From assembly GCF_026745355.1 (NCBI RefSeq), contig NC_079202.1, positions 30,695,240 to 30,759,239 of the forward strand: a DNA stretch of 64,000 nt. The letters run 5' to 3'. Below the pieces are notes generated by a model that was not told the origin of the DNA, ran no database searches, and was given only the letters and a program-made list of their open reading frames with translations. The DNA comes from Beta vulgaris subsp. vulgaris. Its lineage: Eukaryota > Streptophyta > Magnoliopsida > Caryophyllales > Amaranthaceae. The position numbers and the translations under genes were made by a program. This document shows positions 1 through 64,000 of the stretch, one piece after another (position 1 is the stretch's first letter; each line of letters begins with the position of its first letter).

Positions 1-885
1 GACGATAAGAGACCGCCTTGAGAAAATCAAGAAAATCTTGAACGTCCAGTGACTACTGCCCATCTGGAGAACATCTTGAATGATTTCTAAACTAAGATGG
101 CACTAGTCATCCAAGAATAGATAAAAAACAAGATGCTATTTTTTCCAAGTCAATCCAGATCCAACTGTTAACAATCCAGTTCCTCTTAGAGGGCGTTCTC
201 AGGAAAATCTTATAGGTCCAAAACGACCTGCTCGTTAGGAACCCTCTAGGACAATAGCTAGAAAAAGACAGCCAGAAGACAGTGAGCAACAAAGGAAGAT
301 GGATTGGAACCTAGTGGTTAGGACCCAGGAAGATGCTCGTCCCAATGGACATCGAATGGAAATAGATATTCGTGAGTACTTAGAGGCGAAGAAAGCTGCT
401 GCATTACAATGGTCACTCACACGGTCTACACCGTTTTAAAGAGATCCCCCTTTGAAGTTACCGCCCATAACAGAAGGAAGAAAGTCTGGGCCTTTCTCTT
501 GTTCGTCCAAGATAATAAAAAATTATATTACAACCAATGGTTTATAGGCGTCCAGCCCCTGCAAACACCTCATGTAATCCAGTGCTAAAAGAGTATTGTA
601 AGGAGTTCATACCCACTGAGGGACAGCTGGGAGCCATCTGGATCAACTAGCCGACTCTATTCTCGGCCAGAATCATGGAGGCGCCCCCCTTCCCAAAGGT
701 TAAACTTCCTACCATAAAGCAATTTGATGGAACAACTGATCCATATGATCACCTACCTGCTTATAAGCATCAGACATACATCCAAGCAGTATATGATACT
801 ACTTGGTGCAAGAACTTCCCGGCTACTCTGAAGGGAGTAACTCCGAAGTGGTTTAACAATCTCCCTCCTAATTCAGTGGTTGGCC
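1..885 (+). pseudogene. Ty3/gypsy Tat-type gag fragment
   Basis: The readable part is 675-882, where the frame encodes a retrotransposon gag core (QFDGTTDPYDHL, then TWCKNFPATLKG and WFNNLPP). The gag of the complete Tat element at 14770 has the same order of motifs (QFAGLTDPEDHM, TWCRFFPTTLKG, WFQELP), so family membership is seen directly. Upstream, 1-674 reads as gag-like pieces in shifting frames with many stops. Homology stops abruptly near 882 and the sequence becomes AT-rich. No LTR, protease or RT of this copy lies in the window. It is a dead fragment cut by the window edge on the left and by a breakpoint on the right. Confidence 0.7.
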
Positions 886-1881
886 TTTGGGTTGTGTATT
901 TTTGTTTAGTTAAATATTAATGTCACTTATATTTCTTGTCTTATGGTCGGCTTTTCTGATAAATTGTTACATTTTGGTTGATATGATGGTTATTTGCTTG
1001 AAATATGGTTATTCAGGCTGAAAATTGGACGTTGCTGAATGTATTAATGATATGCTGGTATATTAAGGACTTTATTATTTTACAATTTGATATGCCCATT
1101 TTTTGAATTGGATTTTTCAATTTGGGAGGGCATGCCATCCATCTTAAATTCCAATATGATTAGTAGGAGGGAGGTGTCATGATCAGACTTATTACTTCTT
1201 ATTTCAAGTGATAATGAAAAGTGCTATCCAGGAGTTGACCTCCTGATTAATTCGCTTAGTTTTGGTCTGGAGCCTAACATTATCTACAAGAGAGTCATAG
1301 AAAGGATAGTTTTAATGAAATAATGAATATATTTTTTTAAAGGAAATGGAATATTGACTATTGAGCTTATGAGTTTATGTCTAAGAAACTTATTGTAAAA
1401 TATACGTGCTAGTTCTAATTATAATTATCTGAAATTATTTTATAGTACTTTCCTGGAATTCCTAGTATTTAAATCCTCAAAAGATGATTGCCGAGTTAAT
1501 AGATATTGGGTGAAATATTTAAACAACCAAACACAAGACGACGAAGATTGAAGACGACGATCAACTTTGAATTGTGCATATTTTTTATTAATTTAGAATT
1601 TTAGTTTTAATAGATAGCGATTATAGAAAGTTTATATTTAAGACAATATTATTAGAAATTGATTCTTTAAGTGAAAGTGGTTATGGTTATAAACTCAATG
1701 TAGCAAATATTTTTCTGACATGATGACAAAGGCAAGCATGAATTGCTGTTTAATAATATTATTGTAGCTATTTATAAATTATTTTATATATATAAAAAGT
1801 ATATATATAAAAGGAGCTGCGAAAACAAGTTCAGTTACAGAATAATGTATGTATACTGTAATATTTTAATTTTTTAAAAAA
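886..1881. other. AT-rich DNA without a recognisable gene
   Basis: No coding frame, LTR or inverted repeat could be recognised here. The part from about 1500 may belong to the interior of the CACTA-like element whose end follows, but no coding remnant supports this. Confidence 0.5.
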
Positions 1882-2168
1882 AATATAATAAACCGAAGAA
1901 ATCGGTTGTAGTCAACAACTGATTTCAAAGGGTAAGGTAAGGAGACTGGTTTTAAATATCAATCAGTCTCTTAACCTCTTTACATGCTATATGTAAGCTT
2001 ATCTAAGAGAGTGGTTTTACATGTCAACTGGTCTCCCAATTAAACAAAGAAATCAGACATTATAACCAATCTCCTAAACTAGGACACTTGTGAGATGGAG
2101 ACCTGATGTAGTCCGGTTTCCTAAGCCGTTTTCAACCGGTTTCCTAGGTTTTTTTTTTCTAGTACTCA
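1882..2168. mobile_element. CACTA-like (En/Spm) terminal region with subterminal hairpins
   Basis: Three short inverted pairs follow one another: GAAATCGGTTGT with its complement, GAGACTGGTTTT with CAGTCTC, and GAGAGTGGTTTT with CTGGTCTC. The end of the region reads CCGGTTTCCTAGG, then a T run, then TTCTAGTACTC. Read in reverse this resembles a CACTA terminus followed by the A run and the CCGG-type repeats usual in these elements, but with two mismatches in the CACTA pentamer. The homology of the two Athila LTRs begins immediately after this end, which suggests insertion into the LTR. The other end was not found. The assignment rests on architecture, not on a transposase. Confidence 0.45.
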
Positions 2169-3486
2169 CTGTTGAATGAACTATTCTTAGTTCCCGGATG
2201 ATCGCGTTATATCTTCTAGTGTGAAACAGAGTTGTAATCGAAGGAATTTAATAATCGCAAAATGACGAAGATTGATACATGTTCACCTTGATTTCTATAC
2301 ATCGGATTGATGCCATTCCAATTGGATTGGAAAGTAGACTTTAAGAGCTTCTAATCGGTAAGTGAAATGCCCATAGTTCATTGGAGAGTAAAACTTACAG
2401 CCCTATGAATATGGCCGCAAGCTTCTTTTTCCGCAAATTCCCGTGCCCGCAGTTTCGATGACAACTTTTTCCACCTTAGTGATGCCCACCCGCAGGTTTT
2501 AACGACCTCTAGACCTGCGGGCGTTGGTTTAACGAGTGGTTCAAGGATTTCATGCTCTCCTCTCCTTGTTTTCTTTGATTACTTGGTTCTTTATTCCTTA
2601 TTGGAGGAGGAGTCTAGTTTTATTTTTGCTACATTATGTATTATAAAGAAAGGGGGGATGAACTTCAATTTTCTCTTATGCTTCTCCTAGTTTTTGAGTA
2701 TTAGGTACTTTCACTCACTCTTCTCCATTGTTAAACCTTTTTACTTTTCCGATTAATCCAAGCTTTGAGGTATTCTTAATTTCTTTCGTCTTGAATTATA
2801 TTTGTTGTTTTTGTTTTTCTTGCTATAATTTTTAATTGCTCATTCATTATTTCTCAATCATGAATTCTAGGCTAATTATTGATTTTGCTTTAGTTATTTC
2901 AATTTTGATTGAGTAGTTTTTTATTAGGACGAAGTGAGGAAAGGCGTGTCTACACGATAATATTTATGCTTTGAAATTGATTGATTTATAAATTACGGTT
3001 TCAACTAATTCCAATTGATAAGTTTAAATAGTTTGATGCTTATAATCGAGCCAATATCAAGAGTTAATTAATTTTCTAATAGGAATCAAAATTGAAAGAT
3101 CATATTCTTAAAGGCTTCATTAAATCGACAATTCTGAATATGTTAGCGATCGCCATGCATGGGTTGAGTTAAAAGTGTTAATAACCGACCGAAGGAATAA
3201 CCATTTCTTTAGTTACTCATCTCTAGTTTATTTGTTATTGAATTGATTTGTATTCTTAGATTGGTATAAACATGGTGGACTGAATGTATGCCCTAAACTC
3301 TTAATTAATTGATTAAACCACAATATTGTTATTTCTTATTTCTAGTTAGTTTTTCACCAAATCAACATTCGTTTTCCTAAGATAGTTAATATAATTAAGC
3401 GAAAATTAATAGAAATCATCTCCATGTGGGATCGGCCCGTATTTGCTAAGTATATGCTAGAAACAAACATCATGCACTTGTGGTAT
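2169..3486 (+). repeat. Athila 5' LTR (first bases displaced by the CACTA-like insertion)
   Basis: It aligns over its whole length with 7933-9276. Shared landmarks include gtgaaacagag, acctctagacctgcgggcgt (2505-2527), tcaagg, catgaatt and ctcc-tgtgggatc near the end. The homology begins at gttgaatgaac directly after the CACTA-like end. About 48 bases at the start of the 3' LTR therefore have no counterpart here, which fits disruption by that insertion. The many mismatches and indels point to an old element. Confidence 0.75.
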
Positions 3487-3513
3487 TACTTTTTTCAAAA
3501 CTCATTAAGTGTT

Positions 3514-3531
3514 TGGCACCGTTGCCAGGGC
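3514..3531 (+). other. Primer-binding site (tRNA-Asp type)
   Basis: tggcaccgttgccagggc differs by three positions from tggcgccgttgccgggga, the complement of the plant tRNA-Asp 3' end used by Athila elements. It lies just downstream of the 5' LTR, as expected. Confidence 0.7.
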
Positions 3532-3779
3532 AACGACTAGTTTCTATCGCTTTTGTTTAACTATTTGAACTATTTCTAATGTCTCATTGGAACTTGAAGT
3601 TACAAAAGAGGCAATCTCACTACACTTATTTTTCTTTGTTTTTCTATGCCCATTACTAAAAGAATATGTACTCTATTTCCAACTGATCCTAATCTTTAAA
3701 AAAACCATTCGGCAACTCAAAAAGCAAAAAAAGAAGAAAAAGTTGTTTAATATTCAGGGAAAATCCACAGAAAGCCCTT

Positions 3780-5280
3780 CAGAAAAAAGCATGCCTCCTA
3801 AGTCATTGAAGTTTTACGTGGTACCTTCCCCTGATGGCATTCCCACATGCCTTACTATGCGTATTATAGAAGCGGCAAACTTTGAGATCAAGATTACCCT
3901 CATCAACATGATCCAGCAGACCTTGAAATCTCAATCATTTACAATAGTATCAGCAACTCCGTTCTACCGTTAAGCACCATGGGGTTACTCCTGAACAGTT
4001 GAAGGTAATGGTCTTCGAATTGTCCTTACAAATGCACAAAAATCATTGAACGATGTTAGAGAAACTGATTGGAGTGATATATCTAAAGCATTTCTGAGAG
4101 AGTATTACCCACCTACCAGAACTATAGAAATCAAGAACAAATTGGCTACAACATTCTTACAAGAGCTTGATGAGACATTAAAAGAGTCATTGAATAGGTT
4201 CAAGGACCTATAGAGAGAGTGTCCACATCACACCCTTGATAAGTGGTTCCTTATCCAAGCATTGGTCTGCAACCCCATATCAAGAGTACAATGAACTCAT
4301 CTACATGGGGTGTGTGTCTTCTTGGATAAGGACGTGAATGAAGGGTATGCTTTTCTAACCAACCTCGCAGCTAATCATCATAGTTGTTCCAAGAGTGCTA
4401 CAAATAAAAAAGTTGGAGGTTGATGCCTATGCACTTCTATCATCCTAGGTTGCACAATTGAGCATGAAGATGGATGCACTAAAATCTTCAAAGTCTAGTA
4501 CTTCTCCTATGAGTATTGATGTGATGTCTGCTATAGCACCTATTACCTCTTCTTACTATGAGCGAGGGGTGCGGTATTCAAGGTCATTTTGGTCATGATT
4601 GTTCCTACGATCAAGTCAGATGGAGCATGCAAATATCTTTTAGAACCCTCAACCTATGCCTGAAGCCTCCTACCAACAATATGCAGCTAGACCACCATAC
4701 TACCAAAGGGCTCCTAAGAATTCTCCTTCGGGTTTCAATATGTCCTCTCACAAAGGATTTCAGCAACAATCTTCTCATAACGTCGGCTCTCAAGAGCCTA
4801 CTCTGTTTGATATGATGAAGATAATGGTTTCGAGTCATGATGAGAGCATCAAAGAGTTGAAAAATACTACCAAGATTTGAAGACTCAACTTGGTCAGGTG
4901 GCTTGAAATAATGTACATAGGCAACCAAGTCCGCTATCGGGGCAACCGATTCCCAAAGAGAATGATATTGTCATGACCCTTCAAAGCGGTACACAGTATG
5001 ATGCTCCACCTATGCCCATTGATGTATGTCACATACAAACAAGGGTGATGTAATTACTGAAAAAGAAGAATGAAGATAGCTTAAAAGCTGCAAATGAGTT
5101 AGAAAAAGGAGTTGAAGCTGTGAAGCATAAGGAGAAGTTTACTCATTCTCCTAAACTAAATTTGCCTTTTCCCCACGAGATGCAAAAATCAATGGTCGAT
5201 CAACTTGGTAAGTTCTTGACCATGGTCAACAAACTTGAGGTAACAGCTCTTTTTAGTGATTTAATTTCTCAAGTACCTAT
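3780..5280 (+). pseudogene. Athila gag, fragmented
   Basis: Gag pieces are readable in several frames. An N-terminal piece at 3789-3970 includes ANFEIKITLINMIQQ, resembling the NFEIKPALIxMVQQ start of Athila gag. A core piece at about 4077-4270 includes AFLREYYPPTRT and LNRFKDL-RECPHHTL with an in-frame stop. The region before the protease at 5120-5310 includes LPFPHEMQKSMVDQLGKFL. Gag forms the particle that packages element RNA. Stops and frameshifts between the pieces show that no protein is made. Confidence 0.75.
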
Positions 5281-5282
5281 GT

Positions 5283-5841
5283 GTGGCCATGTTTGTGAAA
5301 GATATGATCACTAAGAATAAGGATTTTGGTGATATAGATAGAGTTGCTATATGTAGGTTTATATTGCAGAACAAAATTCAACCAACGCTCAATGACTCTG
5401 GTAGTTTTTCCATCCCTTGTCATGTAGGTGCATTATTTATTGATAACGCTTTATGGAATTTAGGGGCTAGTGTGTATGTCATGCCTCATTCTATTTGCAA
5501 TAGGTTAAATATAGTAGCTTTGAAATGCACAAGTTACTTTGCAAATGGCCGATCATTTAGTGAAATATCCTTTAGGTATTTTAGAGGATGAACCTGTCAG
5601 GATTGGGAAATTCTACATTCCTGTTGATTTTGTAATACTAGATATGGAGGAGGATAGTCAAATTCCCATTATTTTGGGTAGACCTTTCTTATGTACTGCA
5701 CATGCTATTATATATTTCAAGTTTGGTTCCTTGACTTTAAGTGTTGGTGATGATACTATTACTTTCATGCTACCCAATGTTATAAAGTCTCCTATGCTTG
5801 AGCACACTTGTTCTAGGGTTGATGTTTTGGAGGAGCTATAG
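5283..5841 (+). pseudogene. Athila aspartic protease, broken
   Basis: Two overlapping frames together give a retropepsin-like domain: SFSIPCHVGALFIDNALWN-LGAS, then VKYPLGILEDEPVRIG, then IPIILGRPFL, the usual flap-to-C-terminal order of Athila proteases. The catalytic Asp of the expected CDLGAS motif reads Asn here (WNLGAS). A frameshift near 5540 separates the active-site half from the rest. Such proteases cut the Gag-Pol polyprotein; this copy cannot. Confidence 0.75.
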
Positions 5842-7884
5842 TTTTTCATCCCTGAAATCTGCTGACAAAGGACCCATTAGATAGTCTACTTTGTTTACAT
5901 TCACCTACAAGTGATATAAAGAAAGATGATCCTGCTAAAAGCCCACATGTGACCATTCTAGTGGTTGAGAGAGATAAAGTAATGATTCACAATGTAGCTG
6001 AGTTCATGGTCAACGAACAACGCGTGAATTGTACTATAGAGAAGCCACTCTATGTATGTTTGAGCCACCATAGCTTTTTGATATGAGTTAACATAGTCGT
6101 GCGGGACCTCTATAAACTAGCGCTTTCTGGGAGGCAACTTGTCTTTTCTTTTAATTTACGATTGGTGCCTTTTATAGGTCAGTTCTTTCTTCCCTCTTGT
6201 TGCAATGATGTCATTTACGAGTTTAGTTTGGGAGAGGATCCCTGTAAGTGCACATCTCTTAATTCAATACTTTCTTTGTTTAGATTAGTGTAGTTTATTG
6301 TTTCCTTAGTTTAAAAAAAGCATGAAAAATTTAATTTTCACATGAACATTTGAGTTGCATGATTGTTTCCCTGTGCCCCCAATGTTTTAAAAGACTATTT
6401 TGACTCTCAATCTAGATAGTTGGCATGAGAAGTTGTTAGTGTTGATTTGATTTCAAATCTTCTATGACCCTTGATTGCATGATACTTGTGGCACTCGTAT
6501 AGATTGTGGAGCTAAGTTGGTTAGACTGTGACATTATTTGAGCCATGGATGCCTATCTTTTGTCCATTCTTCCTTCTTTGTTGTGTGATTAGTTCCTCAG
6601 TTATGATATTGATGTTGGTTGTAATCCTGTACTCAGTTGAAATTTGATGTGCATACAATTTGATATGATTGAGGCGTTCTTTGCATAATTTGTAGCTCCA
6701 TAGTTGTGATTTATTACATTATTCTATCTGTAGCCCTGTTTGAAGTTTTTGTGACCGTTTAAGACTACTAATCTCCATTACAAGCCCTTAACCTAATTTA
6801 ATTCTTGTCCCAAGCCTAGCTTGGGGAAGTATTAGTAGAGTGATTGGTTTATTTTGATAGTTATGTATGCTTTAATTTGTGTTAGTTGGAGTTAGTTTAT
6901 GATGAAACAATGATTCAATTGAGACTTCACATATGAAAAGACAAAAGAAGAGAAGTTCTACAAAAAAAAAAAAAAAAAAAAAAAACAAGACAAGAAAAAA
7001 AAAACAATAGAAGCAAAAAGGTTGATATTGAATAAAGTGAAGTTGAAAAGAAAAAAAAAAGTTCCAAGAAAGTCAAAATGGTGCTTGATTTGAGAAATAT
7101 GTGAGTATAGTTTGGAGATGTATGTGGTATTTGGAGTTATTAGTTTTGCTATTTTATGCTTCTTCAAGTTTGGTTTATCCATCACATTCCAAAACTATTC
7201 TCTTACCCTTAACCTCAGCCCATTATAATCTTTGAAAGTCCTCATGATCAAGGCTAGAGAGCAAGTGTCATTTGTGAGTCGATTGAATTAGGTTGACTAA
7301 CATATATTTCCTTCTAAACACACGAGATTAGTTAGTTGGGCAGGGACATATGACGGGAATGGGGAGAAATTGGACACATCTTTAGCCTACCACAAAAATG
7401 ATAGGAGTGTTCCCGTGGTGAGCACCAGCTTAGTATTTGCATGGCATGCGTGGTGGCTTTGCTTGATTGTATTTTTCGGCGATTGGTTGTTGGAATGATA
7501 TGATTGATTGATGAGGATGTTGGCCTTCTTGAATGATTTTGAGTCCACTAATACTTTTGAACTAAAATTTTCATGGCGTGAAACAATTTCATGTTGTAAC
7601 TCATTGTTTGTGTTGTTTAGGGACAAACACCCAGTTTAGCTTGGGAGAATTTAATGAGTCATTTTTGTATACAGTTTTTAGGCAGTTTTAGGTTTCATTA
7701 TTAGATTATTTTAGTTTGTACAGTTGCATTTAGGTGTCTTTTGCATAACATGTCCATTTTTATGCTATATTACGCTTCATTTGTGGTTTTCTTAATGTTT
7801 CAGATAGTTTCATATATATTTGGATGCATTCGAAGTAAATTCGGGTGAATTGGATAATTGTTGAAGTGAAAATTGATAAATCGG
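5842..7884. other. Athila 3' non-coding region
   Basis: There is no RT, RNase H or integrase. Two gcttggg-type motifs (agcttggggaag near 6818 and agcttgggagaa near 7636) match the conserved tail of Athila and related elements. An A run with A-rich interruptions spans about 6961-7060. The short frames here look random. Confidence 0.6.
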
Positions 7885-9276
7885 TGTTGTTTACCGAGGA
7901 GCTATGCTTGTGGATGTTTTTATGAGAGATTAGTCTTGAATAAAGTGCTCTTAGATCCTATGAGGATGGCGTCATATGTTCTTAGGGTGAAACAGAGTTT
8001 TAACTCGAAGAAATTTAATAGTCGCAAAATAACGAAGATCGACACATGTTCATCTTAATTTATATACATCAAATTGATGTGATTCCAATTGGGTTAAAAG
8101 GTAGACCTAAAGGGCTTCGTAACGGTAGGTCACATGCCCTGTAGTTTGTTCGAGAGTAAAAGCTACAACTCTGCAAATCAAACCTTTGAATCTGATCGCA
8201 TGCTTCTTTTTTCGCAAAAATTCCCCCGCCCGCAGCTTCAATGACGACTTTTTCGAGCCCAGGTACTACTCACCGCAGGATTTCACAGCCTCTAGACCTG
8301 CGGGCGTAGGTTTGGCCAAGTGGTTCAAGGCTGTCATGCCCTCTTCTCCGTGTTTTCTTTGACTACTTAGATCTTTATTCCTTAAGGAGGAGTCTAGTTT
8401 TATTTGTGCTACATTCCATATTAGAAACAAAAGGGAGGGATTAACTTTAATTCTCTCTCATGCTTTTATTTTGTAGAGTCTGAGTATTACACTCTCTGTC
8501 TCTCTCTCTTCTCCATTGTTACACCTTGTTTCACTTTTCCCAGTAATCCAAGCTTTGAGGTATTCTTAACTTTCTTTCTTCTTAAATTATTTTTCTGGAT
8601 TTTGCTTTTTGTCGCTTTAATTTTGTAAATACTCATTCATTATTTCTCAATCATGAATTATAGGTTAATTATTGATTTTTCTTTAGTTATTTAAATTTTG
8701 AGTGAGTAGTCTATTTTGTAGGACAAAGTGAGGAAATCCGTCTTTATACCATGATATCTATGCTTTGTAATTCATTGATATATAAATTAGGTTTGTGAGT
8801 AATTCCAATTGATAAGTTTAAATAGTTTGATTCTTGTGATTGACCAATATCAATAGTTAATTAATCTGCTAATAGAAATGAGAATCGAAAAATCAGATTC
8901 TTAACGGCTTCATTACAATTGGCAATTCTGAATATGTTCTACTGCATAGGTTGATGAATTGAAAGTCTTAATACCCAACCGAATGAATAACCATTTCTTT
9001 AATTACTAATCCTATAGTTTATTTGTTATTGAATTGATTTGTATTTTTGGATTGGCATAAGCATGATGGACCAAATGTATGTCCTAAACTATTAATTAAT
9101 TTATTAAACCATAATCTTGTTATTTCTTGTTTGTAGTTTAGTTATTAATCAAATAAACATTCGCTTTCCTGAGATAGTTTAATATAATTAAGCAAAGATC
9201 GATAGAAATCGCTCCCTGTGGGATCAACGTGTATTTTCTAAGTCTCTGCTAACAACAAACACTGTATAGTTGTGGT
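7885..9276 (+). repeat. Athila 3' LTR
   Basis: This is a direct repeat of 2169-3486. It probably begins at tgttgtttaccg, after a purine-rich stretch. The shared block acctctagacctgcgggcgt is cctctagacctgcgggcgta here (about 8290). The end is approximate, near 9276, where similarity to the 5' LTR fades. Confidence 0.7.
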
Positions 9277-10239
9277 AAAAAAAATTATTCGTAAGTTTTG
9301 AAAGACTTAGAAATGTATCCAAAGCAAAGATAATATAATTTCAACGACTTTTGCATACTTATTACTGCGCAACATAAACTGGTGACAAATAGGATTATAG
9401 TGATCACAAAATAGAACATTGACTACTAGGCCTAGAGTTTGATGTTTACATAAGTTGTTCACGCTTCAAATTATAACCTAATAGATTGAAAAATTTCACT
9501 TCAACATCTATGAAAAATCCATATAAACACAATATTATATCATGCTTTGCTTCATAAATAGAACATATTTCAAAAATGTTCACATCTTTGCTTTTTTAGG
9601 AGATATTCTTCTAGTGAGAGATGTTTGTTGTGGTCATGGAGGCACTTGTGTTGCTTGTTCTTAATGCCTCTATGATTGTCTAACAAATACTTGTGGAACA
9701 ATTGCTTTGGGTTTTTTTATTTGCTATAATTGTTCCTTTAATTTAGGTATTCCCAAGTCAAATAATGGCTGCAACTATTTGTTTTGTTGTTTGTAGGAGC
9801 TTTTCAATGTCATCAATTTATTTAAGAACTTTAGGGTTCTCTAATAGTTGAGTCATTGTAGGTTATCCATCTTGTGGAACATTTCTCTTTCTTTGTTTCA
9901 TCTCATCCAACCTTCGTGTATGCATGTTGTAGCAAACGTCTAGGTCTCATCCTAATTTTAGACGAGATTGATCAATATGCTGTGAATAATCTAAGTATCA
10001 TTATTGCAATACACTTTTGCAAGTTTTCAAGCCAATAAATTGAATTTAATACATTCAACTATTGAAATATTGTTCCTTGATTCATTGAAATCAAGCTTAT
10101 CATATATTAAATCAGCCTACTAGATCTCATATATTCACAACAATATTATGACAACTATTCTTAATTAATTAAGTGATTAAACAGATGACCAAAGTAATTA
10201 AACTGGTCACAAAGGAATTTAGGTTAAATTTGTGATGAT
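9277..10239. other. Unassigned AT-rich DNA with a weak minus-strand coding remnant
   Basis: Read on the minus strand, about 9960 to 9590 gives short peptide-like stretches (MTQLLENPKVL and neighbouring charged residues) interrupted by stops. The stretch could be the degenerate C-terminus of a transposon protein, but no family can be named with confidence. The rest shows nothing recognisable. Confidence 0.3.
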
Positions 10240-10620
10240 CTTCTCATTGATGGCCAAATAATATATATAGTACAAGAGTCCTATGTAGTGAAGGAAAGAG
10301 AATCATAACCCACATAAAAACAATATAACTAAAGACACTTGATATAGGGAAAGTCCTTTCTATACAATATTTCCTAATACCCTCCTTTCAAGTTGGAGCA
10401 TGGGAAGGATCAAGAATGCCCAACTTGGACACCAAAAACTCAAACTACTATTTGCCAAGAGCCTTGGTAAATATCTGCTAATTGTGCCTTCATGGAGACA
10501 TAAGAGAGAGCAATGAGACCATCAACAATAGCATCCCAAGCGAAGCAACAATCAACTCAATATGCTTACTGCGCTCTTTGACAGGTTGAATAGTGTTTTT
10601 GGGCAATTCTCCTGAAAACG
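10240..10620 (-). mobile_element. Ty1/Copia retrotransposon 3' end (RNase H tail, PPT, start of LTR)
   Basis: On the minus strand, 10610 to 10420 encodes the end of a Copia RNase H: an ERxKxIE-like start, then VDGLIALSYVSMKAQLADI, then TKALG with a one-base deletion inside the ADIFTKALG motif. It continues into a purine run (aaaggaggg, complement near 10380) that serves as the polypurine tract. LTR-like sequence with a TATA-like stretch follows on the minus strand down to about 10240. Only the 3' end of the element is present. Confidence 0.65.
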
Positions 10621-13498
10621 AAGAAGCAACACACATGGTCTTTGTATATTTTAGTTGTTAGTTTATAAATATAATAAATCATTGGTCAATTCTTACAATT
10701 AGAAATCACTAGTATAAGAAAAAGAGACTAATACTTACATATCTTGCATTTCATTCAGTTTCTTTGTTAGGCATTGGGAAGCTTGATTATTACCTCTCTT
10801 TAGAATTTGTGATAATCATTTGTTGTTATGTTGGTACCATGATTATATGTGTCTCAACATGATGCATGGAAGATCTGGAGTTCTGTTTTCATGCTGAGTT
10901 TCATGCGCTGTTTCGTGCTTAATATGGAAGATGTCATTGATACAGATTGGGAACATTGATGTATCCCACCCACCCATACCAAATCTACCTCCTTTGTTAT
11001 TCTTTTGTTGTGACCTCTTCCAACACATGCTCATGAATTATTTTATATGTTCAATGCTTGATTAGTGGAAGTGTTGGTGGTGGTTGTAGTCTCTTCCAAA
11101 GTAAAAGATAGAAGTAAACAAGTTGTAGTGCAATGAGGCGTAAAAATTAAGGAATTTCTGAACTAAAAAGAAAAAGGTTGGTAAAAAGAATCATATATAA
11201 AAATAAATTCTATTATAAAAAATATTAAAGATATGTTCTAAATTTTGAATACATCAACTTTTTTTAAGGTTTAAAAAATTGAAAAATAAAGATATTAAAA
11301 ATCAAAACAATGAATTAACAAGGTAAAAAAAATAAAAGTAAAACAAATTCTTAAAACCCATCTAGGGGCTCGTGTAGACACATAGTCTCCCCAATTTAGT
11401 ACCAAATGGTGAAATATATATCGTCATCATATTCGGTCCGAACTGAAGAGAGAAGCAACCAAAAGCCTTGTCTAAATCCTTTTTGAGTCCAAAATATGTT
11501 TAAAAAACTCATTCAAAAGAAAATCTAATTTCAACGCCAATTAATTATTCATGATAAATTAATTAATTTTAAAATAAATTTCTTATTTAATTATTTCGAT
11601 ATAGTAAGCTTTTATGATTTGAATTTGTTATTCGTGATATTTTTTATCAAAGATAAGTCAAAACGGTTATCTAAGATAAAAGCTGATCTTCGCAAAGCAA
11701 ATAAAAAAGCAAGGAAATGAGCTCCGCACCACACAGTTGCTTGGCGCGTGAAACTGTTGCGCTAAGGACACCAAGCGATTTGCATGCCTCGTGACACTAA
11801 TGCGCTAAGTGCACCTAGCCTGTAAGGAACGCAAACTTATTTTGTATCCACAACCGAACTCCTAATCATATAATTCGCTATTCATAGCCTATTTTCATTC
11901 GTATTTTCTCATGGACTTACATACACTTTAACATGTCTAAACACTTATATCAAAGCATCAAAAACTTTCAAAAACTCTCTCAGAACATTAAAGCAATTCA
12001 AACAAATTCACGTAAGATTATTAATTCTTGTTCCTCCATTGAATCTTCATTCAAGAACTCACTTTTTCAAGGCTAAAAATTGATTCCTCCAACTTCCATA
12101 CAGTTAGACCTAGGCGACAAAGTTATTATTACTTATGGTCCTTATTATTTCTATTCCAATTTAATTACTTGAAGTTACTCACAAGCAGAGTTAAGACTCT
12201 CAAGCTTGAAGTTAATTGGGTTATGTTATGTCACAAAAGTATATGACTTGAGAATTGAGATGATGTGGTTATTAATGGAAAGGCGACTAATAAACGTGAA
12301 GTTCTGATTCATTTCACTGAAGGCCTTCAAATGAAATTTGCTTGTAAATTAATGTTTGTCTTTTTCCTCGACTATTTCTATTGATGGGTTATTGCAACTT
12401 ACAGCATGTCTCTGACTTGATTTATGCAGAATTCATTTCTGGGCTATACTGTATAGTCTGTATTTCTTGGTTGCATTTGCAGCTTCTTTGGGGTTTCACC
12501 AAATTTTAAAAAGCATCCCATGTAGTCAGTACACTTGTAGTACGATTTCTTTGTCCCATATATAGATAACGTATCCCCAAAGAAGAAAAAATATAAATAA
12601 AAAGTTAGGTTATACAACAGAAGATATTTTTTCAAAATAATGCTCCTTCAAAATAATAACTCCATTTTCTACTCTATATATAAAAATAATTCCACATATA
12701 CTGTCCATGGGTGAGTTGGGATCAAATTTTTTTTTTGTACCCACTAAGTGAGATAGAAAAAAATAATATAAGTACGACCAAAAATAATTACGTAAGTTGG
12801 AAAATGTAAATTCCAAATTACAGTTATTAATTTTTAAAATTAACTTGTTTAATATAAGTATGATAATTTTTATGTTTGTTATACCTCTTATATTTATATA
12901 ACTTTCAAATTTATAAAACTAAAACGAGAAAACTACTTATGATCCCAAACTCGTCCCACTACTACATATATGAGTTATTACAACCCTTAAAAATTATTGT
13001 AGTAGAGCAGAAAACCGGTGCGATCACCATTATAGTAGAGCTATTGGAAAACAATTAAGTCACTTCGCGATTTTGCATCAAAGTTTTTTTTAAAAAAATC
13101 ACCACTCTCTCTTCTTCGTGGTTGATACCAAGGGAATTATTTTGTAAAAGAGAATTATTTTGGGAAAAAATTAGTATTATGACTTGATTAAGCACAATTA
13201 GCATTGTGGAAAGTTTAATATTGACTACTTTTATTTTTGGTTTAATATTAATATAATCTTATTGATAAATTTTTCGGATGCAATGAGGATTATGAAGCTA
13301 ATGATTGCTAACTTTATATTCAACAATGATTTTAGAGGTGCCAAACAATCATAGAGTTAATAATTTTGACGGAGTCTATTTCATTGGACTTATAATATGT
13401 AGCTTTTAAACGTAATTGCATAAGTGAAGTTAAGAACAATATTATATAAAAATTGAGAGTGAGAAATAGTTTAGTAGTGAGAGCTTCTTTTCTAGTTC
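10621..13498. other. AT-rich DNA without a supported gene
   Basis: No coding domain was found on either strand. The part at 11340-12220 has a GC-richer patch (about 11715-11840) and could be a decayed LTR, but no partner copy exists in the window. Short frames at 12444-13058 lie in AT-rich sequence and have no coding character. Confidence 0.45.
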
Positions 13499-13950
13499 CA
13501 AGAGGCCCATTAAACTCAGCTAAAAGTTCTATACCAGCTGGCACCGCCACGCAAGCCTCGTGAGTCCCACCTATCATGACATGGCTAACAGTCTCTAGGA
13601 CCCTTCATGGGGCCCACAAAGATCATCCTAGAAAGGCAGCCCCACCAATCCCATGGGAGGCTGTCCTCTCAAAAGGTCTTTACCTAGAAGTTCTCACCAC
13701 TATAAATACCCCTTGTCCCACCAAGGTAAAGGTATTAAATTCTCACCTAACTAACCAGAGCTTTCTCACTCTAGATTATCTTTCTACCTCATTCATCAAT
13801 TGACTTGAGCGTCGGAGGGGCGATCCCAAAACAACCCCCGGGGCAGTCTAACCCATTGTGCAGGTCATCGGTGAACAGATAACCAGCTCAGGACTCACGT
13901 TAAGGACCCGCTCGGCACAGATCATTAACCTTGATTTCTAGACAGGAACA
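13499..13950 (+). repeat. Element A 5' LTR
   Basis: It aligns base by base with 39269-39721 from ggcccat (13504) to gacaggaaca (13950). The first bases read ca rather than the expected tg, so the very start is mutated or lost. A TATA box (tataaatacc) lies at 13701 with its twin at 39472. Confidence 0.85.
13701..13708 (+). promoter_or_regulatory. LTR TATA box of element A
   Basis: tataaata lies about 250 bases before the end of the LTR, in a block fully conserved between the two LTRs of A. This is the likely promoter for the genomic RNA of the element. Confidence 0.5.
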
Positions 13951-13953
13951 GTT

Positions 13954-13971
13954 TGGCGCCGTCTGTGGGGA
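13954..13971 (+). other. Element A primer-binding site
   Basis: tggcgccgtctgtgggga lies three bases after the LTR end and begins with the TGG that pairs to a tRNA CCA end. I do not assign the tRNA. It differs from the Lys-type site of element B, so the two Tat elements belong to different families. Confidence 0.7.
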
Positions 13972-14051
13972 TTGTACAAAAAGTTACTTCGCCACTACTC
14001 AGCAAAGTTCACTTGCTACTCAGCAGAACCTAAAACCAGTGTCGTTCAGTA

Positions 14052-15665
14052 ATGACACCATCAAAAAATACCCGTAACAAACCCTCTGCACAACCCCAGA
14101 GGTCTGAGAGGGAACCATCGCCTTTGTATTATAGGAGGTCAGCGCAAACTCTATCTGCCGCTCGCCGGTCCCCCACGGTTCATGCAATTGACCCTGACCA
14201 GGAATTGTCTCAGAGGAACCAGCTATCCCTTTCTCGAGAAAGACAACATGTTGACCCTCAACTGCTGTTCACAACTGACATAGGCCTCATAGCAGCTCAG
14301 TTGCAGCAGACCTTACAGTAGAGCCTCATGCAAATGCTGACCACTCTCTAGCAGGGGCAAGGTCAGAATCAGCTCAGCAATGCTCCTCAGCCTCGGGACC
14401 ATGGTCTGGGGAGCTCCCAGAGGGAAGAGCACGACCCTCGTGCTGCTCGTGGCCAGTCTAACCGGCAAAGGTCAGCAGCCCAACCGATCTCAAAGAGAAC
14501 TGTCAAGGCAGGATGAGCGCCCTCCACCCAGGGAGAGGTCAGCTCGTCGCGAATGCGCTCTCAGATAAGAAGAAAATCATATCTCTAAGTAGCTGAGGGG
14601 GGACCGTCGTCGCAAGCCAGAAGATGCTAGGCACTTCCTCAATGAGAAGCACCGCAGTCAGGGGTATGATGCCCGCCAACTCCTTGATCAAAAAGCAGCT
14701 CAGTGAGAGGGGCAAGATGACTCGACACACTCCAAACCTCTGCGATTAGGCAATGGGAGCCTGAAGTTTATGACCCCGTTCAGCCAGGAGATCGTAGAGA
14801 CCCCTACTCAAGGAAAAATCAAAACACCCCAGATCGAGCAATTTGCGGGCCTAACCGACCCGGAAGATCATATGGCCACTTATAAGGCCCAAATGAGCGT
14901 GCAGACCAGCTGTGAGGCCACATGGTGTCGGTTCTTCCCCACCACACTGAAGGGACTCGCGCTGAACTGGTTTCAAGAGCTACCCGCCGGAATCATCACC
15001 GATTTCGCGGTACTCGAAGACATGTTTACCCATCAGTTCGTGGCCGGTAAAAGGCAAAAGAAGACAAGCCTCCACCTCATGGGGGTCAAACAAGAAAAGA
15101 ACAGGAGTCTAGCCGACTACATAAAAAGATTTAATGAAGAATCCCTGACCTGCAGGACGCAGTGGCCTTTGCTGCCCTCATGTCCGGGCTATAGCCTGGT
15201 CGGCTCAGGTGGACATTGGCTGAAAGTGAAGTCAAAACCTTTTCCGAGCCTATGACAAAAGCTCAAAGGTTTATTCAAGCGGTAGACATTTACCGCCATT
15301 CGAAAGAAGGGGGAAAGAAAAGAAAAGAAGAGGGCAGCCATAGGGATCAGCCCAAGCAACAGAAAACGGGTAGTAGGTCGGACCGCTTTACGGACCATGG
15401 AAACGACCCCAGTTTCAACAAGAATCGGCGAGAAATTTACTTGGATATCAAGAACAAGTCCATGCTCCAACATCCTCCCCCCCATCCGGACGTCTGCCTA
15501 TCGGCGAGACAAGAGCCAGTGGTGAGAGTACCACCAGGAATGTGGTCATACCATAAAAGATTGTAGAAAATTGAAGAAAGGACTGGACAACTTTGCCGAC
15601 CAGGGTAAGCTAAACCGTGACCTCAAGCACACCAGCGAAGAAAAGGGGAAGCTGAAGGTCGGGTA
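14052..15665 (+). pseudogene. Element A gag
   Basis: A basic, Gln/Arg-rich N-terminal part (14052-14760) is cut by several stops. The gag core at 14770-15240 is well preserved, with IEQFAGLTDPEDHM, TWCRFFPTTLKGLALNWFQELP and NRSLADYIKRFNEE. A frameshift near 15220 moves the frame to 15216-15566. The region ends in a zinc-knuckle-like stretch (CGHTIKDCRKL, about 15535-15575) in a third frame. The role is to form the particle and bind RNA. The same knuckle variant is present in element B. Confidence 0.85.
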
Positions 15666-15690
15666 GTCCAACAGCGGGGATACTGAGGGA

Positions 15691-16330
15691 TTGATAGGAG
15701 TCATTGCAGGTGGCTTCGCTTCAGGAGGCCTAACCGGCCGAGCCAGAAAAGCTCACCTCCAAAACCTCAAACATCAAGTGTTGGATGTCAAGCCAAGTCG
15801 GTCGGACTACCCCATCATGACTTTCGGGGAGTCCAGCTGGTCGGTAAGTGTACCCCACGATGACTCCCTCGTCATCGAACTCAAAGTGGCTAACTCCAGG
15901 GTGAAGCGCGTGTTGGTCGACAGCGGGTCGTCAGCCGACATCATCACGCTAGAATGTCTGAAAAAGCTAAAGTACAACAAAATGGATGTCACACCCCTCG
16001 ATCAGCCACTCATAGGATTCGGGGGAAACTCTATACATCCGGTCGGCTCTATCAAGTTACCCACTCGGATGGGTGAGAAAGGCAAGGGAAGAAGCCTACC
16101 AATTTTTACTTTCTAGTGGTCGATATCTCCTTACCATGCATACAATATAATAATGGGGCGACCCACCCTGAACAGAACAAAGGATGCTATCTCCACCTAC
16201 CAACTGCTTATGCAATTTGAAACCGATGACGAAAAAGTTGGGAAGATACAAGGGGGATCAGCAAGCCGGAAAAGAATGCTACGTAATTTAAATAGTCTGA
16301 AGAGCAAACCCGACCTCGACGTCCAAAAGG
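15691..16330 (+). pseudogene. Element A aspartic protease
   Basis: 15691-16116 holds a retropepsin fold with the active-site motif VLVDSGSSADII and a flap region (IGFGGNSIHPVGSI). A stop at 16114-16116 precedes the C-terminal IIMGRPTLNRTKDAIST at about 16145. The catalytic Asp is intact, unlike in the Athila copy. It would process Gag-Pol. The linker to RT continues to about 16608 and ends at a frameshift. Confidence 0.85.
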
Positions 16331-16540
16331 ACTCGAATAAAAGAAAAAGAGAAGATGGTCCGGCAAAAGGTCTCGGGGTATACATAACAGAAAACCCCAA
16401 ACAATACGAAAGGCCTCAGCCAACTGAAGAAGATGAAGAGGTCGTGATTGGCGGGGAACCCGGTCGGACCGTAAGGGTAGGTAAGGCCCTGGACCCTGAA
16501 ACAAGAGCACAAGTTGTAGAGATGCTCAGAGAGTATCAAG

Positions 16541-17326
16541 ATGTGTTTGCCTATGAAGCTTCAGAAATGCCGGGCCTCGACCCCAATATTCATGTGCCAC
16601 GAGCTTAACATCAAAGAGGGGTTCAATCCGGTCAAACAAAAATTGAGGCACCAAGGACCAGAAAGGTGCAAAGTAGCGGCAGTCGAAGTCAAGAAACTCC
16701 TCGAAGCTGGGTTCATAGAGGAGTGCCAGTATTCGGAATGGTCGGCCAATGTGGTACTGGTCAAGAAGCCGAGCGGGGCCTGACGCATGTGTGTAGACTT
16801 TACAGACCTGAACAAGGCATGTCCAAAAGACAACCACCCTCTCCCTAAAATTGACAGGCTGGTCGACTCCACAGCCGGGAACGCCCTCCTGAGCTTCATG
16901 GACGCCAATGCAGGATACCATCAGATACCGATGGCAGAACATGACCGAGTGCATACCGCTTTCACCACCCCTTAAGGGGTTGATTGTTACAAGTTGATGT
17001 CGTTCGGTTTGAAAAATGCGGGAGCCACCTACCAGGGAACGGTTAATAAAATCTTCAGTGATCAGTTGGGTCGAAACATATAAGTGTATGTTGATGACAT
17101 GATAGTCAAAAGCAAGGCCCACTTTGATCATCCATCTGACCTCAAGGAGACGCTGAGCACGCTAAGGAAATATCGCATGATGCTCAACCCTAAAAAGTGT
17201 GTATTCGGGGTAAAATGGGGAAAGTGCCTCGGTTTTCTGGTGGATGAGAGAGGCATCGAAGCCAACCCTGATAAAATCAAGGCCGTACTCGAAATGAAAT
17301 CTCCTCGGAATGTTCGAGAAGTGTAG
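16541..17326 (+). pseudogene. Element A reverse transcriptase
   Basis: RT blocks appear in order: LLEAGFIEECQYSEW, NVVLVKKPSG, CVDFTDLNKACPKD, LLSFMDANAGYHQI, MSFGLKNAGATYQ, then VYVDDMIVK with the catalytic YVDD at about 17086, and LNPKKCVFGV. The FTDLNKACPKD wording is typical of Tat RT. Breaks: a stop in place of the usual KWRM (16781), a stop after TTP (16973), a stop just before VYVDD (17080) and a stop near 17324. The motifs survive but the frame is closed. Confidence 0.9.
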
Positions 17327-17872
17327 CGCCTCACCGGCTTCTTAGCTGCACTCGAACGTTTCCTGTCCTGGTCGGCTGACAAGAGCTTATTCTTCTTGAA
17401 GGCTCTTAAAAGAAAAGAATTCACATGGGACGAAGAAGCCGAACAGGCCTTCACCTCCCTCAAGCAACACCTCTCAACTCTCCCGAAACTTATGTCCCCC
17501 TTGCCGGGGGAAACATTGTTTATATACTTGGCAGTGTCAGAATATGCACTCAGCACAGTACTGGTGGCTGAAAGAGAAGGAGCAAAACACCCAATCTATA
17601 TCATCATCCATGCCTTCCGAGGGGCAGAAGCAAAATACAGCGAAGTGGAGAAGATGGTCTTCGCCCTCGTCATGGCTAGTCTAAAACTCAAACCCTACTT
17701 TCAAGCACATCAGATCAAAGTCCTCACTGGACAACCCCTCCCAAAAGTCATTGAAAGCAGAAACCACTCCAGTCGGATGACAGACTGGGTTGACCAACTC
17801 GCAGACTTCAGCTTGGAATATGAGCCCAGAAGGGCAATAAAAGCCCAAGCCTTAGCTGATTTCATAACATAA
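17327..17872 (+). pseudogene. Element A first RNase H
   Basis: It follows RT after a stop at 17324. It begins with the connection RLTGFLAALERFLS and goes on through FTWDEEAEQAFTSLKQHL, LFIYLAVSEYALSTVLV, EVEKMVFALVMASLKLKPYF and RMTDWVDQLADF to ADFIT before a stop at 17870. This is the divergent gypsy RNase H that degrades the RNA strand after copying. It lacks several of the usual acidic residues, as is common when a second RNase H follows. Confidence 0.8.
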
Positions 17873-18320
17873 TGCACAACTCGGCCCCGGTCGGTCAAAA
17901 AGAAGAGTGGGAATTGTTCATGGATGGTTCCTCCACCAAGTCAGGGTGCGGAGCAGGACGGGTGCTCAAACCCCCGATTGGAGAGAAGATGGAGTACGCT
18001 ATCAAATTTGAATTCCTTGGGTCTAATAATGAAGCGGAGTATGAGGCTCTCATCTTCAGACTCCATCTCTGCATTTTGGCTGAGGCTACAGTGGTTGAAG
18101 CCCGATCCGACTCGCAGCTCATAGTGGGTCAGGTCTCAGGAGAATACGAAGCGAAGGAAGATAATATGCGGATGTACTTGGCCAAAACCCAAGAGTTCGT
18201 CAAGAAGCTCTCTCACTTCCACATCAGCCACATACCCCGGTCGGAAAACCAACAAGCCGACGCCTTAGCGCGCATGGCTAGCTCAGCAGAGGGGTTTGCT
18301 CCTCGGACAATAATGTGGGA
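17872..18320 (+). CDS. Element A second (archaeal-type) RNase H, open but within a dead polyprotein
   Basis: The open frame 17872-18897 starts with a complete RNase H I fold. WELFMDGSSTKSG carries the first Asp, NNEAEYEALI the Glu, VEARSDSQLI the second Asp and NQQADALARMA the last Asp, so the DEDD set is complete. This extra RNase H between the first RNase H and integrase is a known trait of the Tat lineage. The frame stays open into the integrase zinc-binding part. Alternative reading: it is just an undisrupted section of the old polyprotein, which I favour. Confidence 0.85.
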
Positions 18321-19310
18321 GGTGCTCCAGCAGCCCAACATAAATACTAAAGAACAGCTGTCTCTGGATCGGACACCCACCTGGATGGACGAAGTGATCA
18401 GATTTTTGAGGGATGAGGTACTTCCCAAAGATACCAAGGAAGCCGAGATAATCAAACCCCGAGCAGGGTGGTTCCTCTGGCATAACAAGCACCTTTACAA
18501 GAAATCATACACTCATCCACTCCTGAAATGTGTGACTCCTGAAGAGGGAAATTACATCCTAAGGGAGATACACCAAGGGGCGTGTGGTAGCCATCAGGGC
18601 GGAAGGACCATAGCTGGAAAAGCCCTAAGTGCGGGATACTACTGGCCTACCCTCAAAGCATATGCCCAGGAGTTAGTGATGAGGTGTCCTTCCTGCCAGA
18701 TCCACTCGGACATCCCCAGATCTCCAGCCACTCCCCTCACTTCAATACAAGCAGTCCTTCCGTTTGATAAGTGGGGCATGGACTTACTCGGTCCCTTCCC
18801 CCCAGCTTCTCGTCAGCCAAAGTTTCTGATAGTGGCCATAGACTATTTCACCAACTGGAAGAACATCATCACCAGATTTGGGGTGCCAGAGCCTTAGTGT
18901 CGGATAATGGCTGGCAATTCAATAGCGGACCTACTCGAGAATACTGTGCCCGCTTCGGCATACATAATATGTTCTCGGCAGTCTCCCGACCCCAAACCAA
19001 TGGCCAAGCTAAATCCGCCAACAAGATAGTGCTCAAAGGGATCAAGAAATCCTTAGACGCGGCGAAATGAGCTTGGGTGGACGACCTACCTGGTGTGCTC
19101 TGGTCGGCATGACTAACTACTAAAGAAGCCACCGGCATTCCCATTTCAGTTTGGTGTACGGCAGTGAAGCAGTCCTCCCAGTAGAGGTCGGCATCCCCTC
19201 ACCTCGGATGAATTTCTATGACTTCAAGAAAAATGAGGAAGAGAAGCCCGTCAACCTTGACCTACTATCATAAATAAGGGGTAACGCCTTGTTACGATCG
19301 TCCGTTACTA
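18321..19310 (+). pseudogene. Element A integrase
   Basis: The HHCC zinc-binding part is present: IHQGACGSHQGGRT, GYYWPTL and CPSCQIHS (about 18568-18705). The first catalytic Asp is in WGMDLLGPFP and the second in VSDNGWQF after a frameshift at about 18895. The third position, Glu in the NGQAE motif, reads Lys (TNGQAKSANK). Compared with element B, some 25 residues between DYFTNW and IITRFGVP are missing. Further stops follow at 19070 and 19110. Integration activity is lost. Confidence 0.85.
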
Positions 19311-19317
19311 GCAAAGA

Positions 19318-19557
19318 GTGACTCGGCAATTCAATCGTCGAGTAAAAACAAGGCCCATCCAGCTCGGCGACTGGGTAGTAAGGAAGGTCGAGGCAACAGG
19401 GCTCTCACACCTTAAAGGAAAGTTGCGAGCAAACTGGGACGTCCCTTACAAAGTCACTGAAGTCATCAAACCCGGCACATTCCGACTGGAGAATCCCGAA
19501 GGAGTCCCCCTGGCTCGACCATGGAATGCGGATAACCTCAAAAAATTCTATGTCTAG
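19318..19557 (+). pseudogene. Element A integrase C-terminal region
   Basis: It reads RVKTRPIQLGDWVVRKV, then GKLRANWDVPYKV, then RPWNADNLKKFYV and a stop at 19555. This is the GPY-like DNA-binding tail of gypsy integrases, and the tail of element B is laid out the same way. The true end of pol is at 19557. Confidence 0.8.
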
Positions 19558-19926
19558 TGTTCGTTAAGTGCTATCGGGGCATATATACAATGTACTAGCT
19601 AGCCTAAGTATATGGCGTGTAATAACTCGGACCAATTTCATGGTCGAATATATGAAAAGCTTGAAGACTTAACCAGTCAACTTGTTTATGTATGTTTCAA
19701 AGCATGACTTAACCAGTCGAGTAAAACAAAACAAAATCTTATTCTGATAATAAATTCTCAAACTGGGAGTTGGTCGAACAACATGTTGGATTGCAAATAA
19801 CAAACACTGAAGTCAAAGGTTGGAAAATACTCATTGCATTCCATAAAAAGTTGGTTACAAGCTAAGGCTTGGTACTACCAAAAGCCAACTAATACAAAAG
19901 GTAAGCTAAGTACAGAAGCTGAAAGT
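19558..19926. other. Element A spacer between pol and the antisense gene
   Basis: The stretch is non-coding on the plus strand. The stop codon of the minus-strand gene is at 19927-19929. Nothing else was recognised. Confidence 0.5.
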
Positions 19927-21560
19927 CTAAGTTGCGAGAAGGTCGGTCTGGTCGTTGGTGCTCCTAGTAAGCTCCTCGGACCGACCGACATCGGTAGGAG
20001 GGTCTTCCTCCTCAGCATCATCTGATTCCTCCTCAGACAGACTGTAATAGCCGGTATTTTTAAACTTGTTTAAGGTGAGTTTAATTAATTATTTATGAAA
20101 CTAGACTATTTGGAGAATTATATTATTATATTACTATATATGAATCTTGTTTTCGAGAAATTAGGAATTAAAATGTTTTGATTTTCTTTTGGTAATCTAA
20201 ACCAGATTTTAGAATAGAAAATAGATAATAAAAGCTAACCTCTCATTTTCTTCTTGTCTTGCGTGGCATATGTGGGAGTGCCACATTACTGCTTTCTTGT
20301 CAAACCCTCAATTTGCTTCAACAAGGAAATAAAAAACCCCAAAACGCCATTCCGACCACCGCTTCCCTTGTGCCGCCGTTCTTGCGCCTGGTTCTTCAAT
20401 GGTGGTGCCGAATTTTCTCTCTCCTATATTCTATTGTTGATTACCGCTGCCCGTTTGTCGTTTTCTCTCTCATCTGTTTCGGTATGGTGCTGCCGCCACT
20501 ATTTGTGTGGGTTGTTGGCTTGTACAATCTTGTCTGGTGTTGTCCCGCCGTGATTGCTGGTGGTGTTGTTCAGAATCAATTGGTTTTTCTTCCTATATCG
20601 TTACATTAGTGGGGTGAGATTTTGTTCACTTCTTCCTTTTTGATATATGTTCTTTGATTCAGAAAAGCCCCAAAATTGAAATGATGTAGTATATTGAGTT
20701 AATGAAATTGCCTGAGAATCAGTTGAGAAACTTTGATAAATGACTTTGTAAATCAGTTTTGTTATTGTTGCATTGTTCAAACTAAAGTCTCTAATAGTAA
20801 GTTAGATGTGGTCTCAATGGTAACTCGATTGGTATGAATTTTGGGTTTAGTCGTACTCTTATTTTATTAATTGGGAACTGATCTTTATGCTCTAAATTGC
20901 TAAATGATTTCTGCTGGTATAGTTAAACTTGTCATGGATTTTGTAAAAATCAACTTTGATGTGAGCTTTTTAAGTAAAAAAAAAAAGAAAAAGAAGTTAG
21001 ATCTTTATTCCTTGTTTAATACAGTGAAGTATACATTTGTTTCAAAGTGTTCCCACTCAAAGTTCTGATTTTTCTTAAGTTAATTTAATAAATCATATGT
21101 TAAGAAAAAGTCATGTTCCTATGAATTGAGTTAGTTAGAGCTATTATATAAGATAGATGATGTGAATTAATTAGTGAAATAGTTGTATATAAAAGGTTGT
21201 GGTTAGTTCATAAAAGAAGTTAGAAAGTAGTATAAGAAGTTAAATTTGTTTATTTGAATTGTTGCGAAGATGGATGCTAATGGTCATTATTGTTATGAAG
21301 TGAATTGTTCTGGAATTCGAATATAATTTGGGGGAGGAGATATTGGACTTATCGAATTAGGAAGAAAGGTGTATTAAGAAAGTTAGTCAAGTTTGCTTCC
21401 TTATTCGAGTTTAGTGAGAATAATTATTGATTGTTGCTATTGCTTTGAGGTTAATGTTGGAGTATGGCTATGGAGATAATGTGTGGAGTTGCGCTATAGT
21501 TGGTAATCAGATGTCGAAATAGTGGAGGTTGTCAATAGAGGACTGCATTGCGGGTGGAGG

Positions 21561-23415
21561 TAACCTTTATGTTCAGCAAACTGAATTTACATGCCCTTGT
21601 TATATTGTGTTTTCAATATCATACATTGTTTATAGTCATGGCCATGGTTATAGATGCATATTTATAAGCTAATTGTGAATTGATATTTGATGGTTATAGA
21701 TGCATTTACATGTGTGAGTTATGAAATTACATTGATTAATATAAAATATGTTTGATTTAGTTATTGGAATTGTTCGGAAACTATAAAGTATTCTAGAAAT
21801 GTGATTTGAGTATGATAATGGGAATACGTTTTCGAAATGGTTTAGCTGGCTTAGTTTATGAACTGAGATGAAGAGTGCGCAAGGTACATGTGGAGTAAAA
21901 TGATTCGTATATGAGTTAAGACCAGATAAGGTCGAATATTATGTTAAGTTATGTTATAAGCCTGTACTTGTCAACGATTTATGTAATGTGATTAAGCTAT
22001 GCCAGCGATATATTTAAAAGATAAATTATTTCCGAACAACTACGAAGTTGTTTCTGATATAAAAAAAATGTTTACGAACCACAACCGTTTTGACGGGCTG
22101 AAGTAAAGTTACTAAGTTTTTCGCTCATTTTAGTTTTGTTTTTGTTTTGTATTTTCCTCTGTAATTTGCAGGTGTATGTTTGGATTGTTGGATGAATCAA
22201 GAGGAAGAGTTTTAGTTAAGAGATGGAAATTAAATTAGAGATTCGAAGTTATCTTTAGAATATAATTGTTGAATAATAAGTTCTCATTTGATATTAAGTA
22301 TTGTATTGTTTTGGGATTTCGAGTAAAGTATTATTAATCAGGTATTGGTTTTGAAATTTTTATGTTGTGGCCCTGACCCACAGGTTCAGGAGCGAGTAAA
22401 AAGGTTTTGTTTCCGCTGCGAGTAAATAGTTAATTCGAGGTTATTAAGTGTTGATTGTGATTAGTGAATCTTAAGTATGATTAGCTAGCAGCTCGGAAGT
22501 GAGGTTTTTAACCTTTATGTTCAGCAAACTGAATTTACATGCCCATGTTATATTGTGTTTTCAATATCATACATTGTTTATAGTCATGGTCATGGTTATA
22601 GATGCATATTTATAATTTAATTGTGAATTGATATTTGATGGTTATAGATGCATTTACATGTGTGAGATATGAAATTACATTGATTAATATAAAGTATGTT
22701 TGATTTAGTTATTGGAATTATTCGGAAACTATAAAGTATTCTAGAAATGTGATTTGAGTATGATAATGGGAATATGTTTTCAAAATGGTTTAGCTGGCTT
22801 AGTTTATGAACTGAGATGAAGAGTGGGCAAGGTACAGGTGGAGTAAAATGATTCGTATATGAGTTAAGACCAGATAAGGTCGAATATTATGTTAAGTTAT
22901 GTTATAAGCCTGTACTTGCCAGCAATTTATGTAATGTGGTTAAGCTATGGCAGCGATATATTTAAAAAATGAATTATTTCCGAACAACTACCAAGTTGTT
23001 TCTGATATAAAAAAAAATGTTTACGAACCAAAACCGTTTTGACGGGCTGAAGTAAAGTTACTAAGTTTTTCGCTCATTTTAGTTTTGTTTTTATTTTGTA
23101 TTTTCCTCTGTAATTTGCAGGTGTATGTTTGGATTGCTGGATGAATTAAGAGGAAGAGTTTCAGTTAAGAGATGGAAATTAAATTAGAGATTCGAAGTTA
23201 TATTTAGAATATAATTGTTGAATATTAAGTTCTCATTTGATATTAAGTATTGTATTGTTTTGGGATTTCGAGTAAAGTATTATAAATCAGGTATTGGTTT
23301 TGAAATTTTTATGTTGTGGGCCCTGACCCACAGGTCCATGAGCGAGTAAAAAGGTTTTGTTTCCGCTGCGAGTAAATAGTTAATTCGAGGTTATTAAGTG
23401 TTGATTGTAATTGTG
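21561..23415 (+). repeat. Two direct copies of a 0.91-kb segment
   Basis: 21561-22470 and 22509-23415 both start with taacctttatgttcagcaaa and share nearly every base, including gacgggctgaagtaaagtta and ggccctgacccacaggt. They differ by scattered substitutions and small indels. The short spacer 22471-22508 occurs only between them. No coding frame was found. Confidence 0.85.
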
Positions 23416-24126
23416 AATTGGGGGCGTGTTTCACATTACTGCTTCGAGTTGCTAAGGAATAAAATATTATAAGGTTGAAATTAGACGCTTTCCTTTGATG
23501 GGATATTTCCTCCCTAACTCCCTAACTCCCTAACTTATTCTTCAAGCTACAATTAAAACTAATTATATAATACCAGAAGTGCTCATCTCCCTAGGCTAGT
23601 CTATTACACTCTCTCCCCACTTATTGCCCCTTTCTTTCCCTTTAATTCGCATACCTCCCTTCCAAATTCAGCTTCTACCCAAAATATGAAATATGAGACT
23701 GTATAAAGTTACCGATGGTTGTTTAAGTCGTTACGTATCTAATTGGTGTTGACGTGAGCCTGAAAATTATATTTGCAGATTGTGAGTTTAGGTTTAGTTG
23801 GCCATTTCGTGCTACTTTTCGAAATGTTGCCCATCTCTTATGTACATGCCATATGATCTGAGATTTGAAGTCTCCCGTTATGGGTTCAAAGTCTTTTGGG
23901 GAGCATTTCAAAAATGGTTGTTGGTGATCTTAAGTGCAAACACAATGAATGAGTATGGTGCTCCATGGAGAATAATGAAAAGTTCTTGGGCATGAAAACC
24001 ATCGGTTATTGAGTATTTAGAGACAACTTGGCTAAACCTTCACAAAACATGAAGTCCCACATTGAAATCTTAACAAAAAGAGGGAAGTTTGTTATAAAAA
24101 TATATGTAGAGTGAACTTCTTCACTC

Positions 24127-24345
24127 ACCCTATATGTGTGAAGTAGGAAATTGCATTCCCAACCTCTGGAGTGTAGCCAGAACAATTCTTAAATGACCTT
24201 CATGTTCCTCACGATTCCTTGAGTACATCAAGATATCATCTATAAAAATAACCACAAATTGATCCAAGAACGGCTTAAAGTAGCGTTGCATTAAATCCAT
24301 AAAAGCCACAGGCGCATTAGTCAATCCAAATGGCATAACCAAATT
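24127..24345 (-). pseudogene. Chromovirus-type gypsy RT fragment
   Basis: The minus strand encodes [20 protein letters not shown], then [18 protein letters not shown] and [15 protein letters not shown]. These are RT blocks with the catalytic FIDD of chromoviruses, clearly different from the Tat RT (FGLKNAGATYQ, YVDD). The fragment is only about 70 codons long and sits in the right third of the nested element. It may belong to that element in reverse, or be a further insertion. Confidence 0.8.
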
Positions 24346-27300
24346 CTATTCAAAGTATTCTTTGTTATGAGGTCCGAAATCACCCTTTTTCGCACATCAA
24401 ACCTAGATTATTTTTATGTTTAGTTAAATCAATTGTGTGGATTCTTCAAAACTATTTGTTGCATTCCTAAAATCATGAAGCTACTGTCCTAAGTCCATTA
24501 ATCCATCCTTAACCAAACCTTAAATCTTTCTTATAAGCTTAAGTTTTAATATAACTTCTTACAAACCGTTTTAGTAAGTGTGTTTGTTATTAAAGAATTT
24601 GAATTCGTTTTTGCGTAGTGAAGAGGAACGTGTGTAATGTGTGAAAGACTGCCCATAAAAGCTTGCAAGCGAGAAACTAGTAGGAGTTTAACTCCGAATT
24701 GTGTGGAGGTTGTTTTCTAATACAGCTCATTGCGATATCTTCTTCATACGCTCTCAAACTAAACGTTTTCAAATTTGTGTTTGTATGTGTAACAGTTGCT
24801 ATAAACCCGTGAACATTTCAAATGTGTATTCTTACGATGAAGGTTTATTCCCTTAACATATTGATTTGCAAATTATCTCTGGAGTATGATCACTCCTTGT
24901 TTTCAGCCACCATAATCTTTTTCCGGATTGATTTGCATACCAGTGTAAACTGATTTTTTCTATGAACCTGTCCTGGTGGGGGCAGACTCTTGTGCAGGGA
25001 ATAGCAAGCTAAGGTAGTCCGATGGAAGAGCTGTAGTGAAGTCATGTCTCGACTATCATAGTGGATGCAAGCCTGAACATGATCATATTTTGTGTTTCAC
25101 TTCTGCTTTATGAAAACTGTTTAACTCTACTTTATAATTTTACTTTGGGTCTGTAATAACTAACTTATTTCGTATGTGAAGAATGTTTTATTATAAGATT
25201 AGCTCGTAGAGTCAATTCAACCATACTAAATGGGTTGACTCTAGCAAGTGAGAGCCTCCATGACCTTGATTATGATTTTGCTTCCGCTAATGATAGAAAG
25301 TATGGGTTTTAATGAATTTTTAATATAAGCTAGGACGGGGGCTGTTACAGACCTATGTTCAGCTCCGCAAGTAGAGCAGCATCCTCAGCCTTGGCCAGCG
25401 CCTGATAGATGGAAACAACCGAGTCCCGGGGGAGGACGGGATGAGAACCGGCTAAGGCCTTCTTCATCCTTTTAAAGGCGTCATCCTGCCCCATCTTCTG
25501 GGCCTCGGCCCCAACCTCATTAGCGAAGGTTTCGCAAGCTTTGGAGGCCCTCCAAGAGTTGAACCACTCCTCCTTAGTGCGGACCTACTTCTCTATTTCA
25601 GTGAGGCGAGCCATCAGCTCGGCAACCTTCTGCTGGGCCTCAGACGTCTGCACCTCGGCCGCCAACTAAGCCAACAACGCATCCTCCTTGGATTTGATCA
25701 GGTCGGCCTTTTTAAGCGCCCATTTGTCCCTTTCGCCTTGAAAGTCCTCCTAATCGCGCTTGATGCACCGTTCGGCATTGGCTAGCTTGGCCTCGGCGAT
25801 CCTATGGCCTTCCTTGGCAGTGTGGACCTCATCGAAGTGCTTCTTGGCCACGTTGGCCAACCGAGCAGAAAACTGGAAAAGCAAAAGCGTAAATTGAGTC
25901 AGAGGAACAAGGGGCCGAAGAGTAACGCGGAAAAATAAAGACTCTACCTCGACCCAGCAGCGAAATAGGTCGTCCGTCTCTCGACCCCCGCCGGTCTTGT
26001 TTATATATTCTTGGTCAGCGGGACCGAACAATTAGTCCACGACATTGGTCCAACGGGTATCCAATCCGTGAGAATCCAGATCGACGAATGGTTTCCCCAA
26101 AGCCAGACTTATCTCCTCCGGATCGTCGGTCGGCCTTCGACGAGGAGTGGCTGGGGTGTACTGTGGACTTCCAATAGGGCGGAAGTCATCGGAGTGAAGA
26201 GAGATAGCAGCTTCCTCAACCCGTTCAGCTAGCCCCTTAGCTCGCGGGCTATTCACCTCCACTGACTTCGCGTTCTTGGCCCACTCAGCTTGGGCCTTAG
26301 CAACAGCTTTCTCTATTTGAGCGACCTTCTCGACAGCCTTCTCCTTTCTATTCTTTGAAGCCTTTGGCTTCAAGGGGTCCTGCAATATCTCACAAGGGTT
26401 AGTCGGACACCAGAATCACCAAAAGAAACCACCAAGTAACAGAACTTACCTTTGGTGGACGTGGGACGCCCAAAGACTTCTCCTTCAGCTCGGCCCTCAA
26501 CCGAGCGGCTCTCATGGCACCGTTGTTCAGCTTGTCGGCCATCTCCTGATCTGACTCGAGCAAGTATGCTAAGGAAGAAGCTGCAAAAAGAACGAAGTGT
26601 TAGCGTCGCAAAAAATCACAATAAAGCTAGGAGCAGACAACCCCCTCGGCCAATTACCCTTAGGGAATGTCTGACTCAGTCCCACGACAGACAAGAGATG
26701 CACGTTTTTAAATAAACGACAGCTCGGCAACTAGTTGCTAGCTACAAAGATCTCGCCCCCTTGGAATAATTTTGACTCGGTCTGCATATAGCAAGCAGCG
26801 ACCGCCTCTTCCTCCAACAATTTTGGAACCCTAAAGTTCAATTCAAAATTTGGCTCTATCTCCGATCGGCCAGTCGGAATCCACCAATCTCCTCCATAAA
26901 ACACAAAGGCAAACTCCCTCCTGAACACCTTCTGTGATGAGGGTAGGTCGATTACGGCCTTGTACCCTTGTCGGACCTGAAAATACCACCAGCCCGAACC
27001 ATTTTCCCCTGTCATCATTTCGACCAACTTAAACATATGGCGTCACAGAGTGAGGGTAGGTCGGACACTCAGCACCGCACAAATTACCTAAACAACAATA
27101 ATCACCCCCCCCCAAATGAGTTTGGGGAAATTTGGCTGATCGTCAGGTTATACGCATTCAACAGATCTTTTACAAAAGAAGTCAGGGGAAACCGAAGACC
27201 CATATCCATCGACTTGTAGTACACTGCGGTGCAACCGAGGGGAGGAGTCAGAACTGTATGAAAGGCCTCCGGTCGAACCAACATATAGGGATCCCTAATT

Positions 27301-27564
27301 TGGAAGCGGGTCGCAGGGCCCCTCGGATCATCATGAAAGGCCTTCATTAGCGAAGGAAAAGGGAATTTTTGACCCGGGACCTCCCATTGGATCCAAGTCT
27401 GGATACTCCGGTCGGCCGGAAGTGGACGTCTCTTCTTCGTCTCCCGACATGGTGGCCCTCACTACACCATCAGTAATGTATTTGTCTAAGTAACTTTTTG
27501 AGGATAGAAAGGTCAGGGACACTTCCCAAGGGAAAGGAATAGCGCCCTCGACCTCTTCCTCCAT

Positions 27565-28204
27565 TGACGATGAGGGGCTCGGAAGCGGAACCGCGTCGGG
27601 AATGGCCTAGGGGTCGGGACAACTTATTAGGGTCGACACCAACGTTATTCCCATCCCCCTCACCTCCTCGGACAATTTATAAGAAGGCGAGGTCGGAGGT
27701 TTCACCGACTCGGACGAATCTCCAATTATTTATGGACAAGGGAGTCGGTCGAGGTTATTAAAAGAAAAGTGAAAAAGTTAAAAGAGCAAGGGCGTACCTG
27801 GTCGGACGATTGAAACCGGAGAGATTGTCGAAATTGTAGAGAGAAGTTAGAGCTTTTTGTAGAGCGAGAAAGAGAATGAGAAATTGGAAAATTAGCAAAT
27901 GATTCCTCTCTCTCCTCTCCGTACAAATATATAGACACACCTCGGGGAGCGTCCCTTCATAGGCCTACCAAACGGCCCAAATGGCACCGCTCATATCCCA
28001 AAAGGCAGCCCATGGAAGTTGAAACATCAAAAAAAATTGAAAGCTCCGTCCAGCTCAACCACCCAGCTGCCTCAAGTGCCATGTGGCAGGTTTAGTTGAG
28101 GTATCCTGCTCGGTGCCACCCGCTCGGACAAGACGGTTACCTCAAACAAGGGTGCCTCCCCAAGATACCTCAGCTATCCGGTCGGACGAGAAAAGAGCCT
28201 CTCG
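27565..28204. other. Start of the element A 3' untranslated region
   Basis: It lies upstream of the antisense gene start and before the tandem repeats. It contains an AG-rich stretch and GGTCGG-type words shared with the later repeats. No gene was recognised on the plus strand. On the minus strand it would act as the promoter and leader region of the antisense gene. Confidence 0.4.
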
Positions 28205-28606
28205 CCTCCTCCTCATCCTTTACTTAGTTAAAATAAACTAAGTACTAGGAGACACCTAGTCGGCCTCTCCAGTGCTCGTTAGCCCCTGTCCGAGCAGCGC
28301 CCGACAATAAGGAACCTGGTCGGTCATCCTGGGACTCCTTACCTCCTCGTCCGAGCAGGTCACCTCCTCATCCTTTACGTAGTTAAAATAAATTAAGTAT
28401 TAGGATACATCTGGTCGGCCTCTCCAGGGCTTGTTAGCCGCTATCCGACCAGCGCTCGGCAATAAGGAACCTGGTCGGTCATTCTGGGGCTCCTTAGCTC
28501 CTCGTCCGACCAGGTCTCCTCATCTGTTACTTAGTTAAAATAAACTAAGTACTAGTAGACATCTGGTCGGCCTCTCCAGGGCTTGTTAGCCTCTGTCCGA
28601 GCAGCG
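28205..28606 (+). repeat. 152-155-bp tandem repeats in the 3' region of element A (left part)
   Basis: The unit is anchored by the palindrome-like ttagttaaaataaactaa, seen at about 28224, 28379 and 28531 here and again at 38640. Other unit landmarks are tggtcggcctctccag, ttgttagcc and aaggaacctggtcggtcat. Without element B, the four anchors are spaced 155, 152 and 152 bases apart. Tandem repeats near the 3' end are a known feature of Tat and Ogre elements. Confidence 0.85.
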
Positions 28607-28611
28607 CCCGG

Positions 28612-29242
28612 TGTTATGGCTGAATTTTTTGACAGGATAACACTGACGCAATGACTTGATGACTCGATGACATGATGCCATCTGACATGATGACGAAGTA
28701 ATTATGACTTGAAGACACAGTGAAGGACGCGAGTTTGGAGCAGAGCATTAAGTGGTAACGGTTCAGCTAAATGAGGAAGGAGTATAATGAGGCATAAATT
28801 CAGGCGTTAAAGAGAAAGGATCATGACGTTGGAGCATGAGTGAGGAAGATCTCCCATGATTGAAGAACTGAAATTAATGTAATAATTAGGGAATTTATTA
28901 TGTATTCGTTGAGAAAAAGCCAAGGGGGGAAAAGAGGCATACAAAAGGGGATAGAGAATCATTAGCCATTTTTTACGCATCATTATCGAAGGAACACTAT
29001 AGACAAAAATACTTTTGTAACGTCAGTCGCTCACTAAGAAAGACAGTGAACCATAGTAGATTGGTGGATCTCCATCCACCTGCGGTTTTTACCCACCTTC
29101 ATTGGGGTTTTCCGCGTCACCATTTTGTGTTTCATCCCCTTTGATCCCCATTGCATTCGTTTGTCGCATTGTCATAAACATAATCTGGTTAAATCGTCCC
29201 AAACTTTAAATTCGTCGTAAGTGATAAATTTTAGCATAAATA
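28612..29242 (+). repeat. Element B 5' LTR
   Basis: Direct repeat of 37931-38563. It starts TGTTATGGCTG directly after cccgg. The end reads cataaata, where the 3' copy has cataaaca, so the terminal CA is mutated here. Confidence 0.92.
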
Positions 29243-29245
29243 ATT

Positions 29246-29263
29246 TGGCGCCCACCGTGGGGC
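29246..29263 (+). other. Element B primer-binding site (tRNA-Lys type)
   Basis: tggcgcccaccgtggggc is complementary to the 3' end of plant tRNA-Lys (…GCCCCACGGTGGGCGCCA). It lies three bases after the LTR. Confidence 0.8.
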
Positions 29264-29297
29264 ATAACCAAACCATCTACTGTTGAAAATCCATCAA

Positions 29298-30760
29298 ATG
29301 GGAGAAACACCTAACCTCGAGGAAATGCAGAGACAATATGAATAGATGAGAGCAGAAATGCTCGAAATGAAGCAAGCCAATGAGCGGCTAGCTACCGACT
29401 TCATGACGTCGCAGGAGAGAATCCAGAAATTGCAGGAAGAGTTAGCGTCGTCCAAAGCTTCGAAGGTCCGACGTCGTGCTAACCTGAACGACATCCCTTT
29501 CACGAGGAACCTTTCTGAGTCAGATAGTGAGGAGCCTGAAAATGACGAAGAGCTCGAGGATGAAGATCCCTTAAACAATGAAGAGAACGATCAAGGCGAA
29601 GGAGAAGCGAATCTCATGGCGAAACGCATGGTCTAGATCGAAAAGCAGAATAAGCGCTTAATGAAGCTCATGTCCCAGCTCCCCGTGGTTCCGACGCCAA
29701 GCATCATGGAGCATCCAGACGGTTATGCAGAGTCACCATTCGTCGAAAGGATCGCGAGGGCTATGCTTCCCAAAAAGCTCAATCTGCCTACCCTCGCAGC
29801 TAATTATGATGGTTCAACCGATCCAGCGAGCATGTCGCCAATACAAGCAGCGGATTGTGGCAAGCGTCAATTCCTTGGCATTTGGTAAGGCCTGCATGTG
29901 CAAGTCTTTTGGAGCCACGCTCACCGGTCCCGCTCTCAAATGGCTCGTATCTCTCAGGCCTAGAAGCATTGGCAATTTTTCCACCCTAGTCAATAAGTTC
30001 TATGAGAAGTTCGAAGGCAGTTGAAGCCTGGAAAAGCAGACGAGTGACCTATATGGCGTCGTTCAAGGACCTAAAGAATCTGTTCGCGATTATTATAATC
30101 GCTTTAATAAAGAAATGATTTGCATTAAAGATCTTGATACTAAGACTGCTGTTGAATGTTTCTAGAAAGGATTAATCTTGCGATCAAAGCTATACAACCG
30201 TTTGACGAAGTACCCGTGCCAGTCGTTCGAGGAAGTCAAGTTGCGAGCGTTAGCACAGATGAGATTGGAGGAAGATGATGCCATCCTCAACACCATATCC
30301 ACCCGCCGTGCACCAGAGACCCCTGCTGACCGGAAGGTTTTCGTCCCCAAGAAGAATAATTGGCGAAGCCACCCTTATAGCCGCTCAAATCAGGTAAACA
30401 ATATTACTGACGTTGTCAAAAATGCAGGTAATGACGCAAGGACGGAGTCGCCGACCTTCCCCGATCTTGACTTTTACGGATTTTCCATCGATGTCGGAGG
30501 CGTCGTGAATTCTTTATCCAAAATCAGAGCACCCGTTCGTTGGCCAAAAAAGAGCGACCGACCGGAAGCGCAAAAAGATCAAACAAAGTGGCGTCAGTTC
30601 CATCATGACCATGGCCATAAGACAGAGGAGTGCATTGCGTTGCAACGAGAGGTCGCGTTCATGCTTAATAAGGGGCACCTTAAAGACCTCTTGAGCGATA
30701 AAGGTAAAGCGTCCTTCGGTAGGAATACCGCGCAGTCCGACCCTCCTGCGTCGCCCATGC
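29298..30760 (+). pseudogene. Element B gag
   Basis: It starts at ATG 29298 (MGETPNLEEMQRQYE) and hits a stop at 29343. Next come a coiled-coil and acidic N-terminal part (EEPENDEELEDEDP), then the core with LNLPTLAANYDGSTDPA (about 29780), a frameshift near 29835, FGATLTGPALKWLVSL, RDYYNRFNKEM and a stop at 30163. From 30178 the frame is open through CPCQSFEEVKLRALAQMRLEEDD and the zinc-knuckle-like FHHDHGHKTEECIALQREV (about 30598-30655). Gag forms the particle. Several of the breaks look like point mutations. Confidence 0.88.
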
Positions 30761-31389
30761 ACGTAAAGGTAATCAACGTTATTTCTGGTGGGTCTGATGT
30801 ATGCGGACTAACGTATTCCGCAGCCAAAAGGCTAGCAAGAGAGGGTACTCCCTCGTCCGCCGTTTTTAAATCTTGCAGGTCAGCTGAAGAACGCAAGCTC
30901 GAAGCAATGGCAATAATCTTTGACGACGACGACGTCTGCGACGTGGAGCATCACGATGGATTAGTCATATCCCTGACTGTCAGTAATTGCTTGTTGAAGC
31001 GAGTGTTAGTCGATGGGGGCAGCTCAGCCAACATCATATTCAAAAGCGTTCTCGAAGGTATGGGTTTGTGCGATAAAGATATTACTAAAAAATCTACTGT
31101 TTTTGTAGGATTCAGAGGAGAGGCTCAACATACTGTCGGAGAGATCACATTGCCAACGCTAGCCAAAGGCGTCAACCTGCCAACCAGATTCAACGTTGTG
31201 GATTGCCCGTCCGCGTATAACATCATTCTCGGCACTCCATGGGTACACAAGATGAAGGCCGTCCCCTTAACTTATCATCAGTCGCTGAAGTTTCCAACCA
31301 AGTGGGGCGTCCAAGAAATAATGGACGAGCAGAAATCTACAAGAGAATGCTATAGTTCATCGCTCAAACCCCCAAAAGCGTCCATCTAG
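30760..31389 (+). CDS. Element B aspartic protease (open to 31389)
   Basis: It is the C-terminal part of the 403-codon open frame 30178-31389. A gag-PR linker ends with DDDDVCDVEHHDGLVISLTV. The active site reads VLVDGGSSANIIF, with the catalytic Asp kept and Gly in place of the usual Ser. The flap is VGFRGEAQHTVGEI and the C-terminal part is YNIILGTPWVHKM. It would cleave the polyprotein. The frame closes at 31387 and RT resumes in another frame at about 31400. Confidence 0.85.
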   Translation, partial: HVKVINVISGGSDVCGLTYSAAKRLAREGTPSSAVFKSCRSAEERKLEAMAIIFDDDDVCDVEHHDGLVISLTVSNCLLKRVLVDGGSSANIIFKSVLEGMGLCDKDITKKSTVFVGFRGEAQHTVGEITLPTLAKGVNLPTRFNVVDCPSAYNIILGTPWVHKMKAVPLTYHQSLKFPTKWGVQEIMDEQKSTRECYSSSLKPPKASI

Positions 31390-31399
31390 CAATTAAAGG

Positions 31400-32320
31400 A
31401 TGGATCAGCGCCCGACGCGCCCAATGAGCAGGACGTGGATGATGGCTCGATCCATCCATCCTCGATCGTGTCGTTCGAATCGGAGCGATGTTGTCGCAAG
31501 AAATACGAGGTCAGTTAGTCGATTTTTTGAAAACTAACCAAGATTGTTTTGCTTGGTCCCACGAGGATATGACAGGAATCAGTCCTGACGTCATCACGCA
31601 TAAGCTCAACGTCGACCCCACTCACAAGCCTGTAAAACAGAAAAGAAGCAAATTCACACCCGAAAGGAATCAAGTCATCAATGACGAGGTTCAAAATCTG
31701 ATTGATTCCGGAAAGATACGTGAGGTAAAGTATCCAGATTGGTTAGCCAAAGTCGTGGTGGTCAGCAAAAAGAACGGGAAATGGAGAGTCTGCATCGACT
31801 TCACAGATTTGAACAAAGCATGTCCCAAGGATCCATTCCCTCTCCCTCATATAGATGCAATGGTCGACGCGACGGCATGTCACGAGCTTTTAACGTTCAT
31901 GGACGCGTATTCCGGTTACAACCAAATATTGATGCATCCGGACGACCAGGAGAAGACCTCGTTTGTCACTGATAAAGGTATATATTGTTATAAGGTTATG
32001 CCTTTTGGTTTGAAAAATGCAGGTGCCACATATCAGCGATTGGTCAACCAAATCTTTAAAGACCAACTGTGCGACACCATGGAAGTATACATAGACGATA
32101 TGCTCGTCAAATCCAAGCGAGCAGACGATCACATCTAGCATCTGTCGGAGGCTTTTGATGTCCTGCGAAGGTATGGCATGAAATTAAATCCCACTAAGTG
32201 CACATTTAGAGTGTCTGCAGGAAAATTCTTAGGGTACGTCGTTACGCAACGAAGAATTGAAGCCAGCCCGGATCAAATAAAAGCCATCATTAACATTCAA
32301 TCTCCATGAAGCGTCAAGGA
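31400..32320 (+). pseudogene. Element B reverse transcriptase
   Basis: The open stretch 31488-32138 covers CFAWSHEDMTGI, LIDSGKIREVKYPDWLAKVVVV, KNGKWRVCIDFTDLNKACPKD, LLTFMDAYSGYNQI, MPFGLKNAGATYQRLV and VYIDDMLVKSK, with the catalytic YIDD at about 32090. A stop at 32136 precedes LRRYGMKLNPTKCTF, and another stop lies near 32308. Apart from these two stops the domain is complete, better kept than in element A. Confidence 0.92.
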
Positions 32321-32321
32321 G

Positions 32322-32925
32322 GTGCAAAAGTTGACCGGTCGTGTAGCCGCGCTGAATCGTTTCATATCCCGGTCGTCTGAAAAATGCCATCTATTTTATG
32401 ACGTCCTAAGAAAGAATAAGGGCTTCGACTCGTCGCAGCAACACGAAGATGCGCTGCAGAAACTTAAAAGCTACTTAGCGTCGCTGCCATTGCTGTCGAA
32501 GCGAAATATCGGAGAGACGTTGCAGCTTTATCTCGCAGTAAGCAATGTGTCCGTCAGTGGTGTCCTAACGCGGGAAGCAGAAAGCCAGCAGCTACCAATC
32601 TACTATGTCATTAAGTCTTTGCTAGACGTGGAGACCAGGTATTCTTCATTAGAGAAGCTCATTTTAGCCATAGTCGTAGCTGTTAAAAAGCTTAGGCACT
32701 ATTTTGAAACACATATTGTTATCGTTATGACTAACTATCCTATCAAGTCTGTCTTGCGACACCCAGAATTGACAGGATGCATGAGCAAGTGGGCAATAGC
32801 ACTCAGTGCGTACGACATCCAGTTTCATCCAAGAACAGCTATGAAGTCATCGGCTTTGGCAGATTTTGTGGTAGACTTTAGCCCAGAGCTAGAAAAGCTT
32901 GCGGATGACGAAGTCGCAAAGATTA
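32322..32925 (+). CDS. Element B first RNase H
   Basis: Part of the open frame 32322-33035. It begins with the connection QKLTGRVAALNRFISRSSEK and continues with LQLYLAVSNVSVSGVL, SLEKLILAIVVAVKKLRHYF and CMSKWAIALSAYDIQFHPR to ALADFVVDF. The order and spacing match element A. It is the degenerate gypsy RNase H that precedes the second one. Confidence 0.82.
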
Positions 32926-33330
32926 ATCAAGTAAACGACGACTCTTGGATATTGTTTGTTGATGGATCTTCTAATTTTCGTGGTGCAGGTCTTGGCATTG
33001 TGCTAAAGTCGCCACAAGGGAGTAAGATAGTATGAGCCATTTGCTGTGAGTTCAGAGCGACGAATAACGAATCCGAATACGAGGCGCTCATAGCAGGAAT
33101 GGCACTAGCAGAAGATATGGGAGCAAAAGCGTTGAAAGTCATTAGCGATTCACTGCTGATAGTCAGCCAAGTCAAGGGCGAATTCACGGCAAAAGACTCT
33201 AAAATGGCCATGTACTTAGAAATAGCTCAGCGTAAAAGTAAAGTGTTCAACTCATTTGAGATTATGGAGATACCAAGCGACCAGAATACGCAAGCGGATG
33301 CATTGGATAATCTCGGATCTTCTTTAAGGG
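32926..33330 (+). pseudogene. Element B second (archaeal-type) RNase H
   Basis: It reads WILFVDGSSNFRGAG (first Asp), then a stop at 33033, then ATNNESEYEALIAGMALAEDMG (Glu), LKVISDSLLIVSQVKGEF (second Asp) and QNTQADALDNLGS (last Asp). All four acidic residues are present. The one stop breaks it after the first motif. Confidence 0.82.
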
Positions 33331-34741
33331 ACGTTTCGCTCACATCCGTCGCTATAGTTCATTTGGCGAATTTTGTTATCGCTAGGAGCGTTGGGGACGT
33401 TGTCACGACGACGGCGGAACGGCTTCAAGACAACCATGAGGTCGTCAGTAACCTCGGTAACCTCGCATTTGAGAGGGACCCTGACGCCGAGGAGGTAAGT
33501 GTCAGTTGGACAAAACCGCTTTATGATTTTCTTGCTAACGACGTACTCCCAACAGATAAGGCAGAAGCACGCAGAATTCGGTTCAAAGCGTCGCGATACA
33601 TACTCATTCAAGGAGTACTGTTCAAAAAATCTGCCGCAGGCCCCTACATGCGTTGTTTGGAAACGGATCAGTGGGGGCAGGTCCTGAAGGACATGCATGA
33701 AGGCACTTGTGGAAATCACTCAAGAGGACGCAGTTTATCTAACAGAGTGTTGCGCATGGGGTACTATTGGCCAACAATGAAGAAAGATGCAATAAGGTAT
33801 GTCACCAAGTGCGATAGTTGTCAACGACATGCAGGTATGACGCATAAACCATGTGAACTTTTGCATCCTACTCTAACAACTTGGCCTTTCATGAAATGGG
33901 GCATGGACATAGTTGGCAAATTACCTCAAGCCCCAGGCCAGAAGGTCTTTATGTTGGCACTAACTGACTACTTTTCTAAGTGGATTGAAGCAGGTTCTTT
34001 TCAACAGGTACGTGATAAGGAAGTGATTTCTTTTATATATACTAACATTATTTGCAGGTTTGGTGTTCCGTCCGAGATAGTATGCGACAATGGGTCGTAG
34101 TTCATTAGCAACGAGACAAGACGTTTCTGCGATGAATGGAACATAATGTTGTTAACGTCAACACCAAGATACCCGCAAGCCAATGGACAGGCTGAGTCCA
34201 GTAACAAGACGATCATTGACTCTTTGAGAAGCGACTCACAGCCAAGAAAGGTAAATGGGCGAAGGCGTTGTCTTCCATCTTATGGGCTAATCGCACGACA
34301 CCGCGCACTACGACTAGACAAACACCGTTCTCACTAGTTTATGGTTGTGAGGTTGTCCTGCCTTCAGAAGTGAGTGTCCCGACTGCGAGATGTAGTCTAA
34401 CAACGGAGCGACAGAACCACGATGAACTGATAAACGACCTAGATACCATTGAAGAGTTGCGCGATGCAGCATTGGTATGCATGGCGGCCCAGCAGCAAAT
34501 AGTAGCAAGGAGCTTTAATAAAAACGTCCAAGCCAAGTCTTTCGTCGAAGGTGATTGGGTCCTAAGGAAAGTATTTCAGAACACACAAGAGGCTAACGCT
34601 GGTAAGCTAGGACATAAGTGGGAAGGACCATATCAAATTAGTAAGGTGGTAGGCAACGGAGCCTACCAATTGGTCCAACGTGATGGAAGCTCCGTGCCAC
34701 ATAGCTGGAATGCCACACACCTCAAACGATACTTCTTTTAA
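33331..34741 (+). pseudogene. Element B integrase
   Basis: The zinc-binding part has MHEGTCGNHSRGRS, GYYWPTMKKD and KCDSCQRHAG. The core has WGMDIVGKLP (first Asp), VCDNGS followed by a stop at 34098 (second Asp), and PQANGQAESSNKTI with the catalytic Glu kept. A frameshift near 34250 moves the frame to 34268-34741, which encodes TPFSLVYGCEVVLPSE, FVEGDWVLRKV, KWEGPYQISKV and the end HSWNATHLKRYFF. The domain is complete apart from one stop and one frameshift. Confidence 0.9.
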
Positions 34742-35467
34742 GCTAAGTAATAAGTTTTTTTTCCCATTCGTTGAAAAAAAAAAAGGATATAGATGGTAAT
34801 GCTATTGTATCTGTGTCGCTAGCTGCTAGCGACCATAGTGTTCTCTCACTGGGTATTGTTGAATTTCAGGGAAGCTGCTCCCGTCCATCTGGTTAACGTT
34901 CCGACGATTTTTTACAAGACAACAGGCAGACTTGCATTTTACTACTACGATTTTTTACAAAAAGTCTTTTGGTCCACTATTGCTTCAGATGACGCTATGA
35001 CAGGGGCACAGTCATTTTAAGACTATAACTGCTTATGACATTTCATTTATCTCTCTAACAAACACACGTAAGTATCTATGCATTTCCTATGTGTATTCTA
35101 AAGTCATTTAGTCCAAACGTTGCGTCTGAACGACCAGAGATGGCTTTTACTAAGCCCAACCGACACGTCTGAACGACCAAAGATGGCTTACTAAGCGCCT
35201 GACTATCCTCTAGAAACGTCAGAATAACGACTGAGACACATGCATACGACACAAAGTAAAGACAAAAGATTAACATTGTTAAAGTTCAAAAGCGGCAAAG
35301 TAATGCTCACCCCCATAGGCGGCCCAAAAGTTCAAACGATAAAAAGTTATGGTCACCCCCATAGGTGACCCAAAAGTACAATACAAATAGTCACTCCTTC
35401 GAGTGACCTAAAACAGAGTTTGATTAAAAGTTTAAGTGACAAGGGCATGATATAGAGTGCTTAAAAA
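34742..35467. other. Element B spacer between integrase and the antisense gene
   Basis: Non-coding. It contains short local repeats (gtctgaacgaccaragatggctt at about 35126 and 35166; caccccataggyg-acccaaaag at about 35310 and 35355). The minus-strand gene ends at 35468. Confidence 0.6.
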
Positions 35468-37430
35468 TTAAACGTCAGAGGCGTCTTCAGCTCCCTCCTT
35501 CTCTGACGCAACAGCTGGCAAGATAGTTGTTCGAGCTTCCTTCTCAGTCTCAGGGTCAGGTGGCACGTCTGACGTTATGAACCCGGCACAAGACGGGGTG
35601 TTCTCATCAACTTTTGATGAAGAATCCGCCGTCGCAGCTAGGTCTTTCTCGTCCATCAGATCCTTCATGGACCCCGTGTACTTGAGGAATAGGTCAATGT
35701 CCTTCTATAGCGTCCACGACGCCGTCTTTTTCATTAGGAATTGGTGCATCAACTTAGCCCTGACCCTGGTTGTCACTTCAGCCTCGAGCATATCCAGCTC
35801 ATTTTTCTGTGCGTCAACGCTCGCCTGGAGCGTCACGATTTCATGACGAGAAGATTCCTCCAGCTTAGTCGCCCTCTACCTTATCTCTTCTAGCTCCTCC
35901 CCATTCTTCTTTAGAGCTTTTCCTATATCCTCCATGGCCTTCTTGCAAGACTCCACCTTAGCGCCTTTGGACTTCGCATCCAATTCAGCCTTCTTCATTC
36001 TCTGCTTCATGGTCAGATGACCCTTCAGCAGAGATTAGACCTCCCTTTAGCCATTAGGAGATGTTGAGAAGACTGCATAGAAAAGACATGATGCACGTCA
36101 CTTAGAGAGTCGAAAGTTATTGTCATGATAAGCATAGTTTCTCAAAAGAAAAGCAAGTGTCTATACCTGGAATACGAGTTCTAGCCCGTCTGACATCATA
36201 CGGGGAAGAGTATGGTCCTTGATCCTCTCCACTGCGCTGGGAAAAAGGAACCTGTATGCCTTAGGCCATATGGACCTCTCCAACGACATGAAGACATTAG
36301 GGCCGGTCATAGTATAGGAAGGACCGCTCTTGTCTGGAGGGGCCAGGAAGTCAGTTTTTCGCGTCTTAAACACGACGTCATGCTCATCGTCCAAGTGGAC
36401 GACGACCGTTGTGTCCTTCTTTGTCGACGCAGACGACAATGACGCCGCGTCAGTAGAGGACTCCCTCTTACGTTTGCGCATCATCTCATCTAACGCTTGC
36501 CCATCCAAACTCTCCCTAGGGCGCGACTGTGATGAACCTGTCCAGTAGTGTTTGAGTCAATAACACGAAACTCTCTCTTAGAAAGTCCTACTCATAAATA
36601 AAAAATCAGAAAGAATGGATAGACTAACCAGATGCCATAGATGAACAACTGTCTTGAGAAGCAAATGGGATCCTTGTGAACTGTCTATCTTCCTCTGGTA
36701 CCTTCAGAAATTTGTCACAGAGACTCTGAGATTCGTCGTGATGCGACAACAGTTTTAGGTTAAGACCTGCAGTAGAAACGATGTAAGAGTAGTGTTAACG
36801 ACATGACACGAACTTAAAAAGACTGAAAATAAACACACCTTCGGTATTCCAGCCGCCAACGAAAGACGTCCCAGCTTCCCCTAGCGACGACCTCTTCACA
36901 AACACAAACCTGTTTGTCCAACCTCTGTCATTCGATTGGACTCCCCCGACCAGAGGTTCTAACCTCGCCTTTGCATGTAGGGCTATTCTATTTTTTGCCT
37001 TGACCCTAATTTCATTGTGTAACAGTAGGTCGTGGAGGGTAAAGGCTTCTTCCCGCAACGCCGTCACCCTGTCGATGACGCTCAGAATCCGCCAGACCTG
37101 GGGCATAATTTGCCTAGGACTGATCTGGTAAATTTGCATCAGGTCCCTTTCTAAGGGGGTGAAGGGAAGTCTTAGACCTATTTTGAAAGGGTATTCATAG
37201 AGCACCACCCATTTGTCGGGGCATTATTCTGGTGGTTCGTCAGACTCAGCGTTCCTAATGACAGTACTTTAGGGGAAATTCCCTAAGTCTAAAAACCTTA
37301 AAAGATCCTCTTCTGACATCGTTGACAGTTCATCTTCATTTTCTACCCTTAGTTCTACAACTTTCTCTTTCCCTTTCGATTTTTCTTGATTTTTTACAAA
37401 AGTCCTAATGCTACGTCTGCTAGGCGCCAT
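35468..37430 (-). pseudogene. Element B antisense gene with four visible exons
   Basis: The start ATG is at 37430 (MAPSRRSIRTFVKNQ, basic). Exons by GT-AG borders are 37430-36839, 36766-36629, 36537-36167 and 36072-35468. Exon 1 carries GLRLPFTPLERDLMQIYQISPRQIMPQVW, the same domain as in the antisense gene of element A and in plant gypsy transposase_28 proteins. Exon 3 has the basic KRKRESS and FLAPPDKSGP. Exon 4 is a coiled coil ending in EGAEDASDV. Two TAA codons lie in exon 1, and exon 4 has two more in-frame stops. Known only as an accessory gene of Tat elements; the role is unknown. Its promoter would lie at 37431-37930. Confidence 0.75.
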
Positions 37431-37916
37431 GAGAAAAGTGGAAGAAGAAAGGAAAGATAGTACGAATTAAAGGAAATAACGAACGAAAAAGTGAAAAATT
37501 ACCTGGTGTCAGTGATCGATTTTCCGGCGGAGGGAATAATGGAAGCTAAGGAAACTATCTTGCATAAGGAGAGAGAAAGATTTGGTGAACTTGGAATAAA
37601 AGTTAGAACCCTTAAACTGCCCAAGTTATTTATGTCATCAAGAGCAATCATGAAAACGTGCCAACGGTTATAATTAAAACGGCTATTTATAAAGAAAACT
37701 ACCTTTTGTATTTTGAGACCCTTGGGCTACCAAATATAACCGCTTAAACGGATCTCCTTTCCTTCCTTGTGTCTCCTTGGGAATTTTTTCTATAATTGAC
37801 AAAAGCGAGATTTTTCTTGTGATTTTTGATATCTTAATGACTTAGACATAATTTCATTTGATTTATTGATTTTTCTTAACAATTGTCTCATGGGTTTTGT
37901 GTTACCCCGATTCAAC

Positions 37917-37930
37917 AATTGGGGGCAAAC
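37917..37930 (+). other. Element B polypurine tract
   Basis: aattgggggcaaac lies immediately before the 3' LTR and would prime plus-strand DNA synthesis. Confidence 0.7.
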
Positions 37931-38563
37931 TGTTATGACTGAATTTTTTGACAGGATGACACTGACGCAATGACGTGATGACTCGATGACATTATGCCAT
38001 CTGACATGATGACAAAGTAATTATGACTTGAAGACACAGCGAAGGACGCGAGATTGCAGCAGAGCATTAAGTGGTAACGGTTCAGCTAAATAAGGAAGGA
38101 GTATAATGAGGCATAAATTCTGCCGTTAAAGAGCAAGGATCATGACGTTGGAGCGTGAGTGAGGAAGATCTCCCATGATTGAAGGACTGAAATTAATGTA
38201 ATAATTAGGGAATTTATTATGTATTCGTTGAGAAAAATCCAAGGGGGGGAAAGAGGCATACAAAAGGGGGTAGAGAATCATTAGCCATTTTTTACGCATC
38301 ATTATCGAAGGAACACTAGAGACAAAAATACTTTTGTAACGTCAGTCGCTCACTAAGAAAGACAGTGAACCATAGTAGATTGGTGGATCTCCATCCACCC
38401 GCGGTTTTTACCCACCTTCAATGGGGTTTTCCGCGTCACCATTTTTGTGTGTTCATCCCCTTTGATCCCCATTGCATTCGTTTGTCGTCTTGTCTTAAAC
38501 ATAATCTGGTTAAATCGTCCCAAACTTTAATTTCGTCGTAAGTAATAAATTTTAGCATAAACA
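37931..38563 (+). repeat. Element B 3' LTR
   Basis: It begins TGTTATGACTG, ends ATAAACA, and is followed by the target duplication cccgg. Confidence 0.93.
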
Positions 38564-38568
38564 CCCGG

Positions 38569-38720
38569 CAATAAGGAACCTGGTCGGTCATTCTGGGGCT
38601 CCTTAGCTCCTTGTCCTAGCAGGTCTCCTCATCCTTAACTTAGTTAAAATAAACTAAGTACTAGGAGATAGCTGGTCGGCCTCTCCAGGTCTTGTTAGCC
38701 CCTGTTCGAGCAGCACCCGA
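38569..38720 (+). repeat. 152-bp tandem repeats of element A (right part)
   Basis: This continues the unit interrupted by element B (aaggaacctggtcggtcatt), followed by one more unit with ttagttaaaataaactaa at 38640. The sequence joins smoothly to 28606 when B and one cccgg are removed. Confidence 0.85.
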
Positions 38721-38730
38721 CAATCAGGAA

Positions 38731-38985
38731 TCCGGTTGGCGCTCTTAGGGCTCCTCCCCTCTTCGACCGACCGGATACCTCAAAGAGACCTGGTCGGCGC
38801 TTCAAGGACTCCTCCCCTCCTCGAACGACCAGATACCTCAAAGAGACCTAGTCGGCGCTCCAGGGACTCCTCCCCTCTTCGACCGACCAGGTACCCTATA
38901 GAGACCCGATCGACGCTCTTGGGACCCCCCCTCTCCGACCGACCAGGTACCCCAGAGTGACGCCTGGTCGGCCCCATTACAACGA
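38731..38985 (+). repeat. 58-bp tandem repeats in the 3' region of element A
   Basis: Four to five units, each with a GGTCGGCGCT-like start, GGACTCCTCCCCTC and CGACCGACCAGGTACC, start at about 38731, 38788, 38847, 38905 and 38962. The C-rich unit differs from the 152-bp repeats but shares the ggtcgg word. Confidence 0.75.
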
Positions 38986-39253
38986 GCCAAAACCCGGTCG
39001 GTCGTCTTAGGGGGGGTCTATATCCCTTACCGACCAGGTACCTCAAGATGGCACTCGCTCGGACAATGGCTCCAAGCCTAGACTTGGGCAGTGGCCTCAG
39101 AATTGGTCGGCACCAAGCCGACCAGGTTCCTCTTCACCTCCCTCGGACAAAAAGAAAAGCCTCCATCAATCCGGTCGGTCGGGAAATCAGAAGGGTGGAT
39201 AGTTATGCCACGAACGGGCATCACCCAGTTCGACGGTTCTCCTACGCCTTCCC

Positions 39254-39268
39254 GACATGGGGTTAAAT
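39254..39268 (+). other. Element A polypurine tract
   Basis: gacatggggttaaa lies just before the 3' LTR start TGTTTGGGCCC. It marks the LTR start, which the 5' copy no longer shows. Confidence 0.55.
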
Positions 39269-39721
39269 GTTTGGGCCCATCAAACTCAGCTAAAAGTTCT
39301 ATGCCATCTGGCACCGCCACGCAAGCCTCGTGGGTCCCACCTATCATGACATGGCCAATAGTCTCCAGGACCCTTCATGGTTTCCAGAAAGATCATCCTA
39401 GAAAGGGCAGCCTCACCAATCCCAAGGGAGGATGTCCTCTCAAAAGGTCTTTACCTAGAAGTTCTCACCACTATAAATACCCCTTGTCCCATCAAGGTAA
39501 AGATATTGAATTCTCACCTAACTAACAAAAGCTTTCTGACTCTAGATTCTCTCTTTACCTCATTCATTAAGGGACTTGAGCGTCGGAGGGGTGATCCTGG
39601 AATATCCCCCGGGGCAGTCTAACCCATTGTGCAGGTCATTGGTGAAAAGATAACCAGCTCAGGACTCACATTAAGGACCTGCTCAGCACTGATCATTAAC
39701 CTTAATTTCTAGACATAAACA
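39269..39721 (+). repeat. Element A 3' LTR
   Basis: It begins TGTTTGGGCCC and ends ATAAACA. It matches 13499-13950 over its full length with about 11% differences. A TATA box lies at 39472. Its right end borders the flank that received the MULE 250 bases later. Confidence 0.88.
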
Positions 39722-39974
39722 GGATCAATTCTCAACCTAGACAAATTAGGATCTCCTTTATTCCTCCCAACTTGTCAAGATTTATCCTTACCTAAAAAAA
39801 TATCATATATGAAGTCTACTACCAATATTAATTATAATATTTTCAAATTAGTGTAATAAGTGTTTAAAATTACAGAGTATAAGATATAACATGCGTATTG
39901 TACAAGCAATTAAAAAAAAGGTTGAGATTAACTTTTAAGTCCACTTCCAGTTGAGAGCGAAATCTAAAGAGAAT
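39722..39974. other. Short AT-rich flank between element A and the MULE
   Basis: No gene was recognised. Confidence 0.6.
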
Positions 39975-39983
39975 GGTTTTCCC

Positions 39984-40031
39984 GAGAAATCATAAACATC
40001 TAATTGCTAGATGTTTATAAACATCTAGCAA
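39984..40031 (+). repeat. MULE left terminal inverted repeat
   Basis: 48 bases match the right end with two mismatches, both in the first 9 bases. The inner 28 bases (40004-40031, TTGCTAGATGTTTATA and its mirror) form a perfect palindrome, and ATAAACATCTA occurs twice. Confidence 0.93.
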
Positions 40032-40343
40032 AGATTAAATAATATAAAAAATTTGAAAAGTAGTGAAGTGGGTCCCCAGGGAATGGAGTAGGAAAGCAGG
40101 GCAAACGGATAGTTAACGGAGAGTACAATTGTCAAAAGTGTTGAAAAAAGTACAATTGTCAACAGTGTACAAAATATTTTTTTCTCTTTCATCAACTTCT
40201 CTTTCATCAACAGTCTATAATTTTTTCTCTTAAGACTCTGTATCTCGGAATTTAACTTAATTGAAAATTGGAAAATTGAGATTTATGAAGATACGTATAT
40301 AATAGTTGAAGAATCGAAGAAGCAAGTAAAAAAATTTTGGGCG

Positions 40344-43300
40344 ATGGATGTAGATAACATTGTGCAGCTGAATGAGGATGTCGAAATGAATCATCAGGTA
40401 CTTATAAAATTATACATGTGGGTTTGATATTTATTGTAAATAATAGGGTTTGATATTTATTGTAAAGAATTGGGTTTGATATTTATTGTAAATAAATGCA
40501 TTGATTTTGTCATAAGGTAAGTATAAATTTATTTGTTTGACTGTCGTAATTGCATTTGTTTGATTGCAATAAATTGTAGGGAAATGGCAAATATTTGTAG
40601 TTATTGCAATAAATATTAGGGTAAGCAATAAATAAGGTAACGAAATAATTAATTGTAATAATATGCAGGACTACTTGAATTTGTGTAGCATTGATGATGG
40701 GAGGGTTGTAGCAATGGGTGTTGAGGCAGTGGGTGTTGAGGCAGTGGAGACACCTGATCCTTTAAGTTGTAGTAGTGCAGCTGGGTCGAACAATGTGGTT
40801 GAACCACCTGCAGTAGGTATGATATTTGGGACATGGGAGTTTGCTGATGAATATTTAAGGAAATATGGGAAGCGGGAAGGGTTTGCTGTTGTTAGGGCAG
40901 CTGGTTCTCATAAGAAAGGTGAAGGTAATAAAGTTGAAAAGGGTTGGAGGAATAATACATGGAAATGCGAATGTTCTGGTAAATCGGACGTGAAACGAGC
41001 TTTGAAGGGTAGGGTAGCTGTTGGACGTAAGGGTATTCAAGTGGCAACTAGGAAGTCGAAGAAATGCAATTGCCCTGTTATGATGTATGCTTGTTGCAAT
41101 GAAGGAGGTGAGTGGCAATTGAAGAAAGTCATTTTGGATCATGTGAACCATAATCCAACGCCAAGCAAGTCAAAGTTCATAAAGCATGTTTCGGAAGGAG
41201 GAGGTTACATGTGCTGTAAGGACACGGTTGTTCAATGATCATGCTGTTGGTGTGAGGATTTCACAGATTCATAGTAGTTTAGCGCGTGATAGGAATGGGT
41301 TGGACAATATGGCTATAACAGAAGGGGATCTTAGGAATATAATTGCGAAGGAGAGGAAATTGAAGCTTGGGCCTGGTGATGCTAATGCAATGATGAATTA
41401 TTTTAACAAGATGGCGGAGGACAACCAAAAGTTCTTTCACAGTCATCGATTAGACGAAGAAGGGTACTTGAAGGATGTGTTATGGGTTGATGCTAGGTCT
41501 CGAGTGGCTTACGAGGAATTCTGTGATGTGGTTGCTTTTGATGCGACATATTTGACTAATGACTATGAACTACCGTTCGCAAACTTTGTCGGAGTGAACC
41601 ACCATGGACAGACCATATTGCTTGGATGTGCGTTAGTTTCGCACGAGGATGCAGAGACATATGAATGGGTATTTAGCACTTGGGTGTTATGCATGGGTGG
41701 TAGAGCACCCATTGGTATATTGACTGACCAAGACGCGGCGATGAAAAGGCACTCCACAATGCTATGCCTCAATCTGTGCACCGATGGTGTATATGACATA
41801 TAATGATGAAATTTGGGAAGAAGCTAGGTTCGTATGCAAATTACAAGGACTTGAAGGAAGCGTTGACACAGTCCATCTATGAAAGTACAAGCCCTGATGT
41901 GTTTGACAGAACATGGGTGGTTGCCATAGAGAAGTATGGTGTAGGTGATGATGAATGGCTTGAAGGTATGTGATTATTAGGTTTTATGCTATTAGGTTTT
42001 ATGCAATTGATGGTTTTATGCAATTGATGGTTTTATGCAATTGATGGTTTAATGCATTGGTTATCAATCTGCACAGAAAAGAAGAACTGTTATAGAAGAA
42101 CTGTTATAGAGAAGTATGGAGATGAACTGTTATGCAAATAAAGAGTAAGCAAAATAAAATATACAAAGATGAACTGTTATAATGCATGAACCTTATGGAT
42201 ATTCTCAGAAATTGTGATGATGCAAAACCATGTTGTTCAAAATGATCACATTATTTATCACATTATTTAGTTAGAAATAGTAACTTAGAATAGTATGAAT
42301 ATTTACAGGGTTGTTTCGTGAAAGGCACATGTGGGTCCCTGCTTACATGAAACATCTATTTTGGGCGGGTATGAAAACAACTCAAAGGTCCGACAGTATT
42401 AACAGTTTTTTTGATGGTTATGTTCACAAAACGACAAAGTCGTGTGAGTTTGCAGAGCAGTTTTGTAACGCTATGGAAGCTAGAGCAAATGCGGAGAAGG
42501 AAGCAGATGCAAATAGCGCGAGGTACCTCCGTCTTACTGTTACTACCTTCAAGACTGAACATGTATTTCAAAAGGTGTACACTGATGCTAAATTTAAAGA
42601 GATACAAAATGAATGTCTGAAGGTGCTTTACCTTCAATGGAGTGGGAAAAAAGATATTGGAGATGATGTTGTAGAGCACTTGTTCGAGGATAGGGTGTGG
42701 GTGATGTGCAAGGAGACGAGGAAAGAGGTGCCTTTGGAGAGACATGTGAGTATGTTGTTCGTATAGACATGGAGAGTACGGAGGCAACTTGTGATTGCAA
42801 GATGTTTGAGTCTGCGGGAATAATGTGTAGGCACATTATATCCTTGTATCTTAAGTTGAAAATTAAGGAGATTCCTGAGAAGTACATATTGAGGCGTTGG
42901 CGGAAAGATGTATTTCGAAAGCACACAATGGTAAAGGTAGCATATCATGACCCTCAAAGACAGAAGAAGTGCAGAACTATGATAGGATGATGGTAGTATT
43001 TGACCCAATCTGCTTGAAGGCTGCCAACTATGGTGATACTCACACAGTTTTGGAGACCCTCCAACTACTAAACATACGTCTTGATGAGCGGCATGCTATG
43101 AAACTTTGTGGTATTAGTACGAAGAATTGCACCCCGAAATCGGTTGGTAATAGGCAGTTGGTGCCAAATTCGGTAGGGGTTGTTAGTTCAAACAGGTTGG
43201 ACGAAAAAACCCCAAGTGAAGTGGTAGGATGTGAAATGGAAGGGGAAGGGAGTCGTGTAGACGTACGGCATGTTAGTTGTGTTGATGTTGATGTTGATGT

Positions 43301-43708
43301 TGATGTAGTATCTGTGAAAGACCCCCCAAGGAAAAAAACTAAGAGGGCAGCTAGACTGCTTTCGTGTATCGAGAAGAATGTGAAGAAGGATGAAGCAACG
43401 AAGAAGAAAGAAGCATCGAAGAATCCACGAGGGAAAGGAGTTAAAAGAAAGGAGGTTGGAGAGGAGGTATTGTCCATTTGGAATAATACATTATTAGTTG
43501 AAGTAAGATGTTAATGTGATTAATGTGATGATTTCATTGATGTAGGAGGCACATCTACAGTTGGAGTTGTGGCCATCCAATTCTCGTAATGAAGGTAAGG
43601 TAACGCACATCTACAACAATAATTTTTATTATTCATCTTTTATAGTAATATTTCATGTTACTAATGGAAATCAAATATTTATGTAATTTTTGTTACACAG
43701 GTATATGA
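40344..43708 (+). pseudogene. MULE transposase, FAR1/MURA type, broken
   Basis: Predicted exons are 40344-40397, 40669-41965, 42309-43466, 43546-43594 and 43701-43708, all with GT-AG borders. Exon 1 encodes MDVDNIVQLNEDVEMNHQ. The FAR1 zinc-binding domain (FADEYLRKYGKREGF to WQLKKVILDHVNHNP) spans 40835-41160. The MULE DDE core follows: VVAFDATYLTND with the first Asp, FVGVNHHGQTILLG, and GILTDQDAAM with the second Asp. A SWIM zinc finger (CDCKMFESAGIMCRH) lies at 42792-42836, then a Lys-rich C-terminus with a VD repeat. Breaks: frameshifts near 41210, 41752, 42745 and 42970, and a stop replacing Trp in RWCIWHI (about 41798). It would have cut and joined the element ends. Confidence 0.9.
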
Positions 43709-43854
43709 ATGAAGTTAGAAATCATCACTACGGATTGAAGAGAAGATGCAATGTAATACAATGAAAATGTAATAAACTGTAAACGCCAACTTTTACATTA
43801 ACGACTTAGAATGGTGTAGATAGATGCATTGCAATACAATGATAATGTAATAAA

Positions 43855-44796
43855 CTAAATGACATCTTCTACACCAGTTGGTGAAATTTGAAATGCAACA
43901 TTGTTATCTGGTAGGTAAGATGAAAGTACGATTCGCATGGATCGTGTTTTATGACCATTCAAATTGGAAATTTGTAAGAAGAAACGGTTGTTGATGTAGT
44001 TCGACCAAGAAATTCCAAGAGCAGGTTCAACTTGAGTGTCAGATGAAATAAGAGTTAAGTTGTTGGTGTTGTGCTGGGAGTTGTTTCCTATAGATTGCCG
44101 GACCTCGTTAGTGCAGACGATAACGATATTGAAACTGTATGCAATTTCGCGTAGCGTAGCAGATACTTTGAATAGGATTTTCGATCTTGTCGTCATATCT
44201 AGTTTATTGTTTTCGAATGCACATTGGAATATTGAACCAATTGAGTCGATGACAATAAGGCGAACGTTCCGGGAAGAATGTTCTGCTTGTTGACATAAAA
44301 TTGTAATTTCTTTAAGTGTTTTTAGTAGTCTATAGGGGTCGTCCACTCGCTTGATTGTTATGTGACTAAGGTCAACATATTCAGCATTTATTCCGTTCTT
44401 ACCTTTCACGTATCCACAAAGTTGTGTAAGACGCGTTATAGGGAACTTCGAGTTCGAGTGTATGTAAATGGATGCTCCGAAGAGGCCACCACATTGTGGT
44501 GGGAGCTGAGCTGTCAATGCTAATTGTAAGCAAAGTTGTGTCTTACCAGAACTGCTTTCCCCACATAGCTCGGTGATGATTTGGGTAGGAAAGCCGCCTT
44601 GTAACATGGTGTCGATTCCTTTGCATCCTAGTCCTATCTTTTGTTGTAACCTTCTATGGGTGGCTAAATTAGTTGGTTCCATTAGATGGGTTGATGGTGC
44701 GTTTGTGGATGAAGATGTTGGAGTATTAATGTTTGGTATGGATTGGGTCGTTGGATCCATTGTGGGTTTATAAATACATGGAAAGTGGCAATGCAA
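43855..44796 (-). CDS. XRCC3: XRCC3-like RAD51-paralogue, single open exon inside the MULE
   Basis: The 313-codon frame is uninterrupted. The core starts at about residue 47 with KIGLGCKGIDTMLQGGFP. Walker A is GESSSGKT (79-86), followed by QLCLQLALTAQLP; GASIYIHSNSKFPITRL matches the XRCC3 pattern after Walker A; Walker B is RLIVID (179-184). SWSNYINNRFFLQ and IVLSSYLPDNNVAFQI resemble the XRCC3 C-terminus. XRCC3 works with RAD51C in recombinational repair. The length fits the plant family (about 300). The likelier start is Met13 (44760); the first 46 residues are Ser/Thr/Pro-rich linker. The gene lies tail to tail with the transposase, 147 bases away. The lack of introns suggests a captured retrocopy, but host XRCC3 intron number was not checked. 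Whether it is expressed is unknown. Confidence 0.85.
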   Translation of the reverse strand: MHCHFPCIYKPTMDPTTQSIPNINTPTSSSTNAPSTHLMEPTNLATHRRLQQKIGLGCKGIDTMLQGGFPTQIITELCGESSSGKTQLCLQLALTAQLPPQCGGLFGASIYIHSNSKFPITRLTQLCGYVKGKNGINAEYVDLSHITIKRVDDPYRLLKTLKEITILCQQAEHSSRNVRLIVIDSIGSIFQCAFENNKLDMTTRSKILFKVSATLREIAYSFNIVIVCTNEVRQSIGNNSQHNTNNLTLISSDTQVEPALGISWSNYINNRFFLQISNLNGHKTRSMRIVLSSYLPDNNVAFQISPTGVEDVI

Positions 44797-45063
44797 TTTA
44801 TAGGGGATAAAATTTAGTACTGGACTAGCACTAGCTAGGCACTGTTAACAACCCAGCTGTTGACAACCAACCCACTGCAACACGCAAACCCACTGCAGGC
44901 CCAGCTAAGTCTGCAACACGCAAACCCACTGCAGCCCAGCTGTCGGTTGGTGTTGGTGAAGTGATTGCATTTGCTTTACCATTTCAGCTTTACCATAAAC
45001 TAAAATAATAAACTAACTAGACACCACTAATAATAAACTAACTAGACAGCACTAATAATAATA

Positions 45064-45342
<279 letters not shown>

Positions 45343-45514
45343 AATATTAACTACTAAACTAATTCACTACTAAAGTTATAAACATAACAAAAGTTATAAA
45401 CTACTACAGTTATAAACATAATAACAGTAATTAAGTACTAAACATAATAATAAGGGTCTTAATTATTAGTACAAAATTAGCTGATGATTTGTCATAATTA
45501 AGATCACAAAATAT

Positions 45515-46139
45515 TCAGTTACTTATGTGTTCATCTTCTTCATTCCTACACCTTTCCAGTTCATCTTCTTCCTGCAAACAGCCTCTTCCTTCCATATGTG
45601 TTCCGTTTAGACTACAATTTAGGAGATGACATAAAATTAAGTTAACTTAAAATTAATTTCTCAGATTCATAATAACAGTCAGTTACGTTTAACAAGATAG
45701 AAATTCAATAACTTACCATGACTTCAACCACGAATATAGCATTGGGCCCATTTTCAGCCCTTATGACATCCACATCGACGTCGTTTTCACACCACATAAC
45801 AACCATTCCCCCAGAAATGCCAACTCCGTTGACGCACTCATACTTCATGGTCGTGCCGATTAGTGCATGAACCTCCGCAAACTCTTGCTCTGTAACCCTC
45901 GTTTCTAGTAGAACGATAACCACCGGTTGATGGACACCGATGATCGTCCATAAATGGGAAACGAAAGATGGCCTAGCACAACCTCTAACACTCCATATTA
46001 AAATTGGGGTGTGTGGGGGTAAAGGGTTTAACTCACTGATGCCCCCCCTTAGTCGGACCATACTGTAGTGCCACTCATCTCCCCTCCTAACACGCATACT
46101 AGAAAACATGGTCATCCTTATGTGTGACATTGGTGCCAT
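45515..46139 (-). CDS. Endonuclease-like (LINE/EEP N-terminal type) protein, partial, MULE cargo
   Basis: The minus-strand frame 46139-45705 contains ILIWSVRGCARPSFVSHLWTII, then VVIVLLETRVTEQEF and ISGGMVVMWCENDVDVDVI. This follows the start of LINE-type endonuclease/exonuclease/phosphatase domains (W-NVRG, then L-ETR with the metal-binding Glu, then SGG-WVLW). Only the first third of the domain is present, so nuclease activity is not expected. A GT donor at 45716 and an AG acceptor at 45612 allow a second exon rich in Glu and Asp down to about 45515, but the joined frame is uncertain. It overlaps the next gene upstream by about 20 bases in another frame. Captured fragment or a fused relic are both possible. 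Confidence 0.45.
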
Positions 46140-46662
46140 ATGTGCATCACATGAAGGTCATGTACGTAACTTGCCATTAAAACTTGAACTACATCAGTTC
46201 TCATCAAGTATATTAAACCTGAATCAGGAATGGTGAATTTTGGGTCCAAAATGTACCTTGCAAACTCTGGCACAATGTTTTTACTGCCTTCCTCATCTAG
46301 CTTGCATAAACTCCAATCCAGGAAAACCTTGAAAGCATCTGGTACCCTTATTAGATCAGTTATGTTAGGTATGTGGCCAATTCTCGCCGGAGCCGATGGA
46401 TCTTCTTTCATCTTCAAGGGACTGTATAAAGTGCAATCAATATTTTCCCGCCGAGATTCCTAATAATCTTCCTCAGTTTCCACGGTGTTGCATCAACTTC
46501 CCCAAAAAGGAGTGTCCCTCCAATAAACACATTTGTTGAAATCTAATTCTGGCTTTCTAATGGGTGGAGGGATGCCATATATGGTGGAGTTTGAAGGTGA
46601 TTCAGTGAAGGACCACCCTGTTGGTGGTTCCATCGTCGGGGAAAGGTTTGCATGTTCTTCCA
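46118..46662 (-). pseudogene. Unrecognised MULE cargo gene, frameshifted
   Basis: It starts at ATG 46662 (MEEHANLSPTMEPPTGWSF). Coding character then moves between frames: a Pro-rich N-terminus with GIPPPIRKPELDFN, then FIGGTLLFGEVDATPWKLRKII (about 46530-46465), then the open 46417-46118 with RIGHIPNITDLIRVPDAFKVFLDW and EFARYILDPKFTIPDSGLIYLM. I do not recognise the family. At least two frameshifts are needed to read it through. It may once have been one gene with the endonuclease-like region that follows. Confidence 0.45.
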
Positions 46663-46689
46663 TGGTAGGTGGGAGAAGTTGATAGGATT

Positions 46690-47780
46690 GAGTTTTAGGG
46701 AGTTTTAGGGAGTTTTAGGATTTTGTATATGTTTATAGTAATAGTAATAACTTATACAACTACCGTTCAGTTTTCATTTAATAATACAAATTTTACACAA
46801 ACATATGTAAAATGACACAAGTTGTAATTTAAAGAATAAAATTGTAATTCTTACAAACATTATTTCTATAGTAACATACACAAGTTCTAATACAAATAAT
46901 ACAATTTAATTAGTTACAAACACTATTTATAAATGATGAACAGATGTTGAAAATGGGAATACAAATTACTTAAATCGAAACTTCGTTGAACCTATACACG
47001 GATACAAATACTTTAATACCAAACACAATTTTCATAATTCCGAACAAAAGTTCAACATCCATGAATAGTAATCATTAAATTCGAAAAAGTATTTTTATAA
47101 TGGCGACCAGACGTTAGAACATCCATGATATATAATTCGAAACATATTGTGTATAATGAGGAACAGAAGTTGTAAATCCAACAATACAATTGAAATTCGT
47201 CCAGACACAAATTATATAATGAGGAACACAAGTTGTAAATCTTTGAAGACAAATTATTTAATTCGAAACATCACCCTTCTATAGACATGGACAGGAAATA
47301 ATTTAGTTAGAAACACAATTTTGAAAACACCGAACACAAGTTCAATATCCAAGAATAGTTATCATTTAATTCCAAATACTATTTTCATAATGGCGACAAG
47401 ACGTTCACAATCCATGATTAGAAATTTTATAATTCGAAATAAATATTATATAATGAGGACCAGAAGTTCTAAATCTATTAACACAAATTTAAATAAGTTC
47501 ATAATTTGTATATTATATAATGAGGAATGTTTTACAAACACAACATATTGATGTACGAATACAATATTGTATATTACAAACACAATTTTATAATTTATAA
47601 ACACATATCTAACTTACGAACACAATATAGCATTACATACACACAAGTTATATTGAAATTACCAACTAACTAAACAAACTTTTGAAACTTAACAAACTTG
47701 TCACACATAACAAACTTATGAAACTTAAGTAAGTTGAAATTATATCCTATTATATTCATTGAATAATCTATAATATTTTA
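46690..47780. other. AT-rich MULE interior with imperfect short repeats
   Basis: The words ataatgaggaac, acaagttgtaaat and attcgaaa recur at irregular spacing between about 47050 and 47530. No gene was recognised. Confidence 0.55.
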
Positions 47781-47783
47781 CAC

Positions 47784-48381
47784 GCACTTCTTTTTGTTCT
47801 TCTTGTTCCTTCCCTCATCGTCCGAATCGGTTTCCTTCCTCTTCTTCTTGTTGCTCGTTCCCTCATCGGAATGGGTACATTTCTTCTTCTTACTAGTGCC
47901 CTCTTCGAAATCGTTACACTTCCTTTTGCTGGTTCCCTCGTTAGATTTAGGAAACATTTATTCCCCAAAGAGGAGAGGAAACCCGTCAAGGAAGTCTGCC
48001 CAGTCAGTTGAGAGTGTGTTGTATAGAGAAATGGCATTAAAAAAAAAAGACAATGTCCCGTGCAATCTCCGCTCTCCTCCTCATGCAATTCTTCATCCAG
48101 TTAGATTCTTCAAGCCACTCATCATTGAATAGCCTCCATAGCCTGCATGTGCCACGAAGTGCGGCTCTGTCATCATCCGAACACCTTTCAAAAATGGCAT
48201 GTCTCATGAGGTGTTCAATTGAAAGCAAAGGATGCCGAGGGTTAGGGACATTGTCATTAGGGACATGTACATTTTCATTATTGTCCACAACATTGATTTC
48301 TTGTTCGTTCACTCCATCCATATTTGTTTGTTGTTTGTTTTCGCCATCCATGTTTATATCTTGTTCGTTTTTTCGCTCCAA
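47784..48381 (-). pseudogene. Unrecognised lysine-rich MULE cargo gene
   Basis: The ATG at 48381 starts an Asn/Gln/Glu-rich N-terminus (MERKNEQDINMDGENKQ), then PLLSIEHLMRHAIFERCSDDDRAALRGTCRLW, which loosely recalls an F-box helix pair (weak). The frame ends in a run of Ts on the minus strand at about 48038-48049 (DIVFFF). Skipping one base there continues with AISLYNTLSTDWADFLDGFP, one stop, and a C-terminus with KKKKC and KKNKKKCV (47960-47784), likely a nuclear localisation signal. The poly-T run is a slippage site, so the break may be recent. Function unknown. Confidence 0.45.
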
Positions 48382-48441
48382 CTTTCTATCTTCTTTCTTC
48401 TCTTATATTTGTTCTTCTATATGTCAATTATGAATAAGTAA

Positions 48442-49118
48442 TGGTAATTTTGCCTTATTTATAGACAACATAAACGTGTCTCTTCATTTGTGTCTCTTCA
48501 ATGGTAACGGGTGCAAATGTTCACTATAATAACAATGTGCCTCTTCATAATGAAGTTGTGCCTATTTAGTTTTAAAGTGGTGCAACTGTTCACGCAAATA
48601 AATTTATAATGTGCCTCTTCATAATTAAGTTGTGCATTTCAAGTGGCACTTCACATATTAACTTTTAACTACTACTGTTTCTTCTTACATTAATCGTGTT
48701 TCATAAAATATAAACGTTGTTTACTTTTGTTTGTTGATGTGTTCGTTCATGATAATTTATTATTTGTATTCAAAATATTCAACGTAAGAAATTGTTTATA
48801 AATACTCGTGTTCACTACTGTTTCTACATTTATGTACTCTTGTTTTGTTGAAAATAAATAGTGTTTACCTATATTTATCTACTGTTCTTCACTTCAAAAC
48901 ATATTATAGTGTCAACTTACTGTTGTTCTTTAGTATAAAAAGTATAAAAATGTTGTTATATTTGACAGTAGTTCTGTTTCTGCACAACTTACTATTGTTA
49001 TTTTACAAAGACTTTTTGTTTTGGTTTCTAAGACTAGTATTCAGGTACTTCATCGAAGTAGTAAACATAGGGTTCACCTTTAAATTTTCTCCATGTATCG
49101 CATAAATTAGAGAGAACT
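48442..49118. other. AT-rich intergenic DNA in the MULE
   Basis: The gene to the left is read leftward and the gene to the right rightward, so this is a shared divergent promoter region. No motif is clear. Confidence 0.5.
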
Positions 49119-49623
49119 ATGGAGAGCAAGGGGTCGTCTTCCAACTCAAAGGGCTCAAAGGGATGCGTGAAATGTTACCACGATTTGGACGCCGTTGTAC
49201 GGGTGACCACAAAAACCGGTCGGAATGCGGGGAGAAAATTTTATGGATGCTCACTTTGGCCGGTATAATATCCTTTTCTTTTTGGTTTGCTCTCATAAAT
49301 GTTAATTAAGTTACTTTTTTTTTTGTTTTTTTTAGGATGAACGTGCCTGCGGATTTTTCCAATGGGAGGATGATATGCGCGAAATAATAAGTGAACTCGA
49401 AACAACCATCATCACCATGGAAGAAGAAAAGCGAACGTTACAAAAGAGGGTTTTGAAGTTGGAGAAGAAGAATTCTGATGTTTTGGAGTCCAATGTTTTG
49501 TTGCAAAGCGAAATTGCGGAGCTTAGAATTCAATTACTAAGAACAAGTAGATCTGAAAAGGCTTCGAATTTTGCTTTCTTCCTTTCTTGGATTGTATTCA
49601 CCATTGTCCTGTACCTGAAATAA
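49119..49623 (+). CDS. GRF zinc-finger protein with coiled coil and C-terminal membrane anchor
   Basis: Two exons, 49119-49262 and 49336-49623, joined at clean GT-AG borders, give 143 codons. A Ser/Lys-rich start leads to a GRF-type zinc finger: CVKC (16-19), TTKTGRNAGRKFYGC (30-44) and RACGFFQWEDD (51-61), the spacing and GR-FY-C/C-FF-W pattern of the family. Residues about 64-118 form a charged coiled coil (EEEKRTLQKRVLKLEKKNSD). The end, NFAFFLSWIVFTIVLYLK, is a likely tail anchor. GRF fingers bind nucleic acids in other proteins. Plant transposon-linked copies with this coiled-coil and anchor plan are known to me as a family without assigned function. The frame is fully open. Confidence 0.8.
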
Positions 49624-49830
49624 TATGCGTTTAATGTTGTATGAGATTGTACTTTTCTGTACTTGTGTGTTGCAATTATATTTCATTCACTTTATTTGGC
49701 GTTATTAGTTCTCACCAACCTCGTAATGTTGGCATTTATTGAACTTTTCATTGGCTATAAAACCGGGTTTAAATAAACAAAAAAATGCATTCACATAAAC
49801 ACAAATACCATAAACAGCTCCTCCTCATCC

Positions 49831-50543
49831 ATGTCAGTTTCATCCGTTTCATCAGATGGACTGTGCAGTCTATCCACAGTCGGCAGTTCAGTGCACCACG
49901 GGGTTCCAATCACCATGAAATGCATGTTCATGGTCAAGGGGGCCGATCTAGACGATGAAGGAACTAAGTATAATGTTTCTGTCCACAAACCATTTAAGGA
50001 TGTTTACGAAGATTATGCACAAAGGGCAGGGATACCACCACGTGAATTGTGGTTGGTGTACCATGAACGACTATTACAAGCCGATGCAACGCCCTTCACA
50101 TATAAATTGAACTCCGGAGATATCGTCCTCGCATATAAGAAGGTACAAAATGTGTGTCTATAATATGTAAAAAGGTTTATGATATGAATTTATTAATTTT
50201 TGAGGGTTATTTAGATATTGAAAATGTAATTTATGTATAATGTATAATAACATTTGAACAGGATACTAATATTGGGATCTCAATTGTCCCAACTGAAGAC
50301 AACAAAATGATGTGGACTACTTTCACAATTCAAGATCTCCGTACATGTCCAATTGTACAAAGGTTTCGCATGCCTAAAGACAACCTTGTCCAAGACGTTT
50401 ACGACGAATGGGCAGCATCACAAGGGGTGTCTGAGGAAAGAGTGACGTTGTGGCTAGATACAGACGTGCTACAAAGAAACGCGAGGATTGGTGAATCAAA
50501 CATTTATGACGGGGCAGTCATTTATGGCCAAGTAGCAAAGTGA
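49831..50543 (+). CDS. Protein with two tandem ubiquitin-like domains, MULE cargo
   Basis: Exons 49831-50142 and 50262-50543 (GT-AG) give 197 codons without a break. After a Ser-rich leader, residues about 33-104 read like a ubiquitin/SUMO fold: MFMVKGADLDDEGTKYNVSV, then FKDVYEDYAQRAGIPPRELWLVYHERLL, and LNSGDIVLAYKK. The second half (about 121-197) repeats the plan: FTIQDLRTCPIV, QDVYDEWAASQGVSEERVTLW, and IYDGAVIYGQVAK. No Gly-Gly occurs at the end of either half, so it is not expected to be conjugated. It probably acts as a Ubl interaction module. It follows the GRF gene by 207 bases in the same direction and faces the Ulp1-type gene. Confidence 0.75.
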
Positions 50544-51043
50544 ATACAAATAATCTCCGTTAACTATCTTAACATTTAAAGAGCGATCTAAATTATAATA
50601 TCTATCCAAACATTATAATATCTTAATATCTTAAATGTTATAATCTTAAGAAGTAGGAGCTAAACATTTTGGTTTTCAAGTTTCAATTATCAATATGTAC
50701 TAGTGTATGTGGGGTTTTAAAGTATGGATTATATACCACAATATATGGTATAACAATATGTAATATGTATTGGGTGTTCAATTATGAAATATATACCACA
50801 TTATATGGTATGCAAAATCTCTCCCATATAATATGCATTGTATGGGCTTTCACAGTTAATAACAATTACATACCACATGTTCCATATACAAAAAAGAGGA
50901 ACCACAAGTTCCATATGAGATATGTCAAAAGCTTGTATACCCATATACCCATTTCCCATTATACACATGTTCATATGAAACAAAAAATTACCAGTCAGAT
51001 GCAAGCTTGCATTAGCTACCTAAATTTAAGTGTTAACTATCTT
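50544..51043. other. Intergenic region between the convergent Ubl and Ulp1-type genes
   Basis: AT-rich, with several imperfect tatatggtat/atataccaca inverted words (50730-50820). No gene. Confidence 0.5.
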
Positions 51044-54000
51044 TCAACATGACTTCAACATATCTTTCACACTATCCCTTGCCTCGTTGAAATCACACAT
51101 AACGTCCTCGCTCAGCAACCATTTTCGCTCCTCCACCATGTTTCCCTGCACTTACTTTGTCAGTCCACATAACGCTGTATACTTAAACCATTTTCACTTA
51201 AATATAATCCAAAAATATTACCATTTGCTGCATCGTTTCAACAAATCGATCATCGTTCATCTTTATCGAAATCAACATTAACACACCACAGCTTCGCCTA
51301 AACATAACGATCACTCAATGTAACCAAACTAATGTAACCAAACATATTACAAATTTATTTGACGACATAAACTTACGTGTCTGGCTGTTGATTCATGTGC
51401 ATTGAACTCCGGGCCACGTCAGTATTTGCCCCGCCTGCCACCGACTGTCCACACTACCGAAGAACCGGTCCATGGCATAACACTGATTTTAAAGAGATCA
51501 TAACTTGCGTTAAAAATATTATCAGTTTATAACCTATTTGAAATGGAAGGGGATCCTTACTTACCAACTTGATGAGGGTTAAGTGGTGAACATCAGCAGC
51601 TGCATTAGTCTCCATAGATTCTATGACAAGAACCTCCTCTCTATTAATGGAGAATGCCGCACACCACCAATGATCGGCCTCTAAAACTGGTACGAACACC
51701 TGACATTAATGCGAAAACATCTATCAATTACAATCCGGCAACAACCACAACAACAATAAACCATACATAACAACACTTTCAACATACCACATTAATCCTG
51801 TCATACGATGAAACTCCCCAATACTTTATATATGATGATATGATCCGATCAACACTTTCCCAACTTTCTCCTACAACCTGCATCACCCTTATCTACAAAT
51901 ATAGCAAACTATATTAGATTAACATCACCAAGGCACACACTTCCAATTTACAGATATCTTACTGCTAACCGCAAAGGTAGGATCCATCATCAATCTACAA
52001 CTTCTATTCCCAAATCGTTTCCTCCACACTTTCGAATATAGACAAGCTACTACACGAACATACTGTAAATGAACAACAACTAACATTATAGTAAACGCCA
52101 CAATATAAAGACATTAAAGTTAGTTTCATGTCACTCACTTACATTATCGTCCACTCGGCCACGCGCTTGTGCAACACTTTTGCAACTACTCAATCTTGCA
52201 GTGTGTCCATCACATTTTATTATTACTGGATTTTCCCTGACATTTTCATCACATTGTATGTTACTTTTACAAATAAATATCAATTAAACTAATATATGAA
52301 TTTAAGTGAAACTTTCAAAACACTTACTTGCATTTCAGCATTAACTCAAACAGTTTGTCCTTGTTTAAGGACCTACGGCGCCACGTCTGGTCGTAATCCT
52401 CACTAAGAACAACAGCAACAACTTTGTCTTTCTTTGTCTGCGGCTTCGCGGTTGCTCCTCTTCCTGTTCCTCTACTTGTTCATGCTGAGAACAGACAACA
52501 GACAACTTTCTCTTTCTGTTGTCCATCTACTGGTGGAGACAGCAATGGTATTTCTTCCCCTGATTGTTCCTCTTCATGTCCTTCTAGTGCTGGAGACAGC
52601 AATGGTATTTCATCCACATTCAGACCACTGTCCATGCTCTCTACTACAACTATCTCCATAACTCTACCAAACTCCCCTTCATCACTTTCCATGTTCATGT
52701 CAAGCCAATTGTACTTTGACCCCTCTCCGTACGACACCCACTAATCTCCTTATCGTTTAGATCTGATAAGAAATCTACATCATAAGAAATCTACATGATA
52801 AGAAATCTACATCATACATCATATTTTTTCAGATTTTATTTTACCAAAATTACTTTAAGTAGTGAAAATTAAATCATTTCTCACCTGAATTCAACAAGTG
52901 CTCATATCCATTAACGTTCCCCTCCACGTTATCATTTTCCATCGAATCACATTTTGCCGTTGCATCTGCTGTTGCTTCAGCCTCTCTATTCTTGCCTTCT
53001 GCTGTTTTGTCTCCCTTTCTTGTTCTGCATCCCTTTCATCATCCCTCTCATTTTCTGCCTCCCTTTCTTCTTCTGCCTCCCTCTCTTTTTCATGTTCTCC
53101 CTCTCCTCCAAACTCCCCTTCAGCCCTTTCTTCTCCCACCCTCTCATTTTCTGCCTCCCTTTCATGTTCTCCCTCTCTTCCAAACTCTTCAGCCCTTTGA
53201 TCTTCTGCCTCCCTTTCCCTTTCATCTTCATACTCCCTTTCTTCCCCATCTTCTGCCTCCATTTCCCTTTCATCTTCTGCCTCCATTTCCTGTTCTCCCA
53301 AACCATCTAATGCATCTTGAACTTCCTTCCTCAGCTTATACTCATATGGAGTATATTTACAATATCCTTTTCGTCTCCCATTTAACATCCCTTTCCTCTT
53401 CCTCTTTTTATTCCACCATTGTAGTTCACCTGTTCAATTCAATTAGCTCAATCAAATTGCTATGATTACCTATATTTACATGTTTCAAATATATACAACT
53501 TCCTCACCTCGACTACAGATGATTCACTAGGCATTTTATCTCGTGCTTCGAATGGATGAGGTTCACCATATGCAACATCTAAACACTTCAACACATTTAA
53601 ATATGTCATTCAGTTATCTTATATTCCACTTATATACTATATCTGAACAGAACAACACTTTAACACTTACCCCAAGCCGACCGTAATCACGAGAAACTTT
53701 CATGTCCTCTCTCTTCGCAAGGTTTATGTCTTCCTTGCTCCAAGCCTGCATTCTTGGAAAAACTCCCCATAAGACAGGGTTCCTCTTCAACCGGTCCAAG
53801 TAAAAAACCTGTACCATAAGACAATACATTCAACCACCACAAAAACATTCAACCACCACACAAAATGAACCATATACAAAATGAACCATAACTAAATTAA
53901 CTAACCGCCAAGAATATTGTGCATCCTCCGCAACACTTTGCGAAACCATCAGTATAGAACCTCTTCGCAAAGTTACCCACACATTGCATTAGGTGATCCA

Positions 54001-55300
54001 AAACAAAGCTACACCAATCATATTCTTTCGCCCTTTCCGCTATGGCTACAACGGGAAGCATATGCACAGACATTCTATGACAGCTAGTCGGAGCCAACAA
54101 ATCATTAACTGCCAACATCATAAAGGCTTTCTTGAAATCACCCTCATCACCTACTGGTCCCTCCACAAGTTCCATTATTGTCTTACGTTCAACTCCTCTA
54201 GGACCGGAGGGGCACCTGTTTACAAACGCGTCACACAACCTTCCCACTTCACTTTCCATTTCCTCATTTTCACACACTACTGGTACACCTCTAGGACCAA
54301 TTGGCAGACCTAGAACCCAATGCACTTGGATCTTCGATAGCGGGAATTCTAAGCCATCATTCAAAACCATTCTCCTCCTCTTAACATCCACCATCGTGCA
54401 CAACCAATAGCATAAATTCCTTGGCAACCCTTTATCTACAAAGTGAAGCAATCCACCAAACCCCATCTCACAAACAAGTCGCTTTTTTCTTTCATCAAAC
54501 TGCTTCACAATTTGTCCAAAGGTCTCCACTCGACAGTTTATATTTACTTCCTGTCATTTATTCATTATTTTAAAACTAACACAACAAACATGTAACAATT
54601 CAAATTTAGCATGTGAGATTTTATTTTAAGCATGTACCCGTTTTACAGCTCCGAACGTCTCGCCAATTACTTCGCCGCTATCCTTCAACCTTCCACCAAC
54701 ACTTAAATCATTTACCTAAAAGATCAGTTTAAATTGCAAGTCCATCACTCAACCATCCTTACTTCACTAAATATTACAACCATCAGTAATACCCACCTTA
54801 TATATTTCAGCGTCAACAGGTTTCCTTGTGCCTCCAGTTTTCGCAGTACTACGTTCATCTTCCTATATTTAACCATTTTTTAAAAACATTATCATTCATT
54901 CACAAAATTACTGTCTAATCTTCGAATTATGGGAAACAAGCACATCTAATCTTCATAAGTGGTGCAATTTATTAAAGCATACCTCCTCATACTCTGCCAC
55001 ACCGCGTTGCTTTCTACGACACTTACCCTTTCCTCCTACATTGTCATCACACCATTTTACATGGAAAACAAAGAAAATTACGCATATGCTAAAAAATTAT
55101 CACATGCTATATATTCAACATGCAATTCAAATAAATACCACAAAAATCAAGCATCTTCGGTTTCCTTTATTATAATTTAACAAAAAATAACATTATTCCA
55201 TCAATTATTCTTATATTTACATATATGCTAATCACTTACCTCGGACCATAGCTGACCTTCTCTTCTCTTCGCCTGTATTGTCTTCAACCTTTAAATTTCT
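51044..55300 (-). pseudogene. Ulp1-type (C48) cysteine-protease gene of MULE type, many exons, damaged
   Basis: Exons by GT-AG borders include 54862-54797, 54715-54638, 54550-53906, 53808-53671, 53578-53508, 53429-52885, 52748-52328, 52236-52143, 52062-51970, about 51887-51788, 51699-51565, 51482-51377, 51297-51222 and 51145-51044. 54550-53906 encodes a plant-mobile-type N-terminal domain (FDERKKRLVCEMGFGGLLHF, VHWVLGLPIGPRGVPVV). 53429-52885 is a Glu/Arg repeat tract with KQQQMQRQ. The protease end has VPVLEADHWWCAAF (catalytic His), VLVIESM (Glu where Asp is usual) and QPDTRSCGVLM (catalytic Cys). Ulp1 enzymes remove SUMO-like modifiers. There is an in-frame TGA in 52748-52328 (about 52485), a likely shift near 52960 and another in 51482-51377. 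The start is unclear. Confidence 0.75.
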
Positions 55301-55628
55301 ATTTCTTCAACGCCCAAATTGTTAACTCCTCATAAAATCCTCCCTTAGTAATTATATTTTGTTTATAATTCCTCACCCTTTCAAATTTCGGAAATATATT
55401 CAGATTGTCTCGATTTTCGGGATTTTTCTCTTTCTTTCCTCTCTCATTATTGTCTTCTATTGTCCTGTCATAAGTACTTACAACTGTACTTACCAACATG
55501 TAATAATATTTTATTACAAGGGAAAAGGCAGGAATCATCCGGGAATGGGAAAACCAAACGTCCGTTACCCCTCCCAAGGAAAAGACTTCCAAGCCCTTAC
55601 CTTTATTTGTGAAAAAACCAGCGTGTCC

Positions 55629-55676
55629 TTGCTAGATGTTTATAAACATCTAGCAATTAGATGTTTATCATTTCAC
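55629..55676 (-). repeat. MULE right terminal inverted repeat
   Basis: Reverse complement of 39984-40031 with two mismatches; it includes the 28-base palindrome at 55629-55656. It is followed by the target copy ggttttccc at 55677. Confidence 0.93.
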
Positions 55677-55685
55677 GGTTTTCCC

Positions 55686-56470
55686 TTTCTCTCTAGAATT
55701 CTCTAAGAACCCCTCCACCAGTCTCAAAGTCCCTTTCACGACCGTTATTACAACCCTTCCACCGCCTCTTCCCCTATGCTCTCGCCTCTTAGTCTAGTCC
55801 TCATCCATAGCTACTTCTCTTGTCGGTGCCGAGCTGGTGGTTTGATGGCTCGTCCAGTCACGAACCCTTGACTTCTTACCGCCACATCTCAATATTTCTG
55901 TCAAGAGCTAGAAATCTTGAAATTTTCGAATCCGAAATTTTCAATTCTCTCTATTGGTTGGTGGGGTGATCTTGCCACCACGATGATGAGTGTTTCCCTA
56001 GTTGATGGTTATTCATCGACTTTGAGCACAATCATTAACGTTGGTTAAGCTACTCCACTGCCGACGGCTCGCTCTGACTTATTTTAGGCGTTACTTCGCC
56101 AAATATGCTCTCTTCGACACTGTGGTGGACCATCCCTACCCCAGATGACGCGTCCAATCGCTGCTTGCTATCATCGGCTCCGACCTCTATATATCGGGTG
56201 GTCGTCGTATAGCTGCCCACCCTTGCCTGCTTATATGAAGCTTAAACTGAAGTTAAGTGTTTGGCTTCACTGATCTTTTGTACCGCTTCCTTGAGAAGCT
56301 AGATCTAGGTTTTTTAGTTTTATTTTCTTCTTTTCTTTGTACTTTAATTCTATTAGTTTAGGTGTCTATTGATTTTTCACTAATATAGGGATTCACTAGT
56401 CCCTCTATTTAACTTTAAAAAAAATAAAAAAAAGGCATTGTTTCAATGTGAGAAGACTACCCAAATACAA
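55686..56470. other. Right flank of the MULE, no gene recognised
   Basis: GC-richer text with short non-conserved frames, ending in an A-rich tract (about 56415-56434) that resembles the poly(A) tail of a retroposed sequence on the plus strand. Confidence 0.4.
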
Positions 56471-56472
56471 TA

Positions 56473-56905
56473 CTACAAGAAAAAGATTTTTTTAGGGAAA
56501 GACCAACAAGACAAGTAGATAACATTCATAGTGATATCCAAAACCAGCAAAGAGTCAATACAATTAGAAAAAATAACTAACCAAAATTTTCTACCTGCTA
56601 TAACCCAAGGCAAGCAATGAGCTAGCTCATGAGCAACATTGTTTCCCTCCCTATGGACAAAACTCCAATACACAACATCGAACATGCTATTAGCATGAAC
56701 AACGTCATCAAGAATAAGATGGAAGCTACTCCCACCTCGCTCTCGTGAAGAAATTGAGTTAATAAGGTGAAGAAAATCGTTTTCCACAACAACATTCCAA
56801 AATCCAAACTTCGCAGCAACCTCAATACCAAATAACATAGTCTTTGTCGAGAGCCGACCCATAATCGAAATAGTTTTAGCCTTAAAAAAAGTAGAAAGAA
56901 CACTT
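56473..56905 (-). pseudogene. LINE-type RNase H domain fragment
   Basis: The minus-strand frame 56862-56473 reads MLFGIEVAAKFGFWNVVVENDFL, then LINSISSRERGGSSFHLILDDV, and WSFVHREGNNVAHELAHCLPWVI. This is the C-terminal RNase H-like (RVT_3) domain found at the end of plant non-LTR ORF2. The catalytic Asp positions read END and NNVAHELAH, so at least one is changed. Nothing of ORF2 upstream is present; it is a 5'-truncated remnant. Confidence 0.75.
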
Positions 56906-57319
56906 CGCGCGTGTTAGAAAGAAGAAGAAACTTGTAAAGTCTGCAATATACTACATATATTTATAGAAGCAAGTTGAAATACATTTTAAATATTGTTTTT
57001 CAATTGTAATTAGTTTTCCAATTTCCTTAAATCTCTTGCGTTACAATACCTTTCTTCAAAAACAAGTTACCGTAAAGAAGAAATGACAGTCACTAATTCC
57101 TCCACATCACCAGCAACATTTATGTTAATATATAATTATAGATAAATCTTCCTTATTTTTTGTTTGACAATTTTACAGCATTATGGATATCTTCTAAAAC
57201 TACATATATTAAAATTCAAAATTTATTTTCTGTATTTGTATTTGAATTTTTTTTATTTATCGTATATCATTCGTATTAATACGATATTTTTTTGTTTTCT
57301 TCTCCTCTATTTCTTATCC

Positions 57320-57775
57320 TCCATAGCCACCACTACCACCACCCCACATGTCTCCCACCCCATCCTCACCCGCACCCCTGCACCCCCCCACCTAGTTCCA
57401 CCCCCACATCAAACCGCAATCCAGAGCCCTCTACCTCTCCCTTCGGCTCTACATATCCCCACAGAAAATCCTCACTTGATCCCACTCCCGCAGGCATCCA
57501 TCCCCCCACCCTACCCTTTGTCTCTGCCTGACCCTGCCTCCCCTCCACCCTTCGTCCCTACCCCCCGTCACCCCTCCCCCTCTCTTCTGACTATGTCTCT
57601 GCCCAGCCCCACAGCCCATATCCTATCTCCCGATTCTCCCCTACCCCGTTACCCCCTTACTCCTCTCCCTTCGTCTCCGTCCACCCCCGCGTGCGCTTCT
57701 CCGGTAGACCCCTCCTCACTCATTCTTCTTCTTCCTCTTTCTCCCTTCCTCCTTTTTCTCCCAATTCTAAATTTT
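57320..57775 (+). repeat. C-rich low-complexity tract
   Basis: CCACC, CCCTCC and CTTCTTCC words dominate and the plus strand has almost no purine runs. Proline-rich frames are open in more than one phase, as composition alone would produce. I do not call a gene. Confidence 0.6.
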
Positions 57776-57927
57776 TTTTTAAAAAAAATTCATTGTTCAT
57801 TGAAACTTTCAAATTTTTCAAAAATTCTAAAATTTTATATTTTTGAGATTAAAAACATATAAAAATATTATTAAATACGGACAATAAATAGTATACTTCA
57901 TTATCAAGCCTAATTTGGTATATTATA

Positions 57928-58244
57928 CTACCTCCGTTTCCTAAAGATTTTCCTTGTTATTGTTACTACAGATACCAATGATAATTAATTTGTGTGGGGT
58001 GTAGGGTGGGTAAAGTAGGAGAGAGAAAGGGGTTAAGATAAATAAACAAATAAAAAGAGGTTAAAGTAGGATATAGAAAGGGAGTAAAATTGAATTAATA
58101 GTGTAATGGTGGACCATATGATAGGGACATGATAGGGTAAAAAGGGGGGAAAAAATTCCAAATAAGGAATAAAGTAAAAGAATGAAAATCTTTTGGAAAC
58201 ACACTTAAACGGAAAGAGGGAAGATCTTTAGGAAACTGAGGTAG
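57928..58244. mobile_element. Stowaway MITE (317 bp)
   Basis: The inverted ends are CTACCTCCGTTTCCTAAAGA and, in complement, CTACCTCAGTTTCCTAAAGA. TA flanks both sides (57926-57927 and 58245-58246). The CTMCCTCCGT start is the Stowaway (Tc1/mariner) signature. Confidence 0.92.
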
Positions 58245-58317
58245 TAAGGTTTATTTTTTTATTTATACCATGAAAAAAATCGTATATATTATGTATATTG
58301 TCGTGTATTGTATTGTA

Positions 58318-58543
58318 CTCCCTCCGATCTTTACTAGTTTACCCGTATTCCTTTTTGGGATGTCCATTATTAGTTTACACTTTATTTTGTTTCTATTTTT
58401 GGAATGAGACCATTAACTTTTTATCACATACATTCAACTTTAATATAAAATAATAGTTTCTCTTTCTTTCTATGACCCACAATATTATTTCTCCGAAAAC
58501 TTTGTGCAAAAAAAAGTGGTAAACTAATAAAGAACGGAGGGAG
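58318..58543. mobile_element. Stowaway MITE (226 bp)
   Basis: The ends CTCCCTCCGATCTTTACTAG and, in complement, CTCCCTCCGTTCTTTATTAG are flanked by TA at 58316 and 58544. Confidence 0.92.
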
Positions 58544-58915
58544 TATAAGTTTGTAAATCATAAATACAAATTCGTTAAATAATTTTGATTTAGTAAATAT
58601 ACTTTTGAAAGTTATCCATATTTTTTTCTGTAACATAAATTGCCTAAAATACAAAAAAGAAAGAAATATATATATTTAACGTCATCCATTATATATATAC
58701 CATATTTAATGTCATCCATTATTTATATACCTACTACCAAGGACCCTTGGATCCAATAGTATGGTTTCGTATCTTCCACATGGGAGACCGAAATTCAAAT
58801 CTTGGTGGAAGCAAAAATTTCAATGTTACGAGGGTTGAATATGTGGGACCTTTAGGGGAATGATCCTGTGTGAGGGTATCGTAGAAGAAATTCTTTTACA
58901 ACAGAGTTCCCGAAT

Positions 58916-59332
58916 AGGCGTCATATGAGAACCACCCTTATGGTGAGAACCACCCTTATGGTGAGAACCACTCATTTTTCCTCATTTTACGAAGATTTTG
59001 ATCATTTCATAATATTTTTGCTCATTTTTTGTTTCACTTATTTTATGGTTTTGCTCATTTAACAATTTTATGCTCATTTATCAATGTGTTTGCTCATTTT
59101 ATGTTTTGCTCATTTTACCTTTTTTTTCTCATTGAACTTTTTTATGCTCATTTTACGTTTTTCTTCTTTTACATTTCTGTTCATTTTACATTTTTGATAA
59201 CTTAATGTTTTCTACTCATTTTATGTTTATGCTCATTTGTTACTTTTTTTTGCTCATTTTAGGAAGTTTTTGCTCATTTTAAGTGCTTCTCATGGTTCTC
59301 ACCATAAGAGTGTTTTCATCAAAACCCAACCA

Positions 59333-59334
<2 letters not shown>
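58916..59334. mobile_element. MITE-like unit, GAGAACCAC family, copy 1
   Basis: The left end has catatgagaaccaccc and cttatggtgagaaccac, the latter twice in a row. The right end has the complement, ggttctcaccataag, then cccaacc and a (TA)n tract. The interior is a series of tttgctcatttt words. No coding. The copy at 60434-60814 has the same ends and interior. Confidence 0.7.
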
Positions 59335-59382
<48 letters not shown>

Positions 59383-59398
59383 TATATATATATATATA
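59335..59398 (+). repeat. (TA)n microsatellite
   Basis: TA dinucleotides with two short interruptions. Confidence 0.95.
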
Positions 59399-59678
59399 GA
59401 AGTGAGTTCATGTGCGAATGCATACTTACATGAGAAATTAGAATGAATTTTTACATGCTATAACTCTTATGAGTAAGTGATGTAACTCTAATCAAAAAGT
59501 GATGTAATTCAAAGAAAAGAATATTAGAAAAAAAAAATCAAAAAAAAATTTTTTTTTTTGGACTCAAAATTTTTTAGGGGGTATAACTCTAATGAACAAG
59601 TGTTGTAACTCTAATCCAATCGTGTGGTTCGGATTCGTTCTCATTTCTCATGTTAGGAGCATTCTCATGTGATCTTAC

Positions 59679-59680
<2 letters not shown>
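59399..59680. mobile_element. MITE-like unit embedded between two (TA)n tracts
   Basis: The left end gtgagttcatgtgcgaatgc and the complement of the right end, gtaagatcacatgagaatgc, match imperfectly. Both sides are (TA)n. The interior repeats gatgtaactctaat-like words and holds an A/T run. Confidence 0.6.

Positions 59681-59751
<71 letters not shown>
59681..59751 (+). repeat. (TA)n microsatellite
   Basis: About 33 uninterrupted TA dinucleotides (59685-59751). Confidence 0.95.
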
Positions 59752-59753
<2 letters not shown>

Positions 59754-59848
59754 TTTAAGTTCATATGAGAACCACCCGACCCTTATGGTGAGAACCACTC
59801 ATTTTTCCTCATTTTACGAAGATTTTGATCATTTCATAACATTTGCAT
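59752..59848 (+). mobile_element. Truncated GAGAACCAC-family unit, copy 2
   Basis: aggtttaagttcatatgagaaccaccc to tttcataacatttgc matches the start of the other two copies and then stops abruptly where Helitron-like sequence begins. Confidence 0.6.
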
Positions 59849-59975
59849 AGATATGTTTTATGTCAGATTATTTCACTTTTGGTCAAAACAAGTCACTTTC
59901 AAGTCCAAATGGGTTACTTTTTAATGCAGAATGGGTCATTTTTAATGTTAAACAAGCCAACTTTGTATAAGTAAA

Positions 59976-60393
59976 TTGACCCATTTAGGGAATAAAGTTA
60001 CCCATTTTTTCAAGCAAGGTTATATATTTAACCACGGACAATTATATGTTACTATTTCAAGAGTTACAAGCAAAAAGGGTATGAAAATCTTAATATGTGA
60101 TAAAGATTGGGCAACTGATCTGTTTCAACCAATGTGGCTTATGAGGAAGTTTCTCAAAATGTTTATATAAATTGTGTATGAGTTGTAATTGACCCAATTC
60201 TTTATGTATCAATTTAGATAGTGTAATTTTTTTTTTTTTTACCATAATGTGTTGTCAATTCAGTTTGATTTCAATCAATCTCATTAAACAAAAATGTTGC
60301 TGGCATTAATAACATGTCTCTTTTTATCTGATAAATAATTTATAATATCACATACAAATATGGTCTCCCGTGCATTTTTGCACGGGTTAAAAG

Positions 60394-60397
<4 letters not shown>
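59976..60397 (+). mobile_element. Helitron 3' end with helicase C-terminus
   Basis: The frame 59976-60170 encodes FNHGQLYVTISRVTSKKGMK followed by ILICDKD. This is the last conserved block of Pif1-like Rep/helicase proteins of Helitrons (the family pattern is FSHGQLYVALSRV). At 60367-60386 an 8-base-stem hairpin (cccgtgca, tttt, tgcacggg) stands 7 bases before CTAA (60394-60397), which is followed by T. That is the standard Helitron terminus (hairpin, CTRR, insertion before T). The rest of the helicase and the 5' TC end are missing or not recognisable. Confidence 0.85.

Positions 60398-60433
<36 letters not shown>
60398..60433 (+). repeat. (TA)n microsatellite
   Basis: TA dinucleotides directly after the Helitron end. 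Confidence 0.9.
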
Positions 60434-60435
<2 letters not shown>

Positions 60436-60814
60436 TTTAAGATCATATGAGAACCACCCTTATGGGGAGAACCACTTATTTTTCCTCATTTTACGAAGAT
60501 TTTGATCATTTCATAACATTTTTGCTCATTTTTTGTTTCACTTATTTTATGGTTTTGCTCATTCAACAATTTTATGCTCATTTATCAACGTTTTTACTCA
60601 ATTTATGTTTTGCTTATTTTACTTTTTTTCTCATTTAACTTTTTTATGCTCATATTACATTTTTCTTCTTTTACATTTTTGATCATTTTACGTTTTTGAT
60701 AACTTAATGTTTTATACTCATTTTATGTTTCTGCTCATTTGTTACTTTTTTTTGGCTCATTTTAAGTGGTTCTCACCATAAGAGGGTTCTCACTAGAACC
60801 CAACCCTATCTATC
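60434..60814. mobile_element. MITE-like unit, GAGAACCAC family, copy 3
   Basis: It begins aagtttaagatcatatgaga after (TA)n. It ends gtggttctcaccataag, gagggttctcactagaac and cccaacc before ctatctatctatata. The interior tttgctcatttt words match copy 1. Confidence 0.7.
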
Positions 60815-60829
60815 TATATATATATATAG

Positions 60830-62180
60830 GAATGAGATCTCGTGAAAACCATCTTTAGGTTGAAAACTGAAAACAATGAATCTCAGTCGTGGATCTTTCA
60901 TCGTGCGGGCATAAATTAATTAATTTAATCTGACCATCATGCGGTTCTTGAAACCCATTTTTTTCTACCAAAAACTTTCTCTCTCCTCTCTCCTTTCTTC
61001 TCTCTCCTTCCTTTCTCTTCTGGAACGTTACTTTTTCTCCCCTCTAAGCTGAATCTTCTTCTTATTTGCAGCATTTTTCATCCTCAATTTATAATTCCAG
61101 TAAGCTTTTAATTGTTTTTTAGCTTTACGTTTAGTTTATTTTCGCTTATAATATTTTTTCTTTGACTTTTAGTTCTTATAATATCTAGATCTGGTGGTTC
61201 GAAATTTTTTTGTGAACTTTTTGTTAGATCTAGAAGAGAATTTTGTATATTCATATGAATTTTTCCAAGCTTTACTAAATTTTCGTTATATATTGTTTGA
61301 AAAAGCTATTTTTCTTTTTTTTAGGTTAATTTTCGTATATGTTCTTTGGAAGTTAATGTTCTTGAAGAATTTGTTGAAATTCTTGTTCTACTTCATCTGG
61401 AAGTTAATTTCCTTCAAAGAATTTGCTGAAATTCTTGTTCTACTTCTTCTGGAAGTAAAATGAATTGAGATTTTATCCTCCTCCTCTGGGTTTGTTCGCT
61501 CGTTCATGGTCGGATCTGGAGAACTTCGCGACGGTGTTGTTTGTTTTCGACGGTGGTGCTCATGTGTTTTATCTTCTGATTTTTCTAATTTTTCTTTTCT
61601 CTTGTTAGAATACAAATATCTTATAAATGAATAGGTAGCAAGGCTGATTAAGGGATTGCAATGAAAGGGAATTTCTGGAGCCCGTTCAACCTAGTAATGA
61701 TTCTGCACAGTTTCGGTTTTTTACTGAAGAATTTCATTCTATTTTCTTGAGCAAGGCTCCTAAAATATTTAGTTCTTGTTTCCTATCCAATAGGTACGGT
61801 GTTGTTTTGGACGGTGGTGCTCATGTGTTTTGGGTTAATTAACCAAAAGTTACCCTAAAGTGGTAAAAGTTACCCTAAAAGTGGTAATAGTTATTCTTAT
61901 AATAAATAAAGTTATCCTAAAAGTGGTAATAGTTACTCTATAATAAATAAAGTTATTCTTGAAATATATAGAACTACCCTTAATATAATAAAGTTACCCC
62001 AAAATTGACAAAAGTTACCCTAAAAGTGCTAAAAGTTACCCTAAAGGGATTAAAAGTTACCTTTGTTATCAGTTTTCAGATTAAAAAGTCACCATAAAAA
62101 CATCCAATTTTTAATCGTGGGCCTAAACCTCATCAATTAACGGCTCCCAACAGTCTTTAACCCAAACCGCACTAGAACAA
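60830..62180. other. TA-flanked repeat region, possibly a larger MITE-like unit
   Basis: It starts aggaatgagatctcgtgaaa after tatatatata, in the style of the other TA-embedded units. It contains pyrimidine-rich leader-like text (60965-61030) and a tandem tract at 61840-62060. No right end was pinned down, although gttttcagattaaaaa at 62081 partly mirrors ggttgaaaactgaaaac at 60858. Confidence 0.4.
61840..62060 (+). repeat. Imperfect tandem repeats of aaagttaccctaaaagtggt
   Basis: At least eight aaagttaccctaa-like words, spaced about 20-40 bases apart, alternate with gtggtaatagtta and ataataaata. Confidence 0.7.
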
Positions 62181-62576
62181 GAATCTTAATCACTCATTTC
62201 TTCTCTTATTAAAAAAATAATAGTTTTCTCTATAATTTAGTTCAAAGACAGATTTAATATGGCATTGTGCCATTTCTTCAAAGACACGCAATTGGCTGTT
62301 CAATCATATCAAGCAAAAACCCTAGTGAAATGGGGGTTCTACGTGGAAACATATATACTTTATTTGGAACGCCTTTGACATATTAGTATAGATTACTAGT
62401 TTTCACCAATTTTAAGACTTATTATCTTTCCTGTACACTTCAGTAACTGACACACTTTGACTTATATGTTATTCACACACCTTACTCTAATCGTATTTTT
62501 TTATTAGTATACAAAAAAATAGAGATATAAGATATTGCTGGGTTTCTGCTTCAATAATTATCATAATCTTTACAAA
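62181..62576. other. AT-rich DNA, nothing recognised
   Basis: No coding or inverted structure was seen. Confidence 0.5.
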
Positions 62577-62578
62577 TA

Positions 62579-62827
62579 CTCCTCATTCGTTTACCCCTTT
62601 TGACTTTTCACATTTATTGATGTAAAACTTTGAGTAATAATATCTCTAATTATGTATTTGTTAAAATTATAAAAATTTAATATTCCAAAACTACATATTG
62701 AGACGAATCAAACAATATCAAACATGATTACATTTTCCTTACATATAGAGTACAAATGACGGTCAAAGTAATAAAGATGAATAGTGTTATAAGTCAAAGT
62801 GGGTAAACTAATAAAGGACGGAGGTAG
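62579..62827. mobile_element. Stowaway MITE (249 bp)
   Basis: The left end CTCCTCATTCGTTTACC and the complement of the right end, CTACCTCCGTCCTTTATTAG, agree in the Stowaway core. A GGTAAAC/GTTTACC pair lies nearby and TA flanks both sides (62577-62578, 62828-62829). The left end is the more mutated. Confidence 0.85.
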
Positions 62828-63053
62828 TACATAATTAGAGCTATTCATAGTCAAATTTGTGCAATCAAAGTGTATCACTTATTGAAAAACAGAAGAAGTA
62901 TTTAATTCTTTGTGAATGAAAAAAATTATATATTTCAATAATAAATTAAGACAAATCTTATTCTCCTAACATGTTGTATACTTCCTCCTCTCTTCTCTAG
63001 GAAAAATTGACAAGAACAGTCTGAATTATGAGCATTTCACCATTTTCATTAGT

Positions 63054-63282
63054 CTTATTAGAGTTATGATAAGTATATATTATATTAGAGTCCTAGATTA
63101 ACAAGGAAACGGACAATTATATAATACATCATTTAAAACCTTACTTAGCTAGAATTAGCAAAATATATCCTAAACTAAATATAATGCTAATAATATACTT
63201 ACCTACTATCATAAGAAAACTATACCCGTTTTCTTATTAGTCTAGGACCATAATATAATATACTTATCATAACTCTAATAAG
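63054..63282. mobile_element. Foldback-type unit with long inverted arms
   Basis: The left arm cttattagagttatgataag (63054) continues through tcctaga to ggaaacgg. The right arm (about 63216-63282) is its complement over some 60 bases with small gaps. The loop between is about 100 bases and non-coding. No clear target duplication was found. A MITE of unknown superfamily is the simplest reading. Confidence 0.7.
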
Positions 63283-64000
63283 TCCCAACTAACGTTTATT
63301 TCTAAGCAGTTCCAAATATTCATAATTTTTTACAAAAATTGGTCCCGATTGATTGATTATCGGTTTAACATGTTAATTTTTTTTTTATAAAAAAATTCTT
63401 AAACTAGTTTTCTTCTTCCTCCTCATTCTCTCCTCTCTCGTTCCTCCCATACCACCCCTCTGCCTCCTTCTCCCCTGCCACTCCCCCAGTTTTCTTCTTA
63501 TTTTTTCCTAGCGAGGGCTCGAGTGTTTTGATGAGTAAGAGGAGATCATTTGTCATCACTGTCTTCGTATTCTATTTGTCCATGCAAGAAGAAGTTTTAC
63601 AATGGCCCTAATGTAGGAATCTATAAGTACTATAAGCGGAATTTCATGAATATAATTCATAAGCACTTAAATCAGGATCTCATGCATATACAATTAAAGA
63701 TCACATATTATAAGTTTAGAATTAACCTTTGTAGCGTGAATTCCACAAAGCTTTGAATCACCCGGTTAAAGAACCTCAAATGCGATTCCGGCCTCTACTT
63801 GGTCCACCAACCCGGATCAACACTCCACCAATGCTAGTTGGAAAGGAAGAAATACTTCTTCTACGTTTATGGAGTATTACGTGACTTTTGAGAGAGAGAA
63901 TAGGAGAGAGAAAATAATGATAGAAAACTGATGTATTTTCTTTTCTGCCTAACCCAATATATAAAAGTATTTAGGTCAAAATTTTCTCTCCTTTTCCCTT
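63283..64000. other. AT-rich DNA without a supported gene
   Basis: Pyrimidine-rich stretch at 63405-63500. The frame at 63550-63756 has no recognised domain. Confidence 0.45.

Follow-up and report, generated by a model that had tools for sequence, protein, structure and literature searches.

A probably old lineage of large MULEs in Beta vulgaris with a stable set of accessory genes, including an XRCC3-like RAD51 paralogue

Introduction

Ulp1-type protease genes occur in the KAONASHI/KIU MULEs of Arabidopsis and in MULEs of melon, rice and grapevine (PMC2528002, PMC13317346). The sections of these reports that deal with KAONASHI/KIU elements describe them with three genes and without terminal inverted repeats (TIRs), and mention no RAD51 paralogue or tandem ubiquitin-like (Ubl) gene. 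VANDAL elements are likewise multi-gene MULEs with an accessory protein acting for the element; in the portion of the literature consulted, their TIRs are absent or short and degenerate (PMC6446971).

Copy gain of cut-and-paste transposons depends on host repair of the excision gap. Jittery/FAR1-type TIR-MULEs have a FAR1 N-terminus, a MULE DDE domain and 9-bp duplications. Pack-MULEs, in which MULE ends flank fragments of host-derived coding DNA, carry to our knowledge no transposase.

The element analysed here lies in a stretch of 64,000 nucleotides from Beta vulgaris subsp. vulgaris (the window). It resembles KAONASHI/KIU elements in being a MULE with a Ulp1-type protease gene, which may be opposite to the transposase in those elements too, but it has TIRs. 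With VANDALs it shares a multi-gene layout and accessory proteins that would act for the element, and it is set apart, by description, by XRCC3-like, Ubl and GRF genes where VANDALs have VANC. Unlike in Pack-MULEs, whose arrangement of MULE ends around host-derived coding DNA it shares, the transposase is accompanied across lineages by genes of nearly full length. It has the FAR1 N-terminus, MULE DDE domain and 9-bp duplication of Jittery/FAR1-type elements, but differs in size (14-19 kb across copies and lineages, without nested insertions) and holds a stable accessory set. The first-pass annotation had proposed a candidate for an undescribed system while noting that Ulp1-bearing MULEs are known in plants; the literature agrees on the latter, so the novelty lies in the RAD51 paralogue, the Ubl gene and the stability of the set.

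Results and discussion

The element is a MULE of 15,693 bp, whose ends, read from the sequence, place it at 39984-55676. As first reported, it is flanked by an exact target-site duplication (9/9), ggttttccc, at 39975-39983 and 55677-55685 (no strand assigned), and bounded by 48-bp TIRs that match at 46/48 positions (left, 39984-40031, + strand; right, 55629-55676, - strand). The 9-mer is found on the + strand of the window at these two sites only and its reverse complement once, at 55547; identical 9-mer pairs arose in 6 of 200,000 random draws within the window. Each TIR contains a perfect 28-bp palindrome (40004-40031 in the left one) and, because of it, the 10-mer TAAACATCTA is repeated three times per end. 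The element thus combines a MULE-type transposase domain, a target duplication in the 8-11 bp range and TIRs, by which MULEs are recognised. A 77-bp query from the left TIR gave at least 80 matches in the source genome (40 of 144 candidates scored); the TIR core had 0 matches in the viral collection and 0 in the prokaryote collection.

Six sibling insertions retrieved from elsewhere in the genome have target duplications matching at 9/9, 9/9, 10/10, 10/10, 10/10 and 8/9 positions. In all six, exons of the transposase, XRCC3-like, Ubl and Ulp1 genes are present and 94-100% identical to the window at the nucleotide level. C10b is missing the first GRF exon together with most of the EEP/F-box block, and C3 has no F-box-like ORF; C2a is a partial duplicate without Ulp1. 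Copies with other target duplications speak against misassembled ends. The extra DNA in C10a and C3 (~6.6 kb and 7 kb) might suggest that several transposons, nested by chance, have been mistaken for a single element. However, C5, C6, C2b and C10b, which are end-to-end copies with their own duplications, keep the same order of those genes that they have, and this refutes chance nesting, whose probability we consider practically nil.

More divergent relatives were also recovered. Lineage C9 is 19,105 bp long, with its own TIRs (98% over 51 bp) and an exact target-site duplication (9/9); every gene has a relative there, 58-81% identical at the protein level, and the middle block is inverted. Transposase, XRCC3-like, EEP-like and Ulp1-type genes lie together with Ubl at a C10 locus near 49.23 Mb, and with the F-box-like gene at a C1 locus near 32.12 Mb. 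The recurrence of XRCC3, Ubl and Ulp1 that the first-pass annotation had asked for is therefore found in the six siblings, C9 and the deeper C10 locus. Genome-wide, a relative of orf46118 lies within 15 kb of 31 of 56 XRCC3-like loci, against a random expectation of 0.118 on average and 2 at most in 500 draws. Either orf46118 or Ubl exon 2 has a relative near 34/56 loci; neither tested partner occurs at the other 22/56, host XRCC3 among them, and one inspected locus of this group did contain other set members.

The predicted FAR1-type transposase was recovered at 40636-43514 on the + strand (Pfam FAR1 5.3e-7, MULE 9.2e-22), with exon 1 to ~41965, an intron at ~41966-42308 and exon 2 from ~42309. 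In the window copy it is broken: one in-frame stop and at least three single-base indels are private to this copy and missing from 7/7 sibling rows. Since the assembly is indel-noisy (a recent duplicate aligned over 11,147 columns shows 3 mismatches against 17 gap openings), the in-frame stop is the firmest lesion. The claim of a complete MULE thus holds for its structure but not for the transposase of this copy. Exon 1 is open in 3/8 rows and exon 2 in 0/8. The exon segments taken for counting (to 41968, from 42302) reach a few bases into the intron at either end, and codon counts were made on the longest open stretch. In the present assembly 0/8 rows read open through every segment, a count that indel noise makes hard to judge.

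The XRCC3-like RAD51 paralogue, also as first proposed, is a single open frame of 301 aa on the - strand (43855-44760) with the Walker A motif GESSSGKTQ, a Pfam Rad51 match of 1.1e-29 and XRCC3 as best PDB match (4.3e-35). Walker A (GxxxxGKT) is found in the XRCC3-like proteins of four lineages; its threonine is replaced in sibling C10b, both C2 rows have a stop codon directly past it, and the frame is open in 3/8 rows. The source genome retains a separate host XRCC3 gene in one open frame, 75% identical to Silene XRCC3 versus 41% for the window protein. Element and host proteins have in common the Rad51 ATPase core with Walker A and the single open frame, but four fast-evolving element XRCC3s form, with two database proteins, a clade of their own (support 84/82, not strong).

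A tandem Ubl gene had been claimed, and it lies on the + strand. Its first ubiquitin/SUMO-like domain (exon 1, 49831-50142) is above the Pfam cut-off (ubiquitin, 1.2e-6), while the second (exon 2, 50262-50543) stays under it (Rad60-SLD, 7e-4). Against PDB, matches to SUMO/NIP45 were weak (best 0.0056); when exon 2 was modelled from its single sequence (pLDDT 72), Foldseek gave no match at E<=0.001, and none of the 50 matches listed was a ubiquitin-type protein. The C-terminus is without di-glycine in two lineages, ending in YGQVAK in the window and YGQVKK in C9, and we therefore propose that the protein acts by binding. Both exons are open in 4/8 rows.

The GRF finger that had been predicted is clear (Pfam GRF 1e-14 on joined exons, 5e-15 in C9) and is followed by a coiled coil and a C-terminal hydrophobic tail (49119-49621, + strand; exons ~49119-49270 and ~49337-49621). 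An endonuclease-like and two unknown coding regions had been listed besides. One of the unknowns adjoins the former and belongs to the same reading frame: the two ORFs of the window copy (45705-46459, - strand) are joined in both siblings examined on this point, C6 (328 aa) and C3 (344 aa). We take this protein to be EEP-like by resemblance; neither the window ORFs nor the joined frame had a Pfam match. The other is probably a weak F-box-like protein, with a first coding part at 48040-48402 on the - strand (Pfam F-box 0.08, and 0.0075 in its C9 relative, both under the cut-off), a possible lysine-rich tail at 47775-47960, and a poor structure model of the ORF (pLDDT 50).

The Ulp1-type protease gene (51050-54551, - strand) was delineated from Bienertia and spinach protein alignments and splice sites, the middle of the model being unsure. 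It comprises N-terminal exons at 54551-53907 and 53808-53671 that resemble the plant mobile domain (PMD; 1.3e-4, under the cut-off), a variable acidic middle, catalytic exons at 51700-51566 (His) and 51294-51222 (Cys), and a last exon at ~51142-51050. The alignments and the Peptidase_C48 match of the C9 relative (1.3e-5) agree with the original assignment. Catalytic exons are present in 7/8 rows, and His, Asp and Cys are all present in C9 and in siblings C6, C5, C10a, C10b and C2b; at the Asp position, the window copy carries E and C3 carries G. The window gene has at least one private frame break (near 51409), and the middle differs in length among rows.

Selection among copies was estimated on eight rows with gaps masked, since the alignment of C3 is poor in transposase exon 1. 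Under this treatment pN/pS was 0.42 for the transposase (p=2e-5), 0.33 for XRCC3 (p=1e-5), 0.27 for GRF (p=2e-3), 0.23 for Ubl exons 1+2 (p=1e-4), 0.22 for the F-box-like gene (p=7e-4) and 0.57 for the EEP-like gene (p=0.03). Ulp1 was under no significant purifying selection among young copies (first exon 0.89, p=0.42; other exons 0.51, p=0.08). The unmasked values, which these replace, were 0.61 for the transposase, 0.39 for XRCC3, 0.35 for GRF, 0.26 for Ubl, 0.33 for F-box-like, 0.92 for Ulp1, 0.69 for EEP-like and 0.76 for orf46118. Between the window and C9, omega was 0.11 for the transposase, 0.19 for XRCC3, 0.11 for Ubl, 0.06 for Ulp1 and 0.26 for EEP-like, rough figures because dS is high; GRF gave pN/pS 0.37 with saturated dS, and the F-box-like gene 0.69 (interval 0.47-1.06), a weak constraint. 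Thus purifying selection among copies is seen on the XRCC3-like, Ubl, GRF and F-box-like genes, as on the transposase; all of these except the F-box-like gene show it between lineages too, and Ulp1 between lineages only.

These values bear on whether the genes are decaying passengers, pieces of host genes taken up as Pack-MULEs do. Gene fragments are often captured by MULEs, as the relevant sections of two reports state (PMC2528002, PMC13317346), and both the relaxed appearance of Ulp1 among young copies and the broken frames in many copies would fit such passive capture. Nevertheless, pN/pS among copies is well below 1 for XRCC3, Ubl, GRF and F-box-like, constraint between lineages is strong for all genes except F-box-like, and set members are retained over protein divergence down to 28-38%. 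Passive capture is therefore very improbable and, for XRCC3, Ubl and GRF, largely refuted. Selection by itself is silent on the beneficiary, and XRCC3-like and Ubl genes could be domesticated or beneficial cargo selected in the plant; as a separate host XRCC3 is kept, that of the element could have a special role. Such a service to the host is nevertheless rather improbable, since the genes accompany the transposase in six siblings, in C9 and in those two deeper loci where the retrieved sequence extended to it, and are multi-copy with many broken copies, as expected of element genes. The cargo seems to belong to the mobile element and not to have been picked up by accident. We conclude that this is likely one copy of an old lineage of large TIR-MULEs with a stable, selected accessory gene set passed on with the transposase. 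The set is predicted to comprise an XRCC3-like RAD51 paralogue, a tandem, non-conjugatable Ubl protein, GRF, F-box-like and EEP-like proteins and a PMD-Ulp1-type protease.

We infer that the element benefits from its accessory proteins. The XRCC3-like protein could work with host RAD51C/RAD51 and bias excision-gap repair in favour of the sister chromatid or homologue as template; such repair would refill the donor site and raise copy number. Steering of repair in this way is conceivable but doubtful. Slightly better placed, although still short of an even chance, is a step in which the Ulp1-type protease, the Ubl protein and perhaps the F-box-like protein would alter SUMO/ubiquitin marks on silencing or repair proteins. 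It is tempting to picture a transposon with its own homologous-recombination mediator for templated gap repair and a SUMO/ubiquitin-directed toolkit against silencing or for tuning repair choice, but the full combination is only tentatively proposed.

PMD-Ulp1 could instead be a VANC-like factor that demethylates the family it belongs to; Ubl and F-box-like proteins would be its partners and XRCC3 would be secondary. According to the section of a review that treats them, Ulp1-bearing KIU genes are the VANC genes of VANDAL MULEs, and VANDALs that carry KIU render related elements hypomethylated (PMC13317346). Among young copies, amino-acid variants per site are most numerous in the first Ulp1 exon (0.071), as may be the case for arms-race genes. 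On the other side, the N-terminal region is PMD-like under the cut-off and was set against VANC by description only, and the element has the TIRs that VANDALs, as partly described (PMC6446971), lack or show in degenerate form. This anti-silencing role is accordingly possible but unlikely.

A RAD51 paralogue kept by an element over deep divergence would allow testing whether a transposon steers repair choice. For the question why plant transposons often carry Ulp1 proteases, a protease kept beside a Ubl protein under selection offers a partner, so that a substrate or regulator can be sought directly.

A retroposed capture of XRCC3 was considered as its origin and set aside, as host XRCC3 is itself a single open frame and the absence of introns is thus uninformative. 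In a first tree the element XRCC3s did not fall within land plants, perhaps an effect of long branches. The EPSPS cassette of Amaranthus palmeri, likened to the element by description only, also lists a Ulp1 gene in the part of the report concerned (PMC5240378).

Recurrence of the cargo genes in independent insertions

The window MULE (39984-55676) is bordered by ggttttccc, which occurs twice on the forward strand of the window, precisely at both element borders; by chance, 9-mer pairs within the window were identical in 6 of 200,000 random draws. Target duplications of 8-11 bp are a described trait of MULEs (PMC6446971). The two 48-bp ends are identical at 46 positions and each contains a perfect palindrome of 28 bp, because of which the 10-mer TAAACATCTA is found three times per end in alternating orientations. 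This triple 10-mer looks like a putative set of transposase binding sites.

Searching the source genome (569 Mb, 20 contigs) with a 77-bp stretch of the left end as query gave at least 80 matches; 40 of 144 candidates were scored. The full query was matched at no fewer than eight places, including the window, and its bases 1-47 were matched at 98% in at least 29 others. We read as wholes seven of the 29 short matches and all seven full-query places outside the window. The latter represent six insertions, the C2 place being counted with its partial duplicate: copy C2a is a partial tandem duplicate of C2b and shares its left flank, and the tandem segmental duplication (C2:5227146-5255835) covers most of one insertion. 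The sibling insertions are C6 (16,069 bp, target duplication 10/10), C5 (15,742 bp, 9/9), C10a (C10:13847806-13870195, near 13.85 Mb; 22,390 bp, 9/9), C10b (C10 near 42.21 Mb; 14,195 bp, 10/10), C2b (16,100 bp, 10/10) and C3 (C3:42975786-42998585; 22,800 bp, 8/9). Extra DNA is nested in the Ulp1-type gene of C10a (about 6.6 kb) and in the transposase of C3 (about 4.7 kb).

Exons of the transposase, XRCC3, Ubl and Ulp1 genes are present in all six sibling insertions at 94-100% nucleotide identity. The first-pass annotation had proposed that finding XRCC3, Ubl and Ulp1 together again in independent insertions would favour a stable set; this recurrence was seen in 6/6 siblings with their own duplications, as well as in the divergent C9 element. 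In C10b, GRF exon 1 is absent and the EEP-like and F-box-like genes are mostly missing; C3 has no F-box-like ORF and C2a stops short of Ulp1. Sibling divergence from the window is 2.7-16.9% in non-coding DNA, 1.3-5.1% in XRCC3 and 1.2-3.4% in Ubl.

PMC2528002 describes Ulp1 genes in both TIR and non-TIR MULEs, from Arabidopsis, melon, rice and grapevine and sometimes opposite to the transposase, and also in CACTA elements. KIU genes are described as Ulp1-bearing VANC genes with a hypomethylating effect (PMC13317346), and the term 'ulp' is absent from the main text of PMC5735166. Within the open-access papers searched, we found no report of a MULE with XRCC3 or RAD51 cargo; going by their titles, the one listed paper that contains 'RAD51' deals with meiotic recombination and a further match with Brassica male sterility.

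Genes of the window copy

The transposase matches Pfam FAR1 (5e-7) and MULE (9e-22), and excising an intron at about 41966-42308, with ends read from the sequence, joins two stretches in frame. The XRCC3-like protein has 301 aa in a single open frame (Pfam Rad51, 1e-29), with XRCC3 as its best PDB relatives. Among 74 database matches, its nearest relatives are two unnamed proteins (59% and 64%), and annotated plant XRCC3 proteins reach 30-41%. A long TAA microsatellite (45000-45345) separates the XRCC3-like gene from the EEP-like gene, whose product is split in the window and open in C6 (328 aa) and C3 (344 aa). The Ubl gene has two exons, each with one Ubl domain, the second below the Pfam cut-off; exon 1 has two unnamed database relatives (98% and 92%). 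The F-box-like ORF also scores under the Pfam cut-off. The GRF protein combines a zinc finger, a coiled coil and a hydrophobic tail; this tail (49547-49621) is alike in both lineages and recalls tail-anchored membrane proteins.

The N-terminal exons of the Ulp1-type gene gave 22 database matches (13 Bienertia, three quinoa, three beet, two spinach and one Eragrostis), with a best identity of 53-54%. Two proteins align with its C-terminal exons, the same Bienertia protein and one from spinach carrying Peptidase_C48. In the closest annotated relative, Bienertia protein P0077, the His and Cys positions appear by eye to be altered; as these catalytic residues are seemingly lost, part of the family may be catalytically dead.

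Relative to all seven sibling rows, at least three single-base indels and one in-frame stop in the transposase are private to the window copy. So is at least one frame break in its Ulp1-type gene, near 51409 (comparison of six rows), a gene whose acidic middle also differs in length from the siblings. These lesions were left as read and no base was restored. Frame breaks are scattered in other copies too: among the eight rows, XRCC3 is open in three, both Ubl exons in four, transposase exon 1 in three and exon 2 in none. Aligned over 11,147 columns, the recent duplicates C2a and C2b give a measure of assembly errors: 3 substitutions against 17 gap openings, an excess of gaps that makes single-base indels in the assembly poor evidence of decay.

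Divergent lineages

The C9 element (C9:827684-846788; 19,105 bp) has 51-bp ends at 98% and a ctaaaagag duplication (9/9), and its ends retain the layout of an outer motif and an inverted pair. Over aligned codons, protein identity with the window is 81% for the transposase (query frames taken from C2b and C3), 58% for XRCC3, 59% for Ubl, 60% for GRF, 77% for Ulp1 and for the EEP-like protein, and 66% for the F-box-like one. Omega between both is 0.11 for the transposase, 0.19 for XRCC3, 0.11 for Ubl, 0.06 for Ulp1, 0.26 for EEP-like and 0.63 for F-box-like; GRF gave a pN/pS of 0.37 with saturated dS. The EEP-like/F-box-like/GRF/Ubl block is inverted as one unit in C9 compared with the window. 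As dS is lower for EEP-like and F-box-like (0.4-0.6) than for the transposase, XRCC3, Ubl and Ulp1 (1.0-2.9), the data suggest a later exchange of the EEP-like/F-box-like block between lineages.

XRCC3-like frames of the C9 kind were found at C6:6968238, C9:831702, C11:56627658 and C3:42970782. Over residues 1-59 and 74-283 the first is 100% identical to P0001, an unnamed public protein; the C9 stretch agrees with P0001 by eye, and the other two are known by their scores to the window query, near those of the C6 and C9 frames. These frames suggest a recent spread of the lineage.

We hand-picked three more loci, one 9.9-kb stretch each, on C6 (about 6.97 Mb) and C10 (about 49.23 Mb) for their divergent open XRCC3 frames and on C1 (about 32.12 Mb) for an apparent lack of partners. 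The C6 stretch belongs to the C9 lineage and contains XRCC3, Ubl, GRF, F-box-like and EEP-like genes, with no transposase or Ulp1 seen within it. The C10 stretch contains transposase (58-60%), XRCC3 (38%), EEP-like (28-34%), Ubl (29-36%) and Ulp1 exons (52-55%), with no GRF or F-box-like gene seen. The C1 stretch contains transposase (53%), XRCC3 (48%), EEP-like (36-37%), F-box-like (46%) and Ulp1 exons (60-68%), with no Ubl or GRF seen.

Genome-wide association and origin of XRCC3

Genome matches were merged into loci for XRCC3-like (79 into 56), orf46118, whose product is the N-terminal portion of the EEP-like protein (44 into 42), and Ubl exon 2 (35 into 34). Within 15 kb, 31 of the 56 XRCC3 loci have an orf46118 partner, 19 a Ubl partner, 34 either and 16 both. 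When orf46118 loci were placed randomly, a mean of 0.118 XRCC3 loci had a partner (maximum 2; 500 draws). Of the 34 Ubl loci, 28 lie near one of the other two genes, as do 39 of the 42 orf46118 loci. Since the C1 locus near 32.12 Mb holds members of the set, the tally misses divergent partners. The host XRCC3 (C5:10393773-10394690; single open frame, 75% to Silene) has neither partner, matching expectation.

Four element XRCC3s and two unnamed database proteins form one clade (support 84/82), and in the same analysis a topology joining plants and elements was not rejected (p-AU 0.44). Another tree put the window protein and its relatives outside land plants, on long branches. A possible origin that fits is a single capture of XRCC3 by the elements.

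Selection and possible roles of the accessory genes

Among young copies, pN/pS was calculated from codons covered by four or more rows, after masking the vicinity of gaps and stretches with local identity below 80%. It was 0.42 for the transposase (766 codons; N 64, S 42, one stop), 0.33 for XRCC3 (291; N 32, S 32, two stops), 0.27 for GRF (131; N 11, S 12), 0.23 for Ubl (182; N 13, S 16), 0.22 for F-box-like (109; N 10, S 11), 0.57 for EEP-like (248; N 38, S 19), 0.89 for the first Ulp1 exon (209; N 32, S 11, three stops) and 0.51 for its three other exons (115; N 18, S 9), with no stop where none is given. Leaving out C3 gave a similar picture (0.39, 0.40, 0.13, 0.18, 0.22, 0.46, 1.21 and 0.70, in the same order). 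P-values for these ratios are guides only, because the rows are related and the test counts variants as independent.

The best reading is that the accessory genes are selected together with the element; they may instead function for the host. Under selection together with the element, the XRCC3-like protein would act as a RAD51-paralogue partner in refilling excision gaps. Its ATP-binding motif is kept in four lineages, which fits such a working partner and role, and is changed in sibling C10b. The Ulp1-type catalytic residues are all kept in C9, C5, C6, C10a, C10b and C2b; the Asp position is E in the window copy and G in C3. The Ubl protein has no di-glycine; as encoded it cannot be conjugated, and it may provide a SUMO-like docking domain.

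Short derivatives and the right flank

The seven short places (641-671 bp) have at both ends the same TIRs as the window element: C12:50880234-50880874, C1:13484037-13484705, C11:51631377-51632037, C2:759357-760017, C5:63983874-63984528, C1:59047402-59048061 and C9:847067-847737. Target duplications are exact in five, 8/9 in one and absent in one; the flanks of C1:59047402 appear inverted rather than directly repeated. Together with 22 more single-end matches of like kind, they make a MITE-like family with these TIRs likely.

Just beyond the right end of the window element, an RVT_3 match (reverse transcriptase-like RNase H; 6e-13) at 56473-56913 on the minus strand is probably a retroelement remnant.
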